Shown here piece after piece: positions 1 to 64,000 of a stretch of DNA of 64,000 nucleotides. The notes under the pieces were generated by a model. The model made no database searches, was not told the origin of the DNA, and was given only the letters and a program-made list of their open reading frames with translations. The stretch lies in contig NZ_JADQTN010000001.1 of assembly GCF_017812015.1 (NCBI RefSeq), positions 474,501 to 538,500 of the forward strand, written 5' to 3'. Position 1 is the stretch's first letter, and every line of letters begins with the position of its first letter. Source of the DNA: Pontixanthobacter sp. CEM42 (GTDB taxonomy: Bacteria; Pseudomonadota; Alphaproteobacteria; Sphingomonadales; Sphingomonadaceae). The position numbers and the translations under genes are program-made.

Positions 1-1277
1 TCAGCTGCACTATTCTCGTAAGCGGTGCGCATATTGGTGACTTGCTCGGTGATTTCCGCTTCGCTGAAGCCGAATTGCAAAGCACGCCGGAACTCATCAA
101 CGGCAGTATCCAAACCGCGTTTCCAACCACCCTCTTCGGTGCTGACTGACACCTGGATAGTATCAGCCTCTTCGAAGAACTCGTTCACGCCAAAGCCAAC
201 GCTGCGAAATGGTGGATCTTCGCTACGCTGTAATCGCTGGAATCTGCGCGATAGCGCACCTCTGCCGACGCGTAGCAGCAAAGCTTTTTGGCGGTTTTCA
301 AGTGTGTCCGGTTCATCAACGAACGGCACATGGCGGAAGATCGAGACAGACTCGGTCAGCGCTGGATCCAGATAAATATCGGTTTCACCAGTTCGGGAAA
401 TATCGACCGGCCCAGCTTCTAGCTGCTCTGGAATCGGCGCGGCTTTCCAATCAGCGAACCGCGCACGAATTTTTTGCTCGACCACGCCAGGATCAAAATC
501 GCCAACAACAACCAGCACGGTATTTTGCGGAACATACTCGCGTTCCCAGAAGGCGCGGAGACCGGCTGCGTCAGCAGCTTCGAGCGTTTCCAGAGTCCCA
601 ATGGGCAGTCGCTGCGATAGATGCGAGCCGGGGAAACCGAATGCCAGACTATCGACGACATTCTTCAAGCTGTAATTGTTGCGCACGCGGCGTTCGGACA
701 GGATTACGCCACGCTCACGCTCGACAGCTTCCTCCGCGATGGTCAGTTCGCTGGCCGTCTCGCGCATCAGCATCAGCGCGGTATCGAGCAAATCGGGATC
801 GGCTTTGGGCAGGTTGAGCTTGTACTGTGTCCGCTCAAAACCGGTACTGGCATTTGTGTCCGCACCGAATGCCAAGCCTTTGCGTTCCAGCAGCTTGACC
901 ATTTCGCCCTCTGGTACATTGGTCGATCCGTTGAATGCCATGTGTTCGACATAGTGCGCAAAGCCGCGCTCTTTGTCGCGCTCGTTGATCGATCCTGTGT
1001 CCACCTCCATGCGGACCAGCGCAGTATTCTCCGGCCGGTTATTTCGCCGGATAATGTAACGCATTCCGTTGTCGAGCTTGCCGAAATGCCAGCCTGCTTC
1101 GGGCGTGAACTCGCTGTCTTCGAGATCCCAGTCTAAGGGATCCCATCCGACAGGCTTAGTTTCGTCCGCAGGAACGACCACGCTGGTGCCTTGTTCCTCC
1201 TGCGCGAGGGCGGGAGTGGCAAGGGCGGTTGTCAGAAGAAGCGAAAGCGCTGCGCGCGCAGAGAAACGGGAAATCAT
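1..1277 (-). CDS. M16 family zinc metallopeptidase (C-terminal part outside window)
   Basis: About 425 residues are visible before the gene runs off the left edge. The start ATG at 1277 is preceded on the minus strand by a purine-rich AGGCGGGG. The protein opens with a signal peptide ending near ALAQ (residue 26), so it is probably periplasmic. The inverted zinc motif HYVEH lies at about residues 108-112 in the setting GFAHYVEHMAFNG, which is diagnostic of M16 (pitrilysin/insulinase) peptidases. Family members degrade peptides and usually have two M16 repeats of about 450 residues each; only the first, catalytic half is seen here. The neighbour on the right is divergent, so this gene has its own promoter in the 86-base gap. 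The family call is firm, the substrate unknown. Confidence 0.9.
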   Translation of the reverse strand, partial: MISRFSARAALSLLLTTALATPALAQEEQGTSVVVPADETKPVGWDPLDWDLEDSEFTPEAGWHFGKLDNGMRYIIRRNNRPENTALVRMEVDTGSINERDKERGFAHYVEHMAFNGSTNVPEGEMVKLLERKGLAFGADTNASTGFERTQYKLNLPKADPDLLDTALMLMRETASELTIAEEAVERERGVILSERRVRNNYSLKNVVDSLAFGFPGSHLSQRLPIGTLETLEAADAAGLRAFWEREYVPQNTVLVVVGDFDPGVVEQKIRARFADWKAAPIPEQLEAGPVDISRTGETDIYLDPALTESVSIFRHVPFVDEPDTLENRQKALLLRVGRGALSRRFQRLQRSEDPPFRSVGFGVNEFFEEADTIQVSVSTEEGGWKRGLDTAVDEFRRALQFGFSEAEITEQVTNMRTAYENSAA

Positions 1278-1363
1278 CCCCGCCTCATGGCGAACTCTGG
1301 CTGAACCCGCAATGACGGACCGCGTTGGCTATTTCTCAATAGCTTGGCGATAGATGTGCCGAC

Positions 1364-2242
1364 ATGCTCATGGACCTTGTCTACAATCCTACAGCGGGCA
1401 GCTTTCACGAAGGGCGTTTGGCCGCGCTGATCGAAGCATTCCGTTTGCACAATATCGACGCGCGACCGGTAGCAACGGCGATCGGGTCGGTTGCGCTGTC
1501 GGCAAATGCCGATTGTGTTTGCGTTCATGGCGGCGATGGGACTTTGCGCGATACGGTTCAGGCATTGCGCGCGCGCGCAAGTTCGGTACCGCTATGCATT
1601 GCACCTGCCGGTACGATCAACCTCGTCGCGCGCGAACTAGGCTATGCGAAGGATCCCACAAAACTCGCCGGGCAAATACGCGCGGCATGGGATCGCGGAC
1701 CGCAGAGCTGGACCCGCTCTCCACTTTACCGGCTGGGCGATACGCCTATCGTTTCCTGCATGAGTGTCGGGCCGGATAGCGCGGCTGTTGCGGGAATCAA
1801 GCCGGCGTTGAAGCGGCGCATCGGTCGGTATGCGTATGTGGTCTCGGCGATGCGGCAAATGTATCGTTGGCAGCGCCAACCAATGGCTCTTACGGGCGAA
1901 CTTGCCGACGGTACGCCCTTTGCGTGCGAAGCAGAGATGATGATTCTCTCACGCGGCGCACTCTATGCTGGCCCTTTTCGTCTTAGCCCAGCCGCAGGAT
2001 TGAGAAGTGACAGCGTGGAATTGATCACAATCCGCCGCTCGACACGGTTTTCCGCGATGGCATTCAGCGCCGCTGCAGCGGTTCGTTTACCTGTCGGTAA
2101 ACTCGGCCTGTGCGAAATTCGCAGTGTACGCCGTATTTCGTTTGAAGAGACGGTTATACCGCTGCAGATTGATGGCGATATTATGCCGTATGGAACGGGT
2201 TCCATCGCGCCCAGCGGGCTCAATCTTACTTACTGCATCTAG
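1364..2242 (+). CDS. Diacylglycerol/lipid kinase family protein (YegS-like)
   Basis: This 292-residue protein has the features of the DAG kinase catalytic-domain family. These are an N-terminal YNPTAG phosphate-binding segment (residues 7-12), the nucleotide-binding GGDGT motif at about residues 56-60, and a C-terminal QIDGD near residue 268 that matches the conserved QxDGE-type motif. The length is typical of bacterial YegS/DgkB/LCB5-like lipid kinases, which phosphorylate diacylglycerol, phosphatidylglycerol or sphingoid bases using ATP. Sphingomonads make glycosphingolipids, so a sphingosine-like substrate is possible but not shown. It is transcribed alone; the convergent purC ends 6 bases downstream. 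Confidence 0.8.
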   Translation: MLMDLVYNPTAGSFHEGRLAALIEAFRLHNIDARPVATAIGSVALSANADCVCVHGGDGTLRDTVQALRARASSVPLCIAPAGTINLVARELGYAKDPTKLAGQIRAAWDRGPQSWTRSPLYRLGDTPIVSCMSVGPDSAAVAGIKPALKRRIGRYAYVVSAMRQMYRWQRQPMALTGELADGTPFACEAEMMILSRGALYAGPFRLSPAAGLRSDSVELITIRRSTRFSAMAFSAAAAVRLPVGKLGLCEIRSVRRISFEETVIPLQIDGDIMPYGTGSIAPSGLNLTYCI

Positions 2243-2247
2243 CTGGG

Positions 2248-3048
2248 TTACTTCTTCGCAGGTTTTCCGCGCATCTTGCCGCGGTGAGCGCTCATATCGA
2301 GAACTTCGCCCGGGCTGTTATCGTCATTGTTGAGGATACCGAGACGCCGTGCAACTTCCTGATAGGCGTCTTCGATCCCGCCAAGATCTTGCCGGAAGCG
2401 ATCTTTATCCATCTTCTCGTTAGTGTTCATATCCCACAGGCGGCAGCCATCAGGGCTGATTTCGTCCGCCAGAATGACGCGGCTGAAATCGCCATCATAG
2501 AGGCGGCCAAATTCGAGCTTGAAGTCGACCAGTCGGATGTCGATTCCCGCAAACATGCCGCACAGGAAATCATTCACGCGGATCGCCATGCTGGCAATGT
2601 CTTGCATTTCTTCCTGACTGGCCCAGTTGAAACAGGCGATATGTTCTTCGGAGATCAGCGGATCGCCCAGCGCATCGTCTTTGTAGTAATACTCGATCAG
2701 TGTGTGCGGTAGTTGGTCACCCTCTTTCAGCCCAAGTCGTTTGCAGATCGAACCCGCAGCGACATTGCGCAGGACCACTTCGATCGGAACAATCTCTACC
2801 TGCCGCACCAATTGCTCACGCATGTTCAACCGGCGGATGAAGTGAGTGGGGATGCCGATGTGGCTGAGGCGAGTGAACACATATTCGCTGATGCGATTGT
2901 TGATCACGCCTTTGCCGTTGATCGTGCCCTTTTTTTCAGCGTTGAAAGCCGTTGCATCATCTTTGAAATATTGGATGATCGTGCCCGGCTCTGGGCCTTC
3001 GTAAAGGATCTTGGCCTTGCCTTCATAGATTTGGCGACGACGGGACAT
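2248..3048 (-). CDS. purC: Phosphoribosylaminoimidazole-succinocarboxamide synthase
   Basis: PurC (SAICAR synthase) condenses CAIR with aspartate using ATP in step 7 of purine synthesis. The 266-residue protein begins with the family hallmark [17 protein letters not shown], the phosphate-binding glycine-rich segment. It contains the conserved block around residues 70-105 ([25 protein letters not shown]) and the DFKLEFG and LADEISPD catalytic segments. The start at 3048 is chosen because an AAGGA Shine-Dalgarno lies 7 bases upstream and the family begins at this methionine; an upstream in-frame extension to 3138 has no homology-like content. It is divergent from the enoyl-CoA hydratase gene and seems monocistronic. 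Confidence 0.95.
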
Positions 3049-3219
3049 GCGGGTTCCTTCAAAATAGCAGCGCCCCGGCGGACTGCGATAGTGCCGGGGC
3101 GTTTGCATCGTCTTACAAGCGAATTGAGCTTGGCGCAATCAGGGTGCGATTAGAGCCGCTTCGTCTTCCACCGTGAGGATTGGCTTGCCGCGATGCGCCA
3201 TGCGCGCCATTGCGGTGCA

Positions 3220-3975
3220 ATGACAATTCGATTTGAACGCGACGGAGCAATCGGCTCCTTGCTGATTGACCGTGCGGAGCGCCGCAATGCGATTACTCTG
3301 GCGATGTGGCAGGCAATCCCTGCCTTGCTTGATCAGATCGAAGGAGAGAGAGGTCTGCGCGCTCTTGTTGTTAGGGCCGCAGAGAGCGGTGCGTTCAGCG
3401 TCGGTGCGGATATTCGCGAAATGCTTGCCAACAAGGGTGACGCGGTTTGGTTGGCAGACAATCATGCGGCGATTTCCGATGCGCAGCACCGGCTCGCACG
3501 TTGTTCGATACCGACGATCGCGTTTGTCGAGGGCGATTGCATTGGCGGCGGTTGTGCAGTGGCGTTGGCGTGCGACATTCGCATTGCTACGCGAACTGCC
3601 CGGCTCGGAATCACACCCGCGAAGCTGGGCCTGGTCTATCCCTTTCACGACGTGAAACTGCTGGCCGATCTGGTTGGCCCCGGGCAGGCGAAGCGCTTGC
3701 TCTACACCGGCGAATTGATCGACGTGGAGGAAGCGGCGCGGATCGGTTTGGTCGAGATTATTGCCAATAGCGCCGATGGCGTTGTCGAGACTATCGCAGC
3801 GAATTCGAGCGGATCAAACCGCACAATGAAGCGGATGCTGCGCCGGATTCTCGATGGTCAAACGGAAGAAGATCTCGCGACAAGCGACATGTTTGCGGCG
3901 GCTTTCGAGAGCGATGATTTCGCCCAGGGTACCACAGCTTTTGTCGAGAAGCGCAAACCGAAGTTCACCGATTAG
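3220..3975 (+). CDS. Enoyl-CoA hydratase/isomerase family protein
   Basis: A crotonase-fold protein of 251 residues (start at 3220 gives MTIRFERDG, the usual family N-terminus; an ATG at 3193 is possible). The oxyanion-hole segments are visible: ERRNAIT near residue 23 and SVGADIREM near 62-70. GGGCAVALACDIRIA (about 110-124) holds the second oxyanion-forming glycine, followed by the acidic helix region. Such enzymes hydrate trans-2-enoyl-CoA in beta-oxidation. It lies 9 bases upstream of a dienoyl-CoA reductase-like SDR on the same strand, so the pair forms an operon, probably for breakdown of unsaturated fatty acids. Exact substrate cannot be told. Confidence 0.82.
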   Translation: MTIRFERDGAIGSLLIDRAERRNAITLAMWQAIPALLDQIEGERGLRALVVRAAESGAFSVGADIREMLANKGDAVWLADNHAAISDAQHRLARCSIPTIAFVEGDCIGGGCAVALACDIRIATRTARLGITPAKLGLVYPFHDVKLLADLVGPGQAKRLLYTGELIDVEEAARIGLVEIIANSADGVVETIAANSSGSNRTMKRMLRRILDGQTEEDLATSDMFAAAFESDDFAQGTTAFVEKRKPKFTD

Positions 3976-3984
3976 GAGAGACCG

Positions 3985-4884
3985 ATGGACGTATCAAAGC
4001 TGATGTATCGTGATCGTCTGATGGATGGTCAGCGCATTCTGGTGACCGGTGGGGGCACCGGCCTTGGTCGCGAAATGACCGAAGCATTTCTGACGCTCGG
4101 CGCCACGGTGCATATTTGCGGGAGACGTCAGAACAAGCTTGATGAAACTGCGCAGGAGTTGATGGAGGCTCATGGTGGGAGTGTGGTTGGTCATGCCTGC
4201 GACATCCGCGATGCCGAGGCGATTGATGCGATGGTCGATGCGATATGGGCAGATGGCGGCGCGCTGACCGGTGTGGTCAACAACGCGGCGGGCAACTTCA
4301 TCAGCCGGACCGAAGATCTGTCGATCAACGGCTTCAACGCGATTTCGGACATCGTCTTTCGCGGGACATTTTATCTGACGCATAATATCGGCAAACGTCT
4401 GATCGCAGAGAAGAAATCAGCCAGTTTTCTCTCTATCCTGACTACATGGGTTTGGAATGGGGGGCCGTTTGTTGTCCCCTCCGCGATGTCGAAGTCGGCA
4501 ATCAACACCATGACTCAAAGCCTTGCGGTTGAGTGGGGGCGCTATGGCCTGCGCTTCAATGCTATCGCTCCTGGTCTATTCCCAACTGACGGTATGAGCG
4601 CGCGGCTGTCACCGGGAGGGCGCGGTGATAATTCGAATGACCGGATGAACCCGATGGGCCGTCACGGCGAAATGCACGAACTTGCCAATCTAGCCGTATT
4701 CTTGATGGGGCCGGGCGCCGAATGGGTGAATGGCCAGACCATCGCCATCGACGGCGCGGGCTATCAGGCGAATAGCGGTAATTTTTACCAGACTCTCGCG
4801 CCGCTGGGTGATGCCGAGTGGGAGCAAATGCGCAATATGATCAAGGGCACCAACGCCAAGGACAAGGCCGACCGGGCTAGTTAG
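3985..4884 (+). CDS. SDR family oxidoreductase, 2,4-dienoyl-CoA reductase-like
   Basis: This 299-residue Rossmann protein has the TGGGTGLG cofactor motif (about residues 21-28), the NNAAG segment (about 97-101) and a conserved GRYGLRFNAIAPG block after the active site. Where classical SDRs have Tyr-X-X-X-Lys the sequence reads SAMSK, so the usual catalytic tyrosine is missing at that place. This is the pattern of the peroxisomal/mitochondrial 2,4-dienoyl-CoA reductase branch, where the active-site residues are displaced. It would reduce 2,4-dienoyl-CoA to 3-enoyl-CoA with NADPH. It follows the enoyl-CoA hydratase gene by 9 bases with a GGAGAG ribosome site, which fits an auxiliary beta-oxidation operon. 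Confidence 0.8.
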   Translation: MDVSKLMYRDRLMDGQRILVTGGGTGLGREMTEAFLTLGATVHICGRRQNKLDETAQELMEAHGGSVVGHACDIRDAEAIDAMVDAIWADGGALTGVVNNAAGNFISRTEDLSINGFNAISDIVFRGTFYLTHNIGKRLIAEKKSASFLSILTTWVWNGGPFVVPSAMSKSAINTMTQSLAVEWGRYGLRFNAIAPGLFPTDGMSARLSPGGRGDNSNDRMNPMGRHGEMHELANLAVFLMGPGAEWVNGQTIAIDGAGYQANSGNFYQTLAPLGDAEWEQMRNMIKGTNAKDKADRAS

Positions 4885-4927
4885 TCCGATCGCACGGACT
4901 TTCTATCTGGCACAGCATATCGCGTGT

Positions 4928-4943
4928 TTGACAACGTTATCAA
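4928..4943. promoter_or_regulatory. LacI-type operator candidate (site 1)
   Basis: The sequence TTGACAACGTTATCAA is an inverted repeat with 7-base arms around CG and one arm mismatch. It sits 32 bases before the ATG of the cupin lipoprotein gene and closely matches two further sites at 11801 and 29191. The central CG palindrome is typical of LacI-family operators. The assumed regulator is the LacI protein encoded at 14280. Confidence 0.6.
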
Positions 4944-4974
4944 CTTGAGTAGTGTTACCTGTAAGGAGGGCTTT

Positions 4975-5445
4975 ATGAAAAACGCAATTTCCATGATTCT
5001 TGCTGCTGGTCTGCTTGCATCTTGCACGGCGCCTGAAAGCGACAGCGCGGCAGCTGCAGAGAGTGACGGGGCATCAGCCATCGGGACACAAGTGCTGACG
5101 CTGGATGAAGCCGAAAAAGCCTCTGAAGAATGGGGCGAGTTCGTCAAATATTACGAGGGCGAAACGCGCGGAACGCGCGAGTTGCTGTCGGGCACCGCAG
5201 AGATTAAACCCGGTATGGAGATTCATCCGCCGCACACCCATGCCGAGGAAGAGTTCCTGATGGTGCTCGAAGGCCAAGGTGAATGGACGGTCGGAACTGA
5301 GACATTCGCCGCCAAGACTGGCGACATGCTCTACGCTGCACCGTGGGACAGCCACGGGATTAGGAACACCGGTGACACCACGTTGAAATTTGTGTTCTGG
5401 AAGTGGAATTCCAAGGGCATGGAAACGCCGCCAGAACCCAAATGA
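4975..5445 (+). CDS. Cupin-domain lipoprotein
   Basis: The start ATG at 4975 follows a strong AAGGAGGG ribosome site. The 156-residue product begins with a short lipoprotein signal, MKNAISMILAAGLLASC, with lipobox LLASC and the acceptor cysteine near residue 17. Residues 65-150 form a single cupin barrel: motif 1 is HPPHTHAEEEFLMVLEG with metal ligands H, H and E, and motif 2 contains PWDSHGIRN. It is probably an extracytoplasmic metal-binding cupin, either a sugar-binding or isomerase-like factor. It stands first in a putative operon with the DUF5060 glycosidase and gntP, directly downstream of an operator-like palindrome. No specific activity can be named. Confidence 0.72.
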   Translation: MKNAISMILAAGLLASCTAPESDSAAAAESDGASAIGTQVLTLDEAEKASEEWGEFVKYYEGETRGTRELLSGTAEIKPGMEIHPPHTHAEEEFLMVLEGQGEWTVGTETFAAKTGDMLYAAPWDSHGIRNTGDTTLKFVFWKWNSKGMETPPEPK

Positions 5446-5481
5446 TTATCGAATGATGGCCCAGCCGAAAGACACCGCAGC

Positions 5482-7317
5482 TTGAAGAATTGGGCAAGCC
5501 TAATTGCCGCGGCTTTGCTGACCGCGTGCACAGGCGCGCTCGCTGAAAAGCCGCCCGTCGTGGTGCACGTTGAGCCGGTTATGACAGAGCCGGTGTTCGA
5601 GCAGTGGCACCCGGTTGTGATCGACTTTGCTGGCCCCCAGACAAGCGAAGGCGCAGCGATCAACCCATTTCTGGACTACCGCCTTCAAGTCACATTTATG
5701 CACGAGAGTGGCACGAAGGTCATTCGCGGTTTCTACGCGGCCGATGGCAAAGCTGCGGAGACAAGCGCGGATAGCGGCAATGTCTGGCGGGTGCGGTTTG
5801 CACCGCATTTGCCAGGTGAGTGGTCTTATCGTGCCGAACTAAGAACGGGCGCAAAGATCGCCCTGTTGGATGATGATGCGGCCGGAAGGCTTGTTCCCAT
5901 GCGGAATGCGGGTGGCTCCTTCACCGTGACTAAGTCTCAAACCGCCTCGGACGACTTCCGCACGCGTGGCCGGATCATCCAAAATGGTCGCCATTTTCGC
6001 TTTGCCGGCAGCGACAAATATTGGCTCAAGGGCGGCGCAAACAGCCCGGAGAACCTGTTCGGTTATGGCGATATAGACGGCACGTACCGGCAGGCTGAAC
6101 AGGCCCGCGATGGTGAAGCCTCATCGGGCTCAGAACTTCACACATACGCTCCGCATTTGCGCGATTGGCGCGCGGGTGATCCGCAATGGCAGAGCGGGAA
6201 AGGCAAGGCACTGATTGGCGCTCTGAACTACCTTGCTGATGAAGGGATGAATGCTGTCTATCTGCTGACGATGAATGTCGAGGGTGATGGCAACGATGTT
6301 TGGCCATGGCGCGAACCAAACGATCCCACGCGCTTTGATGTCAGCAAGCTGGCGCAGTGGGACATTGTTTTTACGCATATGCAGCAGCGCGGGATCATGG
6401 TGCATTTGGTCACGCAGGAGACCGAGAACGAGCTGATGCTCGATGGCGGTGATACTGGCCCAATGCGGCAACTTTACTATCGTGAGTTGATCGCGCGGTT
6501 CGCGCATCATCCGGCGCTGACGTGGAATTTAGGCGAGGAGAATGGCCCGGTCCATTGGCGGCCTGAGGGACAAGACGTTGCACAGCGGATGGCGATGGCG
6601 GACTTTATCGACCGGCATGATCCTTACGACAATCCGATCCTGCTCCACACACATGCTGAGCAAGCCGACAAGGATGAAATTCTCACCCCGCTGCTCGGCC
6701 ATGCTTCGCTTGATGGGCTGTCATTTCAGGTGTCCGATCCGCAATTGGTCAATGCTGAAACACGCAAGTGGCTGGCGCTTTCGGCCGCCAGTGACCGCCC
6801 ATGGATGATCACGATGGACGAGATTGGTCCGTGGCATACCGGCGCAAAGGCTGACGTCGATGATCCGACGCATGATGTCATGCGCCGCCATGCTTTGTGG
6901 GGGGCGTTGCTGGCTGGCTCGGCAGGCGTCGAATGGTACTTCGGTGCTCGCCAAAAGGGCAATGATCTGACCACTGAAGACTGGCGATCGCGCGCGGAAT
7001 TGTGGAAGCAGACCCGGAACGCTCTCGAGTTTTTCGAACAATATCTACCCTATTGGGAGATGATACCGTGCGAGAGGGTAGAGCCCTATTGTTACGCCAA
7101 ACCGGGTGAAGTCGTTGCCGTCTACTTCCGGCCCGATCAGATCGGCTCTTTCACTTTGGATGGCGACGGCGACGGCTGGCAAATCCACTGGTTTGATCCG
7201 GTCGCAGGCGGTGATTTGCAGTCCGGGAGCGTGACCAGCGTGACAGGAACATCAAGCATCGGAAAACCGCCTTCTGAAGATCGCGACTGGGTGATGCTGG
7301 CGCGGCGCACGAAGTGA
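5482..7317 (+). CDS. DUF5060-type glycoside hydrolase lipoprotein
   Basis: The 611-residue protein has a lipoprotein signal (ALLTAC lipobox, Cys near residue 16). A beta-sandwich N-domain at about 30-125 has the DUF5060 pattern (VWRVRFAPHLPGEWSYRAEL). A TIM-barrel hydrolase of the DUF4038/DUF5060 apiosidase-like kind follows, from about 160. Candidate catalytic acids are the glutamates in LTWNLGEENG (about 352) and in WMITMDEIGPW (about 450). No ATG is available in frame at the right place; translation appears to start at TTG 5482, with a weak ribosome site. It follows the cupin gene by 36 bases. It probably releases a plant or algal side-chain sugar at the outer membrane or in the periplasm; the exact substrate is not determinable. 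Confidence 0.75.
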   Translation: MKNWASLIAAALLTACTGALAEKPPVVVHVEPVMTEPVFEQWHPVVIDFAGPQTSEGAAINPFLDYRLQVTFMHESGTKVIRGFYAADGKAAETSADSGNVWRVRFAPHLPGEWSYRAELRTGAKIALLDDDAAGRLVPMRNAGGSFTVTKSQTASDDFRTRGRIIQNGRHFRFAGSDKYWLKGGANSPENLFGYGDIDGTYRQAEQARDGEASSGSELHTYAPHLRDWRAGDPQWQSGKGKALIGALNYLADEGMNAVYLLTMNVEGDGNDVWPWREPNDPTRFDVSKLAQWDIVFTHMQQRGIMVHLVTQETENELMLDGGDTGPMRQLYYRELIARFAHHPALTWNLGEENGPVHWRPEGQDVAQRMAMADFIDRHDPYDNPILLHTHAEQADKDEILTPLLGHASLDGLSFQVSDPQLVNAETRKWLALSAASDRPWMITMDEIGPWHTGAKADVDDPTHDVMRRHALWGALLAGSAGVEWYFGARQKGNDLTTEDWRSRAELWKQTRNALEFFEQYLPYWEMIPCERVEPYCYAKPGEVVAVYFRPDQIGSFTLDGDGDGWQIHWFDPVAGGDLQSGSVTSVTGTSSIGKPPSEDRDWVMLARRTK

Positions 7318-7326
7318 GGGGATAAC

Positions 7327-8691
7327 ATGCAGCCATTGTTAGATATCGCGCCGGAATCACGCGCTCTTTGGGCAACGGTGGCGGGAGTTGCCGCGCTGCT
7401 GTTCTTCATTCTGCATCGGAAATTCCCCGCATTTCCTGCGCTACTATTGTCGGCATTGCTAACCGGCCTTGCGGCTGGACTTTCACCGGAAGCAGTCATC
7501 GGATCCATTCAAAGCGGGATGGGCGGGGTGCTCGGCTTTATCGCGATCATTGTCGGGCTGGGTGCATTGCTGGGCGCATTTCTTGAGGCTGGCGGCGGCG
7601 CGCAGGCACTGGCGCGCTCGATCATTTCCGAGCGTTCGCCGGGCGTCGCGCGTTACGGCTTGGGTTTTGCCGGAATCCTGATCGCGATACCAGTGTTCTT
7701 CGATGTCGGATTGATCCTGTTGATCGCATTGGTGCGCGCTATTGCAAAACGCGCCGCGAAACCGGCGATTGCCTTTGGTTTGCCGCTGCTGGCCGGACTG
7801 GCTGCCGGGCACGCTTTCATCCCGCCCACACCGGGGCCGGTGGCTGTGGCAGACATTCTCGGCGCGCCGCTCGGCCTTGTCATTCTGTGTGGTCTGGCTG
7901 CTGGCATACCGGCAATGCTGGTCGCGGGACCAATCTATTCCGGCTTTGCCGAGCGGCGAGGCTGGCTCGCCTTCGGGACGATTCCAGACACTGACGACGA
8001 AGAGACCGCACAATTCACGCCAGGCCTCGCTGCAAAAGCGCTTTCAGTCATCGCCTTTCCGATTGTTCTGATCGTGGCTGCGGCCCTCGTCGGATCGAAT
8101 GAAGAGGGTGCCGGCTTCGCGGCCCAGAGCATTGCCTTTCTTGGTCATCCCTTTGTCGCCTTGCTGATGGCATGCGGCCTTGCTGCGCTGCTGCTGAAGC
8201 CGGACCAGGCAGCAGATCAAAGCAAGTTGCGTGATGCCATCGAACGTGCGTTTGAACCAACTGCAGCGATCATCTTGGTGACCGGCGCGGGCGGCGCATT
8301 CAAGCAGGTGCTGATCGACACGGGCGCAGGTGATGCGTTGGCGCAATCCGCCGTGGGCATCGGTCTGACGCCGTTGGTTGCTGGCTTCGCATTGGCTGCA
8401 ATCGTGCGGGTGGCACAAGGATCCGCAACTGTTGCTATGTTGACCGCAGCCGGCCTAGTTGCACCATTAGCGAGCGCGGCAGGTATGGACGCGTATGGCC
8501 TAGCCCTGCTGACGATATCGATTGCTGCAGGCGCGAGTGTGCTCAGCCATGTGAACGATTCGGGCTTTTGGCTCGTGTCGCGCTATTTTGGGCTGAGCAT
8601 GGCAGAGACGATGCGCAGTTGGACGGTTGCTTCGACATTGGTCGGAGTCGTCGGCTTCGCTCTGATCCTGCTGATGGCTCTATTAGGCTAG
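7327..8691 (+). CDS. Gluconate:H+ symporter, GntP family
   Basis: This 454-residue membrane protein is made of about 12 hydrophobic segments. It carries GntP-family signatures, such as GLGALLGAFLEAGGGAQALA (about 78-97), IPVFFDVGLILL (about 120-131), and HAFIPPTPGPVAVADILGA (about 162-180), which is the conserved substrate-site loop of gluconate permeases. It lies 9 bases downstream of the glycosidase. The gluconokinase gene at 8683-9174 points toward it and overlaps its end, so uptake and phosphorylation of gluconate are physically coupled although on opposite strands. GntP members also carry idonate, fructuronate or 2-keto acids, but the neighbouring gluconokinase and gluconolactonase support gluconate. 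Confidence 0.88.
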   Translation: MQPLLDIAPESRALWATVAGVAALLFFILHRKFPAFPALLLSALLTGLAAGLSPEAVIGSIQSGMGGVLGFIAIIVGLGALLGAFLEAGGGAQALARSIISERSPGVARYGLGFAGILIAIPVFFDVGLILLIALVRAIAKRAAKPAIAFGLPLLAGLAAGHAFIPPTPGPVAVADILGAPLGLVILCGLAAGIPAMLVAGPIYSGFAERRGWLAFGTIPDTDDEETAQFTPGLAAKALSVIAFPIVLIVAAALVGSNEEGAGFAAQSIAFLGHPFVALLMACGLAALLLKPDQAADQSKLRDAIERAFEPTAAIILVTGAGGAFKQVLIDTGAGDALAQSAVGIGLTPLVAGFALAAIVRVAQGSATVAMLTAAGLVAPLASAAGMDAYGLALLTISIAAGASVLSHVNDSGFWLVSRYFGLSMAETMRSWTVASTLVGVVGFALILLMALLG

Positions 8692-9174
8692 TTTGCCGAT
8701 AATAGTGTCGACCAGTTCGGTGACTGGCTTGCTCGCATGCAGGATCAAAGCACCATCGGGCACCGTCAACGCGGCGATCTGACTGTCTATTAGTTCTGGA
8801 TGCATAAAGTGGTCGGTGCGTGTTTTGACACGCTCCGCCAAGGTTTCGCGCGATAGTTCGAGCATCACAAAGCGGATATCGCGGCGGCTTTCGTCGACCA
8901 GCCGCCGCTGGACATAGGGCGTCAGTGCTGAGCAGGCCGCGACGATCGTTGGCGCAGAAAGACTGTCCATCACCGATACCAGTTCGTCGATCCACGCGGC
9001 GCGATCCTGGTCGGTCAGTGCAGCACCTGCGGTCAATTTGGCGATGTTTGCTGGCGGGTGAAAGTCATCCCCTTCAACCAGCGGCCACGCCGTTTTGGCG
9101 GACAAAGCCTTGCCGACGGTCGATTTGCCGCAACCCGATGGCCCCATCACAACGATGGCTTGCGATGTAGTCAT
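8683..9174 (-). CDS. gntK: Gluconokinase
   Basis: GntK phosphorylates gluconate to 6-phosphogluconate with ATP, feeding the Entner-Doudoroff or pentose phosphate route. The 163-residue protein has the P-loop GPSGCGKST (residues 12-20) and the gluconokinase signature EGDDFHPPANIAKLTAGAAL (about 34-53). It also has SRRDIRFVMLELSRETLAER with TRTDHFMHP (about 95-125) typical of the lid region. The length matches GntK/GntV of other proteobacteria. The ATG at 9174 overlaps the TGA of the upstream GH3 gene by one base (TGATG), so it is probably translated by coupling. Its 3' end overlaps gntP by nine bases on the opposite strand. Confidence 0.93.
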   Translation of the reverse strand: MTTSQAIVVMGPSGCGKSTVGKALSAKTAWPLVEGDDFHPPANIAKLTAGAALTDQDRAAWIDELVSVMDSLSAPTIVAACSALTPYVQRRLVDESRRDIRFVMLELSRETLAERVKTRTDHFMHPELIDSQIAALTVPDGALILHASKPVTELVDTIIGKLA

Positions 9175-11720
9175 CAGTCGCCGCAGGTTTTGGTCGCGTC
9201 TGTGTCGGAATCGAGCCGGATATCCGAGAGGTCGACCTGCGCCGGACCGTTGCTACGTGCGGTAAATCCGCCGCTGATGGACGCCATATTGACACCGCGA
9301 TCTGCGAAACAGGACAGGCTGATCCGGTAATCCTGCCACTCGCCTGCGGATATTGTGACGGGGAAATCGACTACGCAATCTTCACCGTCGGGACATGTCA
9401 TTCCGACCGATATCGTTGTGGGTGCAGTGCCACCCCCGCGCGCGCGAAACGCCAGTTCCATCGCGCCGTTGCTCTCCCTCGTCCAATCGGCGTTGTCATG
9501 CGTGCCGAGGAACAGCGTGGGGCCTGCGTCCCGCCAAGTGACACGCATCGAATCTTCCTGAGCAACGCGGTCGATTGGTGCGAGCGTAAGTGCGCCGCCA
9601 TTCCAAACGCGATCTGTCATGCGGGTCTGTGTGCCGTTGACACGGCCGTAGAGTGACCAGCGACCCTGCGGTTGCCCACCTGCAAACAGGACCGATGCGG
9701 ATTTTGATGCATTGGCATCAATCCCAGAGATTTCGGACAGTGCGGCGAGGTTGTCCTTGTTGCCGTAGCTAAGTCCGTAGCCATAAGCGAACAGTGGATC
9801 GTACCCGGCAGTGCCGACATTGAGATCAGCCTGCGTTGCTGTTTTGGGCCACGAGAAAGATAGTCTGCCGGTGAAGTCGAATGCCGGATCGGTGCGGAAC
9901 AGCATATCCGCTACACCGCCGCCTTCGCTGCCTGGAAGCCACGCGGCGACGAACGCATCTGAAGCGTTGATTTCAGGATTGGTCCACAGCGGCCTGCCAG
10001 ATAGGAACACTGATACCACCGGCATGTTGCGCGCTTTGAAATCGGCGAGCTTGGCCGTGTCGAAGCCATTGGGTTCGAAGTCGACATTGTCGCGGTCGCC
10101 TTGGAATTCGGCATAGGCATCCTCGCCATAGACTGCGATCACTGCATCAGCTTGGTGATTGCCGGTACCTTCGGGGTCGAAGATGACCGTGCCGCCGTCA
10201 GCTTCGATTGCTTTGCGAATGCCGTCGAGGATCGATTGGCCGTTCGGAAACTCGTCATTGCTATGTGACCCGCCTTGCCAGGATAGCGTCCAGCCACCTG
10301 ATGCTTTGGCGATACTCGCAGCCCCGTCGCCTACGACGAGCACGGTTTTGCCCGCATCCAGTGGCAGCGTTGCTTCGTTGTTCTTCAGCAGCACCAGTGA
10401 TTGGCGAACGGCGCTGCGCGCAATCGCGCGGTGACTGTCTTGTGCCAGCAACGCTGCGTTACCCGCTCCGGGCCGCGTGCTCGGTGCACCGCGTTCGAAC
10501 AGACCATAGCGTAGCTTTACGCGCAGGATCCGGCGAACCGCATCATCAAGCCGCTCCATCGACAGGCGACCCGATTTCACATGCGCCAGCTGGCTTTCAT
10601 ACAGGCCTTTCCAACTGTCGGGTGCCATGAACATATCGATTCCGGCATCGAATGCCTCAGGGCAATCGAGATTGGTACAGCCGGGAATTTGGCCATGTGC
10701 GTTCCAGTCGCTGACGACAAAACCGTTGAAGCCCATCCGGCCCTTCAGCACATCTGTGATCAGCGCTTTGTTGCCGGTCATCTTGATGTTCTGCCAGCTC
10801 GAGAAAGAGACCATCACCGTCTGTACCTGAGCGTCAAGTGCAGGCAGATAGCCGGTTGCGTGGATGTCGCGCAGTTCCTCTTCGCTGATCTTGGCATCGC
10901 CTTGGTCGGCGCCGTTCTCGGTACCGCCGTCGGCGATGAAGTGCTTGGCAGAGGAAATTATCCGGCCTTCGGACATGAAGTCATCGGTACCGAATTCGCC
11001 TTGCAGGCCTTCTACAATCTGGTCGGCGTAGGATGCGACGATGTCGGGTGTTTCAGCAAACCCTTCATATGCGCGTCCCCAACGATCATCGCGCGGAACC
11101 GCGAGGGTGGGGGCAAAGGTCCAGTCGTGGCCGGACACAATGAGCTCGCGCGCGGTGATTTGCATGATCTGCTCGATCAGTTCGGGATTATTTGCCGCGC
11201 CAAGTCCGATATTGTGTGGGAAGATTGTCGCGCCCAGCAAGTTCGCGTGACCATGCACAGCGTCGATGCCCCAGATCACTGGAATGGCGGTTTCAACGCC
11301 CTCCGGATCGACCGAGGCGGCGTAGTATTCGTCGGCCATATCCAGCCATGTTTGCGTATCGGCATAGGGCAGAGGGCCTGGTGCGGAATTGCCGCCGCTG
11401 AGCACGGAGCCGAGGCGGTATTTCTTCACTTCCTCCGGTGTGACCGAGGCTGAATCGGCCTGAATGGTTTGACCGACTTTCTGCTCCACGCTCATGGCCG
11501 CCATAATTGTGTCGATGCGTGCTTCAATCGCCGGGTCGAGTGGGGCTGGTGTTAGCTCAGGCCAGATATCCGGATGGATTACTCCGGCTTGTGAGGCTTC
11601 CGTTTGCTCAACTGAAGCACTGCCTGCCGAGATAGGCTCTGACGCGGTGGTTGTCGCGGCACATGCCGTAAGTGCAGTGACGCTCAGTAATCCGCCGACA
11701 AATTTGTGTACTCGTGTCAT
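9174..11720 (-). CDS. Secreted glycoside hydrolase family 3 beta-glucosidase
   Basis: The 848-residue protein starts with a signal peptide with a lipoprotein-like GLLSVTALTACA stretch. It has the two-domain GH3 layout. The TIM barrel (about 60-400) holds GIDAVHGHANLLGATIFPHNIGLG, KHFIADGGT and the nucleophile aspartate in NGFVVSDWNAHGQ. The alpha/beta sandwich (about 430-650) holds RQSLVLLKNN. A C-terminal beta-sandwich of about 180 residues follows that resembles a carbohydrate-binding or ExoP-type domain. Such enzymes release glucose from beta-glucans or cello-oligosaccharides. The start at 11720 is ATG; an in-frame TTG precedes it. It is divergent from the gluconolactonase gene with an operator-like palindrome between them, and couples to gntK downstream. 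Confidence 0.92.
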   Translation of the reverse strand: MTRVHKFVGGLLSVTALTACAATTTASEPISAGSASVEQTEASQAGVIHPDIWPELTPAPLDPAIEARIDTIMAAMSVEQKVGQTIQADSASVTPEEVKKYRLGSVLSGGNSAPGPLPYADTQTWLDMADEYYAASVDPEGVETAIPVIWGIDAVHGHANLLGATIFPHNIGLGAANNPELIEQIMQITARELIVSGHDWTFAPTLAVPRDDRWGRAYEGFAETPDIVASYADQIVEGLQGEFGTDDFMSEGRIISSAKHFIADGGTENGADQGDAKISEEELRDIHATGYLPALDAQVQTVMVSFSSWQNIKMTGNKALITDVLKGRMGFNGFVVSDWNAHGQIPGCTNLDCPEAFDAGIDMFMAPDSWKGLYESQLAHVKSGRLSMERLDDAVRRILRVKLRYGLFERGAPSTRPGAGNAALLAQDSHRAIARSAVRQSLVLLKNNEATLPLDAGKTVLVVGDGAASIAKASGGWTLSWQGGSHSNDEFPNGQSILDGIRKAIEADGGTVIFDPEGTGNHQADAVIAVYGEDAYAEFQGDRDNVDFEPNGFDTAKLADFKARNMPVVSVFLSGRPLWTNPEINASDAFVAAWLPGSEGGGVADMLFRTDPAFDFTGRLSFSWPKTATQADLNVGTAGYDPLFAYGYGLSYGNKDNLAALSEISGIDANASKSASVLFAGGQPQGRWSLYGRVNGTQTRMTDRVWNGGALTLAPIDRVAQEDSMRVTWRDAGPTLFLGTHDNADWTRESNGAMELAFRARGGGTAPTTISVGMTCPDGEDCVVDFPVTISAGEWQDYRISLSCFADRGVNMASISGGFTARSNGPAQVDLSDIRLDSDTDATKTCGD

Positions 11721-11800
11721 CAATAACCCGTCCCGTGTACCGACCTAGCGATGTTGATTCCCGCCAGATTCGAATTTTCTCATGGACATTCGAGAGAATT

Positions 11801-11816
11801 TTGACAAGGTTGTCAA
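11801..11816. promoter_or_regulatory. LacI-type operator candidate (site 2)
   Basis: TTGACAAGGTTGTCAA is a perfect 7-base inverted repeat around GG. It sits in the 147-base divergent region between the GH3/gntK operon and the gluconolactonase-transporter-lacI-GH5 operon. It is identical to site 3 at 29191, so one repressor could control both directions here, including its own gene (autoregulation). Confidence 0.7.
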
Positions 11817-11867
11817 TATAGGATTTTCAGGGTTTTGCGGCTATAGACCGTTGGTGAGGGGATTGTG

Positions 11868-12890
11868 ATGTTGACGCGTAGGACAATGCTGGTTGCGAGT
11901 ACGGCACTGGCGGTGATTGGCTGCAGTGGGCGCGGCGCTGATGATGCAGCGGCCGGTGCGAAATCGGACTTCCTTGAAGTTCTTGACCCGGCCTTTTTCG
12001 ATCTGGTGGCGCGTGATGTGCAGCTGGAGCAGCTGGGTGATGGCTATCAATGGTCCGAGGGTCCGGCTTGGGACACCAAACGTAGCCAGCTCTATTTCAC
12101 CGATGTGCCCGGCAATGTCGCCTATGTCTGGAAAGAGGGTGAGGGTGTCAAAACCTTCCTTGACCCTTCAGGTGTTGGTTCAGACAATGCTGCCGGCTTT
12201 CGCGAAGCGGGTGCCAATGGTTTGCTGATTGGGCGCAACGGCAAGTTATTGGTTTGCAATCATGGCCGCCGCGCTGTCGAAGAGTTGGATATCGACAGCG
12301 GTGAACGGACCGTGCTGGTTGATAGATTTGAAGGGAAAGCCTTCAACAGTCCCAACGACATTATCGAGAAAAGCGATGGCACCCTATTCTTCACCGACCC
12401 GCCTTACGGGCTTGAGGGACTGAACGAATCTCCGCTCAAAGAAATGGCCGTGAACGGAGTCTATCGCCGCGACCCTGATGGCACTGTCGCGAGGATCGTT
12501 GATGATATGACGTTCCCCAATGGCGCTGCCTTGTCTCCGGATGAGCGTTACCTCTATGTCGCGCAATCAGATCCCGACGCGCCTTTGGTGGAGCGGTTTG
12601 ATCTAAACGGGGATATGAAGGGCGAAGTGTGGTTCGACGTGGCACCATATACAAAAGGCACTCCGGGCCTTCCCGACGGTATGGCGGTCGCCACCAGCGG
12701 ACATATGTTTTTAGCAGGACCGGGCGGCGTGCTGCTGGTCGATCCATCGGGCAAGTGCCTGGGACGAATTGGCACAGGCAGCGCGACCGCAAATTGCACC
12801 TTTGGCGGGGATGGCAGCACGCTGTTTATTACCGCACAGGACCGGCTACTCCGGATCAGTACCAAGGCGACTGGAGTAGGCGCGTTCTGA
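11868..12890 (+). CDS. SMP-30/gluconolactonase family protein, Tat/lipoprotein exported
   Basis: The product is 340 residues. The N-terminus MLTRRTMLVASTALAVIGC combines a twin-arginine-like RR with a lipobox (IGC), so it is likely an exported lipoprotein. The rest is a six-bladed propeller with SMP-30 features: EGPAWDTKRSQLYFTDV with the metal-ligand glutamate (about residue 62), NGKLLVCNHGRRAVEELD, and NSPNDIIEKSDGTLFFTDPPYG with the Asn/Asp ligands (about 155-176). PNGAALSPDERYLYVA carries the catalytic region (about 210-226). These enzymes open glucono-lactone to gluconate with a divalent metal. GGTGAGGGG before the ATG is a plausible ribosome site. Together with GntP and GntK it forms a lactone-to-6-phosphogluconate route. 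Confidence 0.88.
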   Translation: MLTRRTMLVASTALAVIGCSGRGADDAAAGAKSDFLEVLDPAFFDLVARDVQLEQLGDGYQWSEGPAWDTKRSQLYFTDVPGNVAYVWKEGEGVKTFLDPSGVGSDNAAGFREAGANGLLIGRNGKLLVCNHGRRAVEELDIDSGERTVLVDRFEGKAFNSPNDIIEKSDGTLFFTDPPYGLEGLNESPLKEMAVNGVYRRDPDGTVARIVDDMTFPNGAALSPDERYLYVAQSDPDAPLVERFDLNGDMKGEVWFDVAPYTKGTPGLPDGMAVATSGHMFLAGPGGVLLVDPSGKCLGRIGTGSATANCTFGGDGSTLFITAQDRLLRISTKATGVGAF

Positions 12891-12930
12891 TCGGATCAGT
12901 CACTTTGCTTCCTAATCGGGCATTCCTGCG

Positions 12931-14268
12931 ATGAACAGATTTCGCAGACTGGCCGGCTATGGCGTGGGCGATTTTGGCCTCAATATCTATTGGCACAGCC
13001 TCTCTCTGATACTGGTCTTCTGGTATGCGGAAGTCGTTGGGCTAGAACCGAAGCAAGCCGGGATGATCTATTTCTTCGGACTGCTTTGGGACGCCGTGTC
13101 TGACCCACTGGTCGCGTCATTCAGCGCCAAGAGCCGCAGCAAATACGGGTCTTACCGGCCCTTTATCCTGTTCGGCAGCTTTGCGCTTGGCCTGTCATTT
13201 TGCCTGCTATTCTGGTCGCCTCCGTTTGAGGGATGGTTGCTGTTCTTTGCCTTGTTGGGGGCCGGGATCATCTTCAGGACGTGTTATACTATAGTCGCGG
13301 TGCCCTATGCTGCGCTGTCGGCGAGAATGACCTTCAGCAGTGTAGAGCGGTCCGAGCTTTCGGGCGTGCGGATGATCTTTGCCTTCTGCGGAATGTTGTG
13401 TGTTACCAGCTTCTTCTTCCCGCTTAGCCGTGAGATTGCTGGCGGCGTCGACAAGGACGCTGGCGGCTTTTTCGTGACTGCTGCAATCGGGGCCTGCGTT
13501 GCTACCATGGCATTGGTGCTGTGCTTCTTCTTTACCGAAGAGAACGAGCCGTTAGGCAAGCGTCCCGAAAGCGAGCCGCCCTACTTTCGGGGCTATTTTG
13601 ATAGTTTGCGGCGCAACGGTGCGTTGCGTGTGCTGTTGCTGGTCCTCTTTATCAATTCGGCCAGCGGTGCGAGTATGCTGATCCCTATGGCATTCTATCT
13701 CGAATCCTTCTCGGAGCAGTTCGCGCGGAAGGAGGTGGTGATGTCCCTCTACGCATTCGCCACTTTGGCCGGAACACCGGTCTGGACGATTGTAGCGCGC
13801 AATTGGGGAAAGAAGACCTGCTGGTACATCGCCACTGGCTGGATGGTTTTGGTCGGACTGTCGCTACTCTTCCTTGGCCCGTTCCTGATCAACGGCGTGC
13901 CATTACAGATAGTCTTGTTCGGCTTCGCTGGGTCTGCTTCTGCAGTCATCATCTGGGCGATCATCCCCGATACCGTCGAATATGGCCAATTTGCATATGG
14001 ACGGCGTGACGAAGGGGCTGTGTTTGGCTCCAGTCTATTTGTGCAAAAGGCATCGGGCGCTCTTACCGGACTGATGGTGGGCTTTGTTTTATCGGGCATC
14101 GGCTATCAGCCGGACCTGGAAGTTCAATCGGCGGAAACCGCAATGAAATTGAGCGATTTCATTGCGGTTGTACCCGCCGCGCTAATGATTGCGGCTTCCT
14201 TTGCACTTTACCAAATGCCATTGAGCCGCGATATCCATGCGCGGATCGTGGACGAACTTTCGAGATAA
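12931..14268 (+). CDS. GPH-family (MelB-like) sugar:cation symporter
   Basis: The 445-residue protein has about 12 transmembrane segments. Signatures of the glycoside-pentoside-hexuronide family include GYGVGDFGLNIYW near residues 9-21 and GLLWDAVSDPLVASFSAKSRSKYGSYRPFILFGS (about 50-82). That segment is the melibiose-permease type cation-site and loop. The C-terminal part has IPDTVEYGQFAYGRRDEGAVFGS (about 345-367), also diagnostic. It probably carries the oligosaccharide or glucoside produced by the secreted glycosidases across the inner membrane. It lies 40 bases after the gluconolactonase and 11 bases before the LacI regulator gene, in one operon. Confidence 0.87.
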   Translation: MNRFRRLAGYGVGDFGLNIYWHSLSLILVFWYAEVVGLEPKQAGMIYFFGLLWDAVSDPLVASFSAKSRSKYGSYRPFILFGSFALGLSFCLLFWSPPFEGWLLFFALLGAGIIFRTCYTIVAVPYAALSARMTFSSVERSELSGVRMIFAFCGMLCVTSFFFPLSREIAGGVDKDAGGFFVTAAIGACVATMALVLCFFFTEENEPLGKRPESEPPYFRGYFDSLRRNGALRVLLLVLFINSASGASMLIPMAFYLESFSEQFARKEVVMSLYAFATLAGTPVWTIVARNWGKKTCWYIATGWMVLVGLSLLFLGPFLINGVPLQIVLFGFAGSASAVIIWAIIPDTVEYGQFAYGRRDEGAVFGSSLFVQKASGALTGLMVGFVLSGIGYQPDLEVQSAETAMKLSDFIAVVPAALMIAASFALYQMPLSRDIHARIVDELSR

Positions 14269-14279
14269 GGGGGTAGTTG

Positions 14280-15332
14280 ATGGCCGGAGAATCCAAACCC
14301 AAGACGGCAAAGATGAAAGACGTCGCCGATCTTGCGGGCGTTTCCATCAAGACTGTCTCACGGGTGCTTAACAACGAACCGCATGTGCAGGACAAGCTGC
14401 GTAACAAGGTGAAAGACGCGGTTGCGAAGTTGGAATATGTGCCCAGTCAATCGGCACGGTCCCTGCGCGGGAACAAATCCTACAACATCAATTTGCTCTG
14501 CCATGCGAGCGACAGTAGCTACATCAACGCGATCCAGTTCGGTGCGGTTATTGCCTGTCAGAAGCTTGGTTATCAACTGTCGATCAGCTTGCTCGAGGAT
14601 CTCCACAACCATAGTTTTGATGAAATCAAGGCTGAGTTAGAGCAGTTAACGCATCAACATCGGCCTGACGGTATTATGTTGGTTGCCCCCTATGCCGGCA
14701 ATCGAATGATCGCCTTTGCGCTCAAAGAACTGGGCATCGATGTTGTCCGGATCGGCCCCGTCGATCTGACTGCTGATGGTATTTTGGTGGAGATCGACGA
14801 TTACAACGCTTCGATCGAACTGACCAAGCATCTTATCGACCTTGGGCACAAGCGCATCGCGTTTGTTCGCGGCTTGGAGAATCAACGTGCGACGCATGTT
14901 CGCTTCGAAGGTTTCTCGATGGCGATGAATGCGGCGGGTCTAACCGTCGACCCAGAACTTGTCGTTCCCGGCTCGTTCGATTTCAGCTCGGGGATGACAG
15001 CCGGCCAAACATTGTTGGCACATGCCAACCCGCCGACAGCGGTTTTCGCGTCTAACGATGATATGGCCGCAGGACTGGTCACCGCTGCGACTATGGCGGG
15101 GGTTTCCGTGCCCGGTGATTTGTCTGTAGTGGGATATGATGATTCAGCCGTCGCCACGCGTATGCGTCCGGAGCTGACCACCATTCATCAGCCTCTGCAT
15201 GAGTTGGGTGAGGTAGCTATTGAAAATTTGATCGATAGCTTCCAGCACAAGCGTACGGGCAGTTCACGGCGCGTTGTTCTCGATCACAATTTCGTTCTGC
15301 GTGATACGACCGCAGCGCCCAAGAATAAGTAA
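14280..15332 (+). CDS. LacI-family transcriptional regulator
   Basis: The protein has 350 residues with start ATG at 14280, behind AAGGGGG. The N-terminal helix-turn-helix MKDVADLAGVSIKTVSRVLNN (about residues 11-31), followed by the hinge-helix region YVPSQSARSLRG, is classic LacI/GalR. The C-terminal periplasmic-binding-like domain has FASNDDMAAGL and SVVGYDDSAVATRMRPELTTIHQP, typical of sugar effectors. It lies inside a sugar operon and is probably the repressor acting at the three TTGACAA-NN-TTGTCAA palindromes of this island. The effector may be glucose, gluconate or a beta-glucoside, but this is inference. Confidence 0.92.
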   Translation: MAGESKPKTAKMKDVADLAGVSIKTVSRVLNNEPHVQDKLRNKVKDAVAKLEYVPSQSARSLRGNKSYNINLLCHASDSSYINAIQFGAVIACQKLGYQLSISLLEDLHNHSFDEIKAELEQLTHQHRPDGIMLVAPYAGNRMIAFALKELGIDVVRIGPVDLTADGILVEIDDYNASIELTKHLIDLGHKRIAFVRGLENQRATHVRFEGFSMAMNAAGLTVDPELVVPGSFDFSSGMTAGQTLLAHANPPTAVFASNDDMAAGLVTAATMAGVSVPGDLSVVGYDDSAVATRMRPELTTIHQPLHELGEVAIENLIDSFQHKRTGSSRRVVLDHNFVLRDTTAAPKNK

Positions 15333-15397
15333 GAAAACGATCTAATCGCAGCGAAGAAAACTGCGGAAGAATCAAGTTCAGTATAGGAGTGACAACG

Positions 15398-16420
15398 ATG
15401 TCGGTTAAACTCATAAGCGCACCAATCGGCCTTGCAACTTTGCTTGCAGCTATGGCCGCTCCAGCGGCTGTCGGCCAAGAACCTTCTAGCGAAACTGCTT
15501 CCGTAGAGCAGGCATTTCAGATGAAGCGCTGCGTCAATATGGGCAATGCGCTGGAGACGCCGAACGGAGTGAGTTGGGGCGGTCTCTATGGACCTGAGGA
15601 CTACCAGCGCATCGCCGCGGCAGGCTTCGACACAGTGCGCATTCCGATCCGCTGGAGTGCTTACACTGGGCCGGCTCCGGAATATCGCATCCACCCTGAC
15701 TTTATGAAGCTTGCCAAAGCGAATGTGCAAGCTGCGCTCGATGCTGATCTCAATGTAATTATGAACATCCATCATTTCGAGGAGATCATGGATAAGCCGG
15801 AAGAGCAGATGCCGCGTTACATCGCGCTTTGGAAAGAGCTTTCAGCGGCCTTTGCCGACGCGCCGGACAATGTGTGGTTTGAAACGCTCAATGAGCCGAA
15901 CAAGAATCTGAAAGGCAAGCTGATGCGCCAGACACAAACTGCTGCGCTCGCCATTATCCGTTCGAAGAATCCGGAGCGGATTGTGATTTTCGGCGGTGAG
16001 GACTGGTCGGGCATTCGCTCGCTGGGCTCCAATGCGGCCACAGACGATCCGAATGTCGTGTACACCTATCACTATTACGACCCTTTCAACTTTACCCATC
16101 AGCAAGCGACGTGGCTGGGTGACGATATGCCAAAGGGCAAACGTGGTTGGGGGTCGAGCGAAGATCGCCAACAACTTGCTGCCGATGTCGCGACAGCTGT
16201 TGCCTTTCGCGACGCGGTGAAACGCCCGGTCTTTGTCGGCGAGTTCGGTGTAAATGATCCGGTCGATGCAGGCGAACGGGTCAAGTTCAACGATGCGGTT
16301 GCCGAGGCGTTGGAAGGCGCAGATATCCCGTGGTGCCTATGGGCCTATGGCAACACTTTCAGGCTCTATACCGACGAAAAAGGCTGGGACGAGCCCATGC
16401 TCCGTGCGCTGACGGACTAG
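15398..16420 (+). CDS. GH5-family endoglucanase-like glycosidase, secreted
   Basis: The 340-residue protein has a signal peptide ending near AVGQ, followed directly by one TIM barrel of the cellulase (GH5) type. The start CVNMGNALETP and SWGGLYGPEDYQRIAAAGFDTVRIPIRWS form strand-helix 1-2. NVIMNIHHFEE is the conserved His pair, WFETLNEPNKNL holds the acid/base glutamate (about 168) and VFVGEFGVND the nucleophile glutamate (about 285). The ATG at 15398 is preceded by AGGAG 8 bases upstream; a GTG at 15389 is also in frame but lies inside that ribosome site. The gene ends the gluconolactonase-transporter-lacI operon. Together with the GH3 enzyme this suggests degradation of a beta-linked glucan. 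Confidence 0.9.
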   Translation: MSVKLISAPIGLATLLAAMAAPAAVGQEPSSETASVEQAFQMKRCVNMGNALETPNGVSWGGLYGPEDYQRIAAAGFDTVRIPIRWSAYTGPAPEYRIHPDFMKLAKANVQAALDADLNVIMNIHHFEEIMDKPEEQMPRYIALWKELSAAFADAPDNVWFETLNEPNKNLKGKLMRQTQTAALAIIRSKNPERIVIFGGEDWSGIRSLGSNAATDDPNVVYTYHYYDPFNFTHQQATWLGDDMPKGKRGWGSSEDRQQLAADVATAVAFRDAVKRPVFVGEFGVNDPVDAGERVKFNDAVAEALEGADIPWCLWAYGNTFRLYTDEKGWDEPMLRALTD

Positions 16421-16431
16421 GACGGCGCCGC

Positions 16432-17283
16432 TTAACTGTTCAAGAAGTCAAAGCTGGCTTTGGCGAAGGCGGCGGGATCGGTGGTGTCGTCGTTTTCGAC
16501 ATAGAAGCACTCGAGACCAGCGAGTTCGGTTTCGGCAAAGATTGCCGCGAAGTCGATAACGCCGTCACCAATATTGACCATTTCGCCAGTGGCTGACGAA
16601 TCTTTGATATGGCAGGCCGTGAAACGTCCCGGTGCTATTTTGAAGAGTTCAATCGGATCGACGCCCGCTTTGTGCGCCCAGAAAAAGTCGAGTTCCATGG
16701 TTACCGCATCGGCGTCGGTGCGCTCGAGCAAAACGTCATACGGCACTTCGCCATCGAGAGTTTCGAATTCAAACTCGTGATTGTGATAGCCAACCGTCAT
16801 GCCTGCGGCTTTTGCTGCGGAACTACGCTCATTGAGCAAATCTGCAATCGCGCGGTAATTGTCCATATTGCGCTCTTCGGGCGCGAGCCATGGCAGGATC
16901 AATTTTGTCTGCCCCATTAACGCAGCCGTTTCGATGGCTTCGTCAAACCCTTCGCGGAATTGCTCGACGCGGACATGGGTGGAATTGCTCACCAGTCCTA
17001 GAGCATCCATCGTCGCTTTGACTGCTTTGGGATCGTGCTCGAAATATCCGGCAAATTCGAGATCCTTATAACCAATCTCGGCGAGCGTTTTGAGAACGCT
17101 TTCATAGTCCTTCTCGAAAAGTTCGCGATATGTGTAAAGCTGGATACCGAGCTTATCGGTGTAGGGCTTTGCCACTGCCGCCGCACCCGATGGTGCAGCG
17201 CCATTGCAGGCCGCTAGGAGCACTGCGCTACTCGCGAGACTGCCTTCGAGAAAACGGCGGCGGTTAAGTGTCGGAAGATCCAT
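16432..17283 (-). CDS. Exported sugar isomerase/epimerase-like TIM-barrel lipoprotein
   Basis: The product is 283 residues. MDLPTLNRRRFLEGSLASSA followed by LLAAC is a twin-arginine signal with a lipobox, so the enzyme is folded before export and anchored in the periplasm. The rest is an AP-endonuclease-2/xylose-isomerase-like barrel with LGIQLYTYRELF, KDLEFAGYF, YHNHEFEFE (metal-binding His/Glu) and MELDFFWAHKAGVDP. HIKDSS and CFYVENDDT hold the remaining metal ligands. The ATG overlaps the TGA of the GMC dehydrogenase gene by one base, so the two are coupled. A periplasmic barrel joined to a glucoside-3-dehydrogenase fits a role on 3-keto-sugars, as isomerase or 3-ketoglycoside-cleaving enzyme. 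This is inference from context. Confidence 0.78.
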   Translation of the reverse strand: MDLPTLNRRRFLEGSLASSAVLLAACNGAAPSGAAAVAKPYTDKLGIQLYTYRELFEKDYESVLKTLAEIGYKDLEFAGYFEHDPKAVKATMDALGLVSNSTHVRVEQFREGFDEAIETAALMGQTKLILPWLAPEERNMDNYRAIADLLNERSSAAKAAGMTVGYHNHEFEFETLDGEVPYDVLLERTDADAVTMELDFFWAHKAGVDPIELFKIAPGRFTACHIKDSSATGEMVNIGDGVIDFAAIFAETELAGLECFYVENDDTTDPAAFAKASFDFLNS

Positions 17284-18992
17284 CAGAGCAATCCCTGTTT
17301 CATTTGTGTTGCGGCGAAGTCCACTGCGCGGGCGGTCAGTGCCATAAAGGTCAGCGAGGGGTTCTGGCACGCGACCGACGAAAATGATGATCCATCAGTA
17401 ATGAAGACGTTGGGCACGTCGTGGCATTGGTTGCGCCCGTTCACGACCGAGGTTTTGGGATCGCGGCCCATGCGTGCGCCACCCATCTCGTGGATACAAT
17501 GACCCGGTATCGCTTCGCCTTCGAATGGCGTTATGTTGGTGCATCCTGCCGCTTCCAACATAGCGACTGCATCGGCTTTCATCGCGACGCGCATCTTTGC
17601 TTCGTTATCGGACCAATCGACGTCCATATGCGCTTGCGGAATGCCGTATTCGTCGGTCTTGGTCGGGTGGAGGCGGACTTGGTTTTCTTCACGCGGAAGC
17701 ATCTCGCCGAAGCCTTGAATTCGCAGGCGCCACGTCCCGTCGGGTTGGCGTAACTCATTCTTCAGGTCTTCGCCAAAGCCGCGCCCTCCCAGCGCTCTCG
17801 TCCATGAACTGCGCGAGCTGCTGCCTTGATATCCGTAGCCGCGAACGAAGTCCTTGTCCGTGTCGCCGCCCAAATTGACGAAGCGCGGGATGTAAATACC
17901 GTTCGGTCTGCGTCCGGCAAAATAGTCATCTTCGAAGCCGGGATATTCGCCTTCCGCGCCGATCCTTGTGTGATGGTCCATCAGATACTTACCGAGTGTC
18001 CCGCTCGAATTAGCGAAGCCATTTTCGAAACTGTCAGACTTGGAATTAAGCAGGACTTGCACGGTTCCGATGGTCGATGCGCACATGAAAATGACGCGCG
18101 CCTGGTAGTCAGTGCTTTCCTTGGTTTTGCGGTTGATTGCCCGCACACCGGTCGCTCTGCCGGTTTCCGGATCATACAGGATCCGTTCGACGACCGAGTC
18201 CGAGACGAGAGTCATATTACCGGTGTTTTTCGCCGCAGGAAGCGTCGCTGATACGCTCGAGAAATACGCGCCGAAAGAACATCCGCGCTCGCATTGGTTG
18301 CGGTATTGGCATGAGCCACGACCGAGCGCCATTTGCTCTTCGGTCGGCTTGGTCAGATGCGCCGCGCGACCCGGTATCATCTTGCGTCCGGGAAAAGCTG
18401 CTTCGATTTTGGCTTTAGCGTCCTTCTCGACGCAGGTCAGTTCCATAGGGGGCTGGAAGATACTGTCGGGCAATTGCGGCAAACCCTCTGCCGAGCCACT
18501 AATGCCGACGAATTTCTCTACATAGTCATACCATGGCTCTACATCGGCATACCGGATCGGCCAGTCAGTACCATGGCCGTCGGCTTTGTTTGCGCCGAAG
18601 TCGGTATCGCTCCAGCGATAACTTTGCCGCGCCCACATCAATGACTTTCCGCCGACCTGATCGCCGCGTAGCCATGCGAAGGTTTTGCCATCTTCGACCG
18701 AGAACGGGTTCTCCTTGTCGTTGATGAAGAAGTTTCGCGTGCTCTCGCGGAAAGCGTAGCATGTCTGCTGCACCGGATATTCTTCATTCGCGAGTTTCGG
18801 GTCGACCCTGTCGCGATGTTTCATGTCCCATGGGTTCTGGTTCTCGCCAGCGTAATCGACGCTGTGCTCGGTCATTTTACCGCGTTCCAGAACGAGGGTT
18901 TTCATGCCCTTTTCGCAGAACTCTTTGGCCGCCCAACCGCCGGACATTCCCGAACCGACAACGATGACATCGAAAGGTGTGTTTTCAGACAT
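17283..18992 (-). CDS. GMC-family dehydrogenase, glucoside-3-dehydrogenase/gluconate-2-dehydrogenase large-subunit type
   Basis: The protein has 569 residues. It begins with FAD-binding DVIVVGSGMSGGWAAKEF (about 8-25) and LVLERG. The central region contains GRGSCQYRNQCERGCSFGAY, a cysteine-rich loop common in this membrane-associated GMC branch. The C-terminus has GHCIHEMGGARMGRDP (catalytic His region, about 488-503) and NVFITDGSSFSSVACQNPSLTFMALTAR. Members with a separate gluconate_2-dh3 small subunit oxidise gluconate at C2 or glucosides at C3. The partner subunit gene lies 27 bases upstream. There is no signal peptide of its own; export would have to be through the Tat-carrying partner. 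The context with Gfo/Idh and TIM-barrel genes favours glycoside C3 oxidation. Confidence 0.87.
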   Translation of the reverse strand: MSENTPFDVIVVGSGMSGGWAAKEFCEKGMKTLVLERGKMTEHSVDYAGENQNPWDMKHRDRVDPKLANEEYPVQQTCYAFRESTRNFFINDKENPFSVEDGKTFAWLRGDQVGGKSLMWARQSYRWSDTDFGANKADGHGTDWPIRYADVEPWYDYVEKFVGISGSAEGLPQLPDSIFQPPMELTCVEKDAKAKIEAAFPGRKMIPGRAAHLTKPTEEQMALGRGSCQYRNQCERGCSFGAYFSSVSATLPAAKNTGNMTLVSDSVVERILYDPETGRATGVRAINRKTKESTDYQARVIFMCASTIGTVQVLLNSKSDSFENGFANSSGTLGKYLMDHHTRIGAEGEYPGFEDDYFAGRRPNGIYIPRFVNLGGDTDKDFVRGYGYQGSSSRSSWTRALGGRGFGEDLKNELRQPDGTWRLRIQGFGEMLPREENQVRLHPTKTDEYGIPQAHMDVDWSDNEAKMRVAMKADAVAMLEAAGCTNITPFEGEAIPGHCIHEMGGARMGRDPKTSVVNGRNQCHDVPNVFITDGSSFSSVACQNPSLTFMALTARAVDFAATQMKQGLL

Positions 18993-19019
18993 TACTATTC
19001 AATTTCCCTTACGATGAAC

Positions 19020-19601
19020 TCAGACGCCGCGGTCGAGCCAAGCACGGCCCACTTCTTCAAGCGGCAGACAGCCGTCATACCGGCCTGGTATTTCCTCAAA
19101 TGACAGCTCTTCTGTCGCCTGTTCGGATGTGTAGAATCCGAAGATCGTCATATCGCGCAGCTGCTGCCACGTGGCTTTGCCGGACATATCATTCGCGCCA
19201 TTGTCGAGCTCGGTCAGGATCAGCTTCTGGATGTCCTCTGACGCAGCAGCGAAGTCGGCTGCACCTGTTGCGACTGCCATCTCGTCAAAGGCCGCTAGAC
19301 CCACCGCGAAGTCATCTTGCTGTTCTTCAGTGAAGTGGTCGACGAAAACCGCCTTGATATAAGCGGGAACACCAGCGGCCCGAGCACCGGGTGTGTCAGT
19401 CTCCGGAATAGTCAGATTGGTGACCGCATCTATCAGCTCTGCCTTGCCCGAGAGATCCGCATTTGTGCTGGAGCAACCTGCAAGCGAACCCATCAGCGGG
19501 AGTGCAACTGCAACCCCCGAAACGGTCACGATCCCGCGCAAGGCGGAACGCCGATCCATGCGTATCTGGGTTGGAGAATTCATCGCACTATGTCCTGTCA
19601 T
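19020..19601 (-). CDS. Gluconate 2-dehydrogenase subunit 3 family protein (small subunit, Tat-exported)
   Basis: The protein has 193 residues. MDRRSALRGIVTVSGVAVALP ends in a lipobox LAGC, giving a Tat-type lipoprotein signal. The mature part matches the gluconate_2-dh3 pattern: LIDAVTNLTIPETDTPGARAAGVPAYIKAVFVDHF, then FYTSEQATEELSFEEIPGRYDGCLPLEEVGRAW. In known pairs this subunit escorts the GMC flavoprotein through the Tat pathway and anchors it. The ATG at 19601 overlaps the stop of the MFS gene (ATGA). A second ATG at 19583 has a better spaced AGGA, so the true start may be there. Confidence 0.85.
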   Translation of the reverse strand: MTGHSAMNSPTQIRMDRRSALRGIVTVSGVAVALPLMGSLAGCSSTNADLSGKAELIDAVTNLTIPETDTPGARAAGVPAYIKAVFVDHFTEEQQDDFAVGLAAFDEMAVATGAADFAAASEDIQKLILTELDNGANDMSGKATWQQLRDMTIFGFYTSEQATEELSFEEIPGRYDGCLPLEEVGRAWLDRGV

Positions 19602-20929
19602 TCTGCTGGAGTGGCTGGTGCATCGCCGCTGGATTCGGCTTTGCGGCGATCGAGCAGCCAGATGGCTCCGAACACGACCAGCAATGGTATTGGCATCAGG
19701 GCGACGGCCTCGAATGCTTCAGGTGCGGCCTGCGCCTCAATGGCTGTCAGTTGTGCAGTTGCATCGGCGGTTCCGGCTTCGCGCAGTGCATTGAGTGCGT
19801 CGCTGCCACCCGCTTTCGCCGCCATGGATGCATCATACATCCGGCCCAAAGCCGGCAGCAGGAAGTAAATCGCCAATGCCCCGGCTGAACCGATCAGACC
19901 GATAAACCAGCTGCCACCGCGCGGATAGCGTTCGGATACGGATGCCATCATTGTGGGCCAAAGCAGGCTGACGCCCATGCCCCACACCGTCGTCGCGGCG
20001 ACAACCATGACGGGGCTTTGTGCCTTGGCCATCAGGTAAAGTCCGACCATTGCAAGGAAGCTGCAGATCCATAGCAGACCGACGTTGGAGAACCGCTTTG
20101 CCAATGGCCCGGCGAAGTGGCGCACCACAAACATCAGGCCAGCGACGTAAACCAACAGCAGGACGGCGTTAAAACCAACTTTGGCCGATAGGGCAGCGTT
20201 GATCCACGCGCCGGGGCCGAGTTCGATCGATGCGGTCAGCAACATCGCGCCGAACCAGATCAGAAAGCCAGGAGAGCGAACAATTTCCAGCATCATATCT
20301 TTGAATGACACACCATCGGCTGCGCGTTCTGTCGGCGGGAACTTCACGCCAAGCAGCAGGACAATCAAAACAAGCGACGGCAGCAGCGCCGTTGCCATTG
20401 CATAACGCCATGGCATTTCGAATGTGCTGACTCCGAAGCCAATAAAACCACCAATGATGATACCCGCAGGCCACCAAGCATGAAGGACATTGAGCCGGTG
20501 CGTCTTGTCTTCCGGATAGAGCGCGGTGGTCATCGGATTGATCGCCGCTTCGGTCGCGCCCCAGCCGATCCCTTGCAGCAGCATCCCGTACCAAAACAGG
20601 CTGCGTGCTTGTTCAGCGTCGGCAGTGGCTGATCCCAGAATGGCAAGGAGCGTTCCGCCTACGAAACACACACCGGCACCGCGTAGGACATTTCCGATGC
20701 CCAGATTGTCAAGGAGCGGGCTGGCGAGGAAAAGTGTAAATCCGAAGCCTAAGAAAGCTGCACCAAATGCTGCACCGATGGCTTCGCCCGGATTGGACAA
20801 TCCGGCGTAAACCTCGACTCGCATTTCACCAATCAGGCCTGTGCGTAGGGCGAATAACATCGCCGCAATGAAAAGCGCCAACACGCCGATCCAAAACAGG
20901 CGTGTGCGCTGATATTCGATTGCTTCCAT
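19598..20929 (-). CDS. MFS transporter (FHS/fucose-permease-like)
   Basis: This is a 443-residue protein with 12 predicted membrane segments. The segment FWYGMLLQGIGWGATEAAINPMTTALYPEDKTHRLNVLHAWWPAG (about 112-155) resembles the FucP/FHS branch. There a conserved acidic residue and the N-P-x-x-x-x-L-x-P pattern follow segment 4. In several sphingomonads similar transporters lie in 3-ketoglycoside gene clusters. It shares ATGA overlap with the small dehydrogenase subunit downstream, and 50 bases separate it from the TIM-barrel gene upstream, so it belongs to the leftward operon 23231-16432. Its likely cargo is the product of periplasmic oxidation, but nothing in the sequence proves that. Confidence 0.8.
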   Translation of the reverse strand: MEAIEYQRTRLFWIGVLALFIAAMLFALRTGLIGEMRVEVYAGLSNPGEAIGAAFGAAFLGFGFTLFLASPLLDNLGIGNVLRGAGVCFVGGTLLAILGSATADAEQARSLFWYGMLLQGIGWGATEAAINPMTTALYPEDKTHRLNVLHAWWPAGIIIGGFIGFGVSTFEMPWRYAMATALLPSLVLIVLLLGVKFPPTERAADGVSFKDMMLEIVRSPGFLIWFGAMLLTASIELGPGAWINAALSAKVGFNAVLLLVYVAGLMFVVRHFAGPLAKRFSNVGLLWICSFLAMVGLYLMAKAQSPVMVVAATTVWGMGVSLLWPTMMASVSERYPRGGSWFIGLIGSAGALAIYFLLPALGRMYDASMAAKAGGSDALNALREAGTADATAQLTAIEAQAAPEAFEAVALMPIPLLVVFGAIWLLDRRKAESSGDAPATPAE

Positions 20930-20979
20930 TATTCCCTCTCCTGATGGCCGCCGATCTTTTGATCGTCCGGCGCTAAGGC

Positions 20980-22047
20980 CTATTCTGAACGTCTCGCGAT
21001 CCCGAGAGCTCGTGCTATTTGTGCAGGGTCGGTCGACCCGCCTGCAAAATCATCGAATGCGTATTCCGTGGGGCGGATGATGTGGTCCGCGATGAACGGT
21101 GCGCCTTCGGCAGCGCCTTGTTCTGGATGTTTGAAGCAGCATTCCCATTCGAGCACAGCCCAACCGTCAAAACCGTGCTTGGTCAGCTTGCTGAAAATCT
21201 GCCGGAAATCGATCAAACCGTCGCCCAGCGACCGGAAGCGGCCCGCACGGTCTGCCCAATTCTGGTACCCGCCATAGACCCCCGTCTGTGCATCGGGACG
21301 GAATTCTGCATCTTTCACATGGAAAGCTTTGATCCGGTCATGATAGCGATCAATGAAGCCAAGATAGTCCAGCTGCTGGAGCATGAAATGGCTCGGGTCG
21401 TAGAGAATGTTGGCGCGTTTATGGCCGTTCACTGCGTCAAGGAATTGTTCGAAGCTCGCGCCATCGTGCAGGTCTTCGCCCGGGTGGATTTCGTAGCAAA
21501 CATCGACACCGTTATCTTCGAACACGTCTAAAATTGGTGTCCATCGCTTGGCTAGCTCGGCGAAACCCGCTTCGACAAGTCCTGCGGGGCGTTGCGGCCA
21601 TGGATAGACCAGATGCCACATCAACGCGCCGGAAAAACTGGCGTGACCCTTCAGGCCCAGTCGCCGCGAGGCAACCGCGGCTTTCTTCATCTGATCGACG
21701 GCCCATTCCTGCCGCTCTGCCGGTTTGCCGTGGACTTCTGGCGGTGCAAACGCATCGAACAATTCGTCATAGGCAGGGTGTACCGCGACGAGCTGACCTT
21801 GCAGGTGAGTCGAGAGCTCGGTGATTTCGACGCCATGCTCGGCGCAACGGCCGATCAACTCGTCGCAGTAATCCTGACTTTCCGCCGCAAGATCCAGATC
21901 CATGCAGCGCGGATCGTTGGAGGGTATTTGCACGCCTTTGTAGCCAAGGCTGGCGACCCATTCGACAATGCTGTCGAGACTGTTGAAGGGCGCTGTGTCA
22001 CCCATAAATTGGGCGAGAAAAATGGCTGGGCCTTTTATCTCTTTCAT
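20980..22047 (-). CDS. Sugar phosphate isomerase/epimerase-like TIM-barrel protein
   Basis: The protein has 355 residues without a signal peptide, thus cytoplasmic. Barrel features include FNSLDSIVEWVASLGYKGVQIPSND (strand 1), GVEITELSTHLQGQLVAVHP, and VDVCYEIHPGEDLHDG with metal-binding Glu/His. NILYDPSHFMLQQLDYLGFI holds Asp/His, KAFHVKDAEF His/Asp, and GWAVLEWECCFKHPEQG the terminal Glu. This is the AP2Ec/IolE-like family. Its start overlaps the stop of the Gfo/Idh gene (ATGA), so both are co-translated. In 3-ketoglycoside and inositol pathways such barrels act together with Gfo/Idh enzymes. It differs from the exported barrel at 16432 in lacking a signal and being about 70 residues longer. 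Confidence 0.82.
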   Translation of the reverse strand: MKEIKGPAIFLAQFMGDTAPFNSLDSIVEWVASLGYKGVQIPSNDPRCMDLDLAAESQDYCDELIGRCAEHGVEITELSTHLQGQLVAVHPAYDELFDAFAPPEVHGKPAERQEWAVDQMKKAAVASRRLGLKGHASFSGALMWHLVYPWPQRPAGLVEAGFAELAKRWTPILDVFEDNGVDVCYEIHPGEDLHDGASFEQFLDAVNGHKRANILYDPSHFMLQQLDYLGFIDRYHDRIKAFHVKDAEFRPDAQTGVYGGYQNWADRAGRFRSLGDGLIDFRQIFSKLTKHGFDGWAVLEWECCFKHPEQGAAEGAPFIADHIIRPTEYAFDDFAGGSTDPAQIARALGIARRSE

Positions 22048-23231
22048 GGCAATGCTCCTAAGACACCGCGGAATTCGGGCGAGGGTGCAAGTTCAGTCCA
22101 TTCAGCACCGTTCTTACTGCTCGCCACAACCGCTTCGAGAAATGCCATGCCGCGCAAACCCTCGGCGATACCGGGTAGTGGCGTTGTCGGGCTGTAGGTC
22201 GGTGTGCGGATGATATTGGCGAAATCGCGGTAGAGATTACCGAATGCTTCCAGATAGCCTTCAGGGTGACCAGAAGGCAGGCGGCACCGGGCGAGCGCCT
22301 CATCGCAAAGCGGTTTGTCAGTCCCTGGACGATGAATGCGAATGAGACCGTCGGCACGTCGTTCGGTCAGCGTGTTCGGCTCCATCTGCTTCCATGTCAG
22401 ACTGGAATGCTCGCCATATACACGGATCGAAAGCGAGTTCTCTTCCCCAACGCAAACTTGACTGGCGATCAACGTGCCGGTTGCACCGTTCGCGAGAGTG
22501 AAGCTGACCTCACCGTCATCGTCGAGCACCCGATCATCAAAATGACTGCGTAGCCGCGCGGCGACTGTGTCCATGCGCGATCCGGTGATAAATTCGACCA
22601 AGCTATGCGCATGACTACCGATGTCACCCATCGCCCCGGCAGGGCCCGAATATTGTGGATCGACGCGCCATGCGGCCTGCTTGCTACCGCTTTTCTCGGC
22701 ATCGCCTGCGAGCCATCCCTGCGGATACTCGACCAGCACTTTGCGGATTGATCCGAACTCAGGCTGTGCAGCAAGATGCCGTGCCTGCCATACCAGCGGA
22801 TAACCAAGATAAGTATGCGTTAGCGCAAAATGGGCGCCAGTTTGTTCGACGGTTTTGGCCAAATTGACAACTTCGTCGAAGGAAATGCCGGCTGGCTTGT
22901 CGCAAATGACATGGAAGCCTGCCTCTATCGCGGCTTTGGCAATCGGGACATGCAGATGATTGGGCGTGACAATGCTGACGCATTCCATCTTCGTACCATC
23001 TGCGCGCGCGGCTTCCTTGGCGAACATTTCGCTATAACGTTCGTAGCATCTATCCGCCTCAAGCCCGAGCGACTCGCCGGTTCGCCGACAATTGTCATGA
23101 TCACGGCTGAAAGCGCCGCAGACGAGATCAATCCGGCCATCCAGCGCGGCAGCCATGCGATGAACAGCCCCGATGAAAGCGCCATCGCCTCCACCGACCA
23201 TACCCATTCGTACGCGCTCGAACCGTGCCAA
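22044..23231 (-). CDS. Gfo/Idh/MocA-family oxidoreductase
   Basis: The protein has 395 residues. The N-terminal Rossmann fold has VRMGMVGGGDGAFIGAVHR (about 7-25), slightly modified from GxGxxG. The conserved EKP motif is replaced by CDKPAG in FHVICDKPAGISFDE (about 117-131), a known variant. GAMGDIGSHAHSLVEFITG (about 200-218) contains the active-site G-D-x-x-x-H pattern. These enzymes oxidise or reduce sugars with NAD(P), and are found as the cytoplasmic partner in 3-keto-sugar metabolism. It is the first gene of the leftward operon, and its start at 23231 lies 166 bases from the divergent halogenase start. Confidence 0.85.
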   Translation of the reverse strand: MARFERVRMGMVGGGDGAFIGAVHRMAAALDGRIDLVCGAFSRDHDNCRRTGESLGLEADRCYERYSEMFAKEAARADGTKMECVSIVTPNHLHVPIAKAAIEAGFHVICDKPAGISFDEVVNLAKTVEQTGAHFALTHTYLGYPLVWQARHLAAQPEFGSIRKVLVEYPQGWLAGDAEKSGSKQAAWRVDPQYSGPAGAMGDIGSHAHSLVEFITGSRMDTVAARLRSHFDDRVLDDDGEVSFTLANGATGTLIASQVCVGEENSLSIRVYGEHSSLTWKQMEPNTLTERRADGLIRIHRPGTDKPLCDEALARCRLPSGHPEGYLEAFGNLYRDFANIIRTPTYSPTTPLPGIAEGLRGMAFLEAVVASSKNGAEWTELAPSPEFRGVLGALP

Positions 23232-23261
23232 AATAGCGATCCCCGTCCAAATTCTTGTCTT

Positions 23262-23273
23262 ACGTTGTCAATC
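23262..23273. promoter_or_regulatory. Degenerate half-operator in divergent promoter region
   Basis: ACGTTGTCAATC contains the right half TTGTCAA of the island operator preceded by CG, but the left arm does not match. It lies between the divergent Gfo/Idh and halogenase operons, where an operator would be expected. The site could be a weak or half operator, or chance. Confidence 0.25.
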
Positions 23274-23397
23274 AGATATGACTAATAGTATAGAGGCGTC
23301 AAGAGAGCGTGGTGGTAAAGTCGATAAAACAACACGTCGCAGGTATGATCGGAGCGGTAATCGTGCCATTCTTGCGATCAGTCGGGGAGGGATCATT

Positions 23398-24924
23398 TTG
23401 AGCGGAGCAGGCTCTGCAAAGCGGGTGAAGCAGGTGGTCGTCATTGGCGGTGGCACCGCTGGGTGGATGACCGCAGCGGGCCTCGCGAGCATGCTTGGGT
23501 CGACCGGCCTCAAGATCACCCTGATAGAATCGGACGCCATCGGCATTGTTGGGGTGGGCGAGGCTACACTACCGCATATTAAGCTGTTCAACGACACAAT
23601 CGGTGTGGATGAGGCCGAGTTCATGGCTGCAACCTCAGCGACCTTCAAACTTGGTATCGAATTTGTCGATTGGGCGCGCAAGGGTGACAGTTACATTCAC
23701 CCGTTCGGCGAATTTGGCCTCGCCAATCAAGGCGTTCCGTTTCATCAATATTGGTCAAAGATGCGGAATGATCCGGATGTCGGACCGCTTGATGAATACT
23801 CGCTGCCGGTTGTTGCCTGCCGCAAGGGCAAGTTCCAGCGGCCCTCCGACGATCCGCGCTCGGTTCTCTCGACATATCGCTACGCTTATCAGTTCGATGC
23901 GCTTCAATATGCCCCCTTCATGCGCAAACACGGTGAAGCACGCGGAGTGACGCGGATTGAAGGTAAAGTCACCGGCGTTCATCAGGATAGCGAAAGCGGC
24001 GACATTACGAGCGTCACGCTAGAGGACGGCCAGCAAATAGCGGGCGATTTGTTTGTCGATTGCACCGGGTTTTTCGGTCTGTTGATCGAGAAGGCGCTGG
24101 AGACTGGCTACGAAAGCTGGTCGGACTTCTTACCCTGCGATCGAGCTGTCGCTGTACCCTGCGAAAGCGCTGGGCCGTTGCTGCCGTATACGCGCGCTAC
24201 TGCCGACAAGGCGGGATGGCGCTGGCGTATTCCATTGCAGCACCGGACCGGCAACGGACACGTCTATTCAAGCGGATTTACTTCTGACGATGCTGCGCAG
24301 CAGGCATTGGTTGATAATTTGGATGGCAAGTTGCTGGCGGACCCGCGCATATTGCGTTTCGCGACTGGTAAACGACGTAAGTTGTGGAACCGCAATTGCA
24401 TTGCGATTGGATTGTCAGGTGGTTTTCTGGAGCCACTGGAATCGACCAGCATCTATCTGATCCAGGAAGGTATCACCAAACTGCTGGAGCTGTTTCCTGA
24501 TACTTCTGATTTCACAGTTGAGGCCGAGGAATATAATCGCAAGATGGATCTGGAGTTTGAGCGTATTCGCGACTTCCTGATCTTGCACTACCACGCGACG
24601 GAGCGCGATGATTCCGATTTCTGGAACTACATGCGGACAATGAAAGTACCTGCATCGCTCACCGAGAAGATGGAATTGTTCCGGGCCAGCGGACGGATCG
24701 CGTCCTATGATCACGGGCTATTCCTGGTGCCAAGCTGGATCGCGGTTTTGCTAGGGCAGCGCATTGAACCGACCGGCTATGATTGGCGTGTCGATCAGCT
24801 TGATGCGGATGAAATTCGTCGGCACCTGGCCGGCTTGCGAACGCACATGGACCAAGCGGCATCGGGCATGGATGACCATGGCGAGTTTCTCTCCACCAAT
24901 GGTTTGGCGATGAGCGCAGCATGA
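23398..24924 (+). CDS. Tryptophan-halogenase-family flavoprotein, first copy
   Basis: Translation most likely starts at TTG 23398, behind GGGGAGGG about 8 bases upstream, giving 508 residues like the two other full copies. The GGGTAGWM flavin motif (17-24) is present, as is FKLGIEFVDW with the lysine at residue 84 matching the catalytic Lys79 of PrnA. WRWRIP (274-279) is the family WxWxIP motif, and EPLEST (345-350) has glutamate 348 matching Glu346. So all residues needed for FADH2-dependent halogenation are retained. Related enzymes in Xanthomonas and Brevundimonas (BrvH type) brominate indole and often lie next to TonB receptor genes; the natural substrate is not known. The stop overlaps the next gene by four bases. 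Confidence 0.87.
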   Translation: MSGAGSAKRVKQVVVIGGGTAGWMTAAGLASMLGSTGLKITLIESDAIGIVGVGEATLPHIKLFNDTIGVDEAEFMAATSATFKLGIEFVDWARKGDSYIHPFGEFGLANQGVPFHQYWSKMRNDPDVGPLDEYSLPVVACRKGKFQRPSDDPRSVLSTYRYAYQFDALQYAPFMRKHGEARGVTRIEGKVTGVHQDSESGDITSVTLEDGQQIAGDLFVDCTGFFGLLIEKALETGYESWSDFLPCDRAVAVPCESAGPLLPYTRATADKAGWRWRIPLQHRTGNGHVYSSGFTSDDAAQQALVDNLDGKLLADPRILRFATGKRRKLWNRNCIAIGLSGGFLEPLESTSIYLIQEGITKLLELFPDTSDFTVEAEEYNRKMDLEFERIRDFLILHYHATERDDSDFWNYMRTMKVPASLTEKMELFRASGRIASYDHGLFLVPSWIAVLLGQRIEPTGYDWRVDQLDADEIRRHLAGLRTHMDQAASGMDDHGEFLSTNGLAMSAA

Positions 24925-26057
24925 GCGGCAATCAGCCTTTCCGCCGAATTGCGATTGCGGGAGATGGATTACCTGCTGCATTGGCGGCTGCGTATCTAGC
25001 GAAGGCGTGCGGGCCTGCTGGCACTGAAGTCGTGGTCATTTCTGCACGTGAGACGGGACAGACAGGCGATGTGGTCGCGCGGCCTGACATGCTGCGGTTC
25101 AATGCAGAGCTTGGGATTGATCCGGTGACCTTGTGCAAACAGGGCATCGCTAGCCCGTTATTTGCGGTTGAAGTGCAGGGAGGTGCCGGTCCGGTCCTGT
25201 TACCATTCGCGCCCGCAGGTATTGCGAACAACGGTGTCGATTTTCATCACTACTGGCTACGTGCGACGCAAAACGGGTTGGCGAACCAGCTCGCTGACTA
25301 TTCGTTGCCGCTTGCATTCCACGAAGCGAAACGCGGGTTGGCATTCGAATCTGCGGCGAGTTTCAAAATGCCTTTTGGACTGAGGTTAGACCGCGCAGCC
25401 TACGCACAATCGCTTGTGAATGCCGCGATGGGATTTGGTGTGCTTGGGACGGGCGGCGCGCTTGACGGAATCTTGGCGAGTGATAGCGCTGAGTGGCCGC
25501 TTCGCATCACGATTGCTGATAGCGAAATCGGCGCAGATTTTGTGGTCGATGTGACCAGTGATGGCGCTGCCGCGACGGCATTGGGCCGACGGCAATCCGG
25601 CTGGACAAACCGCTGTCTTTGGATCGCTGGCGATTGCAATATTCCCGGCATTGAGCTCTTTCGATTGCAACGGGCAGTATCCCGCTTCGCTAGCCTTGTG
25701 CCCACTCATGAGAGCGTTGCTGCCGACAGTGCCGAGTTCAATCGTATCTACTTTGCCGAGGAGCAGCGCATCACCGATATGGCTTGCCTGATAGAAGGTG
25801 ACGAGGCCGCAATGAGGGCGCGCCCGGCATTGGCCCGGAAAATCGATGTGTTCAGCGCCTGCGGACGTATTCCGAGCGAGGATTACGAAGTGTTCCAACC
25901 ATGCGAATGGCTGGCGGCACTCATGGCGCAGGGATATCTGCCAAAACGGCCCGAACGATTGGCAGAGCGTTTGCCCGAGGCGGAACTCCACACATGGCTT
26001 GGCAATCTGCGCACGCAAGTTGTCGAGCTGCAAAAGCAGATTGAGGCAGCCGCATGA
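24921..26057 (+). CDS. Degenerate tryptophan-halogenase-like protein, second copy
   Basis: At 378 residues it is about 130 shorter than its neighbours, yet the reading frame is intact and it overlaps both flanking genes by four bases (ATGA). The N-terminus RIAIAGDGLPAALAAAYLAK retains the strand-helix but has lost the GGGTAGWM motif. The segment aligned with FKLGIEF reads LFAVEV, so the catalytic lysine is absent. WxWxIP is absent. The glutamate in PGIELFRLQ may align with the catalytic glutamate. The C-terminal pattern ACGRIPSEDYEVFQPCEWLAALMAQGY still follows the family. It is probably not a halogenase and may be a structural partner of its neighbours. Confidence 0.75.
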   Translation: MSGNQPFRRIAIAGDGLPAALAAAYLAKACGPAGTEVVVISARETGQTGDVVARPDMLRFNAELGIDPVTLCKQGIASPLFAVEVQGGAGPVLLPFAPAGIANNGVDFHHYWLRATQNGLANQLADYSLPLAFHEAKRGLAFESAASFKMPFGLRLDRAAYAQSLVNAAMGFGVLGTGGALDGILASDSAEWPLRITIADSEIGADFVVDVTSDGAAATALGRRQSGWTNRCLWIAGDCNIPGIELFRLQRAVSRFASLVPTHESVAADSAEFNRIYFAEEQRITDMACLIEGDEAAMRARPALARKIDVFSACGRIPSEDYEVFQPCEWLAALMAQGYLPKRPERLAERLPEAELHTWLGNLRTQVVELQKQIEAAA

Positions 26058-27586
26058 GTGAGAACGCAATCAAACGTGTTGTTATCGCTGGAGGCGGAAC
26101 CGCCGGTTGGATGACCGCTGCCGCCTTGTCCAAATTTTGCGGTCGATCTGGCGTCGATATCACGCTGGTTGAATCCGAAGCCATCGGTACTGTCGGTGTG
26201 GGTGAAGCGACGATCCCGCCTATTGGCAAATTCAACGATCACCTAGGCATCAACGAAGACGACTTCGTTCGGGAAACGCAGGCGACATATAAACTCGGTA
26301 TCGAATTCGTGGATTGGGGCGGGTTGGGCGAACGCTATTTCCATCCGTTTGGCACCTATGGTTTCGATCTGGAAGGGATCGAATTCCACCATTTCTGGAC
26401 TCGGCAAAAACAAGCGGGTGAAGACCATTCGCTCGACGCATATTCGCTTAATGCACTGGCTGGCTATGGCGGGAAGTTCATGCGGCCTGAAAAGGATCAC
26501 GGGCCGGTTTTGAACAAGCTTGCTTATGCGTTTCACTTCGACGCGGGGCTCTATGCCGCTTTCCTGCGACGCCTGTCGGAGAAACAAGGTGTAAGCCGGA
26601 TCGAAGGGTTGATCGGTGATGTCGAACAGAACAGCGAAAGCGGTTTGATTGAAGCGTTGGCGCTGCAAGATGGGCAGCGGATCGAGGGCGATCTGTTCAT
26701 CGATTGCACCGGCTTTCGCGGGATGATGATCGAGGGCGTGTATGAGGCGGGCTACCAGGACTGGAGCCAATGGCTCCCGGTCAATCGCGCCGTTGCCGTG
26801 GCTTGCCGCCGGGATGGCGATCCGGAACCTTATACCCGCTCCACCGCGCGCGATGCCGGTTGGCAATGGCGCATTCCGTTGCAGCACCGAACGGGCAACG
26901 GCCACGTCTATTGCGATAAGTTTAAGGGTAGCGAAGCCGCCGAGTGCGAATTGCTTGAATCGTTGGAAGGTGAAGCGCTGACTTCACCCAATCATCTGCG
27001 TTTTACAACAGGGCGACGGAACCAGTTTTGGTCCGGCAACTGCATTGCGATTGGTCTTTCATCGGGTTTTCTTGAGCCGCTTGAGTCGACCAGCATTCAC
27101 TTGATTCAATCAGGAATTTCAAAGCTGATCTCGTTGTTTCCATCACAGTCAGAGGCTCCGGTTGAGCGTGCTGAATATAACCGGTTGATGAGCGATGATT
27201 TCGATCACATTCGCGACTTCCTGATCCTGCACTACAAAGCGACGGCGCGCGATGATTCTGAGTTCTGGAACTACGTCCGCACGATGGATATCCCCGATAG
27301 TTTGGAGCGCAAGATGGATCTGCTCCGCTCGCACGGGCGCTTTTTCAAATATGATGCCGAGCTGTTTGATTTGACCAGTTGGCTCGCCGTAGCAGCGGGG
27401 CAGGGATGGGGGCCTGAGGGTTACAATCCAATGGCAGATGCTTTGTCCGATGGTGACGTGAAGGGCAGTCTGGCGAATATGCGCGGTGTGCTCCAGAAAA
27501 CTGTCACCGCAATGCCCGCACATCAGGCGTTCATCGATCGCTATAGCAAGGCTGAGCCGGTCAGCTGGGAACGGAAGAAAACATGA
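26054..27586 (+). CDS. Tryptophan-halogenase-family flavoprotein, third copy
   Basis: The protein is 510 residues and complete. The flavin-binding GGGTAGWM lies near residues 13-20, YKLGIEFVDW has lysine 80 (catalytic position), WQWRIP lies at 270-275, and EPLEST has glutamate 344 in the catalytic position. GVGEATIPPI near residue 53 matches the conserved family block. It is clearly paralogous to the copies at 23398 and 27583, which share FVDW, QHRTGNG and DFLILHY blocks. Four-base overlaps with both neighbours show translational coupling. It should bind FAD supplied by a flavin reductase, which is not encoded nearby. Substrate unknown. Confidence 0.88.
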   Translation: MSENAIKRVVIAGGGTAGWMTAAALSKFCGRSGVDITLVESEAIGTVGVGEATIPPIGKFNDHLGINEDDFVRETQATYKLGIEFVDWGGLGERYFHPFGTYGFDLEGIEFHHFWTRQKQAGEDHSLDAYSLNALAGYGGKFMRPEKDHGPVLNKLAYAFHFDAGLYAAFLRRLSEKQGVSRIEGLIGDVEQNSESGLIEALALQDGQRIEGDLFIDCTGFRGMMIEGVYEAGYQDWSQWLPVNRAVAVACRRDGDPEPYTRSTARDAGWQWRIPLQHRTGNGHVYCDKFKGSEAAECELLESLEGEALTSPNHLRFTTGRRNQFWSGNCIAIGLSSGFLEPLESTSIHLIQSGISKLISLFPSQSEAPVERAEYNRLMSDDFDHIRDFLILHYKATARDDSEFWNYVRTMDIPDSLERKMDLLRSHGRFFKYDAELFDLTSWLAVAAGQGWGPEGYNPMADALSDGDVKGSLANMRGVLQKTVTAMPAHQAFIDRYSKAEPVSWERKKT

Positions 27587-29094
27587 CCAGCCACGCGCTC
27601 GATCACATCGTTATCGTTGGCGGCGGAACTGCAGGCTGGATGGCAGCGGCGACCTTGTCGAACCTGATGCAAGGCACGAAAACCAAGATCACTTTGGTTG
27701 AATCCGAAGAGATTGGCACGGTCGGTGTCGGAGAGGCGACCATCCCGCCGATCATTGCTTTCAATGATATGCTCGGCATTGACGAGGACGAGTTCGTTCG
27801 TGAGACAAACGCCACATTCAAGCTCGGAATTGAATTCGTCGATTGGTTCGAGAAAGGGCATTCCTACATCCACCCCTTCGGCGATTTCGGTGCGGATTTC
27901 GATGCGATCCCGTTCTACCAATATTGGGTGCGCAGCAGTCTGGCGGGGCGAGACGACGATCTGTTTTCCTATTCGCTGATGGTCGAGGCATGCCGCCGCC
28001 AGAAGTTCATGCGGCCGGTGAAGGATCGTCCAGACTCTGCGCTGGCTGGGATCAACTACGCGTTTCAATTCGATGCGTCGCTCTATGCCAAATTTCTGCG
28101 CAAACATGCAGAAGCGCGCGGCGTTGAGCGCGTGGAAGGTAAGATCGTCACTGTCGATCAGGACGCGGATACGGGACATGTTACCACACTGACAACTGAT
28201 AAGGCCGCCGAACTGAAAGGCGATTTCTTTGTGGACTGCTCGGGCTTTCGAGGCCTGCTGATCGAGCAAACGCTGGAAACAGGATACGAAGATTGGAGCA
28301 GTTGGCTGCCCTGCAACCGCGCAGTGGCTGTTCCGTGCGAGAAGGTTGGTGATCCTATTCCGTACACGCGTGCGACCGCGCGCGAGGCAGGGTGGCAATG
28401 GCGCATTCCGCTGCAGCACCGCACCGGCAATGGCTATGTCTATTGCAGCGACTTTCTGGAAGATGAGGCTGCCACGGAGACGCTGTTGAGCAACCTTGAC
28501 GGCGCGCCGATCGCAGATCCTAAAATTCTGCGTTTCCTGACCGGGCACCGGAAGAAGTTTTGGAACAAGAATGTTCTGGCGCTCGGCTTAGCGGCTGGTT
28601 TTATGGAGCCACTTGAGTCGACCAGTATCCATCTGGTCCAGACAAGTCTTGCGCGATTGCTTACCCACTTCCCGGACAAGCGCTTCGACCAAACCGATAT
28701 TGATGCGTTCAATGCGCGGACATTGCGCGAGTATCAGTTCGTCCGCGACTTCCTTGTGCTTCATTACACGGCGACCAAGCGTGACGACACACCATTCTGG
28801 CGTCACTGCAAGATAATTGAGCCGTCAGCCGATCTGAAACGACGCATTGCACAGTGGGAAGGGACAGGCAGAATATTCGAGGAGCCAAACGATATCTTCG
28901 GCACCGCAAGTTGGCTCGCAGTGCTGTACGGTCAAGGTTACCGGCCGCAATCCTATCACCCGCTAATCGAAAAGATGCCCATTAAGCGAATCGACGGTGT
29001 TCTCGCCAGCATTGGTAAGACAATTGATGCCGCTGCAGATTTTATGCCTGCGCACCAGTCTTTCATCGACAAGAACTGTAAGGCGGTAAGCTAG
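27583..29094 (+). CDS. Tryptophan-halogenase-family flavoprotein, fourth copy
   Basis: The protein is 503 residues. GGGTAGWM lies near 14-21, FKLGIEFVDW has lysine 80, WQWRIP lies at 271-276, and EPLEST has glutamate 345. The whole of the family core is conserved. It is the last of four coupled genes, followed after 177 bases by the TonB-dependent receptor gene, with an operator-like palindrome in the gap. The receptor therefore has its own regulated promoter but may also be reached by read-through from the halogenase operon. Confidence 0.88.
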   Translation: MTSHALDHIVIVGGGTAGWMAAATLSNLMQGTKTKITLVESEEIGTVGVGEATIPPIIAFNDMLGIDEDEFVRETNATFKLGIEFVDWFEKGHSYIHPFGDFGADFDAIPFYQYWVRSSLAGRDDDLFSYSLMVEACRRQKFMRPVKDRPDSALAGINYAFQFDASLYAKFLRKHAEARGVERVEGKIVTVDQDADTGHVTTLTTDKAAELKGDFFVDCSGFRGLLIEQTLETGYEDWSSWLPCNRAVAVPCEKVGDPIPYTRATAREAGWQWRIPLQHRTGNGYVYCSDFLEDEAATETLLSNLDGAPIADPKILRFLTGHRKKFWNKNVLALGLAAGFMEPLESTSIHLVQTSLARLLTHFPDKRFDQTDIDAFNARTLREYQFVRDFLVLHYTATKRDDTPFWRHCKIIEPSADLKRRIAQWEGTGRIFEEPNDIFGTASWLAVLYGQGYRPQSYHPLIEKMPIKRIDGVLASIGKTIDAAADFMPAHQSFIDKNCKAVS

Positions 29095-29190
29095 ATTGGC
29101 CTGCCCAAGGCGCGCACCGAGCAAAGAGTCTTAAAAATGTCACACTTTTTGGCGGCGTGAATTCCCCACAGCTTCACTCGGCAATAAATC

Positions 29191-29206
29191 TTGACAAGGT
29201 TGTCAA
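29191..29206. promoter_or_regulatory. LacI-type operator candidate (site 3)
   Basis: TTGACAAGGTTGTCAA is identical to site 2 and lies 65 bases before the receptor start codon. A possible promoter directly follows: TTGCGG at 29208-29213, a 16-base spacer and TTATAA at 29230-29235. A bound repressor would abut the -35 element. The promoter call is by eye only. Confidence 0.68.
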
Positions 29207-29271
29207 TTTGCGGTCAAACCAAGCTGGGATTATAAAACGTGCGGTCCAAAAGGGCCGGCAAGGGAGGATCA

Positions 29272-32200
29272 ATGACTGACAGGTCTCAAGTTCGTTTCGG
29301 TGCTGCATCCAAGTCGCTTCTGCTTGGTGTTTCAACCATTGGTTTGTTGGCGGCTTCGCCAGCGATGGCGCAGCAAGCAGGCGAAGAACCAGCTGCAGAA
29401 GATATCGAGGACGGTGATGTAATCGTTGTCAGTGGTATCCGTTCATCGCTTGAGACAGCGCAAGATTTGAAGCGCGATTCCGATACATTCGTTGATGCGA
29501 TTACCGCATCCGATATCGGCTCGCTGCCTGATCGTTCCGTTTCGGAAGCGCTCCAGCGTGTTCCTGGTGTTTCGGTACTGCGTTTCGCTGGCCCTAATGA
29601 TCCGGATCACTTTGCGGTTGAGGGTAGCGGCGTTGTTATTCGCGGACTTCCGTTTGTCCGCTCGGAACTGAACGGCCGTGACGTGTTCGCGGCAAACTCC
29701 GGCGGGGTGCTCGGTTTTGAAGATGTTTCACCCGAACTTCTCGGCAGCGTTGTCGTGTTCAAGAACTCCACTGCTGACCTTATTGAAGGCGGTGCGGCAG
29801 GTACAATCGACCTTCGTACACGCCTTCCTTTTGATCAGCGGGGCCAAGTCATTTCGTTGAGCGGTGAGCTGCAATTCACTGACCTTGCCAACGAAGCGAC
29901 GCCTGCTGGCTCGTTCCTCTATTCGAACGAATGGGAAACCGGTGCGGGTCGTTTCGGTATTCTCGGTAACATCTCTTACAACCGCTTGAAATCGCGCGGC
30001 GATGGTACCGGTATCGGTGATTATCGCGATCGCGATGATGGCGGCACGCCAAACGATACGTCAGATGACAATCTGATTACCGATGCGAATGGTCAGCCAC
30101 TGTTTATTCCGGGTGGTGGCTCGGTCCGTGTACAAGAATTTGACCGTGAACGCTTCTCGATTGCCGCTGCTGCTCAATTTGAGAGCAATGACGGTCGGTG
30201 GCTGGCGACGGCTCAGTTCCTTCGCTCTGACTCCACACTCAACTGGGGCGAAAATGTCATTGAGACAGGTCTCGATGGGGCACCGCGTAGCCGGCCTGCA
30301 CTTGACCGTTCGGACTTCACATTTGATGACAACGGTGTCTTCCAATCGGGAACGATTAGCGACAATACACAGTGGCGCGGCCCGAATGCGGCTTCCGCTA
30401 ATCTGTCACCAACGGGCGGTCAGCAGATCGGCCTGTACCGCAATCGCTTGGAAGAGGATCTAACAACCGATTACGGCTTCAACCTGAAATTCTCGGCGAC
30501 GGATCGTCTGCGCTTCAACTTCGATGCGCAATATATCGATTCAACGGCGCAGGTTTTTGACCTTACCAATCACTATAGCTTCTTCTCGCCGGTAGTTATC
30601 GACTCGACGGTTGGTTCAGTGCCATTGGTTGGTTTCACAACCGATCCGCGCAATGCGTTCATTCGTTCTGCGATGGACCACACCACCCAGAACGAAGCTG
30701 AGGCACTCTCCTTCCGCGGTGATGTCGAATATGACTTCTCTGATGATGGCTGGCTGCGTTCGGTTCGTGCCGGTGTGCGCTATTCGGACCAAGATATCCT
30801 GATCCGCGAATCGGACTTCAACTGGGGTAACATCTCAGAGGTTTGGACGGGCCGGAACTTCGCTGCCAATGGCGGCGGGACGACCCCGCTGATTCTGCCT
30901 GAAGGTAATGCTGACCCGGCTATTGATGCAGTGGTCGCGCCTTTGTTCGATACCTTCGTTTATGGCAATTATCAGCGCGGAATCGGGACAGGCTTCACGG
31001 GGCCGGTGCCGACATATGTTGGTCCCGGCGCGGACGACTTTGATGGCTGGCAGACAGCTTGGGGCAACGTCATCAACGCAATTGGCGGTAGCCCGAGTGG
31101 TTGGACACCATTGACGCAGCGCGGCGGCGTAGTGGCTGGAACACCGTTCTTGCCGAGTGAAATCGGTTCGGTGAAACGTGAGACATGGGCTGCCTACGCT
31201 CGCGTCGATTTCGGTTCGGACAATTTCTTCGGCGGCGAACTGTCGGGTAATATCGGCCTACGCTATGTGCGTACTGATCGTTCGGTTGATACGACGACGA
31301 CCGTTGATAGCTTCGCGACTTTGTTCCCGGCTTTGGTGAACACCGCTGCGCCAGGTGATCCGACGACCAACCAATGTGATCCGGCATTCGCAGGGCGGGC
31401 AAATCCGACCTTCGTGGAACCGGCTGCGTGTGCGAATAGGGCAGCATTGCTTGCTCAGTTTGGCAATGGTCAAATCCTCGAACAGCAAGTCAATGTTGAC
31501 TATGATGAGTGGCTGCCGAGCCTCAACATGAAGCTTGAGGCAGGCGGTGGACATGTCATTCGCTTTGCAGCCTCACGCACAATGACACGGCCGGGTGTGA
31601 GCCAGCTCAACGAACGTATCCGCGTAAACGTTCTGCCTGACACGCAAGCAGCGGTTGGCGCGCCAAGAACGTTTGGCGGTTTCTCTGCCAACGCTACGGG
31701 TAATGCGACGCTGACGCCGCAAATCTCGACCAATCTCGATCTCTCTTGGGAATGGTATTTTGATGACGCCGGTTCGATCACCGTCACCGGTTTCTATAAG
31801 AACGTCGATGATTTCATCGCTTTCGCACCGATCGAAATTCCAGCGCAGGTCCCGGGTCTAACCCTGCTGCGCAACTCTGAGGTCAACTCGGACGAGAATG
31901 GTGAAGTGAAAGGCTTCGAGATTGCTTACCAGCAATTCTACGACTTCCTGCCAGGCTTCCTGAGCGGGCTGGGGATGCAGGCGACATACACCTACATCGA
32001 TTCGCAGGGCGTCGCGAATACGCTGGATCCGAACTTGAACAGTGATGATCCACCGACTGCACGTTTTGCGGTGGATGCAGATGTCTTCCCACGCATTTCA
32101 AAGCACAATTTCAACCTGATCGGTCTGTACGAGAAGGGCGGATTTGAAGGTCGTCTCGCATATAACTGGCGGAGCAGCTTCCAGCTGACCCCCCGTGATG

Positions 32201-32424
32201 TGATCTTCCCGTTCGCTTCGATCTATCAGAAGGCAACCGGCCAATTGGATGCATCGGTGTTCTATAATATTACCCCAGAATTTAAACTGGGCATCCAAGG
32301 GGTTAACCTGCTCGATGATATCACCGAAACGACTCAAACAATCGATGCAAGCGGATTGCAAGCGCCGCGGAACTTCTTCCGCAATGACCGCCGCTTCAAC
32401 TTGATTGCACGCTTGAACTTCTGA
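29272..32424 (+). CDS. TonB-dependent outer-membrane receptor (sugar-island type)
   Basis: The protein has 1050 residues. The ATG at 29272 sits behind AAGGGAGG; an upstream in-frame ATG at 29239 lacks a ribosome site. A signal peptide ends near SPAMAQ. A short TonB-box-like DVIVVSGIR (about 46-54) comes next. The plug follows: DIGSLPDRSVSEALQRVPGVSVLR, VVIRGLPFVRSELNGRDVF and VVFKNSTADLIEGGAAGTIDLRT. A long beta-barrel ends in LIARLNF with the terminal aromatic residue required for outer-membrane insertion. The plug pattern belongs to the large receptors used by Caulobacter, Xanthomonas and sphingomonads for oligosaccharide uptake. Site 3 upstream links it to the LacI regulon. It is followed by a strong hairpin terminator. 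Confidence 0.92.
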   Translation: MTDRSQVRFGAASKSLLLGVSTIGLLAASPAMAQQAGEEPAAEDIEDGDVIVVSGIRSSLETAQDLKRDSDTFVDAITASDIGSLPDRSVSEALQRVPGVSVLRFAGPNDPDHFAVEGSGVVIRGLPFVRSELNGRDVFAANSGGVLGFEDVSPELLGSVVVFKNSTADLIEGGAAGTIDLRTRLPFDQRGQVISLSGELQFTDLANEATPAGSFLYSNEWETGAGRFGILGNISYNRLKSRGDGTGIGDYRDRDDGGTPNDTSDDNLITDANGQPLFIPGGGSVRVQEFDRERFSIAAAAQFESNDGRWLATAQFLRSDSTLNWGENVIETGLDGAPRSRPALDRSDFTFDDNGVFQSGTISDNTQWRGPNAASANLSPTGGQQIGLYRNRLEEDLTTDYGFNLKFSATDRLRFNFDAQYIDSTAQVFDLTNHYSFFSPVVIDSTVGSVPLVGFTTDPRNAFIRSAMDHTTQNEAEALSFRGDVEYDFSDDGWLRSVRAGVRYSDQDILIRESDFNWGNISEVWTGRNFAANGGGTTPLILPEGNADPAIDAVVAPLFDTFVYGNYQRGIGTGFTGPVPTYVGPGADDFDGWQTAWGNVINAIGGSPSGWTPLTQRGGVVAGTPFLPSEIGSVKRETWAAYARVDFGSDNFFGGELSGNIGLRYVRTDRSVDTTTTVDSFATLFPALVNTAAPGDPTTNQCDPAFAGRANPTFVEPAACANRAALLAQFGNGQILEQQVNVDYDEWLPSLNMKLEAGGGHVIRFAASRTMTRPGVSQLNERIRVNVLPDTQAAVGAPRTFGGFSANATGNATLTPQISTNLDLSWEWYFDDAGSITVTGFYKNVDDFIAFAPIEIPAQVPGLTLLRNSEVNSDENGEVKGFEIAYQQFYDFLPGFLSGLGMQATYTYIDSQGVANTLDPNLNSDDPPTARFAVDADVFPRISKHNFNLIGLYEKGGFEGRLAYNWRSSFQLTPRDVIFPFASIYQKATGQLDASVFYNITPEFKLGIQGVNLLDDITETTQTIDASGLQAPRNFFRNDRRFNLIARLNF

Positions 32425-32478
32425 TCATTCGATCAGACGTAATAGCGATCTGAAATAGGGCCTTCGTGGTCCGATTAG

Positions 32479-32518
32479 AAAGCGGTCTGAGAGACCTCCC
32501 TCTCTCAGGCCGCTTTTT
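32479..32518 (+). terminator. Rho-independent terminator, probably bidirectional
   Basis: A hairpin AAGCGG-T-CTGAGAG with loop ACCTCC and the complementary CTCTCAG-G-CCGC is followed by TTTTT on the plus strand. It ends the TonB receptor transcript. On the minus strand the stem is followed by TTTCT, so it could also end the tRNA-Phe transcript coming from the right. Confidence 0.8.
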
Positions 32519-32628
32519 GCGTCCGGGGCAGTTGGTGCGGCAAGGACGCGCCAAAGCACCTTCATACCCGCCGAAAGCGGGCTTTGAGAGCCAATTCTGT
32601 CGAGAAAGGACCAATTCCGCAAGGAAAG

Positions 32629-32704
32629 TGGTGCCCGAGGGCGGATTCGAACCACCGACACCACGATTTTCAATCGTGTGCTCTACCAACTGAGCTACTC
32701 GGGC
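32629..32704 (-). tRNA. tRNA-Phe (GAA)
   Basis: Read on the minus strand, the 76-base sequence begins GCCCGAG and ends CTCGGGC-A-CCA, forming a perfect 7-base acceptor stem with encoded CCA. D arm GCTC/GAGC, anticodon stem CACGA/TCGTG around loop TTGAAAA with anticodon GAA, and T arm GGTTCGAATCC are all present. It lies downstream of yacG in the same orientation. The rest of the 32425-32803 gap holds only the terminator and no supported gene. Confidence 0.97.
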
Positions 32705-32803
32705 ATCGCGTCTATTTGAGAGTTTTACACTGTCAAACGCCGCATTGGAAGCGCGCGTATGGCGAAGCTGGACGGACTTGGCAAGGGGTATTCGCGCCGA
32801 AGT

Positions 32804-32989
32804 TTAGTCCTGCTTTTCCCAGTCTTGTTTGGCGATCTCATCGGGCGAAGCGGGGCGGCCCGGAACGGCATATCCATCGCCGAACCACTGGTTCAAATCA
32901 CGGTCCCGGCATCCGCGTGAACAGAAGGGATGAAACTCTTCTCTACGCGGCTTCTTGCAGATCGGGCATGGTTTGCGTTTCGCACTCAT
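32804..32989 (-). CDS. yacG: DNA gyrase inhibitor / zinc protein YacG
   Basis: The product is 61 residues. The four zinc cysteines are visible in CPICKKP (residues 8 and 11) and FCSRGCRDRDLNQWF (residues 23 and 27), followed by the conserved D-L-x-x-W-F-x-x-x-Y segment. YacG binds GyrB and inhibits gyrase in E. coli. Its start overlaps the end of the RNase E/G-like gene by four bases, so it is the last protein gene of the infA-maf-RNase operon. Confidence 0.93.
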   Translation of the reverse strand: MSAKRKPCPICKKPRREEFHPFCSRGCRDRDLNQWFGDGYAVPGRPASPDEIAKQDWEKQD

Positions 32990-33960
32990 AATGGCACGGC
33001 CTGCGCGAAACCGGCTTCGAGAGCAAGGGTGGGATCAATCTCTATCCTGATCTCTCTACCGGTACGTTTGGCAAGGTCGGCAAGCCACTCTGTGGTGAGT
33101 TTGGCTTTGATCGCGGGATGGCAGGTTAGCCGGATTGCACCAGCGTCGAAGATGGCTTCCGCGCGGCGCATCAGACGCCGGGCAGCGGCGCCAGTCTGCG
33201 AATAGGTTAGCCGGTGGAGCAGTGAAGGGCGCTCCAGCCGGGCGACAATCTGGACAAAGCCAAAGCCGTTCATCGCGGTCTTCTCATGCGGCCAATCTGA
33301 GAGCGCTGTTGTGAGTGCTTCGTCCACTGCCTTGCGATCCGCTTTGGCGGCAAGCGTTGGGAAGTCTATCCCGATGGATCCACCCAGATCAAACCGCCGG
33401 ATAGCCTTAGCGATGGGCGTACAGGCTGCCAAAGCCAGTTCGCGCGGTGAACCGTGGCCATCAACGTCAATCAGGGCCATTGCTGGCGTGGGAGAGAAGT
33501 GGAGCGAGCCACCGGTAAAATCATATATTCCCGACCAAGCTTCGTCCCAGATTTCTTCCCACTCGTCATGTGGAAGTGTGCGGACGACCCGCGCCGCTTC
33601 TCCGTTTGCCGCGAACGCTTCGGTCAGACTGAATGCCGAGCGTACAGCGAGATCGGTAGGACGACCTTGCGCCCGTTTGACGCGCGATTTCTCACCTATT
33701 TGGCTGCGCGTGATTTCTATGCGGATCGGAGCACCTTCTTGCGCATCCGCAGGGAGCTTGCTGACGAGAACCTCTTGGCCGCTGGCAAGCTGGGCTGTGC
33801 CGCGTGTGCTGCCTTTTGTTCTTGAAATCAGAGTGGCGTCTTCGATCAATCCGACACCGGCTGATCCGGGCCAATCGATCCGGGCAGCCATCACCTGATC
33901 CTGGTCGACCAGCAAAGCGCGATGCTCGCCGATACCTTCTTCGATCAGCCATTCAGCCAA
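32986..33960 (-). CDS. Ribonuclease E/G family protein, short form
   Basis: The product is 324 residues. It resembles the catalytic half of RNase E/G in compact alphaproteobacterial form. GEHRALLVDQDQVMAARID is the N-terminal S1-like segment, EIWDEAWSG and SLHFSPTPAMALIDVDG the RNase-H-like part, and SIGIDFPTLAAKADR carries the family metal-binding aspartate (about residue 203). The zinc-link CPxC of RNase E is not visible, so it is likely monomeric or reduced in function. It may act in rRNA or mRNA processing. It overlaps maf by eight bases and yacG by four. Confidence 0.8.
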   Translation of the reverse strand: MAEWLIEEGIGEHRALLVDQDQVMAARIDWPGSAGVGLIEDATLISRTKGSTRGTAQLASGQEVLVSKLPADAQEGAPIRIEITRSQIGEKSRVKRAQGRPTDLAVRSAFSLTEAFAANGEAARVVRTLPHDEWEEIWDEAWSGIYDFTGGSLHFSPTPAMALIDVDGHGSPRELALAACTPIAKAIRRFDLGGSIGIDFPTLAAKADRKAVDEALTTALSDWPHEKTAMNGFGFVQIVARLERPSLLHRLTYSQTGAAARRLMRRAEAIFDAGAIRLTCHPAIKAKLTTEWLADLAKRTGREIRIEIDPTLALEAGFAQAVPL

Positions 33961-34528
33961 CGAGGAAGCCCGCCGATTTGAGTAGTGCGCGTGTCTCGAA
34001 CAGCGGAAGGCCCATGACGGACGAGTGACTGCCCTGAATGCTCACAATAAGGCCCTCAGCGGCGCCCTGAATGGCATATCCGCCTGCTTTGCCATCCCAT
34101 TCGCCGCTGGCGAGATATCCCGCGATCTCCTGATCCGATAGACGCTTGAATTTGACGATAGTTTCGTTGAGCTTTTCGCGCAGCGTACCGTCAGGCGCGA
34201 GCAGTGCCACGGAGCTCAAGACACGGTGACGACGACCGGATAGCAATTGCAGACATTTGCGTGCGGTCGCTTCATCCTCAGCCTTGGGCAGAATGCGCCG
34301 CCCCGCAGCCACAACCGTATCACCGGCAAGAACGTGGCCCTTTGCCGATGCGGCGGCCAGAGCTTTCTCGCGCCCCATCCGGCGCGCATAATCACGCGGC
34401 AATTCTTGGTCCAGCGGGTCCTCATCGATATCCGCTGGAGCGATTTGTGCGGGCTCAACACCAAGCCGAGCGAGCAATTCGCGCCGTCTCGGGCTGGCCG
34501 ATGCTAGGATAAGAGCAGGCGCGGTCAT
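33953..34528 (-). CDS. maf: Maf-family nucleoside triphosphate pyrophosphatase
   Basis: The product is 191 residues. LILASASPRRRELLARLG at the N-terminus is the Maf signature (S-x-S-P-R-R). HVLAGDTVVAAGRRIL (about 63-78) contains the catalytic aspartate, and GKAGGYAIQGAAEGLIVSIQGSHSSVMGLPL (about 145-175) is the conserved C-terminal block. Maf proteins hydrolyse canonical and modified NTPs and affect septum formation. The ATG at 34528 is preferred; a TTG at 34543 is adjacent to the infA stop. It belongs to the infA-maf-RNase-yacG operon. Confidence 0.93.
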   Translation of the reverse strand: MTAPALILASASPRRRELLARLGVEPAQIAPADIDEDPLDQELPRDYARRMGREKALAAASAKGHVLAGDTVVAAGRRILPKAEDEATARKCLQLLSGRRHRVLSSVALLAPDGTLREKLNETIVKFKRLSDQEIAGYLASGEWDGKAGGYAIQGAAEGLIVSIQGSHSSVMGLPLFETRALLKSAGFLVG

Positions 34529-34543
34529 AGCCGCACGCAGCAA

Positions 34544-34819
34544 TCAAGCAGTAGGGGCGCCGGGACCACCTTGGCCCCCGGGGCCAGGACCGCCACGGCC
34601 GGGCATAAAGCGGTAGGTGATACGCGCCTTTGTCAGATCATAGGGGGTTAGTTCGCACAGAACTTCGTCACCCACGAGCACGCGGATACGGTTCTTGCGC
34701 ATCTTACCAGCGGTATGGCCAAGCACTTCGTGCCCGTTTTCAAGCTCTACCCGGAACATCGCATTTGGAAGCAGTTCAACCACTTTCCCGCGCATTTCGA
34801 GGAGTTCTTCTTTAGCCAT
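34544..34819 (-). CDS. infA: Translation initiation factor IF-1 with C-terminal tail
   Basis: The core [27 protein letters not shown]...[22 protein letters not shown] (residues 3-71) is the OB-fold of IF-1, nearly full identity to the family pattern. The protein has 91 residues instead of the usual 72, because a glycine/proline-rich tail ([20 protein letters not shown], residues 72-91) follows the normal end. IF-1 occupies the ribosomal A site during initiation. It leads the operon continuing with maf. The tail is in frame and there is no earlier stop, so it should be translated. Confidence 0.95.
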
Positions 34820-34996
34820 ATAATTCCGTTACCTATGCAGTTCGTCGATTGCTGTTGCGCGCCCATACAAGCAGGCGGAACAAAAGGGAAGCCTAAGGCG
34901 TATGGGATCAAGTTTTCACTGTTTTGTCTTAAAATTGCGACACTTTGATACCGAATGGCGCTTGCCCCCGGGCGCTATCTCGCAAAAAGGTTTTTT

Positions 34997-37900
34997 ATGC
35001 GTTTCCCGACACTTCTTTGCTCGACGGCTGCGGTCGCACTTGCCTTGCCCACCAACGGAGCTGCGCAAGAGGTAGAAGCGCAGCCGACGAACGACGAGCA
35101 GTCGACGATCAGTCAAGGTGACGAGATCGTGGTTGTAGGCCAGCGTCTGCGCGGTCAGGTCGAGACCGATCAGCCGCCTATACTGGAGCTGGAAGAGGAA
35201 GATATTGCCGCCTTCGGTGCGAATTCGATCACCGATCTTTTGGCGGCAATTGAACCGCAAACCAGTTCGACACGCGGGCGCGGCGGTGGTCGGCCGGTAT
35301 TTCTGATCAACGGCGTCCGGGTTGGTAGTTTTCGCGAGTTTCGATCGTATCCGCCTGAAGCAATACGCAAGGTAGAGGTCTTGCCTGAGGAGACCGCACA
35401 GAAGTTCGGCTTCCCGCCTGATCGACGCGTTGTGAACTTCATCATGAAGGAAAACTTCAGCGCGATCACGGCAGAGGCCGAATATGAGGAACCATCGATC
35501 GGCGGTTATTCGCGTACCGAGCAGGAGGCCACTCTGCTCAAGATCACCAAAACGGGCCGGATCAATCTGAATGTTGAGTTGAGCGATGTATCCTCGCTGA
35601 CAGAAAGCGAGCGCGACATCACCCAGACGTCCGGCAGCGATCCTGATGTTGCGACGGACCCCGATCCGGCTGAGTTTCGCACGCTGATTTCCGATGCGCG
35701 TGAGATTGAAGCGACGGCGAACTATGCCAAATCATCGTTGGAAACGGGCAGTTCGGTCGGCTTGAATGCGACGTTTAATCGGTCGGACAGACTAAATCTT
35801 TCAGGCTTGAACACTGTGACCTTAGTCGATGGCGCGGGGAACTCGGCAATCCGGACATTCGATGCAGATAATCCTCTGACGACGCTCCAACGCACCAATG
35901 TATTCTCTTCATCGGCCAGCTACAATCGACGCCTCGGACCGTTCCAACTTACAGCAACTGCTGATAGCAGCATAACCGATGCACGCACGCAAATTGGTCG
36001 CCGCGCCGATGTCACCGCGCTTGTTGCTGATGCTGCAGCTGGCAATTTTGCGATTGATGGTGTCATCCCGGTGCAGGGTGATGCAGGCTTCGACGAGGCG
36101 AATAGCATAACCTATTCCGGGAACAGCAAACTCACGCTTCGCGGCTCCCCACTTGAGCTACCGGCGGGCGAGCTCTCGACGACCCTGGATCTCGGTTACG
36201 ACTGGAACCGGATAGATAGCGAAGACTCTAGAGCTGGTTCTGCCATTTCGTTGACGCGCGGCGATCTTTCGGGCGGGTTCAACATCGGTATTCCGATCAC
36301 GAGCGCGCGCGACGAGGTGTGGGATGCGCTGGGCACGATCAACCTCAATGGACGAGCGAGCTTCAACCACCATTCTGACTTCGGCACGCTTTACCGGCTG
36401 ACGGGGGGCGTTACCTGGTCGCCAGTTAAGAGTCTCAACTTGCAAGCAACTTACGTTTGGCGTGAAGTTCCGCCGTCGCTCAGTCAGCTTGGTAACCCGC
36501 AGATCACGACACTGAATGTACCGACGTTTGACTTTGCAACTGGCGATACGTCGCTCGTGTCGGTGACATCTGGCGGTAATCCGCTACTTCAGGCCGAAAC
36601 GCAATCCGATTGGAGCTTCTCGGCCAATTGGGAATTTGTCGATAATGCGCGGTTCCGGATCGACTATTCGCGCAATACCTCCAGTGATGTGTCCTCGTCA
36701 TTCCCGTTCCTGACGCCCGAGATTGAGGCCGCATTTCCGGGGCGCGTAACCCGCGATGCGGGCGGCACGCTGGTCGCCTTGGATCGCAGGCCCGTTGATT
36801 ATTTCGAGACCCGAACCGAGCGTGTTACGTTTGGCCTCAACCTGAGGGGTTCGTTCGGCGAGAGGCGCCCGCAGCCGGAAGGACAAGGTGGCGAAGCCGG
36901 ACGGAGACCAGGCGCTGGTCCAGAAGGTGCGCGCACAGAGGGCAGGCGACCACAAGGCACTTCCGGAGGCGGAGGCGGCCGTCCGGGAGCAGATCAGGAC
37001 CAGTCTGACGCAGAGGGTCGGCGTGCTGTCTTCATGAAGTTCCGTGAACGCGTATGCGCGGATGACGGCGAAGACTTTCTCTCGCGGCTGGTTGATGCCG
37101 CCAATCGTGGTGAGAAGTTGGAGGAGTTCCCCGAGTTTGATCCGGCTCAAGCAGAGCGGATTTTGAACCGCTTGCGCAATGAAGACGGCACCATTGATAC
37201 CGAACGATTGAAGCAATTCCGGACGCGTATTTGTAGCACCGATGGCCCGCCGGGACGTCGCGGAGCGGGAGGCGGACGAGGCGGGCGCCCCGACTTTGCC
37301 AATATGAGCGAAGAACAGCGCACGGCCTTCATAGCATTCCGGCAGCGTATATGCGCCGATGATGGCGAAGCGGTTCTGACTCGCTTGGTCGAGGCGACCA
37401 AAGACGGGAACATTCCCGAAGAGCTTGCCGTGTTTGATCCTGAACGGGCTCAACGGATAATGGCGCGGCTGCGCAATGACGATGGAAGCATCAATACCGA
37501 GCGGCTTGGCCGGTTCCGCGAGCGTATGTGCAGCGCTCCCGGCGGACAACCGCAGGCGGGTGGGCAGGGCGGTGGACGTCCTGCTGTTGCGCGCGGCGGG
37601 GGCTTCGGCAGAGGCGGCGACGGACGCGGACGGTTTTTCTTCAACGCCAATCACTCGGTCGAGCTCAACCGTGAAGTACTGATTGCACCAGGCGGACCGC
37701 TGCTTGATTTGCTCAATGGCGACAGTCTTAGCAGCACCGGCACACCGCGGCATAGTACGCGGATCGAGGCTGGTGCGTTCCGCAATGGATTGGGTACACG
37801 TTTGTCCGTTCGTTACACCGGTACTGCGCGGATCGATGGCAACGGTACATCAGGCAGCACCGACTTGTTCGTGGACGATCTTGCGACGTTTAATCTGCGT

Positions 37901-38101
37901 CTGTTCGCAGATCTGGGAAGAGTCTTGAAGAAAGACGAAGGCCTGTTCAAAGGAATGCGCCTGTCATTCCGGTTCGACAATATCTTCGATAGCCGCCGCA
38001 TCGTGCGCGACAGCAACGGTGATATCCCGATCAGTTTCCAGCCGCTATTGGTTGATCCAACGGGCCGTTATCTGGGTTTTGAAGTCCGAAAGCTTTTTTA
38101 G
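34997..38101 (+). CDS. TonB-dependent receptor with duplicated cysteine-containing insertion
   Basis: The product is 1034 residues; start ATG 34997 follows AAAAGG. Signal peptide ends near GAAQ. The TonB-box-like DEIVVVGQR comes next. The plug contains SITDLLAAIEPQ, RPVFLINGVRVGSF, and VEVLPEETAQKFGF. The barrel ends GRYLGFEVRKLF. Between residues about 615 and 880 lies a region unlike a beta-barrel: Gly/Arg/Pro/Gln-rich linkers around two copies of a 69-residue module (about 679-747 and 778-846). Each copy has a C-A-D-D-G start, a helical middle, an N-E/D-D-G-T/S-I turn and a terminal cysteine. Cysteines lie at 687, 746, 786 and 845. The plug resembles sphingomonad receptors for unidentified cargo. 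No regulator or transporter gene is adjacent. Confidence 0.85.
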   Translation: MRFPTLLCSTAAVALALPTNGAAQEVEAQPTNDEQSTISQGDEIVVVGQRLRGQVETDQPPILELEEEDIAAFGANSITDLLAAIEPQTSSTRGRGGGRPVFLINGVRVGSFREFRSYPPEAIRKVEVLPEETAQKFGFPPDRRVVNFIMKENFSAITAEAEYEEPSIGGYSRTEQEATLLKITKTGRINLNVELSDVSSLTESERDITQTSGSDPDVATDPDPAEFRTLISDAREIEATANYAKSSLETGSSVGLNATFNRSDRLNLSGLNTVTLVDGAGNSAIRTFDADNPLTTLQRTNVFSSSASYNRRLGPFQLTATADSSITDARTQIGRRADVTALVADAAAGNFAIDGVIPVQGDAGFDEANSITYSGNSKLTLRGSPLELPAGELSTTLDLGYDWNRIDSEDSRAGSAISLTRGDLSGGFNIGIPITSARDEVWDALGTINLNGRASFNHHSDFGTLYRLTGGVTWSPVKSLNLQATYVWREVPPSLSQLGNPQITTLNVPTFDFATGDTSLVSVTSGGNPLLQAETQSDWSFSANWEFVDNARFRIDYSRNTSSDVSSSFPFLTPEIEAAFPGRVTRDAGGTLVALDRRPVDYFETRTERVTFGLNLRGSFGERRPQPEGQGGEAGRRPGAGPEGARTEGRRPQGTSGGGGGRPGADQDQSDAEGRRAVFMKFRERVCADDGEDFLSRLVDAANRGEKLEEFPEFDPAQAERILNRLRNEDGTIDTERLKQFRTRICSTDGPPGRRGAGGGRGGRPDFANMSEEQRTAFIAFRQRICADDGEAVLTRLVEATKDGNIPEELAVFDPERAQRIMARLRNDDGSINTERLGRFRERMCSAPGGQPQAGGQGGGRPAVARGGGFGRGGDGRGRFFFNANHSVELNREVLIAPGGPLLDLLNGDSLSSTGTPRHSTRIEAGAFRNGLGTRLSVRYTGTARIDGNGTSGSTDLFVDDLATFNLRLFADLGRVLKKDEGLFKGMRLSFRFDNIFDSRRIVRDSNGDIPISFQPLLVDPTGRYLGFEVRKLF
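37031..37534 (+). repeat. Tandem duplication inside the TonB receptor gene
   Basis: Two imperfect coding repeats of about 205 bases (37031-37237 and 37328-37534) are separated by a Gly/Arg-rich linker. The repeat period is 99 codons. They encode matched segments such as RVCADDG / RICADDG, RLRNEDGTIDTERL / RLRNDDGSINTERL and RICS / MCSA. The two cysteines are 59 residues apart in both copies. Confidence 0.85.
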
Positions 38102-38109
38102 TCCGGAGT

Positions 38110-38919
38110 TTAGTGCAGCCGCGTTTTCGGGAAGAGCAGGCTCGAGAGGCCTTTCGCCTCGAACGGTTTCCACTCACCTTCTCGTTGCGCTAACCGATCC
38201 GCAATCGCGAACATCACCGAGGGATTCACGCCAAGGCCGATATGGCTGGCGATCACTTCGATGTTTTCGGTGTTCTCATGGCTGCACGGATGCTGCACTG
38301 AACCGCGCCAGTGAACGACGCCGTCGCCTTTGGTCAGGATTGAGGTCGTTGGAACAGGTGGAGCTTCATCCAGACCGGTGAATTTACCAGCTTTAACAGG
38401 CTCCGGCTCTTTGCCGTTGAGATATTCGAACAGAATGCGTGCATTGCTGTGATTGCGATCATCGCTGATCGGACTGCCAAGCGAAATGACCATCCGGACC
38501 ATGTCGGGGACCATTTTGGCAAGCTCTCGCGCAAATACACCGCCCAGGCTCCAGCCTACGATCGAGATCTTGCCGCCGGTGCGTTCGTAGAGTTCTTCAA
38601 CGCAGCGGGCCATCGCTTCGACCCGTTCATTATCAACTTTGACATTGCGGCCGAGATCCCAGCCAGCGGTCTCATATCCAAGTCGATCGAGCAATGAGCG
38701 CATCGGACGCGTTGAGGCATCAGTCGCCATGAAACCGGGCAGAACCAGTACACCGTGTCCGTCGCCTTTGGGCAATGCGCCCATGCCCATTGCCGGACGC
38801 AGTGCGAGGAAGCTGGCGAATTCCGCCATTGCGCGCCCAGGCTCTGACAATGTCAAAATTCGATGCGGCGGTCTGGCGGCTTGAGCGGCCGGTGCTGCGT
38901 TCATTGTTGCAGTAGTCAT
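38110..38919 (-). CDS. Alpha/beta-hydrolase, lipase/esterase-like
   Basis: The product is 269 residues. The segment GVLVLPGFMATDASTRPMRSLLDRLGYETAGWDLG (about 50-84) is the oxyanion-hole strand with the PGF turn. VGWSLGGVFARELAKM (about 120-135) contains the nucleophile serine in G-W-S-L-G, and SHIGLGVNPSVMFAIADRLAQ near the C-terminus provides the histidine. Its ATG overlaps the WS/DGAT stop by four bases, so a shared role in acyl-ester or triacylglycerol turnover is likely. It could equally be a PHB-depolymerase-like enzyme. Confidence 0.8.
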   Translation of the reverse strand: MTTATMNAAPAAQAARPPHRILTLSEPGRAMAEFASFLALRPAMGMGALPKGDGHGVLVLPGFMATDASTRPMRSLLDRLGYETAGWDLGRNVKVDNERVEAMARCVEELYERTGGKISIVGWSLGGVFARELAKMVPDMVRMVISLGSPISDDRNHSNARILFEYLNGKEPEPVKAGKFTGLDEAPPVPTTSILTKGDGVVHWRGSVQHPCSHENTENIEVIASHIGLGVNPSVMFAIADRLAQREGEWKPFEAKGLSSLLFPKTRLH

Positions 38920-40550
38920 TTCTTGGCTTTTCCTCTCGCCGTGCGACGGGTTGTTTTTGGTTTTGCGGCGGTCGTTTTGCCGCCTTTGGATTTCGTTGGG
39001 CTGGCGCGCTTGGCAGCGGCTTTTTTGGGTGCCGCTTTCTTGGCGGGCGCCTTCTTCTTCGCTGTGCTCTTTTTCACCGGACCCTTCTTGGGTGCCGCCT
39101 TCTTGGCAGTGGGCTTTTTCGCCGGAGCGGCAGCTCCCGCCGCCAGATCGCGGTACTCTTCAAAGCTTTCCTGAATGCACTCGGCATAAAATTCAGGGTC
39201 GGGCATCAATTCACGGCATGCGGTGAATGCAATGGTCGCCTCGTCGACATACGATTGCACCACATGGCCCAGACCCATTCCGTCGGTCAGGCACACGAGG
39301 CCCATCTGGCTTTCTAGCCGGGCGCCGCTGGAATAAATCGACACTGGCGGACCGGGAACATTGGTCACCACCGTAGAAAACGGCGCGCTAAGCCGGTCGG
39401 CAAGGCCAAGGCGGGTGTAGAGCTGCGCGCCCAGCGCCATAAACAGAGCGGGGCTGACCTTGCTCATCTCGGTCATGTTCCGCGCGCCCATTGCTTCCGT
39501 CATGGCCTTGCTGTTGGCAGTTTTGTCATGAACGAATTCAAGGCGCTCGATTGGATCTTCCAATTGTGTACCCAGCGGGGCGACCATCGCGGCGACTTGG
39601 TTACCCATATCGCCCTTCTCGTCTTTGGAACGAACCGAAATCGGTGCCATCGCTGTAAGAGTACGTCCCGGTAGATCGTTTTTGCTCAGCAAGTACCGGC
39701 GCATTGCTCCGCCAACGATGGCAAGGAATACGTCGTTGATTTTGCAACCCGGCGAAAGCGCACGGATCGATTTGATATCGGCTAACGGAACGCTGCGTCC
39801 TTCGACGACACGGGCGGGAGAAATCGTCCGGTTAAAGCGGCATTTCGGTGCAACCATGTCAGCGCTGACTTTGAAGTCCTTTGTCGCCAAACCCTTGATC
39901 GCATTGGCGATACCGGGTGCGGCTTTAGCGGCTACTTCGAGCTGTTTAAGCGGATTGGTCAGCGCACTAAGATAGGATTTGCCGAGCAGTTCGGCTGCAT
40001 TCGGTATCTTTTCCGGTTTCCACTCATCAGGAGTGTTGGGTGGCGGTGCATCTGGCGTAATCGTGTGCATCGCCTCAAGCAGATCGACACCGCTCATTCC
40101 GTCAATTGCCGAGTGGTGAACTTTGGTCACCATTGCAAAGCTCCCGGGGGTCACGCCCGGGATATTGTCCAGCCCTTCGACAATGGTGAACTCCCAAGGT
40201 GGGCGCTCCAAATCGAGTGGGCGGGCGAAAATGCGTGCGGCTTGGATACATAGCTGCCGCCAATCACCTGGCTTTGGCAGTGCAATATGGCGGACGTGAT
40301 ATTCCAGATCGAAGTCTGGATCCTCTATCCAATAGGGATAATCAAGATCGAATGGCACTTTGACCAGCCGCTGCCGGATCGTGCGCGAAAGCTGCATCCG
40401 GCTCTCGAAAAAGCCCAGAATGTCCTTGTAGCGGACAAATCCGCCAGGGGCGGTTTCCGGATTATAAATGAGTAACGAGCCGATATGCATCGGCGAATTG
40501 CGTGTTTCCAGCGCGACGAAGGACGCATCCATACCTTGGAGTTGGCGCAA
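38916..40550 (-). CDS. Wax ester synthase/diacylglycerol acyltransferase (WS/DGAT) with H1-like tail
   Basis: The protein is 544 residues. The catalytic HHSAIDG (HHxxxDG; about 145-151) sits within FAMVTKVHHSAIDGMSG. PLDLERPPWEFTIVEGLD and TNVPGPP are further family marks. Residues 1-473 form the normal WS/DGAT body, which esterifies long-chain alcohols or diacylglycerol with acyl-CoA at the membrane to make storage lipid. The last 71 residues are lysine/alanine/proline-rich (AKKPTAKKAAPKKGPVKK and on), like histone H1 or the tail of phasin PhaF. The bacterial enzyme usually ends near residue 470. The following gene is a co-translated hydrolase. Confidence 0.9.
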   Translation of the reverse strand: MRQLQGMDASFVALETRNSPMHIGSLLIYNPETAPGGFVRYKDILGFFESRMQLSRTIRQRLVKVPFDLDYPYWIEDPDFDLEYHVRHIALPKPGDWRQLCIQAARIFARPLDLERPPWEFTIVEGLDNIPGVTPGSFAMVTKVHHSAIDGMSGVDLLEAMHTITPDAPPPNTPDEWKPEKIPNAAELLGKSYLSALTNPLKQLEVAAKAAPGIANAIKGLATKDFKVSADMVAPKCRFNRTISPARVVEGRSVPLADIKSIRALSPGCKINDVFLAIVGGAMRRYLLSKNDLPGRTLTAMAPISVRSKDEKGDMGNQVAAMVAPLGTQLEDPIERLEFVHDKTANSKAMTEAMGARNMTEMSKVSPALFMALGAQLYTRLGLADRLSAPFSTVVTNVPGPPVSIYSSGARLESQMGLVCLTDGMGLGHVVQSYVDEATIAFTACRELMPDPEFYAECIQESFEEYRDLAAGAAAPAKKPTAKKAAPKKGPVKKSTAKKKAPAKKAAPKKAAAKRASPTKSKGGKTTAAKPKTTRRTARGKAKK

Positions 40551-40716
40551 GTTTCGACTTCCTCTCTGCCCTCATCCCGGTCTTTTATATCATCGGCCGG
40601 GTCTGAAGCGTAATGCAGGCGTAACACACAATCGCCTGCCGTCAATGCCGACGGTGCATATGTATGCACAGCGCGAGGGCTGGATCATCATGCCTTGCAG
40701 ATCGCCAAGCTGGCCA

Positions 40717-41676
40717 TCAGGCGTGGGTCGGTACCTTCTTGGTCGCGCCGATATAGGTCCGCAGTGATTGGCGATAGCGCTTCATCGATCGGGCGGGCTT
40801 GCGCGATTGGACCAGTGGCGGAATGCTATCGTCCGCCGTCTCAAGGAGGCCCATTTCATCGATCAGGCGAGTAATTCCGGTCGAACTGCGAACACTCATA
40901 CCTGCCATTCCCGGAAGATCGCGGCAATCGGCATGGGTGAGTCCGAATAGAAACAGTTCGCGATAGGCAACGCGTTCGGCCAAGCCGCTAGTTACGCGGA
41001 GACCCAGCTTCTCGGGAAGTTGGGCGATTGCCGCGTTGAAGCGCTCGAGCTGAACCTTCTCAGCGCGGCGAACGCGGTTCTTGATCAGCATCCAATCTGT
41101 CGGCTGATAGCCATTTGCAATACGCTCCTCGCGAAGCTGCATCACCAGATCGGCAAAGCTGCCAGCGCCGGTCATTTTCATTGTACCGACATTGAATTTG
41201 GCGACCGAGTCGAGGTCAACGAAGTTGGGATTTACCGGGGTGACCAGCTTATCCGCCAGAGCAATCGCGCGGCGCGCAATCGGCGAGTCATGCCCGGCAA
41301 CATCGATGATGATCGTATCGCACCCTTGGCCGCTGCGCGCGATTTCCTGCATCAGCATCGCGCCGCTCTGGTGTGACAGCACCAGATGCTTCGGGGTGGG
41401 CAAAGTGACACCTAAACTGCGCGCGGTTGCTTCGCGGTTCTCCAGCGCGCGGTCAAAAGAGCGTTGGCGCTTATCCAGATCAATGGCGAGAATTTTGTGC
41501 CCGGCGCGGGCCAGCGCAATTGACGTGTGGAAGGCGAGGGTGGATTTGCCGACGCCGCCTTTTTCATTGGCGAATACAATAACGCGGGCGGAAATTTCCG
41601 GACGATTCCGGATGTCGGCGAGAACTACCGAGGGATGCTCACCATCGCAAACGCGTCCGGTATTCTCTAAGCTCAT
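40717..41676 (-). CDS. mipZ: Division-plane positioning ATPase MipZ
   Basis: The product is 319 residues with the start at ATG 41676. The deviant Walker A NEKGGVGKST (about 38-47) is followed by LDKRQRSFDRALENR, a MipZ-specific block near residue 67. The family segments DSPIARRAIALADKLVTPVNPNFVDLDSV, DWMLIKNRV and GLAERVAYRELFLFGLTHAD match Caulobacter MipZ and separate it from ParA. MipZ forms a gradient from the ParB-bound poles and inhibits FtsZ away from midcell. It is divergent from uvrC, with GANTC sites and a DnaA box between. Confidence 0.92.
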   Translation of the reverse strand: MSLENTGRVCDGEHPSVVLADIRNRPEISARVIVFANEKGGVGKSTLAFHTSIALARAGHKILAIDLDKRQRSFDRALENREATARSLGVTLPTPKHLVLSHQSGAMLMQEIARSGQGCDTIIIDVAGHDSPIARRAIALADKLVTPVNPNFVDLDSVAKFNVGTMKMTGAGSFADLVMQLREERIANGYQPTDWMLIKNRVRRAEKVQLERFNAAIAQLPEKLGLRVTSGLAERVAYRELFLFGLTHADCRDLPGMAGMSVRSSTGITRLIDEMGLLETADDSIPPLVQSRKPARSMKRYRQSLRTYIGATKKVPTHA

Positions 41677-41732
41677 GTGTGTCCCCACAGCCCCAAAACT
41701 CGATTTCACCCATTCGATGCCGATCAGCGCGC

Positions 41733-41884
41733 GACTCGGGGAAAGGCGAATAGTGTCGCCAATTCACACGTTATCCACAAGTAAATTCGATTCTCGTTTT
41801 GAGACAAATGGGGTGCGAAAAGATTCTATCTTTTGAATCAGTTGAGTAGCTTTCATTCGACGCTTTCGAGGCTATGCTGGAATC
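41733..41884. promoter_or_regulatory. GANTC (CcrM) site cluster in mipZ-uvrC promoter region
   Basis: Five GANTC sites lie within 152 bases: 41733 (GACTC), 41789 (GATTC), 41822 (GATTC), 41835 (GAATC) and 41880 (GAATC). By chance about 0.6 would be expected in this length. In Caulobacter, ftsZ and mipZ transcription is promoted by CcrM methylation of GANTC sites, acting with GcrA. The cluster suggests the same control here. Confidence 0.65.
41771..41779 (+). promoter_or_regulatory. DnaA box
   Basis: TTATCCACA is an exact match to the E. coli DnaA consensus, located 95 bases upstream of the mipZ start, in the divergent mipZ-uvrC region between the GANTC sites. A single box suggests DnaA regulation rather than an origin. 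Confidence 0.5.
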
Positions 41885-43858
41885 ATGTCCAACCCTCGTG
41901 AACCCTCCAAAGCTGGCAGTCCGCATGATCCTCGTGGTGCGGAGCGATTCAATGAGGAGAAGGCGACATACACGGTCGCGTCGGCCACGCCCGATCTGGA
42001 TGCGGGGTTGGAAGCCATCCGCGATACGGTGAAGACTTTGAAGCCGGTACCGGGCGTTTACCGGATGCTCGATACGCGCGGTGATGTACTCTATGTCGGT
42101 AAAGCGCGGGTGCTCAAAAACCGCGTCGCCAATTACGCGCAGCCAAAGGGGCAGCCGCAGCGCCTGCTCAGGATGATCAGCCAAACGCGGCGGATGGAGA
42201 TCGTTACCACCAATAGCGAGGCTGAGGCGCTGCTGCTGGAAGCGCAGCTGATCAAGCGCTTTCGTCCGCCATTCAATGTGCTGCTCCGCGACGACAAGAG
42301 CTTTCCCTTTATCCTGTTGCGGTCCGACCATGACTTCCCGCGCATTATGAAGCATCGCGGTGCGCGGCGCGCGAAGGGTAATTATTATGGCCCGTTTGCC
42401 AGTGCCGGATCGGTCAACACCACGATCAATGCGCTGCAAAAACTATTCCTGCTGCGATCATGTACCGATAGTTTCTTCAGCCGCCGTGACCGGCCGTGCC
42501 TGCTCTATCAAATCAAGCGTTGCTCGGCCCCGTGCGTCGACCGGATCACTACGGATGATTACGCCGCTCTGACCAAGCAGGCGAAGGACTTCCTTGGCGG
42601 AAAATCCGGCGCGGTACAGGCTGATCTGGAAAAGCAGATGGCCAAAGCGGCGGAGGATTTGGATTTTGAGACTGCCGCAATTCTGCGGGACCGGTTACGT
42701 GCGGCGACCTTTATTCAGGGCAGTCAGGCGATCAATGCCAGCGGTGTGGGCGATGCCGATGTGTTCGCGCTCGCTAGCAAAGGCGGGCAGATTGCGGTGC
42801 AGGCGTTCTTCATCCGTGGCGGGCAGAATTGGGGCCACCGCGCGTTCTTCCCGAGCCATACAAAGGGCGTGGAGGAGGATCAGGTACTCGCCAATGTCCT
42901 CGCGCAGTTTTACGAGGAAGTGCCGCCACCGCGCACCATTCTGGTCGACCGCAAATTGCCCGAGCAAGCGCTGATCGAAGAGGCTTTTGCCGCTGCTGCC
43001 GAACACAAGGTTGATATTTCTATCCCGCAACGCGGTGACCGGCGCAGCCTGATGAAGCAGGCGCAGCGCAATGCGGAAGAAGCGCTCGACCGGCGGCTGG
43101 CTGAGCGCGGCACGAAGGCCAAGACGTTGCGCGAACTGGCCGAATTCCTCGAACTTCCGGAGGTGCCGCAGCGCGTCGAAGTTTATGACAACTCGCACAT
43201 TCAGGGTTCCAAGGCTGTCGGCGGGATGATCGTCGCTGGTCCCGAAGGTTTCATCAAAAACCAGTATCGCAAATTCAATATCAAGAGCGCGCAGACCGAT
43301 GACGATTTCGGGATGATGCGCGAAGTGATGGAGCGCCGCTTTGCCCGCGCGATGAAGGACGATCCTGACCGCGAAACCAGTGGTGAAAAGGCGGTATGGC
43401 CCGATCTTGTGCTGATCGATGGCGGGAAAGGACAGATGAGTTCGGTTCGCGATACGCTGGAGGAATTGGGTATCGAGGATGTGCCGCTGATCGCAATCGC
43501 CAAAGGGCCGGGGCATGGCCGCGAGGGCCGCGAAGTGTTCCACTTCCCCGATGGCCGCGAAAAAATGCTGCCGACCAATTCGCCGGTCCTGTTCCAGCTC
43601 CAACTCTGGCGCGATGAAGTCCACCGCTACGCCATCGGCGCCCACCGCGCCAAACGCAGCCGCGCCATCACCGCATCACCGCTGGACGAAATCCCGGGCG
43701 TAGGTCCGGCGAGAAAGCGCGCTTTGTTGCTGCATTTTGGCACAGCCGGAAAGGTGAGGGCGGCGAGTTTGGAAGACCTGCAACGCGCGCCGGGGGTTAG
43801 TGGATCAGTCGCACAGACGGTTTACGATTTTTATCATGCTGGAGACGAAATTGTGTAG
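41885..43858 (+). CDS. uvrC: Excinuclease ABC subunit C
   Basis: UvrC makes both incisions in nucleotide excision repair. The 657-residue protein has the GIY-YIG domain in the form GVYRMLD...VLYVGKA (about 58-75). UvrC cysteine pairs with CLLYQIKRCSAPC lie near 205-217, a UVR motif (KQMAKAAEDLDFETAAILRDRLR) near 255-278, and the RNase-H-like endonuclease region has DNSHIQGSKAVGGM and LVLIDGGKGQMSSV (Asp). A terminal helix-hairpin-helix has SPLDEIPGVGPARKRALLLHFGT. A roughly 40-residue N-terminal extension precedes the usual start. It is divergent from mipZ. The reverse transcriptase gene follows 33 bases after the stop. Confidence 0.97.
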   Translation: MSNPREPSKAGSPHDPRGAERFNEEKATYTVASATPDLDAGLEAIRDTVKTLKPVPGVYRMLDTRGDVLYVGKARVLKNRVANYAQPKGQPQRLLRMISQTRRMEIVTTNSEAEALLLEAQLIKRFRPPFNVLLRDDKSFPFILLRSDHDFPRIMKHRGARRAKGNYYGPFASAGSVNTTINALQKLFLLRSCTDSFFSRRDRPCLLYQIKRCSAPCVDRITTDDYAALTKQAKDFLGGKSGAVQADLEKQMAKAAEDLDFETAAILRDRLRAATFIQGSQAINASGVGDADVFALASKGGQIAVQAFFIRGGQNWGHRAFFPSHTKGVEEDQVLANVLAQFYEEVPPPRTILVDRKLPEQALIEEAFAAAAEHKVDISIPQRGDRRSLMKQAQRNAEEALDRRLAERGTKAKTLRELAEFLELPEVPQRVEVYDNSHIQGSKAVGGMIVAGPEGFIKNQYRKFNIKSAQTDDDFGMMREVMERRFARAMKDDPDRETSGEKAVWPDLVLIDGGKGQMSSVRDTLEELGIEDVPLIAIAKGPGHGREGREVFHFPDGREKMLPTNSPVLFQLQLWRDEVHRYAIGAHRAKRSRAITASPLDEIPGVGPARKRALLLHFGTAGKVRAASLEDLQRAPGVSGSVAQTVYDFYHAGDEIV

Positions 43859-43891
43859 AAGAAGCAAGTATTGATAAAGAGGTGAGAGATT

Positions 43892-45496
43892 ATGATTTCG
43901 GGATCTAGCGTAAAGCGGGCAATAAATCACATTGGTGCGTTTGGTGATACTGATCTCTTTCCTCGCCTGCCGGAAATGCGCTGCTATCTCGATTGCGCGT
44001 CAGAAATCGCTGATGACTGCGACAACCTCAATATAGGACAATACGAGCCTGCAGGGGCACTAGAAACACTGACTCCGAAGTCATGGTTGGGCTTTAGAAT
44101 AGCTCACCAAATGACCGCAGCTGATAATATCATTTTACTGGCCGCAATTTTGGATTGTGCCCCTTTTCTAGAGGCATCGCGATTGCCTGCAGAGGATAAT
44201 GAAGCATTTGCATATCGGTTTGAAGCTGGAAGCTCCCTGAAGATATTTCAGCCGTCAAGAAGCTACCATCAATGGCTGGCGCATCTAGCTGCATTCAGTG
44301 GCACCGACGATCCGTTTGCTGAAAATCGACCAGCTATCGCAACGGACATATCTGACTTCTATCAGCGAATATACTTCCATCGCGTCGAGAACATTCTTTT
44401 GGACGCTGATTGTCCATCCAAGCCCGCCAAACTAGTATAAAAGGTCATCAAGGCCGTTCGGGCAAACCAGTCCTACGGTCTACCTGTAGGGAGTACGGCA
44501 TCGCGGATCATCGCTGAGTGCATTTTGAACGATACTGATGTATTTTTGAAGAATATGGGTTTGCGATTTAGTCGCTACGTGGATGACTTCCGAATAGCGA
44601 TTCCAGAGGGCATGGAGGCCCACTCTGTGTTGTGCAAGCTCGCGGAGCATTTGATGCGAACGGAAGGCCTATCACTCAATGTTTCGAAGACCAATCTAAC
44701 GACGGTGAATGATATCGAGGAGCGATCAAAAAATCGCTTGGGAGACGTCTTCACTTCGGCTGAAATGGAGAAGATGCAGGCATTTATCAAGCTGAGTTAC
44801 GGCGATGACGATGACGACAGTGAAGAGGACATTATTGCGAATCCCTTCCTGACTTCTGAATTTCTGATGGATCGGCTGGATGAAATTGCTGACAAGAAGC
44901 AGGTCGACCTCTCCGTTTTCAAAGCGATTCTGAGAGCACTTCGTTTTTTGCCCGATATCGATGCAATCCGGTTGCTAAAGAAACACGCTGAGCTCTTGTA
45001 CTATGTGCCCAGAGAATTTTGCCTCGTGCTTAGTGCAGCGGCAAAGCAAGATGACTTCAAACAAGACGAAGTCTCGGAGCGCGTCCGTGAACTCCTAGTC
45101 AAACCACCATTTTCTGACCTCGCATACGTAAGAGCTTGGCTCCTAAATCTTTTTGTTGATGGCAGTCTAAAGTTAAAAATGACCGATTGGCAATCTTATG
45201 ACTTCAACCAGAGCATTATTGAGCGACGTTCGCATTTCTTTTTTCGCGGTATAGCGAAAGATCGAGCCTATTTTCGGGCTTTGAAGACCCAACTTGGAAC
45301 TTTGAGCGAGTGGGATAAACCGGCGGCTCTCATCGCGGCTATGTGCTTGCCAATTGACGAGTATAAAAAATGGCTGTCAGTGGCTGGTCAGCACATCAAA
45401 GGCCCATTTTCGGCAACCTTTCTAGCTTGGTTGAAGAATAATCATGGAGATTTACCTCAGCTCTTATCTGAGTCTCACTCACCGGTTTGTAGCTAA
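43892..45496 (+). pseudogene. Reverse transcriptase (defence-type candidate) interrupted by one in-frame TAA
   Basis: A frame of 535 codons is broken only by TAA at 44438-44440 (codon 183); sequence before and after it belongs to one protein. The N-terminal part has ATDISDFYQRIYFHRVENIL, reverse-transcriptase motif A with aspartate 152. After the stop come NQSYGLPVGSTASR (motif B) and the catalytic RYVDDF (YVDD at 229-232). Then follow about 300 mostly helical residues, as in Abi- or UG-type phage-defence RTs (DRTs). No maturase or group II intron parts are seen. Base composition is clearly AT-richer than both neighbours and GAGGTGAG precedes the start, so the gene was probably acquired. Motifs A and YVDD would sit on different polypeptides if the stop holds; the stop may be a mutation or sequencing error. 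Confidence 0.78.
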
Positions 45497-46956
45497 TTTG
45501 CAGCCACCATCTCCCGCTCAACCCAGCACGTATGGACGCCGCTGCTAATCTTGTGTGGTAGTTTCAGTCGGCAGACCGGGCCTTTGGTCACATCGCTTGC
45601 GTCCATAATCGCGCATTCGCTGGTTCCGGTGTTCTCGTCGATCAGGAACGTCACCAGATATCCGTCATCCTCTGAAGCCGCGCCTTTGCGCGGAACCATG
45701 GGGCTTTCGCTTGCATATATGCCTTCGGGTAATTCGAAGACTTGCTCCTCGCCCGTTTGGGTGTCGTGTTTTACATAGCCGTTGAACAGGAACCAGCCGG
45801 GGCGGGTGGTGGTGGACCACAAATAGCGCGAAGGCTTCATCAGATAGCCGGGATTGATCATGCCGAACTCGACAATCCGGTCGGACAGGCGTTCTTCGGT
45901 GGTTTCGCCGGTTTTCAGATTGAAGCGCCAGCGGTGCAGGCGGCTTTGGAAGCTGTGCTCATCCACATAGGCCATCATGTGGCTGTATTGACCGGCTTCT
46001 TCCAGCGGATCGGGCATCGGTTTCGCTTGGTGGTAGCCTTCGAGCACCACCTCATCGCCTTCTTCCCAAGCATTGGTCCAGTGGAGCACATATGTCGGGT
46101 CAGCCTCGAACCAGCGGATTTCTTCGGGCTGGCCGTGACGCGGGATAAGCGCGAAGCGGGTCGGCAGCCCTTCATGAATCCGTGCGGCGTGCAGGTCTCG
46201 TTTCAAAAGTTTCTCGTCCCAGAACAGCGGCATGTCGTTGAGGATCGACCAGTTTTTGGTGATCGCCATATCATGCGGCAGGCGCGGGCCGGGCAGCGGG
46301 ATCGGGACATAGTGGACCAGCTTCCCAGCACGGTCGACCACGCCGTAATGCATGTAAGGCGCGTGGACGCTGTAATTGAAGAACATCAGCTCTCCGGTGG
46401 CCTCATCCACTTTGGGATGCGCCGATACGCCATCGATTGGTCCCCACGGGGCTTTGCCCAGATTCTCCAGCGTTTCGGGGTCAAGCATCCATGCCTCGCC
46501 GCATTGGTAGAAAGTCGCATAGGCCACGCCTGCATGGACGATAATGTCGGTGCTGCCGGTGTCTTTCAGCCCGCCATGCGCGCCGAAACCAGGGCGCTTG
46601 GATGTGCCTGGCGGGTCCATGAGGCCACCCCACAGCGAGCCACCCGCAATTTGCTCCTGCGTGAAGCAGTGTGTGCGGATGAAGCGGTTGCGATAGCTGA
46701 CTTTGCCGCTCGAAATGCTCACCTGATGGACCATCGCGTCGCCATCGAACGGGTGATGGCGGCCGAGCGGCTGGTGTACGGGATTTTCGGTATTGCGCAG
46801 ATAGATGCCGTCGATGTCGGCAGGAACTTCCCCCTCGATCACTTCCAACTCGGCGACGTCCACTTCTTCATGCAGCGGTGTCCAAGGGCCGGAGAGATAG
46901 GGATGATTGCTCGGCTGTAGTGTGGTTTTGACCGGCGGTTGGCGGGTGATCTGCAT
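45493..46956 (-). CDS. Carotenoid oxygenase (carotenoid cleavage dioxygenase) family protein
   Basis: The 487-residue protein begins PWTPLHEEVDVAELEVIEGEVPADIDGIYLRNTENPVH, the usual RPE65/CCD start. It contains the iron-binding histidine regions in GVSAHPKVDEATGELMFFNYS, LPHDMAITKNWSILND and VLHWTNAWEE, and a C-terminal SGVHTCWVERE with the last histidine. FDGDAMVHQVSI is also typical. The family cleaves carotenoids or lignin-derived stilbenes with non-heme iron and O2. Sphingomonads have lignostilbene dioxygenases of this kind, so a stilbene is as likely as a carotenoid. It ends in convergent overlap with the reverse transcriptase gene. Confidence 0.9.
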   Translation of the reverse strand: MQITRQPPVKTTLQPSNHPYLSGPWTPLHEEVDVAELEVIEGEVPADIDGIYLRNTENPVHQPLGRHHPFDGDAMVHQVSISSGKVSYRNRFIRTHCFTQEQIAGGSLWGGLMDPPGTSKRPGFGAHGGLKDTGSTDIIVHAGVAYATFYQCGEAWMLDPETLENLGKAPWGPIDGVSAHPKVDEATGELMFFNYSVHAPYMHYGVVDRAGKLVHYVPIPLPGPRLPHDMAITKNWSILNDMPLFWDEKLLKRDLHAARIHEGLPTRFALIPRHGQPEEIRWFEADPTYVLHWTNAWEEGDEVVLEGYHQAKPMPDPLEEAGQYSHMMAYVDEHSFQSRLHRWRFNLKTGETTEERLSDRIVEFGMINPGYLMKPSRYLWSTTTRPGWFLFNGYVKHDTQTGEEQVFELPEGIYASESPMVPRKGAASEDDGYLVTFLIDENTGTSECAIMDASDVTKGPVCRLKLPHKISSGVHTCWVEREMVAAN

Positions 46957-47040
46957 TCGGGTGTTCCTCTCAGAGTTGAGAGTAGCGCATGGCGGTCACG
47001 ACGCAAGCGCTCCGGAAGCACGAGCGAGTTTGCGCCAATT

Positions 47041-47054
47041 TTGATCCAGATCAA
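47041..47054. promoter_or_regulatory. FNR/FixK-type box
   Basis: TTGATCCAGATCAA matches the FNR/FixK/Anr consensus TTGAT-N4-ATCAA at every defined position. It lies 91 bases before the start codon of the universal stress protein, a distance suitable for activation under low oxygen. Nothing else is seen in the 46957-47145 gap. Confidence 0.7.
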
Positions 47055-47145
47055 TGCGCGACTTTACGGCGCGACGCAAAAGACTCGCAAGGGAGCGCAG
47101 CCCCCGATTTCATGACGCTCCCTCTGACTGGAAGGAGTCACGATC

Positions 47146-47961
47146 ATGCGATCTATCTTAGTTCACGTTTACAACGATCCCGGCATTGAGGCGCGTCTGC
47201 AAGTCGCGCTGGATATGGCCCGATCTTACGATGCGCATCTGACCTTTCTGCAGGTCGTGCAGCAACCCATCGTGCTCCCCGGCGACTACACCGGCACGAT
47301 CACCGCACAAATGATGCCGGTTGTTCAGGAACAGGCCGACGAACTGCGCCAGGTGATCGAAGCCCGGTTGGCCGACGAGGACGTGCGCTGGGACTGGGTG
47401 CAGGAGGCCGGCATGGCCGATGACATGCTGATGAGCCATGCTGCGCTCAATGATTTGGTCTTGGTCGGCTGTTTGGCGCCGCAAGGGTCTGAAACGCAGC
47501 CATCGCGCCTTGCAGGGACACTAGCGATTGAAGGCAGAAGCCCGGTGATGGTTGCGCCCAAGGATGCCAAGGGATTTGACCCGACCAAACCCGCTCTGGT
47601 CGCGTGGAACGGTTCGCGCGAGGCCTCGCACGCATTGCGAGAGGCGCTACCAATGCTGAAGCATTCGACGTCTGTATTTCTGGCGACTGTGACCGACGAG
47701 AATGATCGTAAACGGTCCGCGCTGCCGCCGGTGGATGGCGCAGCCTACCTATCGCGGCACGGTATCTCTTGCGAGATCGTCGAACTGCCGTGTCTTGGAC
47801 GGCATCCAGCGGAAGTCCTGCTTGAAGCCGCGGACAGTCGCGATGCCGGCTATATTGTGCTGGGTGCCTATGGCCATGCGCGACTGTTCGAGATGGTATT
47901 TGGCGGCGTCACGCGCCGGATGTTGAAAAATCCGCCGATACCGCTGGTGCTCGCGCACTAA
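47146..47961 (+). CDS. Tandem universal stress protein (UspA family)
   Basis: The protein is 271 residues and holds two Usp domains (about 1-140 and 148-271). The first opens MRSILVHVYNDPGIEARLQVALDMA. The second ends in VLGAYGHARLFEMVFGGVTRRMLKNPPIPLVLAH, which has the ATP-binding G-x2-G-x9-G-S/T pattern in the modified form GAYGHARLFEMVFGGVT. Such tandem proteins accumulate in stasis, hypoxia or oxidative stress. AAGGAG stands before the start. The upstream FNR/FixK box suggests anaerobic induction. Confidence 0.9.
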   Translation: MRSILVHVYNDPGIEARLQVALDMARSYDAHLTFLQVVQQPIVLPGDYTGTITAQMMPVVQEQADELRQVIEARLADEDVRWDWVQEAGMADDMLMSHAALNDLVLVGCLAPQGSETQPSRLAGTLAIEGRSPVMVAPKDAKGFDPTKPALVAWNGSREASHALREALPMLKHSTSVFLATVTDENDRKRSALPPVDGAAYLSRHGISCEIVELPCLGRHPAEVLLEAADSRDAGYIVLGAYGHARLFEMVFGGVTRRMLKNPPIPLVLAH

Positions 47962-48878
47962 TCGACGGCTTTGGGTGTGCGGCGGCGGATCACGCCTTCT
48001 TGCGCGACACTGGCGACCAATTCTCCTCCGCGGTTGAAGATACGGCCGCGGTTGAAACCGCGTCCGCTGCCGCTCCAAGGGCTGTCTGTGGCGTAGAGTA
48101 GCCATTCGTCAGCCTTGGCGGGGCGGTGGAACCAGATCGTGTGGTCGAGGCTGGCGCCGTTGAGTTCGCCGCGCATCCAGCTGAGTCCGTGTGGCAGGGC
48201 GCTGGTGCCGAGCAGGGTGAAGTCGCTCGCATAGGCGATGATTGCGCGGTGTAGGGCAGGATCAGCAGGCAAAGGTGCGGCTGCTTTGAACCAGCTATGT
48301 GCTTTCGGCTCTTTCTTCTCGCTGTTCATCCAATGCAGGCGGTCGATGGTGCGCATTTCTATGGGGCGCGGGCGCAGCATCATCTTTTTTGCGACCTCGG
48401 GCATATTAGGCTGCTCGGCGATCATCTCACGCCGCAGCTCCATATCGGACTTCAGATCCTCTGGCGGGGCGACATCAGGCATGGTGTAGTCACCGTGTTC
48501 CAGTCCATCTTCCGCCTTCTGGAAACTGGCGGTGAGGTTGAGGATCGGGCGCAGCTGACCGTCTTCCTCGGCTTGACTGGCCACTACCCGACGATTGGAA
48601 AAGCTGCGTCCGTCGAAATCGCGTGCGATCTGATAATCGATGGGCGGTCCTTCTTTGCCGCCGCGCAGGAAATAGGCGTGAAGCGAGTGCGCGCCCTTTT
48701 CATCAGGCACAGTGTCCTGTGCAGCCATCAACGCTTGCGCAATCACCTGCCCGCCAAATACGCGGCCCACGCCGCCCTTTTGCGGATTGCCGGTATAATT
48801 GTCGTCGCTGTTCTTGGTGACGGTCAGCAAGCGGACGAGGCCAGCGACCAGCTCTTGCGGGGATTTAGGTTCGCTCAT
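47958..48878 (-). CDS. tesB: Acyl-CoA thioesterase II
   Basis: The product is 306 residues. The double hot-dog fold of TesB is seen in GRVFGGQVIAQALMAAQDTVPDEKGAHSLHAYFLRGG (about 37-73), DGRSFSNRRVVASQ (about 90-103), ASDFTLLGTSALPHG with the catalytic aspartate (about 215), and SLDHTIWFHRPAKADEWLLY with Asp/Thr (about 240-258). It hydrolyses medium- to long-chain acyl-CoA to fatty acid and CoA. Its 3' end overlaps the convergent universal stress protein gene by four bases. The gene starts alone, 47 bases from the next minus-strand gene. Confidence 0.94.
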   Translation of the reverse strand: MSEPKSPQELVAGLVRLLTVTKNSDDNYTGNPQKGGVGRVFGGQVIAQALMAAQDTVPDEKGAHSLHAYFLRGGKEGPPIDYQIARDFDGRSFSNRRVVASQAEEDGQLRPILNLTASFQKAEDGLEHGDYTMPDVAPPEDLKSDMELRREMIAEQPNMPEVAKKMMLRPRPIEMRTIDRLHWMNSEKKEPKAHSWFKAAAPLPADPALHRAIIAYASDFTLLGTSALPHGLSWMRGELNGASLDHTIWFHRPAKADEWLLYATDSPWSGSGRGFNRGRIFNRGGELVASVAQEGVIRRRTPKAVD

Positions 48879-48919
48879 GAAACCGTTCTGCGTTGCAGTG
48901 CAGCGCAGGTCAACGATAC

Positions 48920-49831
48920 TTAGCCTGCTAGCCCAAGCTTTCTGAGCGCGCGGAAGGCGTATGCTTTTGGCTTGTTTGATCCGGGCCAGCGCGAGGGCGC
49001 GGTTGGGTTCAGGCCAGCTTTGCGTAGAATACGGTTGAACCCGCGCGCATCGGCCTCTTCAAAGCTCCAATCGCTGCGCCACGTGATGGACAGCGAAATC
49101 GAACTGGTTGGGCCGTTGCGCACGAAATGCGGTGCCATGACGGGTACGAACAGAGCCTGTCCTGCCGTGATCGCGAGCTCGGTTCCGTGCTCGGCGAATT
49201 CATCCTGCCATGTCAGTTCGCGGGCACCGCCGGAATGGTATCCTTCGTGCACTTGGTCCGGTGCAAAGCGGGCATCGCCAGCGGGAAATTGAGTCATCAC
49301 TTTCGACCCTTTGAGCTGGAGCAGAATGTTGTGCTCGGGGTCGAAGTGGTAAGGAGTGACGGCGTTCGGTGAAGAGATGAATATGAAGCCCTGCGGACGC
49401 AACATTGCGCCAGTTTTGGCCTCGATCTGAGGCTTGATTTCGTCGAGCAGCGATAGCAGCAAGGCGTTGTATCTTGGTGATTGTTCAATGTTCTTCAACA
49501 CTGCCCAACTGTTGCTGGTCGCAATATGCCGGATCGTGTCTTGGATCGACAGACCTGTCGCTTCGGGTTTGCCATCCACGCCAATCGGCAGATCGCCGCT
49601 ATTAAACTCAATTGAGTTTTCTGGAAGCTCGCCAGCCAGATCAGCCAATGCATCGAGCGTCAGTGCCGAATGGTCCGACATCTGATGATCAAGAATATGC
49701 GGTTTCTCCGGATAGTGCGTTGCAAAATGGGCGCGGGCTGCTTGGCCGAACACGCTGCGTTCCGTGTAGTCGCTATCCTCGTCCAAATCGGGCGTATGAT
49801 CGTGAAAATTGTGCTGGCTATCCATCATCAT
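48920..49831 (-). CDS. JmjC-like cupin (cupin_8-type) oxygenase
   Basis: The product is 303 residues. GFIFISSPNAVTPYHFDPEHNILLQLKGSK (about 155-185) has the H-x-D iron motif (HFD) with the LLQLKG turn typical of JmjC-like 2-oxoglutarate dioxygenases, and a later histidine in MAPHFVRNG (about 255). The N-terminus is acidic and does not look like a signal. Such proteins hydroxylate ribosomal proteins, other proteins or small molecules. Three ATG codons in a row (49831, 49828, 49825) overlap the stop of the GNAT gene, so the pair is coupled. Function of the pair is not known. Confidence 0.75.
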   Translation of the reverse strand: MMMDSQHNFHDHTPDLDEDSDYTERSVFGQAARAHFATHYPEKPHILDHQMSDHSALTLDALADLAGELPENSIEFNSGDLPIGVDGKPEATGLSIQDTIRHIATSNSWAVLKNIEQSPRYNALLLSLLDEIKPQIEAKTGAMLRPQGFIFISSPNAVTPYHFDPEHNILLQLKGSKVMTQFPAGDARFAPDQVHEGYHSGGARELTWQDEFAEHGTELAITAGQALFVPVMAPHFVRNGPTSSISLSITWRSDWSFEEADARGFNRILRKAGLNPTAPSRWPGSNKPKAYAFRALRKLGLAG

Positions 49832-50994
49832 TGTCCAAAGTCTTCCGAACCGCTTTCCGCGCGGATCATCTGTTTGAATGCGGCCTGTCGCAATGCACCA
49901 CCAAGGCCGATATTGATCCGCACGATCGAGCGTTTTTCGCGCCAGATACGTTCGATCATCGGGTGGTCCGCTGCGGCACAACTGTCCGCCCAATCAATCG
50001 CAGGATCGTCGAGAAGCTTGAGGTTTTCGCGCTGGAGCAGAACGCCGGGCGAGAAGCGGGCATAAGCCTCATCGAACGTAGTCTTGAACGAAAACACGCC
50101 GGGCGCGCTGACAAAATTGGCAAGCATGGCAATCGGCTTACCGGATAGGGTCAGAGACAGGCGTTCCAAACGGCTGCTCTTGGCAGCACCCGCCAGCGAT
50201 TGGCGGAAGAGCTGTTCGGTATCTGCGTTGGAAGCGAGGGCGGAGCCTTCCTTGCCTTTCCAACCGGCAGCTTCGACGGCGAGAAAAGTGTCGATCCAGC
50301 GTGTGATGCCGGCGGATCCGGATTGTCGCTCTATTGTGACAGTGCCCAGTTCGGACAGGCGGTTGTGCTGGCGGCGCAATTCCTTGCGTTTCTTGCCGCT
50401 CATGGAAGCTGTGAAATACTCATCCGACGTCTGATCGGAACGAAGCATTGCCCGCTCTTCACGGTGGACAACGGCGGCTGGTTGTTTCACTTCCAAGGAA
50501 GACGATAGCGCATCAACGAGCACGCTATCTTCTGGCAAATGCATCAGGTGCAGGAACAGGGCTGAGCGTGTGGTCGCCGATGCCCAATTTAACACTGCCT
50601 GCCAAAATGCGCGTTCGCTTCCCCTTGCGACGAGCGGTACGCCGCAGAATGCATTGTCATGTAACCATGCGGAAATATGCGGGACCGGGTAGCCGTAATA
50701 GGTCATCGCTCGCTCGATAGGGAGCAGACCGCACAGCACGCCGTTTTGGCGGAACGTTACAAGTTCGACCGCCCCTTTGGGATCGAATGCTTCGAACGCG
50801 GGGCACAGGTTCCAGCTGTCAAAAAACGGATTGGGTTCGGTGGCGATTTGGGTGAGGGCGTTCCACTCTTCGATGAAGCTATCATCGACGATTTTCTGCC
50901 AACTTGCCGATTGAATCTGCCCTGCGCGTACACCTTCAGGCGCTGCCGAAGCTGCACCGTCGAAGCTGTCTTTGCTGAGCGAGATGCTCGCCAT
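49828..50994 (-). CDS. GNAT-family acetyltransferase (CelD/BioF2-like)
   Basis: The protein is 388 residues. The C-terminal part, especially KKRKELRRQHNRLSELGTVTIER (about 205-227), VEAAGWKGKEGSALA (about 250-264) and FSFKTTFDEAYARFSPGVLLQRENLK (about 315-340), matches the acetyltransferase_6 (CelD-like) group. These proteins are linked to exopolysaccharide or peptidoglycan-like building in many proteobacteria. The EAAGWKG and Y-A-R-F-S-P-G-V-L blocks form the acyl-CoA fold. It is the first gene of a two-gene operon with the JmjC-like cupin. Exact acceptor unknown. Confidence 0.75.
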   Translation of the reverse strand: MASISLSKDSFDGAASAAPEGVRAGQIQSASWQKIVDDSFIEEWNALTQIATEPNPFFDSWNLCPAFEAFDPKGAVELVTFRQNGVLCGLLPIERAMTYYGYPVPHISAWLHDNAFCGVPLVARGSERAFWQAVLNWASATTRSALFLHLMHLPEDSVLVDALSSSLEVKQPAAVVHREERAMLRSDQTSDEYFTASMSGKKRKELRRQHNRLSELGTVTIERQSGSAGITRWIDTFLAVEAAGWKGKEGSALASNADTEQLFRQSLAGAAKSSRLERLSLTLSGKPIAMLANFVSAPGVFSFKTTFDEAYARFSPGVLLQRENLKLLDDPAIDWADSCAAADHPMIERIWREKRSIVRINIGLGGALRQAAFKQMIRAESGSEDFGQ

Positions 50995-51100
50995 GCATTA
51001 ACCTTTACATCGCGCGGCAAAGTGCGCCGCACCGCGCGGTTAGCAGGTGAATGCTGATAAGGTTTTAACGAAGTCGCGAGTTTTCGCAGTCTGCACACAC

Positions 51101-51137
51101 AAAAAAGCCCCGCCGGAATCGCTTCCGGCGGGGCTTC
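51101..51137 (-). terminator. Rho-independent terminator of hppA
   Basis: Read on the minus strand, AAGCCCCGCCGGAA pairs with TTCCGGCGGGGCTT around a four-base loop and is followed by TTTT. The 14-base perfect stem just after the hppA stop makes this a strong terminator. The adjacent 51000-51100 has no supported gene. Confidence 0.9.
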
Positions 51138-51162
51138 TGATAGCCTAGGCTATTGGGTCAGA

Positions 51163-53301
51163 TCAGTGTGCCAGAGCCGCGAGAAGCAGCAGAGCAACGA
51201 TGTTGGTGATCTTGATCATCGGGTTCACGGCTGGACCAGCGGTATCCTTATAAGGATCGCCGACTGTGTCGCCGGTAACGGCAGCTTTGTGAGCTTCCGA
51301 ACCTTTACCGCCATGATTGCCATCTTCGATGTATTTCTTCGCATTATCCCATGCGCCGCCACCTGCGGTCATGGAAAGCGCGACGAACAGGCCGCCGACG
51401 ATCACGCCGAGCAGCAACGCACCCAGAGCCGCAAAGGCACTGGCTGGTCCGTCAATTGCGCGGATCACGAAGAACACCACGATTGGGGCAAGAACCGGCA
51501 GCAACGAAGGAACAATCATTTCCTTAATCGCAGCCTTGGTCACGAGGTCCACTGTCCGGGCGTAGTCGGGCTTCTCGGAGTAATCCATGATGCCTGGCTT
51601 TTCTTTGAACTGCTCGCGAACGTCTTTCACAACATCACCAGCGGCACGGCCAACAGCGGTCATACCCATCGCACCGAACAGGTACGGGAGCAGAGCACCG
51701 AGGAGCAGGCCAACGATGACATATGGGTTCTCGAGGCTGAAGTTCACAGCCGCACGTCCGTCAACCACGTCTAGGCCGAGCTTGTCGGCAAAGGCGTTGA
51801 GGTCAGCAGTGTAGGCAGAGAACAGCACCAGAGCAGCAAGGCCTGCCGAACCGATTGCGTAACCTTTGGTCACAGCTTTCGTGGTGTTGCCAACCGCGTC
51901 GAGCAGATCGGTTTTCTCACGAACGCTTTCGTCCAGACCCGCCATTTCAGCGATACCGCCGGCATTGTCAGTGACAGGACCGTAAGCGTCGAGTGCAACA
52001 ACCATACCGGCAAGTGCCAGCATTGCAGTCGCACCGTAAGCCAGACCGATCAAGCCAGCCAGCTCATACGCACCGATGATCGCTGCGATGATGACGATGG
52101 TCGGCAGAGCGGTTGACTCCAGGCTGATAGCCAGACCTTGGATCACGTTGGTGCCGTGGCCAGTTTCCGATGCCTTCGCGATCGACCGGACCGGACGGTA
52201 ATTGGTGCCGGTGTAGTACTCGGTGATCCAGATAATGACACCAGTCAGCACGAGGCCAATCAAGGAGCACCAGAACAGATCCATACCGGTGAACTCGACC
52301 ATACCGGTCCCAGCGTTGAGAACGGTGTTCATGTCGGTTCCGACACTACCAAGAGCATATTGCGTGACAAACCAGATCAGCGGAACGGACAGTACCGCAG
52401 TGACAAGGAAGCCCTTATACATCGCGCCCATCACGTTCTTCCCGCCGCCAAGGCGAACGAAATACGTGCCGATGATCGAGGTAACGATACACGCACCACC
52501 GATCAAAAGTGGCAATGCCATCAATGGCATCAGCAGATCGCCCAACTGGGTTAGCAGCAGCGCGGTAAGAACCATGGTCGCACCAACGGTAACAACATAG
52601 GTTTCAAACAAGTCAGCGGCCATACCAGCACAGTCACCGACATTGTCGCCAACGTTATCGGCGATGGTTGCCGGGTTGCGCGGATCGTCTTCGGGGATGC
52701 CCGCTTCGACTTTACCGACCAGGTCGGCGCCGACGTCAGCAGCTTTGGTGAAGATACCGCCGCCGAGACGCGCGAAGATCGAAATCAACGATGCACCGAA
52801 AGCGAGGCCAACGAGGCCGTCAATGACTGTGCGGCTGTTCGGTTCGAGAGCCATCGGGCCAACAAGCACATAGAAGAACACCGCAATCGCCAGAAGAGCG
52901 AGGCCTGCAACGAGCATACCGGTGATCGCACCAGCACGGAACGCGATTGTCAGACCTGATTGCAAACTGGTTTCAGCGGCTGCGGCTGTCCGAACGTTCG
53001 AGCGAACTGAGATGTTCATGCCGATGTAGCCGGCGATGCCCGAAAGCACAGCGCCGATGACGAAGCCGACTGCTGGGATCATGCCAAGAAACACACCGAC
53101 CAAGACAGCGACGACAACGCCGACGATACCAATGGCAGTGTATTGACGGTTCAGATAGGCTTGTGCGCCTTCCTGAATAGCGCCGGCAATTTCCTGCATT
53201 TTTTCATTCCCGGCGCTAGCGCCGAGAACTTGGCGACTGGTTACAAAGCCATAAACAATGGCCAGCAATCCCAGTCCAATTGAGATAAATACTAGTTCCA
53301 C
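51163..53301 (-). CDS. hppA: Membrane-bound proton-translocating pyrophosphatase, K+-independent
   Basis: The protein has 712 residues starting at GTG 53301, with GGGGG five bases upstream; an ATG at 53313 is in frame but lacks a ribosome site. About 16 transmembrane segments are evident. [39 protein letters not shown] (about 193-230) is the pyrophosphate-binding motif. [17 protein letters not shown] has Lys instead of Ala in the GNTTxA motif, which marks the K+-independent type. It couples hydrolysis of pyrophosphate to H+ export. A strong terminator follows, and thiL lies upstream on the same strand. Confidence 0.95.
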
Positions 53302-53330
53302 GAGAACCCCCATACGTATGCATAGAATCA

Positions 53331-53353
53331 AAAAGGCCCGCTATTGCGGGTCC
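53331..53353 (-). terminator. Possible terminator after thiL / leader hairpin of hppA
   Basis: On the minus strand, GGACCCGC-AATA-GCGGGCC is followed by TTTTT. Five central pairs plus two flanking ones form a moderate hairpin between the thiL stop and the hppA start. It probably ends the histidine-nusB-thiL transcript, but could act as an attenuator for hppA. Confidence 0.6.
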
Positions 53354-53440
53354 AAAAAGGTGCGTTGGCTATAGGGGCGCGTATGGGCTGCGCAAGCCCC
53401 AAGCGGCAGAAATCAACGAGTCGAGCCGGATTCCATGTGC

Positions 53441-54313
53441 TTAGTGGCTATATCCCAGTGGTGAGCTGCGTTCTGGGGCGGTGCCATTCAGGAGGATTGG
53501 CGAATCGGATGCTTCGATAACTTCTCCGATATGCGCCGCATTCACGGGCGACGAGGCGTTAATCGGAGCGGTGAACAGCAACTGGTAATCGTCACCCCAA
53601 CGGAGCGCTTCGTCGCGGCGTTCTTCGCTCGTAGCAATGGGCACAGAAGCTGTGTCGATATCCAGCGTGACACTGCTTGCCTGGGCGATGCGACTGGCAT
53701 CCAGAAGCAATCCGTCCGAGACATCCATGATTGCAGTCGCTAACGGCGCAAGTGCTTGGCCTTCTGTTAGAAGCGGAATGGGCCGCAAATAGGCTGAAGT
53801 GTCCGCCCCTGTGGCATCGCGCAGTGCCTCAAAGCCGAGCATCGCGGCCCCCACCGCACCGGTGATATACAAACCATCGCCAATTTGCGCACCGCCGCGC
53901 GATGGCACGGGCGAATGGGCGGCGCGACCTATTGCCGTGACGCCGTATGTGGGCGGTCCATCACTCGACACGGTGTCGCCGCCGAGCAGTGGGCATTCAT
54001 AGGTTTCGAGAACCTCGGTCAGACCCTCAACAAACCGATCATCGTTTGTGGAGAGCATATGGCTAAGCAAGATGCCGACTGGCTCAGCGCCTTTGGCAGC
54101 CAAGTCGGACAGATTGGTCGCGACGAGTTTCCACGCCACATCGGCCATATCTTGAAACGGAAGATAGTGAACGCCGCTGACGATAGTATCGTGTGTAAGC
54201 ACGAGAGTTTCGCCGCCTACTTCAAGAACGGCGGCATCATCTTCCAGCCCGCGCGCTGCGGGATGCGTGGCTAGTGCCCGCAAGCTATCGATGAAGGCGC
54301 TTTCGCCAGTCAG
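53441..54313 (-). CDS. thiL: Thiamine-monophosphate kinase
   Basis: ThiL phosphorylates thiamine phosphate to the diphosphate. The usual start region G-x-x-x-F-I-x-x-L-R-A-L-A is encoded as TGESAFIDSLRALATHPAARGLEDDAAV. No ATG, GTG or TTG stands before it in frame except TTG at 54283, which cuts it short. A CTG at 54313 overlaps the nusB TGA (CTGA), so translation probably starts there, giving 290 residues. DDAAVLEVGGETLVLTHDTIVSGVH, LSDLAAKGAEPVG and IMDVSDGLLLDASRI are family marks. GGDTVSSDGP is another. Coupling with nusB is likely. Confidence 0.9.
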   Translation of the reverse strand: MTGESAFIDSLRALATHPAARGLEDDAAVLEVGGETLVLTHDTIVSGVHYLPFQDMADVAWKLVATNLSDLAAKGAEPVGILLSHMLSTNDDRFVEGLTEVLETYECPLLGGDTVSSDGPPTYGVTAIGRAAHSPVPSRGGAQIGDGLYITGAVGAAMLGFEALRDATGADTSAYLRPIPLLTEGQALAPLATAIMDVSDGLLLDASRIAQASSVTLDIDTASVPIATSEERRDEALRWGDDYQLLFTAPINASSPVNAAHIGEVIEASDSPILLNGTAPERSSPLGYSH

Positions 54314-54756
54314 CGGACACTCTTGGCGACTGCGTCCAAGACACCGTTCACGAACTTGGCCTCTTTGTCATCGAAGAACGCTTTGGCGACATCGACATAT
54401 TCGTTGATGACCACGCCCACTTTCACGTCGTTGCGGGCCATCAATTCGTAAGAGCCAGCTCGCAGAATTTGCAGCATTGTCTTGTCGAGCCGCGCGATGG
54501 TCCAGCTTTCGCTGAGCTTCTCGGTCAGCTTCTCATCGATCTCGTCGCGCTGTGCATCGACACCGCTCACGACATCGTCAAAGAAGTCGACATCGGCGTC
54601 GGCATATTGATCGTCTTCAATCTCGCGGCCCAAACGGTGCTGGTGGAATTCGTCCAGCAGCTTGGCGAGCTTCGTCTGTTCCATATGCTGCTGATACAGC
54701 GCCTGCACCGCGGCTAGACGCGCTGCGGAACGTGCTTGTGAACTGTGCTTGCTCAT
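54310..54756 (-). CDS. nusB: Transcription antitermination factor NusB
   Basis: The product is 148 residues. ARLAAVQALYQQHM near residue 10 and the final helices (SWTIARLDKTMLQILRAGSYELMARNDVKVGVVINEYVDVAKAFFDDKEAKFVNGVLDAVAKSVR) match NusB. It binds boxA RNA in rRNA antitermination. The start at 54756 (MSKHSSQARSAAR) is chosen because the family begins here. The gene follows hisD by eleven bases; it shares an in-frame duplicated ATGAGCAAGC just upstream. The stop overlaps the presumed CTG of thiL. Confidence 0.94.
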   Translation of the reverse strand: MSKHSSQARSAARLAAVQALYQQHMEQTKLAKLLDEFHQHRLGREIEDDQYADADVDFFDDVVSGVDAQRDEIDEKLTEKLSESWTIARLDKTMLQILRAGSYELMARNDVKVGVVINEYVDVAKAFFDDKEAKFVNGVLDAVAKSVR

Positions 54757-54766
54757 TTGGGCTTGC

Positions 54767-56056
54767 TCATTTGAGACGGCTTTCGATTGATTTGGCGTGT
54801 GCGGGCAGACCTTCTGCTTCCGCAAGAGCCATGGCTGCGGGGCCAATAGCGTTTAACGCGGTTTCGTCCAGTTCGATAAAGCTGGAGCGCTTCATAAAGT
54901 CGAGCACCGACAATCCGCTGGAAAAGCGCGCGCGACGTCCTGTTGGCAGCACATGGTTTGGTCCTGCGACATAGTCCCCAATAGCCTCGGGCGCATGCCG
55001 ACCGATAAAGATACTGCCCGCGTGGCGAATGCCTTCAAACAGCGGGGTAGGGTCTTCGACCGCCAGCTCGACATGTTCAGCGGCAAGATCATTGGCCAGT
55101 TCGATGGATTGCTCCAGATCATCGACCACAATCACAACGCCGTGATCTTTCCAGCTTTGCTGGGCGACAGCGCTGGTCGAGAGCATCGCGGATTGCACAT
55201 CGATCCGGTCGGCGACTTGGCGGGAGAAGCCTTCATCATCGGTAATCAGGATTGATTGCGCATTGGGATCATGCTCGGCTTGGCTAAGCAGGTCTGCGGC
55301 GATCCAATCGGGATCGTTTTGTCCGTCAGCAATCACTAGAATTTCGCTCGGTCCGGCGACCATATCAATGCCGACAACGCCAAATAGCTGGCGCTTGGCC
55401 TCGGCGACATAGGCATTGCCCGGTCCCGTAATGACATCGACGCGCTTTATGCGGTCTGTCTCGTAAGCCAGCGCGCCAACAGCCTGTGCACCGCCAACGC
55501 GCCAAATTTCGTCAACGCCTGCAAGGTGCGCGGCGGCGAGTACGAGCGGGTTGACCACGCCCTTCGGCGTTGGTGTCACGACGGCTAGTCGCCCAACGCC
55601 TGCGACCTTCGCGGGAATGGCATTCATTAGGAGCGAGGAAGGGTAGGCCGCGCGTCCGCCGGGCACATACAACCCGGCTGCATCCACTGCCTGCCAGCGT
55701 GCGCCCAACCGGACACCCGCTTCGTCGGTGTAGTCGCGATCTTCGGGGAGCTGTGCTTCGTGATATGTGCGGATACGATCCGCCGCCAATTGCAACGCAT
55801 CGCGCAGGCCTGGTTCCAAATCGTCAAATGCAGTTTTGCACTGATCAGCCGAGATTGCCCAATCATCGTCGCTGGTCAGAGCGTGTTGATCGAAGCGCTG
55901 CGTCATATCCACCAAAGCAGCGTCACCACGCGCACGAACGTCACTCAGAATAGAGCTGACTTGGTTCGCGACATCACCACCGCTTTCGCGGCGATCCTCT
56001 ACGATCCGGCGAAACTTCCGCTCGAAATCGGCATCATTGATCGACATGCGCTGCAT
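54767..56056 (-). CDS. hisD: Histidinol dehydrogenase
   Basis: HisD oxidises L-histidinol to histidine with two NAD+ in the last two steps of the pathway. The 429-residue protein (or 426 from ATG 56047) has GLYVPGGRAAYPSSLLMNAIPAKVAGV (about 120-146), the family GP-G-AYPSS motif. RVDVITGPGNAYVAEAKRQLFGVVGIDMVAGPSEILVIAD follows (about 205-245), and ADLLSQAEHDPNAQSILI and EHVELAVEDP near the C-terminus hold zinc and catalytic ligands. Its ATG at 56056 overlaps hisG (TGATG). HisG-hisD-nusB-thiL is a known alphaproteobacterial order. Confidence 0.95.
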   Translation of the reverse strand: MQRMSINDADFERKFRRIVEDRRESGGDVANQVSSILSDVRARGDAALVDMTQRFDQHALTSDDDWAISADQCKTAFDDLEPGLRDALQLAADRIRTYHEAQLPEDRDYTDEAGVRLGARWQAVDAAGLYVPGGRAAYPSSLLMNAIPAKVAGVGRLAVVTPTPKGVVNPLVLAAAHLAGVDEIWRVGGAQAVGALAYETDRIKRVDVITGPGNAYVAEAKRQLFGVVGIDMVAGPSEILVIADGQNDPDWIAADLLSQAEHDPNAQSILITDDEGFSRQVADRIDVQSAMLSTSAVAQQSWKDHGVVIVVDDLEQSIELANDLAAEHVELAVEDPTPLFEGIRHAGSIFIGRHAPEAIGDYVAGPNHVLPTGRRARFSSGLSVLDFMKRSSFIELDETALNAIGPAAMALAEAEGLPAHAKSIESRLK

Positions 56057-56709
56057 CAGTCGGCGTCCTGTGCGGCGTTCGCGCGGAATGCTTCGACTAA
56101 TGCGGCAACGCGCGGATCGGTCTTTAGCGCAGCGCGGTTCACGATCAGCCGAGCGGTAATTTCAACGATTTTGTCTTTTTCGACTAAGCCATTCTGCTTC
56201 AATGTCGCCCCAGTAGAAACCAGATCGACAATCCGGCCCGCCAGACCAAGGCTGGGTGCAAGCTCCATCGCTCCGTTTAATTTGACGCATTCGGCCTGAA
56301 TACCCTGCGCCTCAAAGTGGCGGCGTGTGATATTAGGGTACTTGGTCGCGACACGAATATGGCTTGCACCGTCGATGCTTTCCGCGCCTTCCTTCGGTTC
56401 AGCCACCGACAAATGGCAATGGCCGATATCGAGATCGACTGGCGCGTAAAGGTCTGAGTAGTCGAACTCTTCGATCACATCGCTGCCCACGATTCCCACT
56501 TGGGCCGCGCCATGTGCTACGAAGGTTGCGACATCGAAAGCACGCACACGGATCAACCGCATATCCTCGCGGGTCGTCGCAAAGCTGAGCGAGCGATCCT
56601 TCTTGTCATGGAATGCGTCTGCCGGAACCACTCCGGCGCGCGCCATAACGGGCAGGGCCTCATCCAGAATGCGCCCTTTGGGCACGGCGAAGGTTAGCGG
56701 GGTTGTCAT
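56056..56709 (-). CDS. hisG: ATP phosphoribosyltransferase, short form
   Basis: HisG starts histidine synthesis from ATP and PRPP. The 217-residue protein has [21 protein letters not shown] (about 7-27), [32 protein letters not shown] (about 50-82) and the PRPP-binding [36 protein letters not shown]. It is the short form, lacking the C-terminal regulatory domain (long form about 290), so it needs HisZ, which is not in this window. It leads the hisG-hisD-nusB-thiL operon. Confidence 0.95.
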
Positions 56710-56762
56710 GATGCGCGGCAAATAGGCACTAGGGCTCGAAAGGGCAACGAAAAGGAGATTGT

Positions 56763-57827
56763 GTGGCTGCAAATGGAATTATGAACATCGTCGATGTGCC
56801 TGAGGCTATCGAATGGCAGGCAACCCATGCGGAGGAGGCCGGGGCACCAAATACCGGACGAGTAGTGCGTGCTCTGCTTGCGGTTCTGGACAGCGACACG
56901 GCTGTTGGCCGCAGGATGGCGACGTGGGAAGGACTGAGTCTTGAAGATGCAATGCCGCTACGTATCAATGGCGGATTGCACAATTTGCTGCTGACCGGTG
57001 CGGATCGGCGGTTGGAGCCGGTCTATGCGGGACTGACGACCGATCAGGCGACCATTGATGCGCTTGTCGTCGATCTGGTCGAGACTTTCGATACTCGGCT
57101 GCTGCCATGGCTCGATGGCCCGCCGCAGACGAATGAGGCCGGACGGTCTTGGGGGTTTATGAGCGCGCTGATGTGGCTGTCTGTACGGTTGGGACCAAAG
57201 TTCGAGATCAATGAATTGGGCGCAAGTGCCGGTGTTAATACGATGATGGATCGCTATCACTTCGATCTGGGCGGCGTGCCATCCGGACCAGCTACCTCGC
57301 CGATGCAGATCAAACCCGAATGGCGCGGTCCGCCGCCGCCGGATTCTCCCGTTGAGATTGCGGCTATTCGCGGGTGTGATCAGGCTCCTGTGGACTTGTC
57401 CGATCCCGAAGCGGCGTTGCGATTGAAGTCCTATGTCTGGCCTGAGGCAACGGCGCGGATGGGCAGGATTGAAGCCGCCATTCAGCTCGCCAGCGAGCAA
57501 GTTCCCGATTTGGTAAAGCAAGACGCGGGTGATTTCGTCGCGGAGATGCTGGAGCGTCCACAGAAACAGGGCGTAACGCGCGTACTCAGCCACTCTATTG
57601 TCTGGCAGTATATTCCCGAAGCCACGCGTGCGGACATCGAAGCGGCGATGGAAGAGGCTGGCGCTAAGGCAACCAAAGAAAAGCCGCTTGCATGGATTGC
57701 GCTGGAAACCAATCGCGCGACATTCCGGCATGAGTTGAAAGTGCGATATTGGCCCGGTGGAGACGAGGAAGTTCTGCTCGGATGCGGTCACCCACATGGC
57801 GCATGGGCAGAGTGGTTTGGCGACTAA
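56763..57827 (+). CDS. DUF2332-family protein
   Basis: The product is 354 residues starting at GTG 56763, with AGGAG five bases before it; ATG 56781 is also possible. It has conserved features of DUF2332: [76 protein letters not shown] and [23 protein letters not shown], with [13 protein letters not shown] at the end. The ELGASAGVN segment resembles a methyltransferase-like nucleotide fold but no function is established. It overlaps the convergent hydrolase gene by four bases. Confidence 0.8.
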
Positions 57828-58726
57828 CCGCCAGTTTTGGCCAAGAACTCTTCCATCGCGGTATTGAACTTCTCAGAAGCTTCCCATGGCACGAAATGAC
57901 CGCAATCGGGCACCTGCACCAGTGTCAGATCGTCAACCAGTTCATCCATGCCCTCGAGGTTTTCTGGCGGTAAGGCCATGTCGTCCATTGCCCAGATGAC
58001 GAGTGTGGGGATGGTCAAATTCGGGAGTGTTGGTCCTTCAAACCCGGCTGGTAATTCGAACGGCGCATCCATATCGGGCACATCCATCTGACTGGCGCGG
58101 TACCAATTGAGCATCGCGATCCGCGTGTCCGGGTCTGCCCAGTCTTCGAGCTGTGCCGCCCGATCCTCGGTTGTCATCACAGAGGCGCTCTCCCACTCGG
58201 CTTCGCGGCTGAGAAACACCGCAAGCCCTGCCTCGCGGATAAAGTCGTTATGCGCGGTATCACGGAAGGCGCGGATATATTGGCTCGCCGCGCGTTGCGC
58301 AGGGTTAGTGTAGAGCAATCGCTGAAAAATCGCCGGATGCGGGGCGTTGGCGATAATCGCGCGTTCGACCCTTTGCACTTGCCCGCCAATGGCAACGCCC
58401 CACGCAATCGCGCCGCCCCAATCGTGACCGACGATCGTGAATTTGCCTACGCCCAACGCATCGGCAAGTTGGAAGATGTCGCCGATCAACTGGTCTGGCG
58501 TGTAGCTTGCTGCATCCTGCGGATTGGACGATCCGCGATAGCCGCGTTGGTCGGGCGCGATGCAGCGATAACGGTCTGAGAATGCCGGAATCTGGTGCCG
58601 CCAAGTGCGATGTGACTCCGGAAAGCCGTGCAGGAAAATGAGCACTTCGCCATCGCGTGGTCCTTCATCAACCACATCCAGCTCAATGCCGGAAGCTAGC
58701 GTCACCCGTTTCATAGCATCGCTCAT
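57824..58726 (-). CDS. Alpha/beta-hydrolase, epoxide-hydrolase-like
   Basis: The 300-residue protein has FLHGFPESHRTWRHQIPAFSDRYRCIAPDQRGYRGS (about 30-65), the epoxide-hydrolase HGFP oxyanion element. GHDWGGAIAWGVA (about 102-114) has an aspartate nucleophile in place of serine. PTLVIWAMDDMALPPENLEGMDEL and VPDCGHFVPWEASEKF supply Asp and His. The tyrosines expected in the lid are plausible in the cap but not certain. It could be an epoxide hydrolase or a haloalkane dehalogenase-like enzyme; the HDWGG motif favours the epoxide hydrolase group. Same strand as the SDR and bolA genes. Confidence 0.85.
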   Translation of the reverse strand: MSDAMKRVTLASGIELDVVDEGPRDGEVLIFLHGFPESHRTWRHQIPAFSDRYRCIAPDQRGYRGSSNPQDAASYTPDQLIGDIFQLADALGVGKFTIVGHDWGGAIAWGVAIGGQVQRVERAIIANAPHPAIFQRLLYTNPAQRAASQYIRAFRDTAHNDFIREAGLAVFLSREAEWESASVMTTEDRAAQLEDWADPDTRIAMLNWYRASQMDVPDMDAPFELPAGFEGPTLPNLTIPTLVIWAMDDMALPPENLEGMDELVDDLTLVQVPDCGHFVPWEASEKFNTAMEEFLAKTGG

Positions 58727-58728
58727 AC

Positions 58729-59538
58729 TCAGCCGTCCGCTTCCAGCTTTTCCATATAGCCCGCAGCGACCATCGCAGCGACTTGATCGAATACTTGGTC
58801 GGGTGTCTTGCGGGTTTCGCCCATCGCCTCTTCCATGCCGCGCGCTACGATGATTTCCCGCTCGCCCGCCTCGATAGCATCGACCATTGTCTTGGCCGCT
58901 TCTTCTGGTGGGATACCATTGTCGATCACTTCGTCACTCTTGCCGCGCTTGGTGCCATCAGCGGACAGTGCATTGCGTGACACATTGGTGGCGACCGAGC
59001 CCGGCGCAATCACATGCACATCGACACCGCTCACTGACATTTCCGCGCGCAGTGCATCAGCGTAGCCGATTAGCCCGAACTTGGCGGCACAATAGGCGGT
59101 CCGCATCGGCACGCCGACTTTGCCCGCGATGGATGAGATAAATACAAGCTTACCCGATCCGCGCTCACTCATATGTGGCAGCAATGCCTGCGTAGCAGCA
59201 ATCTGTGCGGTCAGATCGATATCGATAATATCGCGATAGACCTGCATATCGGTTTTCACCGCGCGGCTGCGCTGCGAAACGCCCGCATTGGCAACAAACA
59301 CATCGACATTGCCAGTCCACGCGATTGCTTTGCTCGTTGCATCGGCAAGAGCCGCATCATCGCGCACATCGAATGGCAGAATCAGCGTTTCGGTATCGAG
59401 GCTGTCCGCAACTTCCGCCAGCCGTGCTTCGTCACGGCCTGACAGAATAATCTTGGCACCGCGTCTGGCCCATTCCGCAGACAATGCCGCGCCGATGCCC
59501 GATGATGCGCCAGTGATCCAAACAACCATATCGCTCAT
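58729..59538 (-). CDS. SDR family NAD(P)-dependent oxidoreductase
   Basis: The product is 269 residues. VWITGASSGIGAALSAEWARRG (about 5-26) is the cofactor motif TGxxxGIG. VFVANAGVSQRSR (about 84-96) is the NAG block, and the active site has serine in VFISSIAGKVG and tyrosine/lysine in YCAAKFG (about 154-158). It is the DltE/YqjQ-like branch. It lies two bases upstream of the hydrolase and overlaps bolA by four bases. Substrate is not determinable. Confidence 0.88.
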   Translation of the reverse strand: MSDMVVWITGASSGIGAALSAEWARRGAKIILSGRDEARLAEVADSLDTETLILPFDVRDDAALADATSKAIAWTGNVDVFVANAGVSQRSRAVKTDMQVYRDIIDIDLTAQIAATQALLPHMSERGSGKLVFISSIAGKVGVPMRTAYCAAKFGLIGYADALRAEMSVSGVDVHVIAPGSVATNVSRNALSADGTKRGKSDEVIDNGIPPEEAAKTMVDAIEAGEREIIVARGMEEAMGETRKTPDQVFDQVAAMVAAGYMEKLEADG

Positions 59539-59819
59539 GAATTTTCTCCCGGTGCTGATGCTTTGAGCGCAAGAGCATGCACGCGCTGGCCGGGGATATC
59601 ACCTAGCGCCGCGTTGATCATGCGCTGGCGTTGCAGGCGCGATACGCCTTCAAAGGCGGCGCTTTCGATAACGATGGTAAAGTGCGATTCGCCGCTGCCG
59701 TCATCGCCCGAGTGCCCCGAATGCGATGCGCTATCGTTGATGATCTCGAGCTTCGTTGGAGCAAAAGCCTCTGTCAGCAGGCTCTCCATTTCTCCAGCCA
59801 CTCTCAAATTAACACTCAC
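59535..59819 (-). CDS. bolA: BolA family protein
   Basis: The product is 94 residues starting at GTG 59819, about eight bases behind GGAGAG; a longer frame reaches ATG 59861 but adds sequence unlike the family. LLTEAFAPTKLEIINDSASHSGHSGDDGSGESHFTIVIESAAFEGVSRLQRQRMINAALGD covers the BolA helix-turn and the GESHF strand. BolA binds a monothiol glutaredoxin via Fe-S or acts as a regulator of morphology. It is divergent from the J-domain gene at 59873 and coupled to the SDR downstream. Confidence 0.92.
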   Translation of the reverse strand: MSVNLRVAGEMESLLTEAFAPTKLEIINDSASHSGHSGDDGSGESHFTIVIESAAFEGVSRLQRQRMINAALGDIPGQRVHALALKASAPGENS

Positions 59820-59872
59820 GGGCAGTCTCTCCTGATTTGCAATTTGCTCGGGCGTCCCCATTCTAGGACGCT

Positions 59873-60460
59873 ATGCGCGGTGACAGGTTCCATGGTCGGT
59901 TTGAGAGTGCGGGGCAAGAATGCCGTGCACCCGGCTGCACCGAACCTGGTGAATTTCGGGCACCCGGGCCGCGCGGTTCCGGATTTGACGGGCCGGGTCA
60001 ATATCTGTGGTTCTGCCTCGACCATGTGCGCGAATTCAACGCGGGCTACGATTGGTTTGAAGGAATGAACGCGGAAGAGATTTTCGCCGCGCAATCTCCC
60101 TTGGCCGGCTGGCGTACAGAAAATCGCACATTCCGGGCAGATGCAGGCGTCGACGGAATGCCGCGCTGGGCCGACTTTGACGATCCGCTCGATGCAATCA
60201 GCGGGCGCGCCGCCAGTATCAAGAAACGCGCGGCCGGTAATGTGGCGGATTATGGTCGCTTCACTCCGCGAGAGCAGGAAGCGCTTACCGAAATGGGGTT
60301 GGAAACCGACACTGACCGTGCGGGCCTTCGCCGCCGCTATTCACAGCTTGTTCGCCAATACCATCCGGACCGCAATGGCGGCGACCGAAGCCATGAAGCT
60401 CGGCTGGGCAGGGTGGTCGAGGCGTATCAGTTACTGCGGAAAAGCGTGGCATTTAGCTAG
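59873..60460 (+). CDS. J-domain (DnaJ-like) protein with N-terminal cysteine region
   Basis: The product is 195 residues. The C-terminal third (about 135-195) is a J domain: EQEALTEMGLETDTDRAGLRRRYSQLVRQYHPDRNGGD with the HPD motif near 166-168. The N-terminal 50 residues carry four cysteines in spacing like a zinc site (CRAPGC, then FCLDH). Sphingomonads commonly encode this DnaJ-like protein next to bolA. It would recruit Hsp70, with the zinc part acting on a substrate; the target is unknown. Confidence 0.85.
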   Translation: MRGDRFHGRFESAGQECRAPGCTEPGEFRAPGPRGSGFDGPGQYLWFCLDHVREFNAGYDWFEGMNAEEIFAAQSPLAGWRTENRTFRADAGVDGMPRWADFDDPLDAISGRAASIKKRAAGNVADYGRFTPREQEALTEMGLETDTDRAGLRRRYSQLVRQYHPDRNGGDRSHEARLGRVVEAYQLLRKSVAFS

Positions 60461-60464
60461 CCGC

Positions 60465-60965
60465 CTATTTTCCAGCGATGGCTGCCTCGATCTTGGCGTG
60501 ATCGATTTTGACCATTTCCATCATCGCGCCGAATACCCGTCCTTTCACGTCGGGGTCGTCATGCCCGAGCCCTTCCATCAAGACCCGTGGGGCGACTTGC
60601 CAGCGAATGCCGAAGCGGTCGGTTAGCCAGCTACAGGCCATCTCCGAACCTGTTTCGCCGAGCAGAGCATCCCAGTAACGGTCGGTCTCTTCCTGCGTGT
60701 CGGTGAAAACCTGCAGTGATATCGCATTGGTGAAGCTGTCATCGGTATTGCCGTTCATCGCCATCGCAAGCGTGCCAAGCAACGTCAGATCGATCGTCAA
60801 CACATCGCCTGCTTTGCCTCCCGGCCAATCGGTCGACGAACGATTGATGGAGTGGATTTCGCTCTCGGGAAAAAGGTCGCAGTAGAAACGAACAGCATCT
60901 TCAGCCCCGCTCTCGAACCACAGACAAATCGCCAGTTTATCAGCGATTGCTTTCAGCCTCCGCAA
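60465..60965 (-). CDS. PhnB-like VOC-family protein
   Basis: The frame of 166 codons starts at TTG 60965, inside the end of the GST gene. KLAICLWFESGAEDAVRFYCDLFPESEI is the typical start of PhnB/3-demethylubiquinone-methyltransferase-like VOC proteins, so the true start probably is within the first eight codons. A GGAGG lies there. MNGNTDDSFTNAISLQVFTDTQEETDRYWDALL and CSWLTDRFGIRWQVAPRVLMEGL complete the fold. Catalytic role unknown; members bind metal loosely or not at all. Confidence 0.8.
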   Translation of the reverse strand: MRRLKAIADKLAICLWFESGAEDAVRFYCDLFPESEIHSINRSSTDWPGGKAGDVLTIDLTLLGTLAMAMNGNTDDSFTNAISLQVFTDTQEETDRYWDALLGETGSEMACSWLTDRFGIRWQVAPRVLMEGLGHDDPDVKGRVFGAMMEMVKIDHAKIEAAIAGK

Positions 60966-61569
60966 TTAGAGCCATATCGATGCCTTTCGCTTCCTTGTAT
61001 TTGGGGCGGTCGCGGAGACGCTCGGCGTAGGCAGTGAACACCGGATCGTCGGGCAAAGACTTGAACATAATGCCCCAATCGACCTGACTGCCGACATAGA
61101 CATCCGCCATGGTGAAGCGGTCACCGCAGATGAAGTCCTTGCATGACAATACCGATATGAGCGTTTCCACTGTCCGGTCATACGTACCGAAGCCAGCCAT
61201 TGCCTCTTTACCATCGGGAACATCCCAACCCATCGATTTGGCGATAACTGCCTGTTCCAAAGGCCCTGCAGCGAAGAACATCCAGCGCAGGTAAGAAGCG
61301 CGCTCTTCGGCGGTCGGGAGTAGCTCTGGTGCGGAGGCTTCGGCGAGATACGCACAAATCGCGGCAGCCTCGGTGATCACATGCGCATGATCGCCATGAT
61401 GGTGCACCAGCGTCGGCACTTTGCCCATCGGATTGGCATCGAGCAGTCCCTTGGGTTTGTTCGTCCAATCGACCAGCTGGGTTTCGTAGTCGGCACTTGC
61501 CTCATGCAGCGCCCAGCGAACGATCTGCCCGCGCGACATCGGGTTGGTGAAGAATGTGTAGTCAGCCAT
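60940..61569 (-). CDS. Glutathione S-transferase family protein
   Basis: The product is 209 residues. YTFFTNPMSRGQIVRWALHEASADYETQLVDW (about 4-35) is the thioredoxin-like N-domain with serine in the activation position (PMSRG). MGKVPTLVHHHGDHAHVITEAAAICAYLAE gives the cis-proline (VPT) and the acidic E/A GSH-binding motif. The C-terminal all-helical part ends in FTAYAERLRDRPKYK. It probably conjugates or reduces electrophiles. Its tail overlaps the PhnB-like gene. Confidence 0.88.
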   Translation of the reverse strand: MADYTFFTNPMSRGQIVRWALHEASADYETQLVDWTNKPKGLLDANPMGKVPTLVHHHGDHAHVITEAAAICAYLAEASAPELLPTAEERASYLRWMFFAAGPLEQAVIAKSMGWDVPDGKEAMAGFGTYDRTVETLISVLSCKDFICGDRFTMADVYVGSQVDWGIMFKSLPDDPVFTAYAERLRDRPKYKEAKGIDMALIAEAESNR

Positions 61570-61578
61570 ATTGGTCCC

Positions 61579-62352
61579 TCAGCCTTTGCTTCCGATCAGG
61601 GCGAAGAACGCGCCCTGCGGGTCCATGCCATTAATGATGTGGTCGCCGCCGGGGATTTCCATAGGCCCGGTCAGCACTTGCCCGCCACTGGCCTTCACGA
61701 AGTCGGCGGCTGCATCGATATTGGGCACGCGGAAATAATAGACCCATAGCGATGCGGGCATCATTTCCGGTTTCTTCATAATCGCGCCGACTGCGTAGTC
61801 ATCTGTTTTGAACATTTCATATAGACCCATCGGGCCCATATCCATTTCGCTGTCCTTCTCCCAACCGAATAGGGAAGTGTAGAATGCCTTGGCAGAAGTG
61901 GGATCGTCGGTAACGAGTTCGTTCCATGCGCAATGACCATCGCGCGGGTCGTGCTTTGCAAAAGCCTCGCTCCCTTCCCCTAGGCTCATCAGATAGATCG
62001 GTGCACCTTGGGGATCGGCCAGAAAGGCGAAACGACCGACATTGGGGATATCCTGAGGCTCTAACATCACTGTGCCACCCAGCGTGGTGACATCCTTGGC
62101 CGATGCATCGACGTCGTTGACACCGACATAACCCGCCCATAGCGGCTGCGCGCCGCCTTCGGTCATCTCGTCGGTGAGCGTCATAAACCCAGCGACTTCG
62201 GTGCCGTTCTTACTGGCGAGAAGGTACTCCATGTCCGGTTGTCCGCCATCGGCGAATTCCCAACCAAGCAGTCCGCCATAGAATTTTTGCGCCGCGTCGA
62301 CGTCCGGTGTCATCAACTCATACCAAACGAAATCGCCACGTTTGTCGGTCAT
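61579..62352 (-). CDS. Two-domain VOC (glyoxalase-like) protein
   Basis: The product is 257 residues; ATG 62352 follows GAGGAG. Two VOC modules are seen: FVWYELMTPDVDAAQKFYGGLLGWEF (from residue 8) and HCAWNELVTDDPTSAKAFYTSLFGWEK (from about 135). Each has a later FLADPQGAPIYLM / GMDPQGAFFALIG strand. Such tandem proteins resemble glyoxalase/hydroxyphenylpyruvate-type enzymes but most are of unknown activity. It lies nine bases upstream of the GST gene and probably in one unit with it. Confidence 0.87.
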   Translation of the reverse strand: MTDKRGDFVWYELMTPDVDAAQKFYGGLLGWEFADGGQPDMEYLLASKNGTEVAGFMTLTDEMTEGGAQPLWAGYVGVNDVDASAKDVTTLGGTVMLEPQDIPNVGRFAFLADPQGAPIYLMSLGEGSEAFAKHDPRDGHCAWNELVTDDPTSAKAFYTSLFGWEKDSEMDMGPMGLYEMFKTDDYAVGAIMKKPEMMPASLWVYYFRVPNIDAAADFVKASGGQVLTGPMEIPGGDHIINGMDPQGAFFALIGSKG

Positions 62353-62363
62353 TGTCTCTCTCC

Positions 62364-62720
62364 TCAATCGCGCCCCAATGTGTAGATGGCATCGAAACTG
62401 CCAAAGATCATCCGCTTTCCGTCGAACGGCATTTCTGGATGGCCTTGCATCCGTTCGTCCTCCATCATGTCCTTGTGGCCTTTGTCGCAGGTCTCGCGGT
62501 CGGGCCAGATGATCCATGAAAAGACGATCTTCTCATCGGGTTTAGCTTGTACCGCTTTGCGGAAATCGGTGCTGTCACCGTCTGGCACATCGGCTTCCCA
62601 ATTCTCGGCGCATTCAAGTGCCCCATAATCGATAAACATTGGCCCCATGGCCTTAGCCAACGCAAGATAATCGTCCTTGCTAGCCTCTGGCACGGCGATC
62701 ACAAATCCGCTGACATACAT
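62364..62720 (-). CDS. DUF1428-family protein (ferredoxin-like fold)
   Basis: The product is 118 residues starting behind AGGAG. YVSGFVIAVPEASKDDYLALAKAMGPMFIDYGALECAENW (2-40), KAVQAKPDEKIVFSWIIWPDRETCDKGHKDMMEDERM (about 57-93) and MPFDGKRMIFGSFDAIY (about 98-114) match DUF1428, a dimeric alpha/beta barrel-like family of unknown activity. It is the first gene of the VOC-GST group here. Confidence 0.88.
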   Translation of the reverse strand: MYVSGFVIAVPEASKDDYLALAKAMGPMFIDYGALECAENWEADVPDGDSTDFRKAVQAKPDEKIVFSWIIWPDRETCDKGHKDMMEDERMQGHPEMPFDGKRMIFGSFDAIYTLGRD

Positions 62721-62768
62721 TGCACTACTCCTATCCCGTGTGGGTTGCAGCATGCGCGAAGAATGTGG

Positions 62769-63611
62769 CTATTGTTTGAAGGCCCAGCGCAGCGTTCGTC
62801 CGACGGTATGTGTGGCGATCTTCGTCGGCAGCAGCGACAGGCCGGGTTGCTTAAGACCGAGCATCGGGCGCGCAAAGGATGGCAGTAAATCGACAGCTGC
62901 CGTGCCGAGCATTGTCTGGACCCCGGGAGGAGTGCCTTTTGGCCGCTGGTTGAGAACCAGATCGGCCACTTCGCGCGCTTCGGTGGAGCCTGTCAGATCA
63001 TCGCGAAATTCGTTGAACAACGCTTCCGCCTCAGCCTTCGTTTCGGGCACGGGATCGGCGCCCAACTTGCGAGCGATTACGGCGAACTGGCGGAAATACT
63101 CGTCTTGATCGGCATATGTCATCGCCGGGTTCACATAGTGTAGGTAAGCTTCCAGAAAACTGAGCGCTTCAGCGACGTGAACCCATGCCAAAGTGCGCGG
63201 GTCCTGTGCGGAATAGGGCGTGCCATCGGGCAATGTGCCGCCCACCTGCGCATGGATGCGGTTGACGCGGCCAATGATCTTCTCGGCCTCGTCACGGTGA
63301 CCGAATGTTGTGATCGCAATAAACCGCGCAGTGCGCCGCAATCGGCCATGCATATCTTGGCGAAAATTGGAGTGGTCGAGCACGCCGTGCAGTGCAGGCG
63401 GATGCAACATCTGCAACAGCAGGCTGCGAATACCACCGACCGTCATCGACACCGCGTCTGCATGAACGAGGCGGATCGGCGAGTCTTTGGCGAACAGTGC
63501 ATCATCTGATGGCGGGACGGGTTCTTGTCCCTTTTCGACATCATTGAACACCGCGCGAACGCGGCCGACCAATCGGTTGCGAACAAATTCGGATGGGCTG
63601 GGGCGTGGCAC
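62769..63611 (-). CDS. Oxygenase MpaB family (DUF2236) protein
   Basis: The product is 280 residues. VGGIRSLLLQMLHPPALHGVLDHSNFRQDMHGRLRRTARFIAITTFGHRDEAEKIIGRVNRIHAQVGG (about 58-125) contains the H-P-x-x-x-x-G-V and R-x-x-R-T motifs typical of MpaB/Lcp-like heme oxygenase proteins. The heme-ligand histidine is in WVHVAEALSFLEAY. Substrate unknown; family members include rubber-oxygenase relatives. It is divergent from the cupin gene at the right edge. Confidence 0.87.
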   Translation of the reverse strand: MPRPSPSEFVRNRLVGRVRAVFNDVEKGQEPVPPSDDALFAKDSPIRLVHADAVSMTVGGIRSLLLQMLHPPALHGVLDHSNFRQDMHGRLRRTARFIAITTFGHRDEAEKIIGRVNRIHAQVGGTLPDGTPYSAQDPRTLAWVHVAEALSFLEAYLHYVNPAMTYADQDEYFRQFAVIARKLGADPVPETKAEAEALFNEFRDDLTGSTEAREVADLVLNQRPKGTPPGVQTMLGTAAVDLLPSFARPMLGLKQPGLSLLPTKIATHTVGRTLRWAFKQ

Positions 63612-63702
63612 CAGCTTGTTATGCGGTACTAACTTGAAACCGCCAAGTTGAATTCACGCGCTCAAGTCGCCAATTCGGTTTTGAGGGCAATGGAGCAATG
63701 TG

Positions 63703-64000
63703 ATGAAGATCAACGCCGATTTCGACCAACGCGTGATCGTGCATAGCGATCAGATCGATTGGGTGCCGTCACCCATGGCCGGTGTTGATCGCCGAATGCT
63801 GGACCGGATCGGTGGGGAGGTGGCGCGGGCGACCTCAATCGTCCGCTACGCGCCCGGCAGCAGCTTTCCCGAACATACCCATGGCGGCGGTGAAGAATTC
63901 ATAGTTCTGGAGGGCGTGTTTCAGGACGAGCATGGTGACTATCCCGCCGGCACATATGTCCGCAACCCGCCGACGACCCATCATGTGCCGGGATCAGAAC
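63703..64000 (+). CDS. Cupin protein, ChrR-like (3' end outside window)
   Basis: The visible 99 residues start [20 protein letters not shown]. The cupin motif [52 protein letters not shown] is complete. H-T-H and E are metal ligands. This pattern is that of the ChrR cupin-like domain found in anti-sigma factors and in stand-alone proteins; no zinc-binding N-domain is seen here, so it is not a full ChrR. Confidence 0.82.

Follow-up and report, generated by a model that had tools for sequence, protein, structure and literature searches.

The gene analysed here encodes an ordinary TonB-dependent transporter (TBDT), which takes up nutrients across the outer membrane of marine bacteria akin to Erythrobacter and carries, in an unusual place and in naturally variable copy number, a domain absent from the searched libraries. 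In the product from Pontixanthobacter sp. CEM42 the domain is present twice, each copy very probably a helical bead closed by a disulfide and borne on disordered Gly/Arg linkers. We propose, at a probability of roughly 0.4, that periplasmic turn T8 of the barrel has been expanded to a disordered tether whose two modules act as docking elements for a periplasmic protein. We infer that such docking, of TonB or of another partner, is to be favoured over a cargo relay, an envelope anchor or a neutral spacer, given the position of T8 at the TonB docking site of FhuA. Positions refer to the window, the whole stretch of 64,000 nucleotides that was analysed, and the features are collected in Table 1.

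Table 1. Features of the receptor gene and its conserved neighbours, with positions in the window
Feature	Position	Strand	Basis or remark
Ribonuclease G/E-like protein, neighbour	32986..33960	-	Conserved, 80/80 loci
Maf-like protein, neighbour	33953..34543	-	Conserved, 80/80 loci
infA (translation initiation factor IF-1), divergent neighbour	34544..34819	-	Conserved, 80/80 loci
TonB-dependent transporter gene	34997..38101	+	1034 aa, ATG 34997; PF07715 match, Foldseek matches
Predicted signal peptide, ~residues 1-23	34997..35065	+	MRFPTLLCSTAAVALALPTNGAAQ
TonB-box-like stretch EIVVV, residues 43-47	35123..35137	+	Assigned by resemblance
Plug domain match, residues 67-130	35195..35386	+	Pfam PF07715
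Barrel strand 16, residues 600-620	36794..36856	+	AlphaFold2/DSSP
Periplasmic turn T8 insert, 257 residues, 621-877	36857..37627	+	Joins strands 16 and 17; other turns have 2-14 aa
Gly/Arg/Pro linker 1, 622-672, disordered	36860..37012	+	pLDDT <50 for 629-670; composition
Module A, 673-749	37013..37243	+	Helices 672-686, 691-703, 716-726, 735-746
Module A cysteines 687 and 746	37055-37057; 37232-37234	+	
Gly/Arg linker 2, 750-771, pI 12, disordered	37244..37309	+	Composition; AlphaFold2 model
Module B, 772-848	37310..37540	+	Helices 772-785, 790-802, 815-825, 834-846
Module B cysteines 786 and 845	37352-37354; 37529-37531	+	
Gly/Arg linker 3, 849-877, basic, disordered	37541..37627	+	Composition; AlphaFold2 model
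Barrel strands 17-22, 878-1034, C-terminal Phe at end	37628..38098	+	AlphaFold2 model

The receptor and its duplicated module

The plug was matched by PF07715 above the Pfam cut-off (E 4.7e-6). An STN signalling domain before the TonB box was not found in the receptor, Plug being the only Pfam domain there, and only ~20 residues lie between the signal peptide and the TonB-box-like stretch, in which I44 and V46 are invariant in 61 homologues. A second in-frame ATG is found upstream of the start, at 34955.

An earlier note on this DNA had described a helical cysteine module, present in two copies, as an insertion in the barrel, and the repeat, the helices and the cysteines were all found; the open reading frame, its coordinates, the period of 99, the 69-residue copies and the four cysteines came out exactly as given there, and composition bore out the Gly/Arg/Pro linkers around both copies. 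The copies span residues 679-747 and 778-846 (37031-37237 and 37328-37534) and share 40 of 69 residues, with a local alignment score of 210 against 25 ± 5 in 2000 shuffles (maximum 50). At the DNA level 132 of 207 nucleotides are identical, and the differences fall on codon positions 1, 2 and 3 as 20, 13 and 42, a pattern which fits two constrained protein-coding copies. The folded unit is slightly larger than the repeat, with four helices in ~77 residues (~673-749 and 772-848).

AlphaFold2 on 116 modules gave this four-helix unit with confidence (pLDDT 90.9; helices 2-14, 19-30, 44-53 and 63-75). The most conserved positions in this set are R11, C15, R53, G59, R72 and C74, and D58, I/V61, D62 and L66 are well conserved; among the arginines, R11 is kept in 114/116, R53 in 111/116, R70 in 95/116 (with Lys in 14 more) and R72 in 110/116. 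The module reached the cut-off of no Pfam family and matched no NCBIfam family, and its fold had no Foldseek match at E ≤ 0.001 either in the PDB or among viral models. WH_MCM3_C, DUF3135, Bbp19 and HHH_5 stayed below the Pfam cut-off and were confined to one or two module members, and the PDB sequence matches of the module profile all had E > 0.08 and were unrelated among themselves. The module looks like a small new domain family, whose fold may provisionally be called new relative to the PDB and the viral models. The possibility raised earlier, that all homologues carry it as a known domain, is at odds with the absence of any library match and with the orthologues that have no module.

The lack of the first acidic ligand in the helix-NxDGxI-helix, previously likened to part of an EF-hand, holds throughout the 116 modules, and the Glu of position 12 is mostly absent as well. 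The module shares with an EF-hand the helix-loop-helix and, at positions 5, 6 and 8 of the loop, D-G-x-I, yet an EF-hand has acids at positions 1 and 12, whereas position 1 of the module is never acidic (L, V, S, I, F, A or M in 116/116) and position 12 is R in 80, K in 22, A in 10 and E in 4 of the 116. No EF-hand profile of Pfam was found at E ≤ 0.01 across the 116 modules, and EF-hand_6 came up at E 0.1, below its cut-off. Calcium binding of the EF-hand type is contradicted by the ligands missing at positions 1 and 12, and together with the profile searches these positions rule out an EF-hand calcium site.

Modelled placement of the insert in periplasmic turn T8

The AlphaFold2 model of the receptor, built from 61 sequences (mean pLDDT 83, pTM 0.71), comprises a plug and 22 barrel strands and matches PfeA, FepA and BtuB in the PDB (Foldseek; best E 1.3e-21, to PfeA). 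With its plug, its 22-strand barrel and its C-terminal Phe the receptor resembles the transporters of the FepA/PfeA/BtuB fold, but T8 has few residues in these, whereas in the receptor it has 257 and holds two folded beads. The insert is placed after 16 strands and before 6, that is, at an even-to-odd strand junction, and since both termini are periplasmic it corresponds to periplasmic turn T8. Moreover, the receptor profile aligns with BtuB 345-401, and in the known topology of BtuB the stretch equivalent to the insert is the short turn that joins strands 16 and 17.

The structure prediction sets the module outside the barrel strands, as a separate insert between strands 16 and 17, and on the periplasmic side, against its earlier placement in an extracellular loop. 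The accompanying remark on the short loops usual at this place in TonB barrels is right, but the place in question is the periplasmic side. In the query, turns T1-T7, T9 and T10 measure 2-14 aa and T8 257 aa; across 77 homologues the former span 2-19 aa and T8 27-339, which makes T8 by far the most variable segment. The remaining loops of more than 20 residues are all at extracellular positions in the query. In the full receptor model pLDDT is below 50 in the linkers (629-670, 748-764 and 848-872) and ~70-90 in the modules. By this model, the beads would hang on flexible tethers at the periplasmic side of the barrel.

A β-barrel with one much enlarged periplasmic loop, again T8, is known in the alginate exporter AlgE; unlike the receptor, AlgE has an 18-strand barrel and no plug, and its loop is not known to carry disulfide-paired helical repeats. 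Neither a periplasmic-turn domain in a TBDT nor such a receptor in sphingomonads was found in a literature search that covered mainly open-access papers.

Paired cysteines

Across the plug and barrel columns of 77 complete orthologues there is no Cys in 57,743 residues, and T8 contains 4 in 47 receptors, 2 in 22 and 0 in 8, never an odd number. One disulfide per module would be expected to give just such a pattern in an oxidising periplasm, and the Cys pair of each module very likely forms the predicted disulfide. In the query, the sole Cys besides 687, 746, 786 and 845 is C8 in the signal peptide. DsbA-like and DsbB-like genes are encoded in the same genome; made by periplasmic DsbA/DsbB, the disulfide would close the bead by linking the ends of helices 1 and 4. 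The Cys-Cys spacing within a pair ranges from 37 to 63, thus the pair is conserved and the middle of the module is not, and the short versions presumably do without the second helix. Cysteines so strictly paired make the module a useful case for envelope redox work.

Distribution, copy number and selection

In a first search of 60 related genomes, orthologues were confined to the same GTDB family, and the inserts of the relatives at the identical barrel junction held two, one or no Cys modules; one distant paralogue was without any insert. The comparison of repeat number between strains for which the earlier note had called gives 0, 1 or 2 modules among orthologues. The 80 loci in named genomes belong to Pontixanthobacter, Erythrobacter, Porphyrobacter, Qipengyuania, Altererythrobacter, Croceibacterium, Novosphingobium and others, and in 80/80 the infA, Maf-like and RNase G-like genes stand divergent beside the receptor, so the receptors are orthologues of one locus. 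The receptor is inherited vertically, in synteny, in Erythrobacteraceae/Novosphingobium, and there is no sign of spread of the module by mobile elements, synteny being complete. Across the 299 genomes searched from the order and the 289 from the class, convincing matches of the module profile were limited to one GTDB family and to receptor-sized frames, some of them cut by contig ends, and no protein other than the receptor was found to contain the module in the genomes searched. Non-receptor matches at E 0.003-0.01 in the 299 genomes of the order fell in frames that were broken or unrelated and were regarded as chance matches.

On the barrel tree, parsimony requires at least 16 changes in copy number. 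In the module tree, which is weak as it has few columns, a starred clade of their own unites the second copies of Erythrobacter/Porphyrobacter, whereas modules A and B of the window cluster with Pontixanthobacter modules, which suggests separate duplications in different lineages. The single modules of several Porphyrobacter-like strains cluster with the A copies, suggesting loss of B. Module dN lies well below a saturated dS and is ~1.3- to 2.5-fold the barrel value; linker 1 is the fastest-evolving part. Maintenance of the modules by selection appears well supported from these sequence comparisons.

Distant paralogues (L022, L023, L025, L026, L029 and L030) have long Gly/Pro-rich T8 linkers without cysteines, some of which hold other short, possibly helical stretches. 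Given such Cys-free linkers, the disordered T8 may be older than the Cys module.

Possible role of the modules

T8 and T9 are marked next to the TonB bound to FhuA in the structure of that complex (PMC11658791), and periplasmic loops of FoxA contact TonB electrostatically (PMC6699858); a T8 bead on a flexible tether would thus be positioned to touch TonB. In the mechanism that we propose, T8 would have expanded into a disordered Gly/Arg/Pro tether with two ~77-residue domains, and the beads would lie below the barrel mouth, beside the plug exit, at the place of TonB docking. They would serve as flexibly tethered docking elements, with TonB itself as the first candidate partner and a periplasmic cargo acceptor as the second, and a second bead would increase avidity. 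As the barrel and the plug are kept, together with the lengths of the extracellular loops, while T8 varies, the module would tune a step that follows substrate recognition; some orthologues are without modules, so it is not needed for basic transport. The genome itself gives eight TonB_C matches in 3.1 Mb, and a docking element could distinguish among its several TonB_C proteins. Two of the matches (L157 and L159; G000:C1:794249-794857) share one 393-aa frame, perhaps a tandem TonB C-terminal domain. A wider claim is conceivable but doubtful, namely that a new, disulfide-closed T8 domain of variable copy number controls or reinforces the docking of TonB (or a cargo acceptor), so that what diversifies among species is energy coupling, not substrate recognition. 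Zero, one or two copies at one conserved locus amount to a natural experiment in which species differ mainly in T8, and this variation allows a direct test of the effect of a periplasmic attachment on TonB coupling and cargo release.

Perhaps T8 simply tolerates insertions, and a stable bead drifts in copy number with no selected function, or nearly none. The repeated gain and loss of copies, the paralogue linkers that are Gly/Pro-rich only and the fast evolution of the linkers all agree with such a spacer, which would likewise show modules evolving faster than the barrel. However, the Cys pairs and the DG-I-D-L-R-R-C core are conserved in nearly all 116 modules across many genera, and module dN is far below dS, which argues that more than folding stability has been required over this time and renders the neutral reading unlikely.

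It is similarly improbable that the beads bind the imported ligand, or its metal or cofactor, at the barrel exit and pass it on with the conserved arginines as contacts. Their modelled site at the periplasmic mouth and the four conserved Arg per module would suit a relay, as would the almost constant lengths of the extracellular loops, from which the cargo is probably identical across orthologues; yet the arginines may serve structurally as salt bridges, the modules offer no metal site of His or Cys beyond the Cys pair, and some orthologues have no modules.

Rather less is to be said for an envelope anchor, in which cationic Gly/Arg linkers and beads would tie the receptor either to an inner-membrane partner or to peptidoglycan. 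The insert has the length to extend into the periplasm, and a pI of 12 makes linkers 2 and 3 strongly basic, but linker 1 is neutral, the linkers are highly variable in sequence and length, and the module matches no peptidoglycan-binding family.

A periplasmic signalling domain, comparable in function to the N-terminal domain of FecA/FpvA and located in T8, is very unlikely. The signalling domain of FecA, FpvA and FoxA is also folded, periplasmic, flexibly tethered and beside the TonB-docking face; however, it has another fold and precedes the TonB box at the N-terminus, whereas the module stands in T8, is helical, carries Cys pairs and occurs in 0-2 copies, resembling the signalling domain in neither sequence nor fold. 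The periplasmic position, the nearby TonB box and the fact that the periplasmic additions described for TBDTs in a review are regulatory, N-terminal signalling domains (PMC11658791) speak for signalling; the conserved neighbours found, infA, maf and RNase G, speak against it.

An extracellular loop binding metal, protein or polysaccharide, as the earlier note had suggested, is the least probable of all: insertions in TBDTs usually occur in extracellular loops, but in the model this insert follows an even-numbered strand with six strands after it, and the long loops L2, L4, L7, L8, L9 and L11 occupy the alternate positions.

Genomic neighbourhood

The receptor's neighbours are housekeeping genes, and no RNA element was found upstream of it. 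Alpha/beta hydrolase and wax-ester-synthase/DGAT-like genes (38110-40550, minus strand) are convergent with the receptor and adjoin it in 34 and 33 of the 80 loci, respectively, and UvrC (41885-43858) is within reach in 59 of the 80. A second, ordinary TonB-dependent receptor (29239-32424, plus strand; Plug E 5e-12, barrel PF00593 E 7e-28) lies ~2.6 kb upstream, outside the conserved receptor-infA block. A tRNA-Phe gene is present at 32629-32704 on the minus strand, and the overlapping ORF at 32584-32991 is a false frame derived from it.
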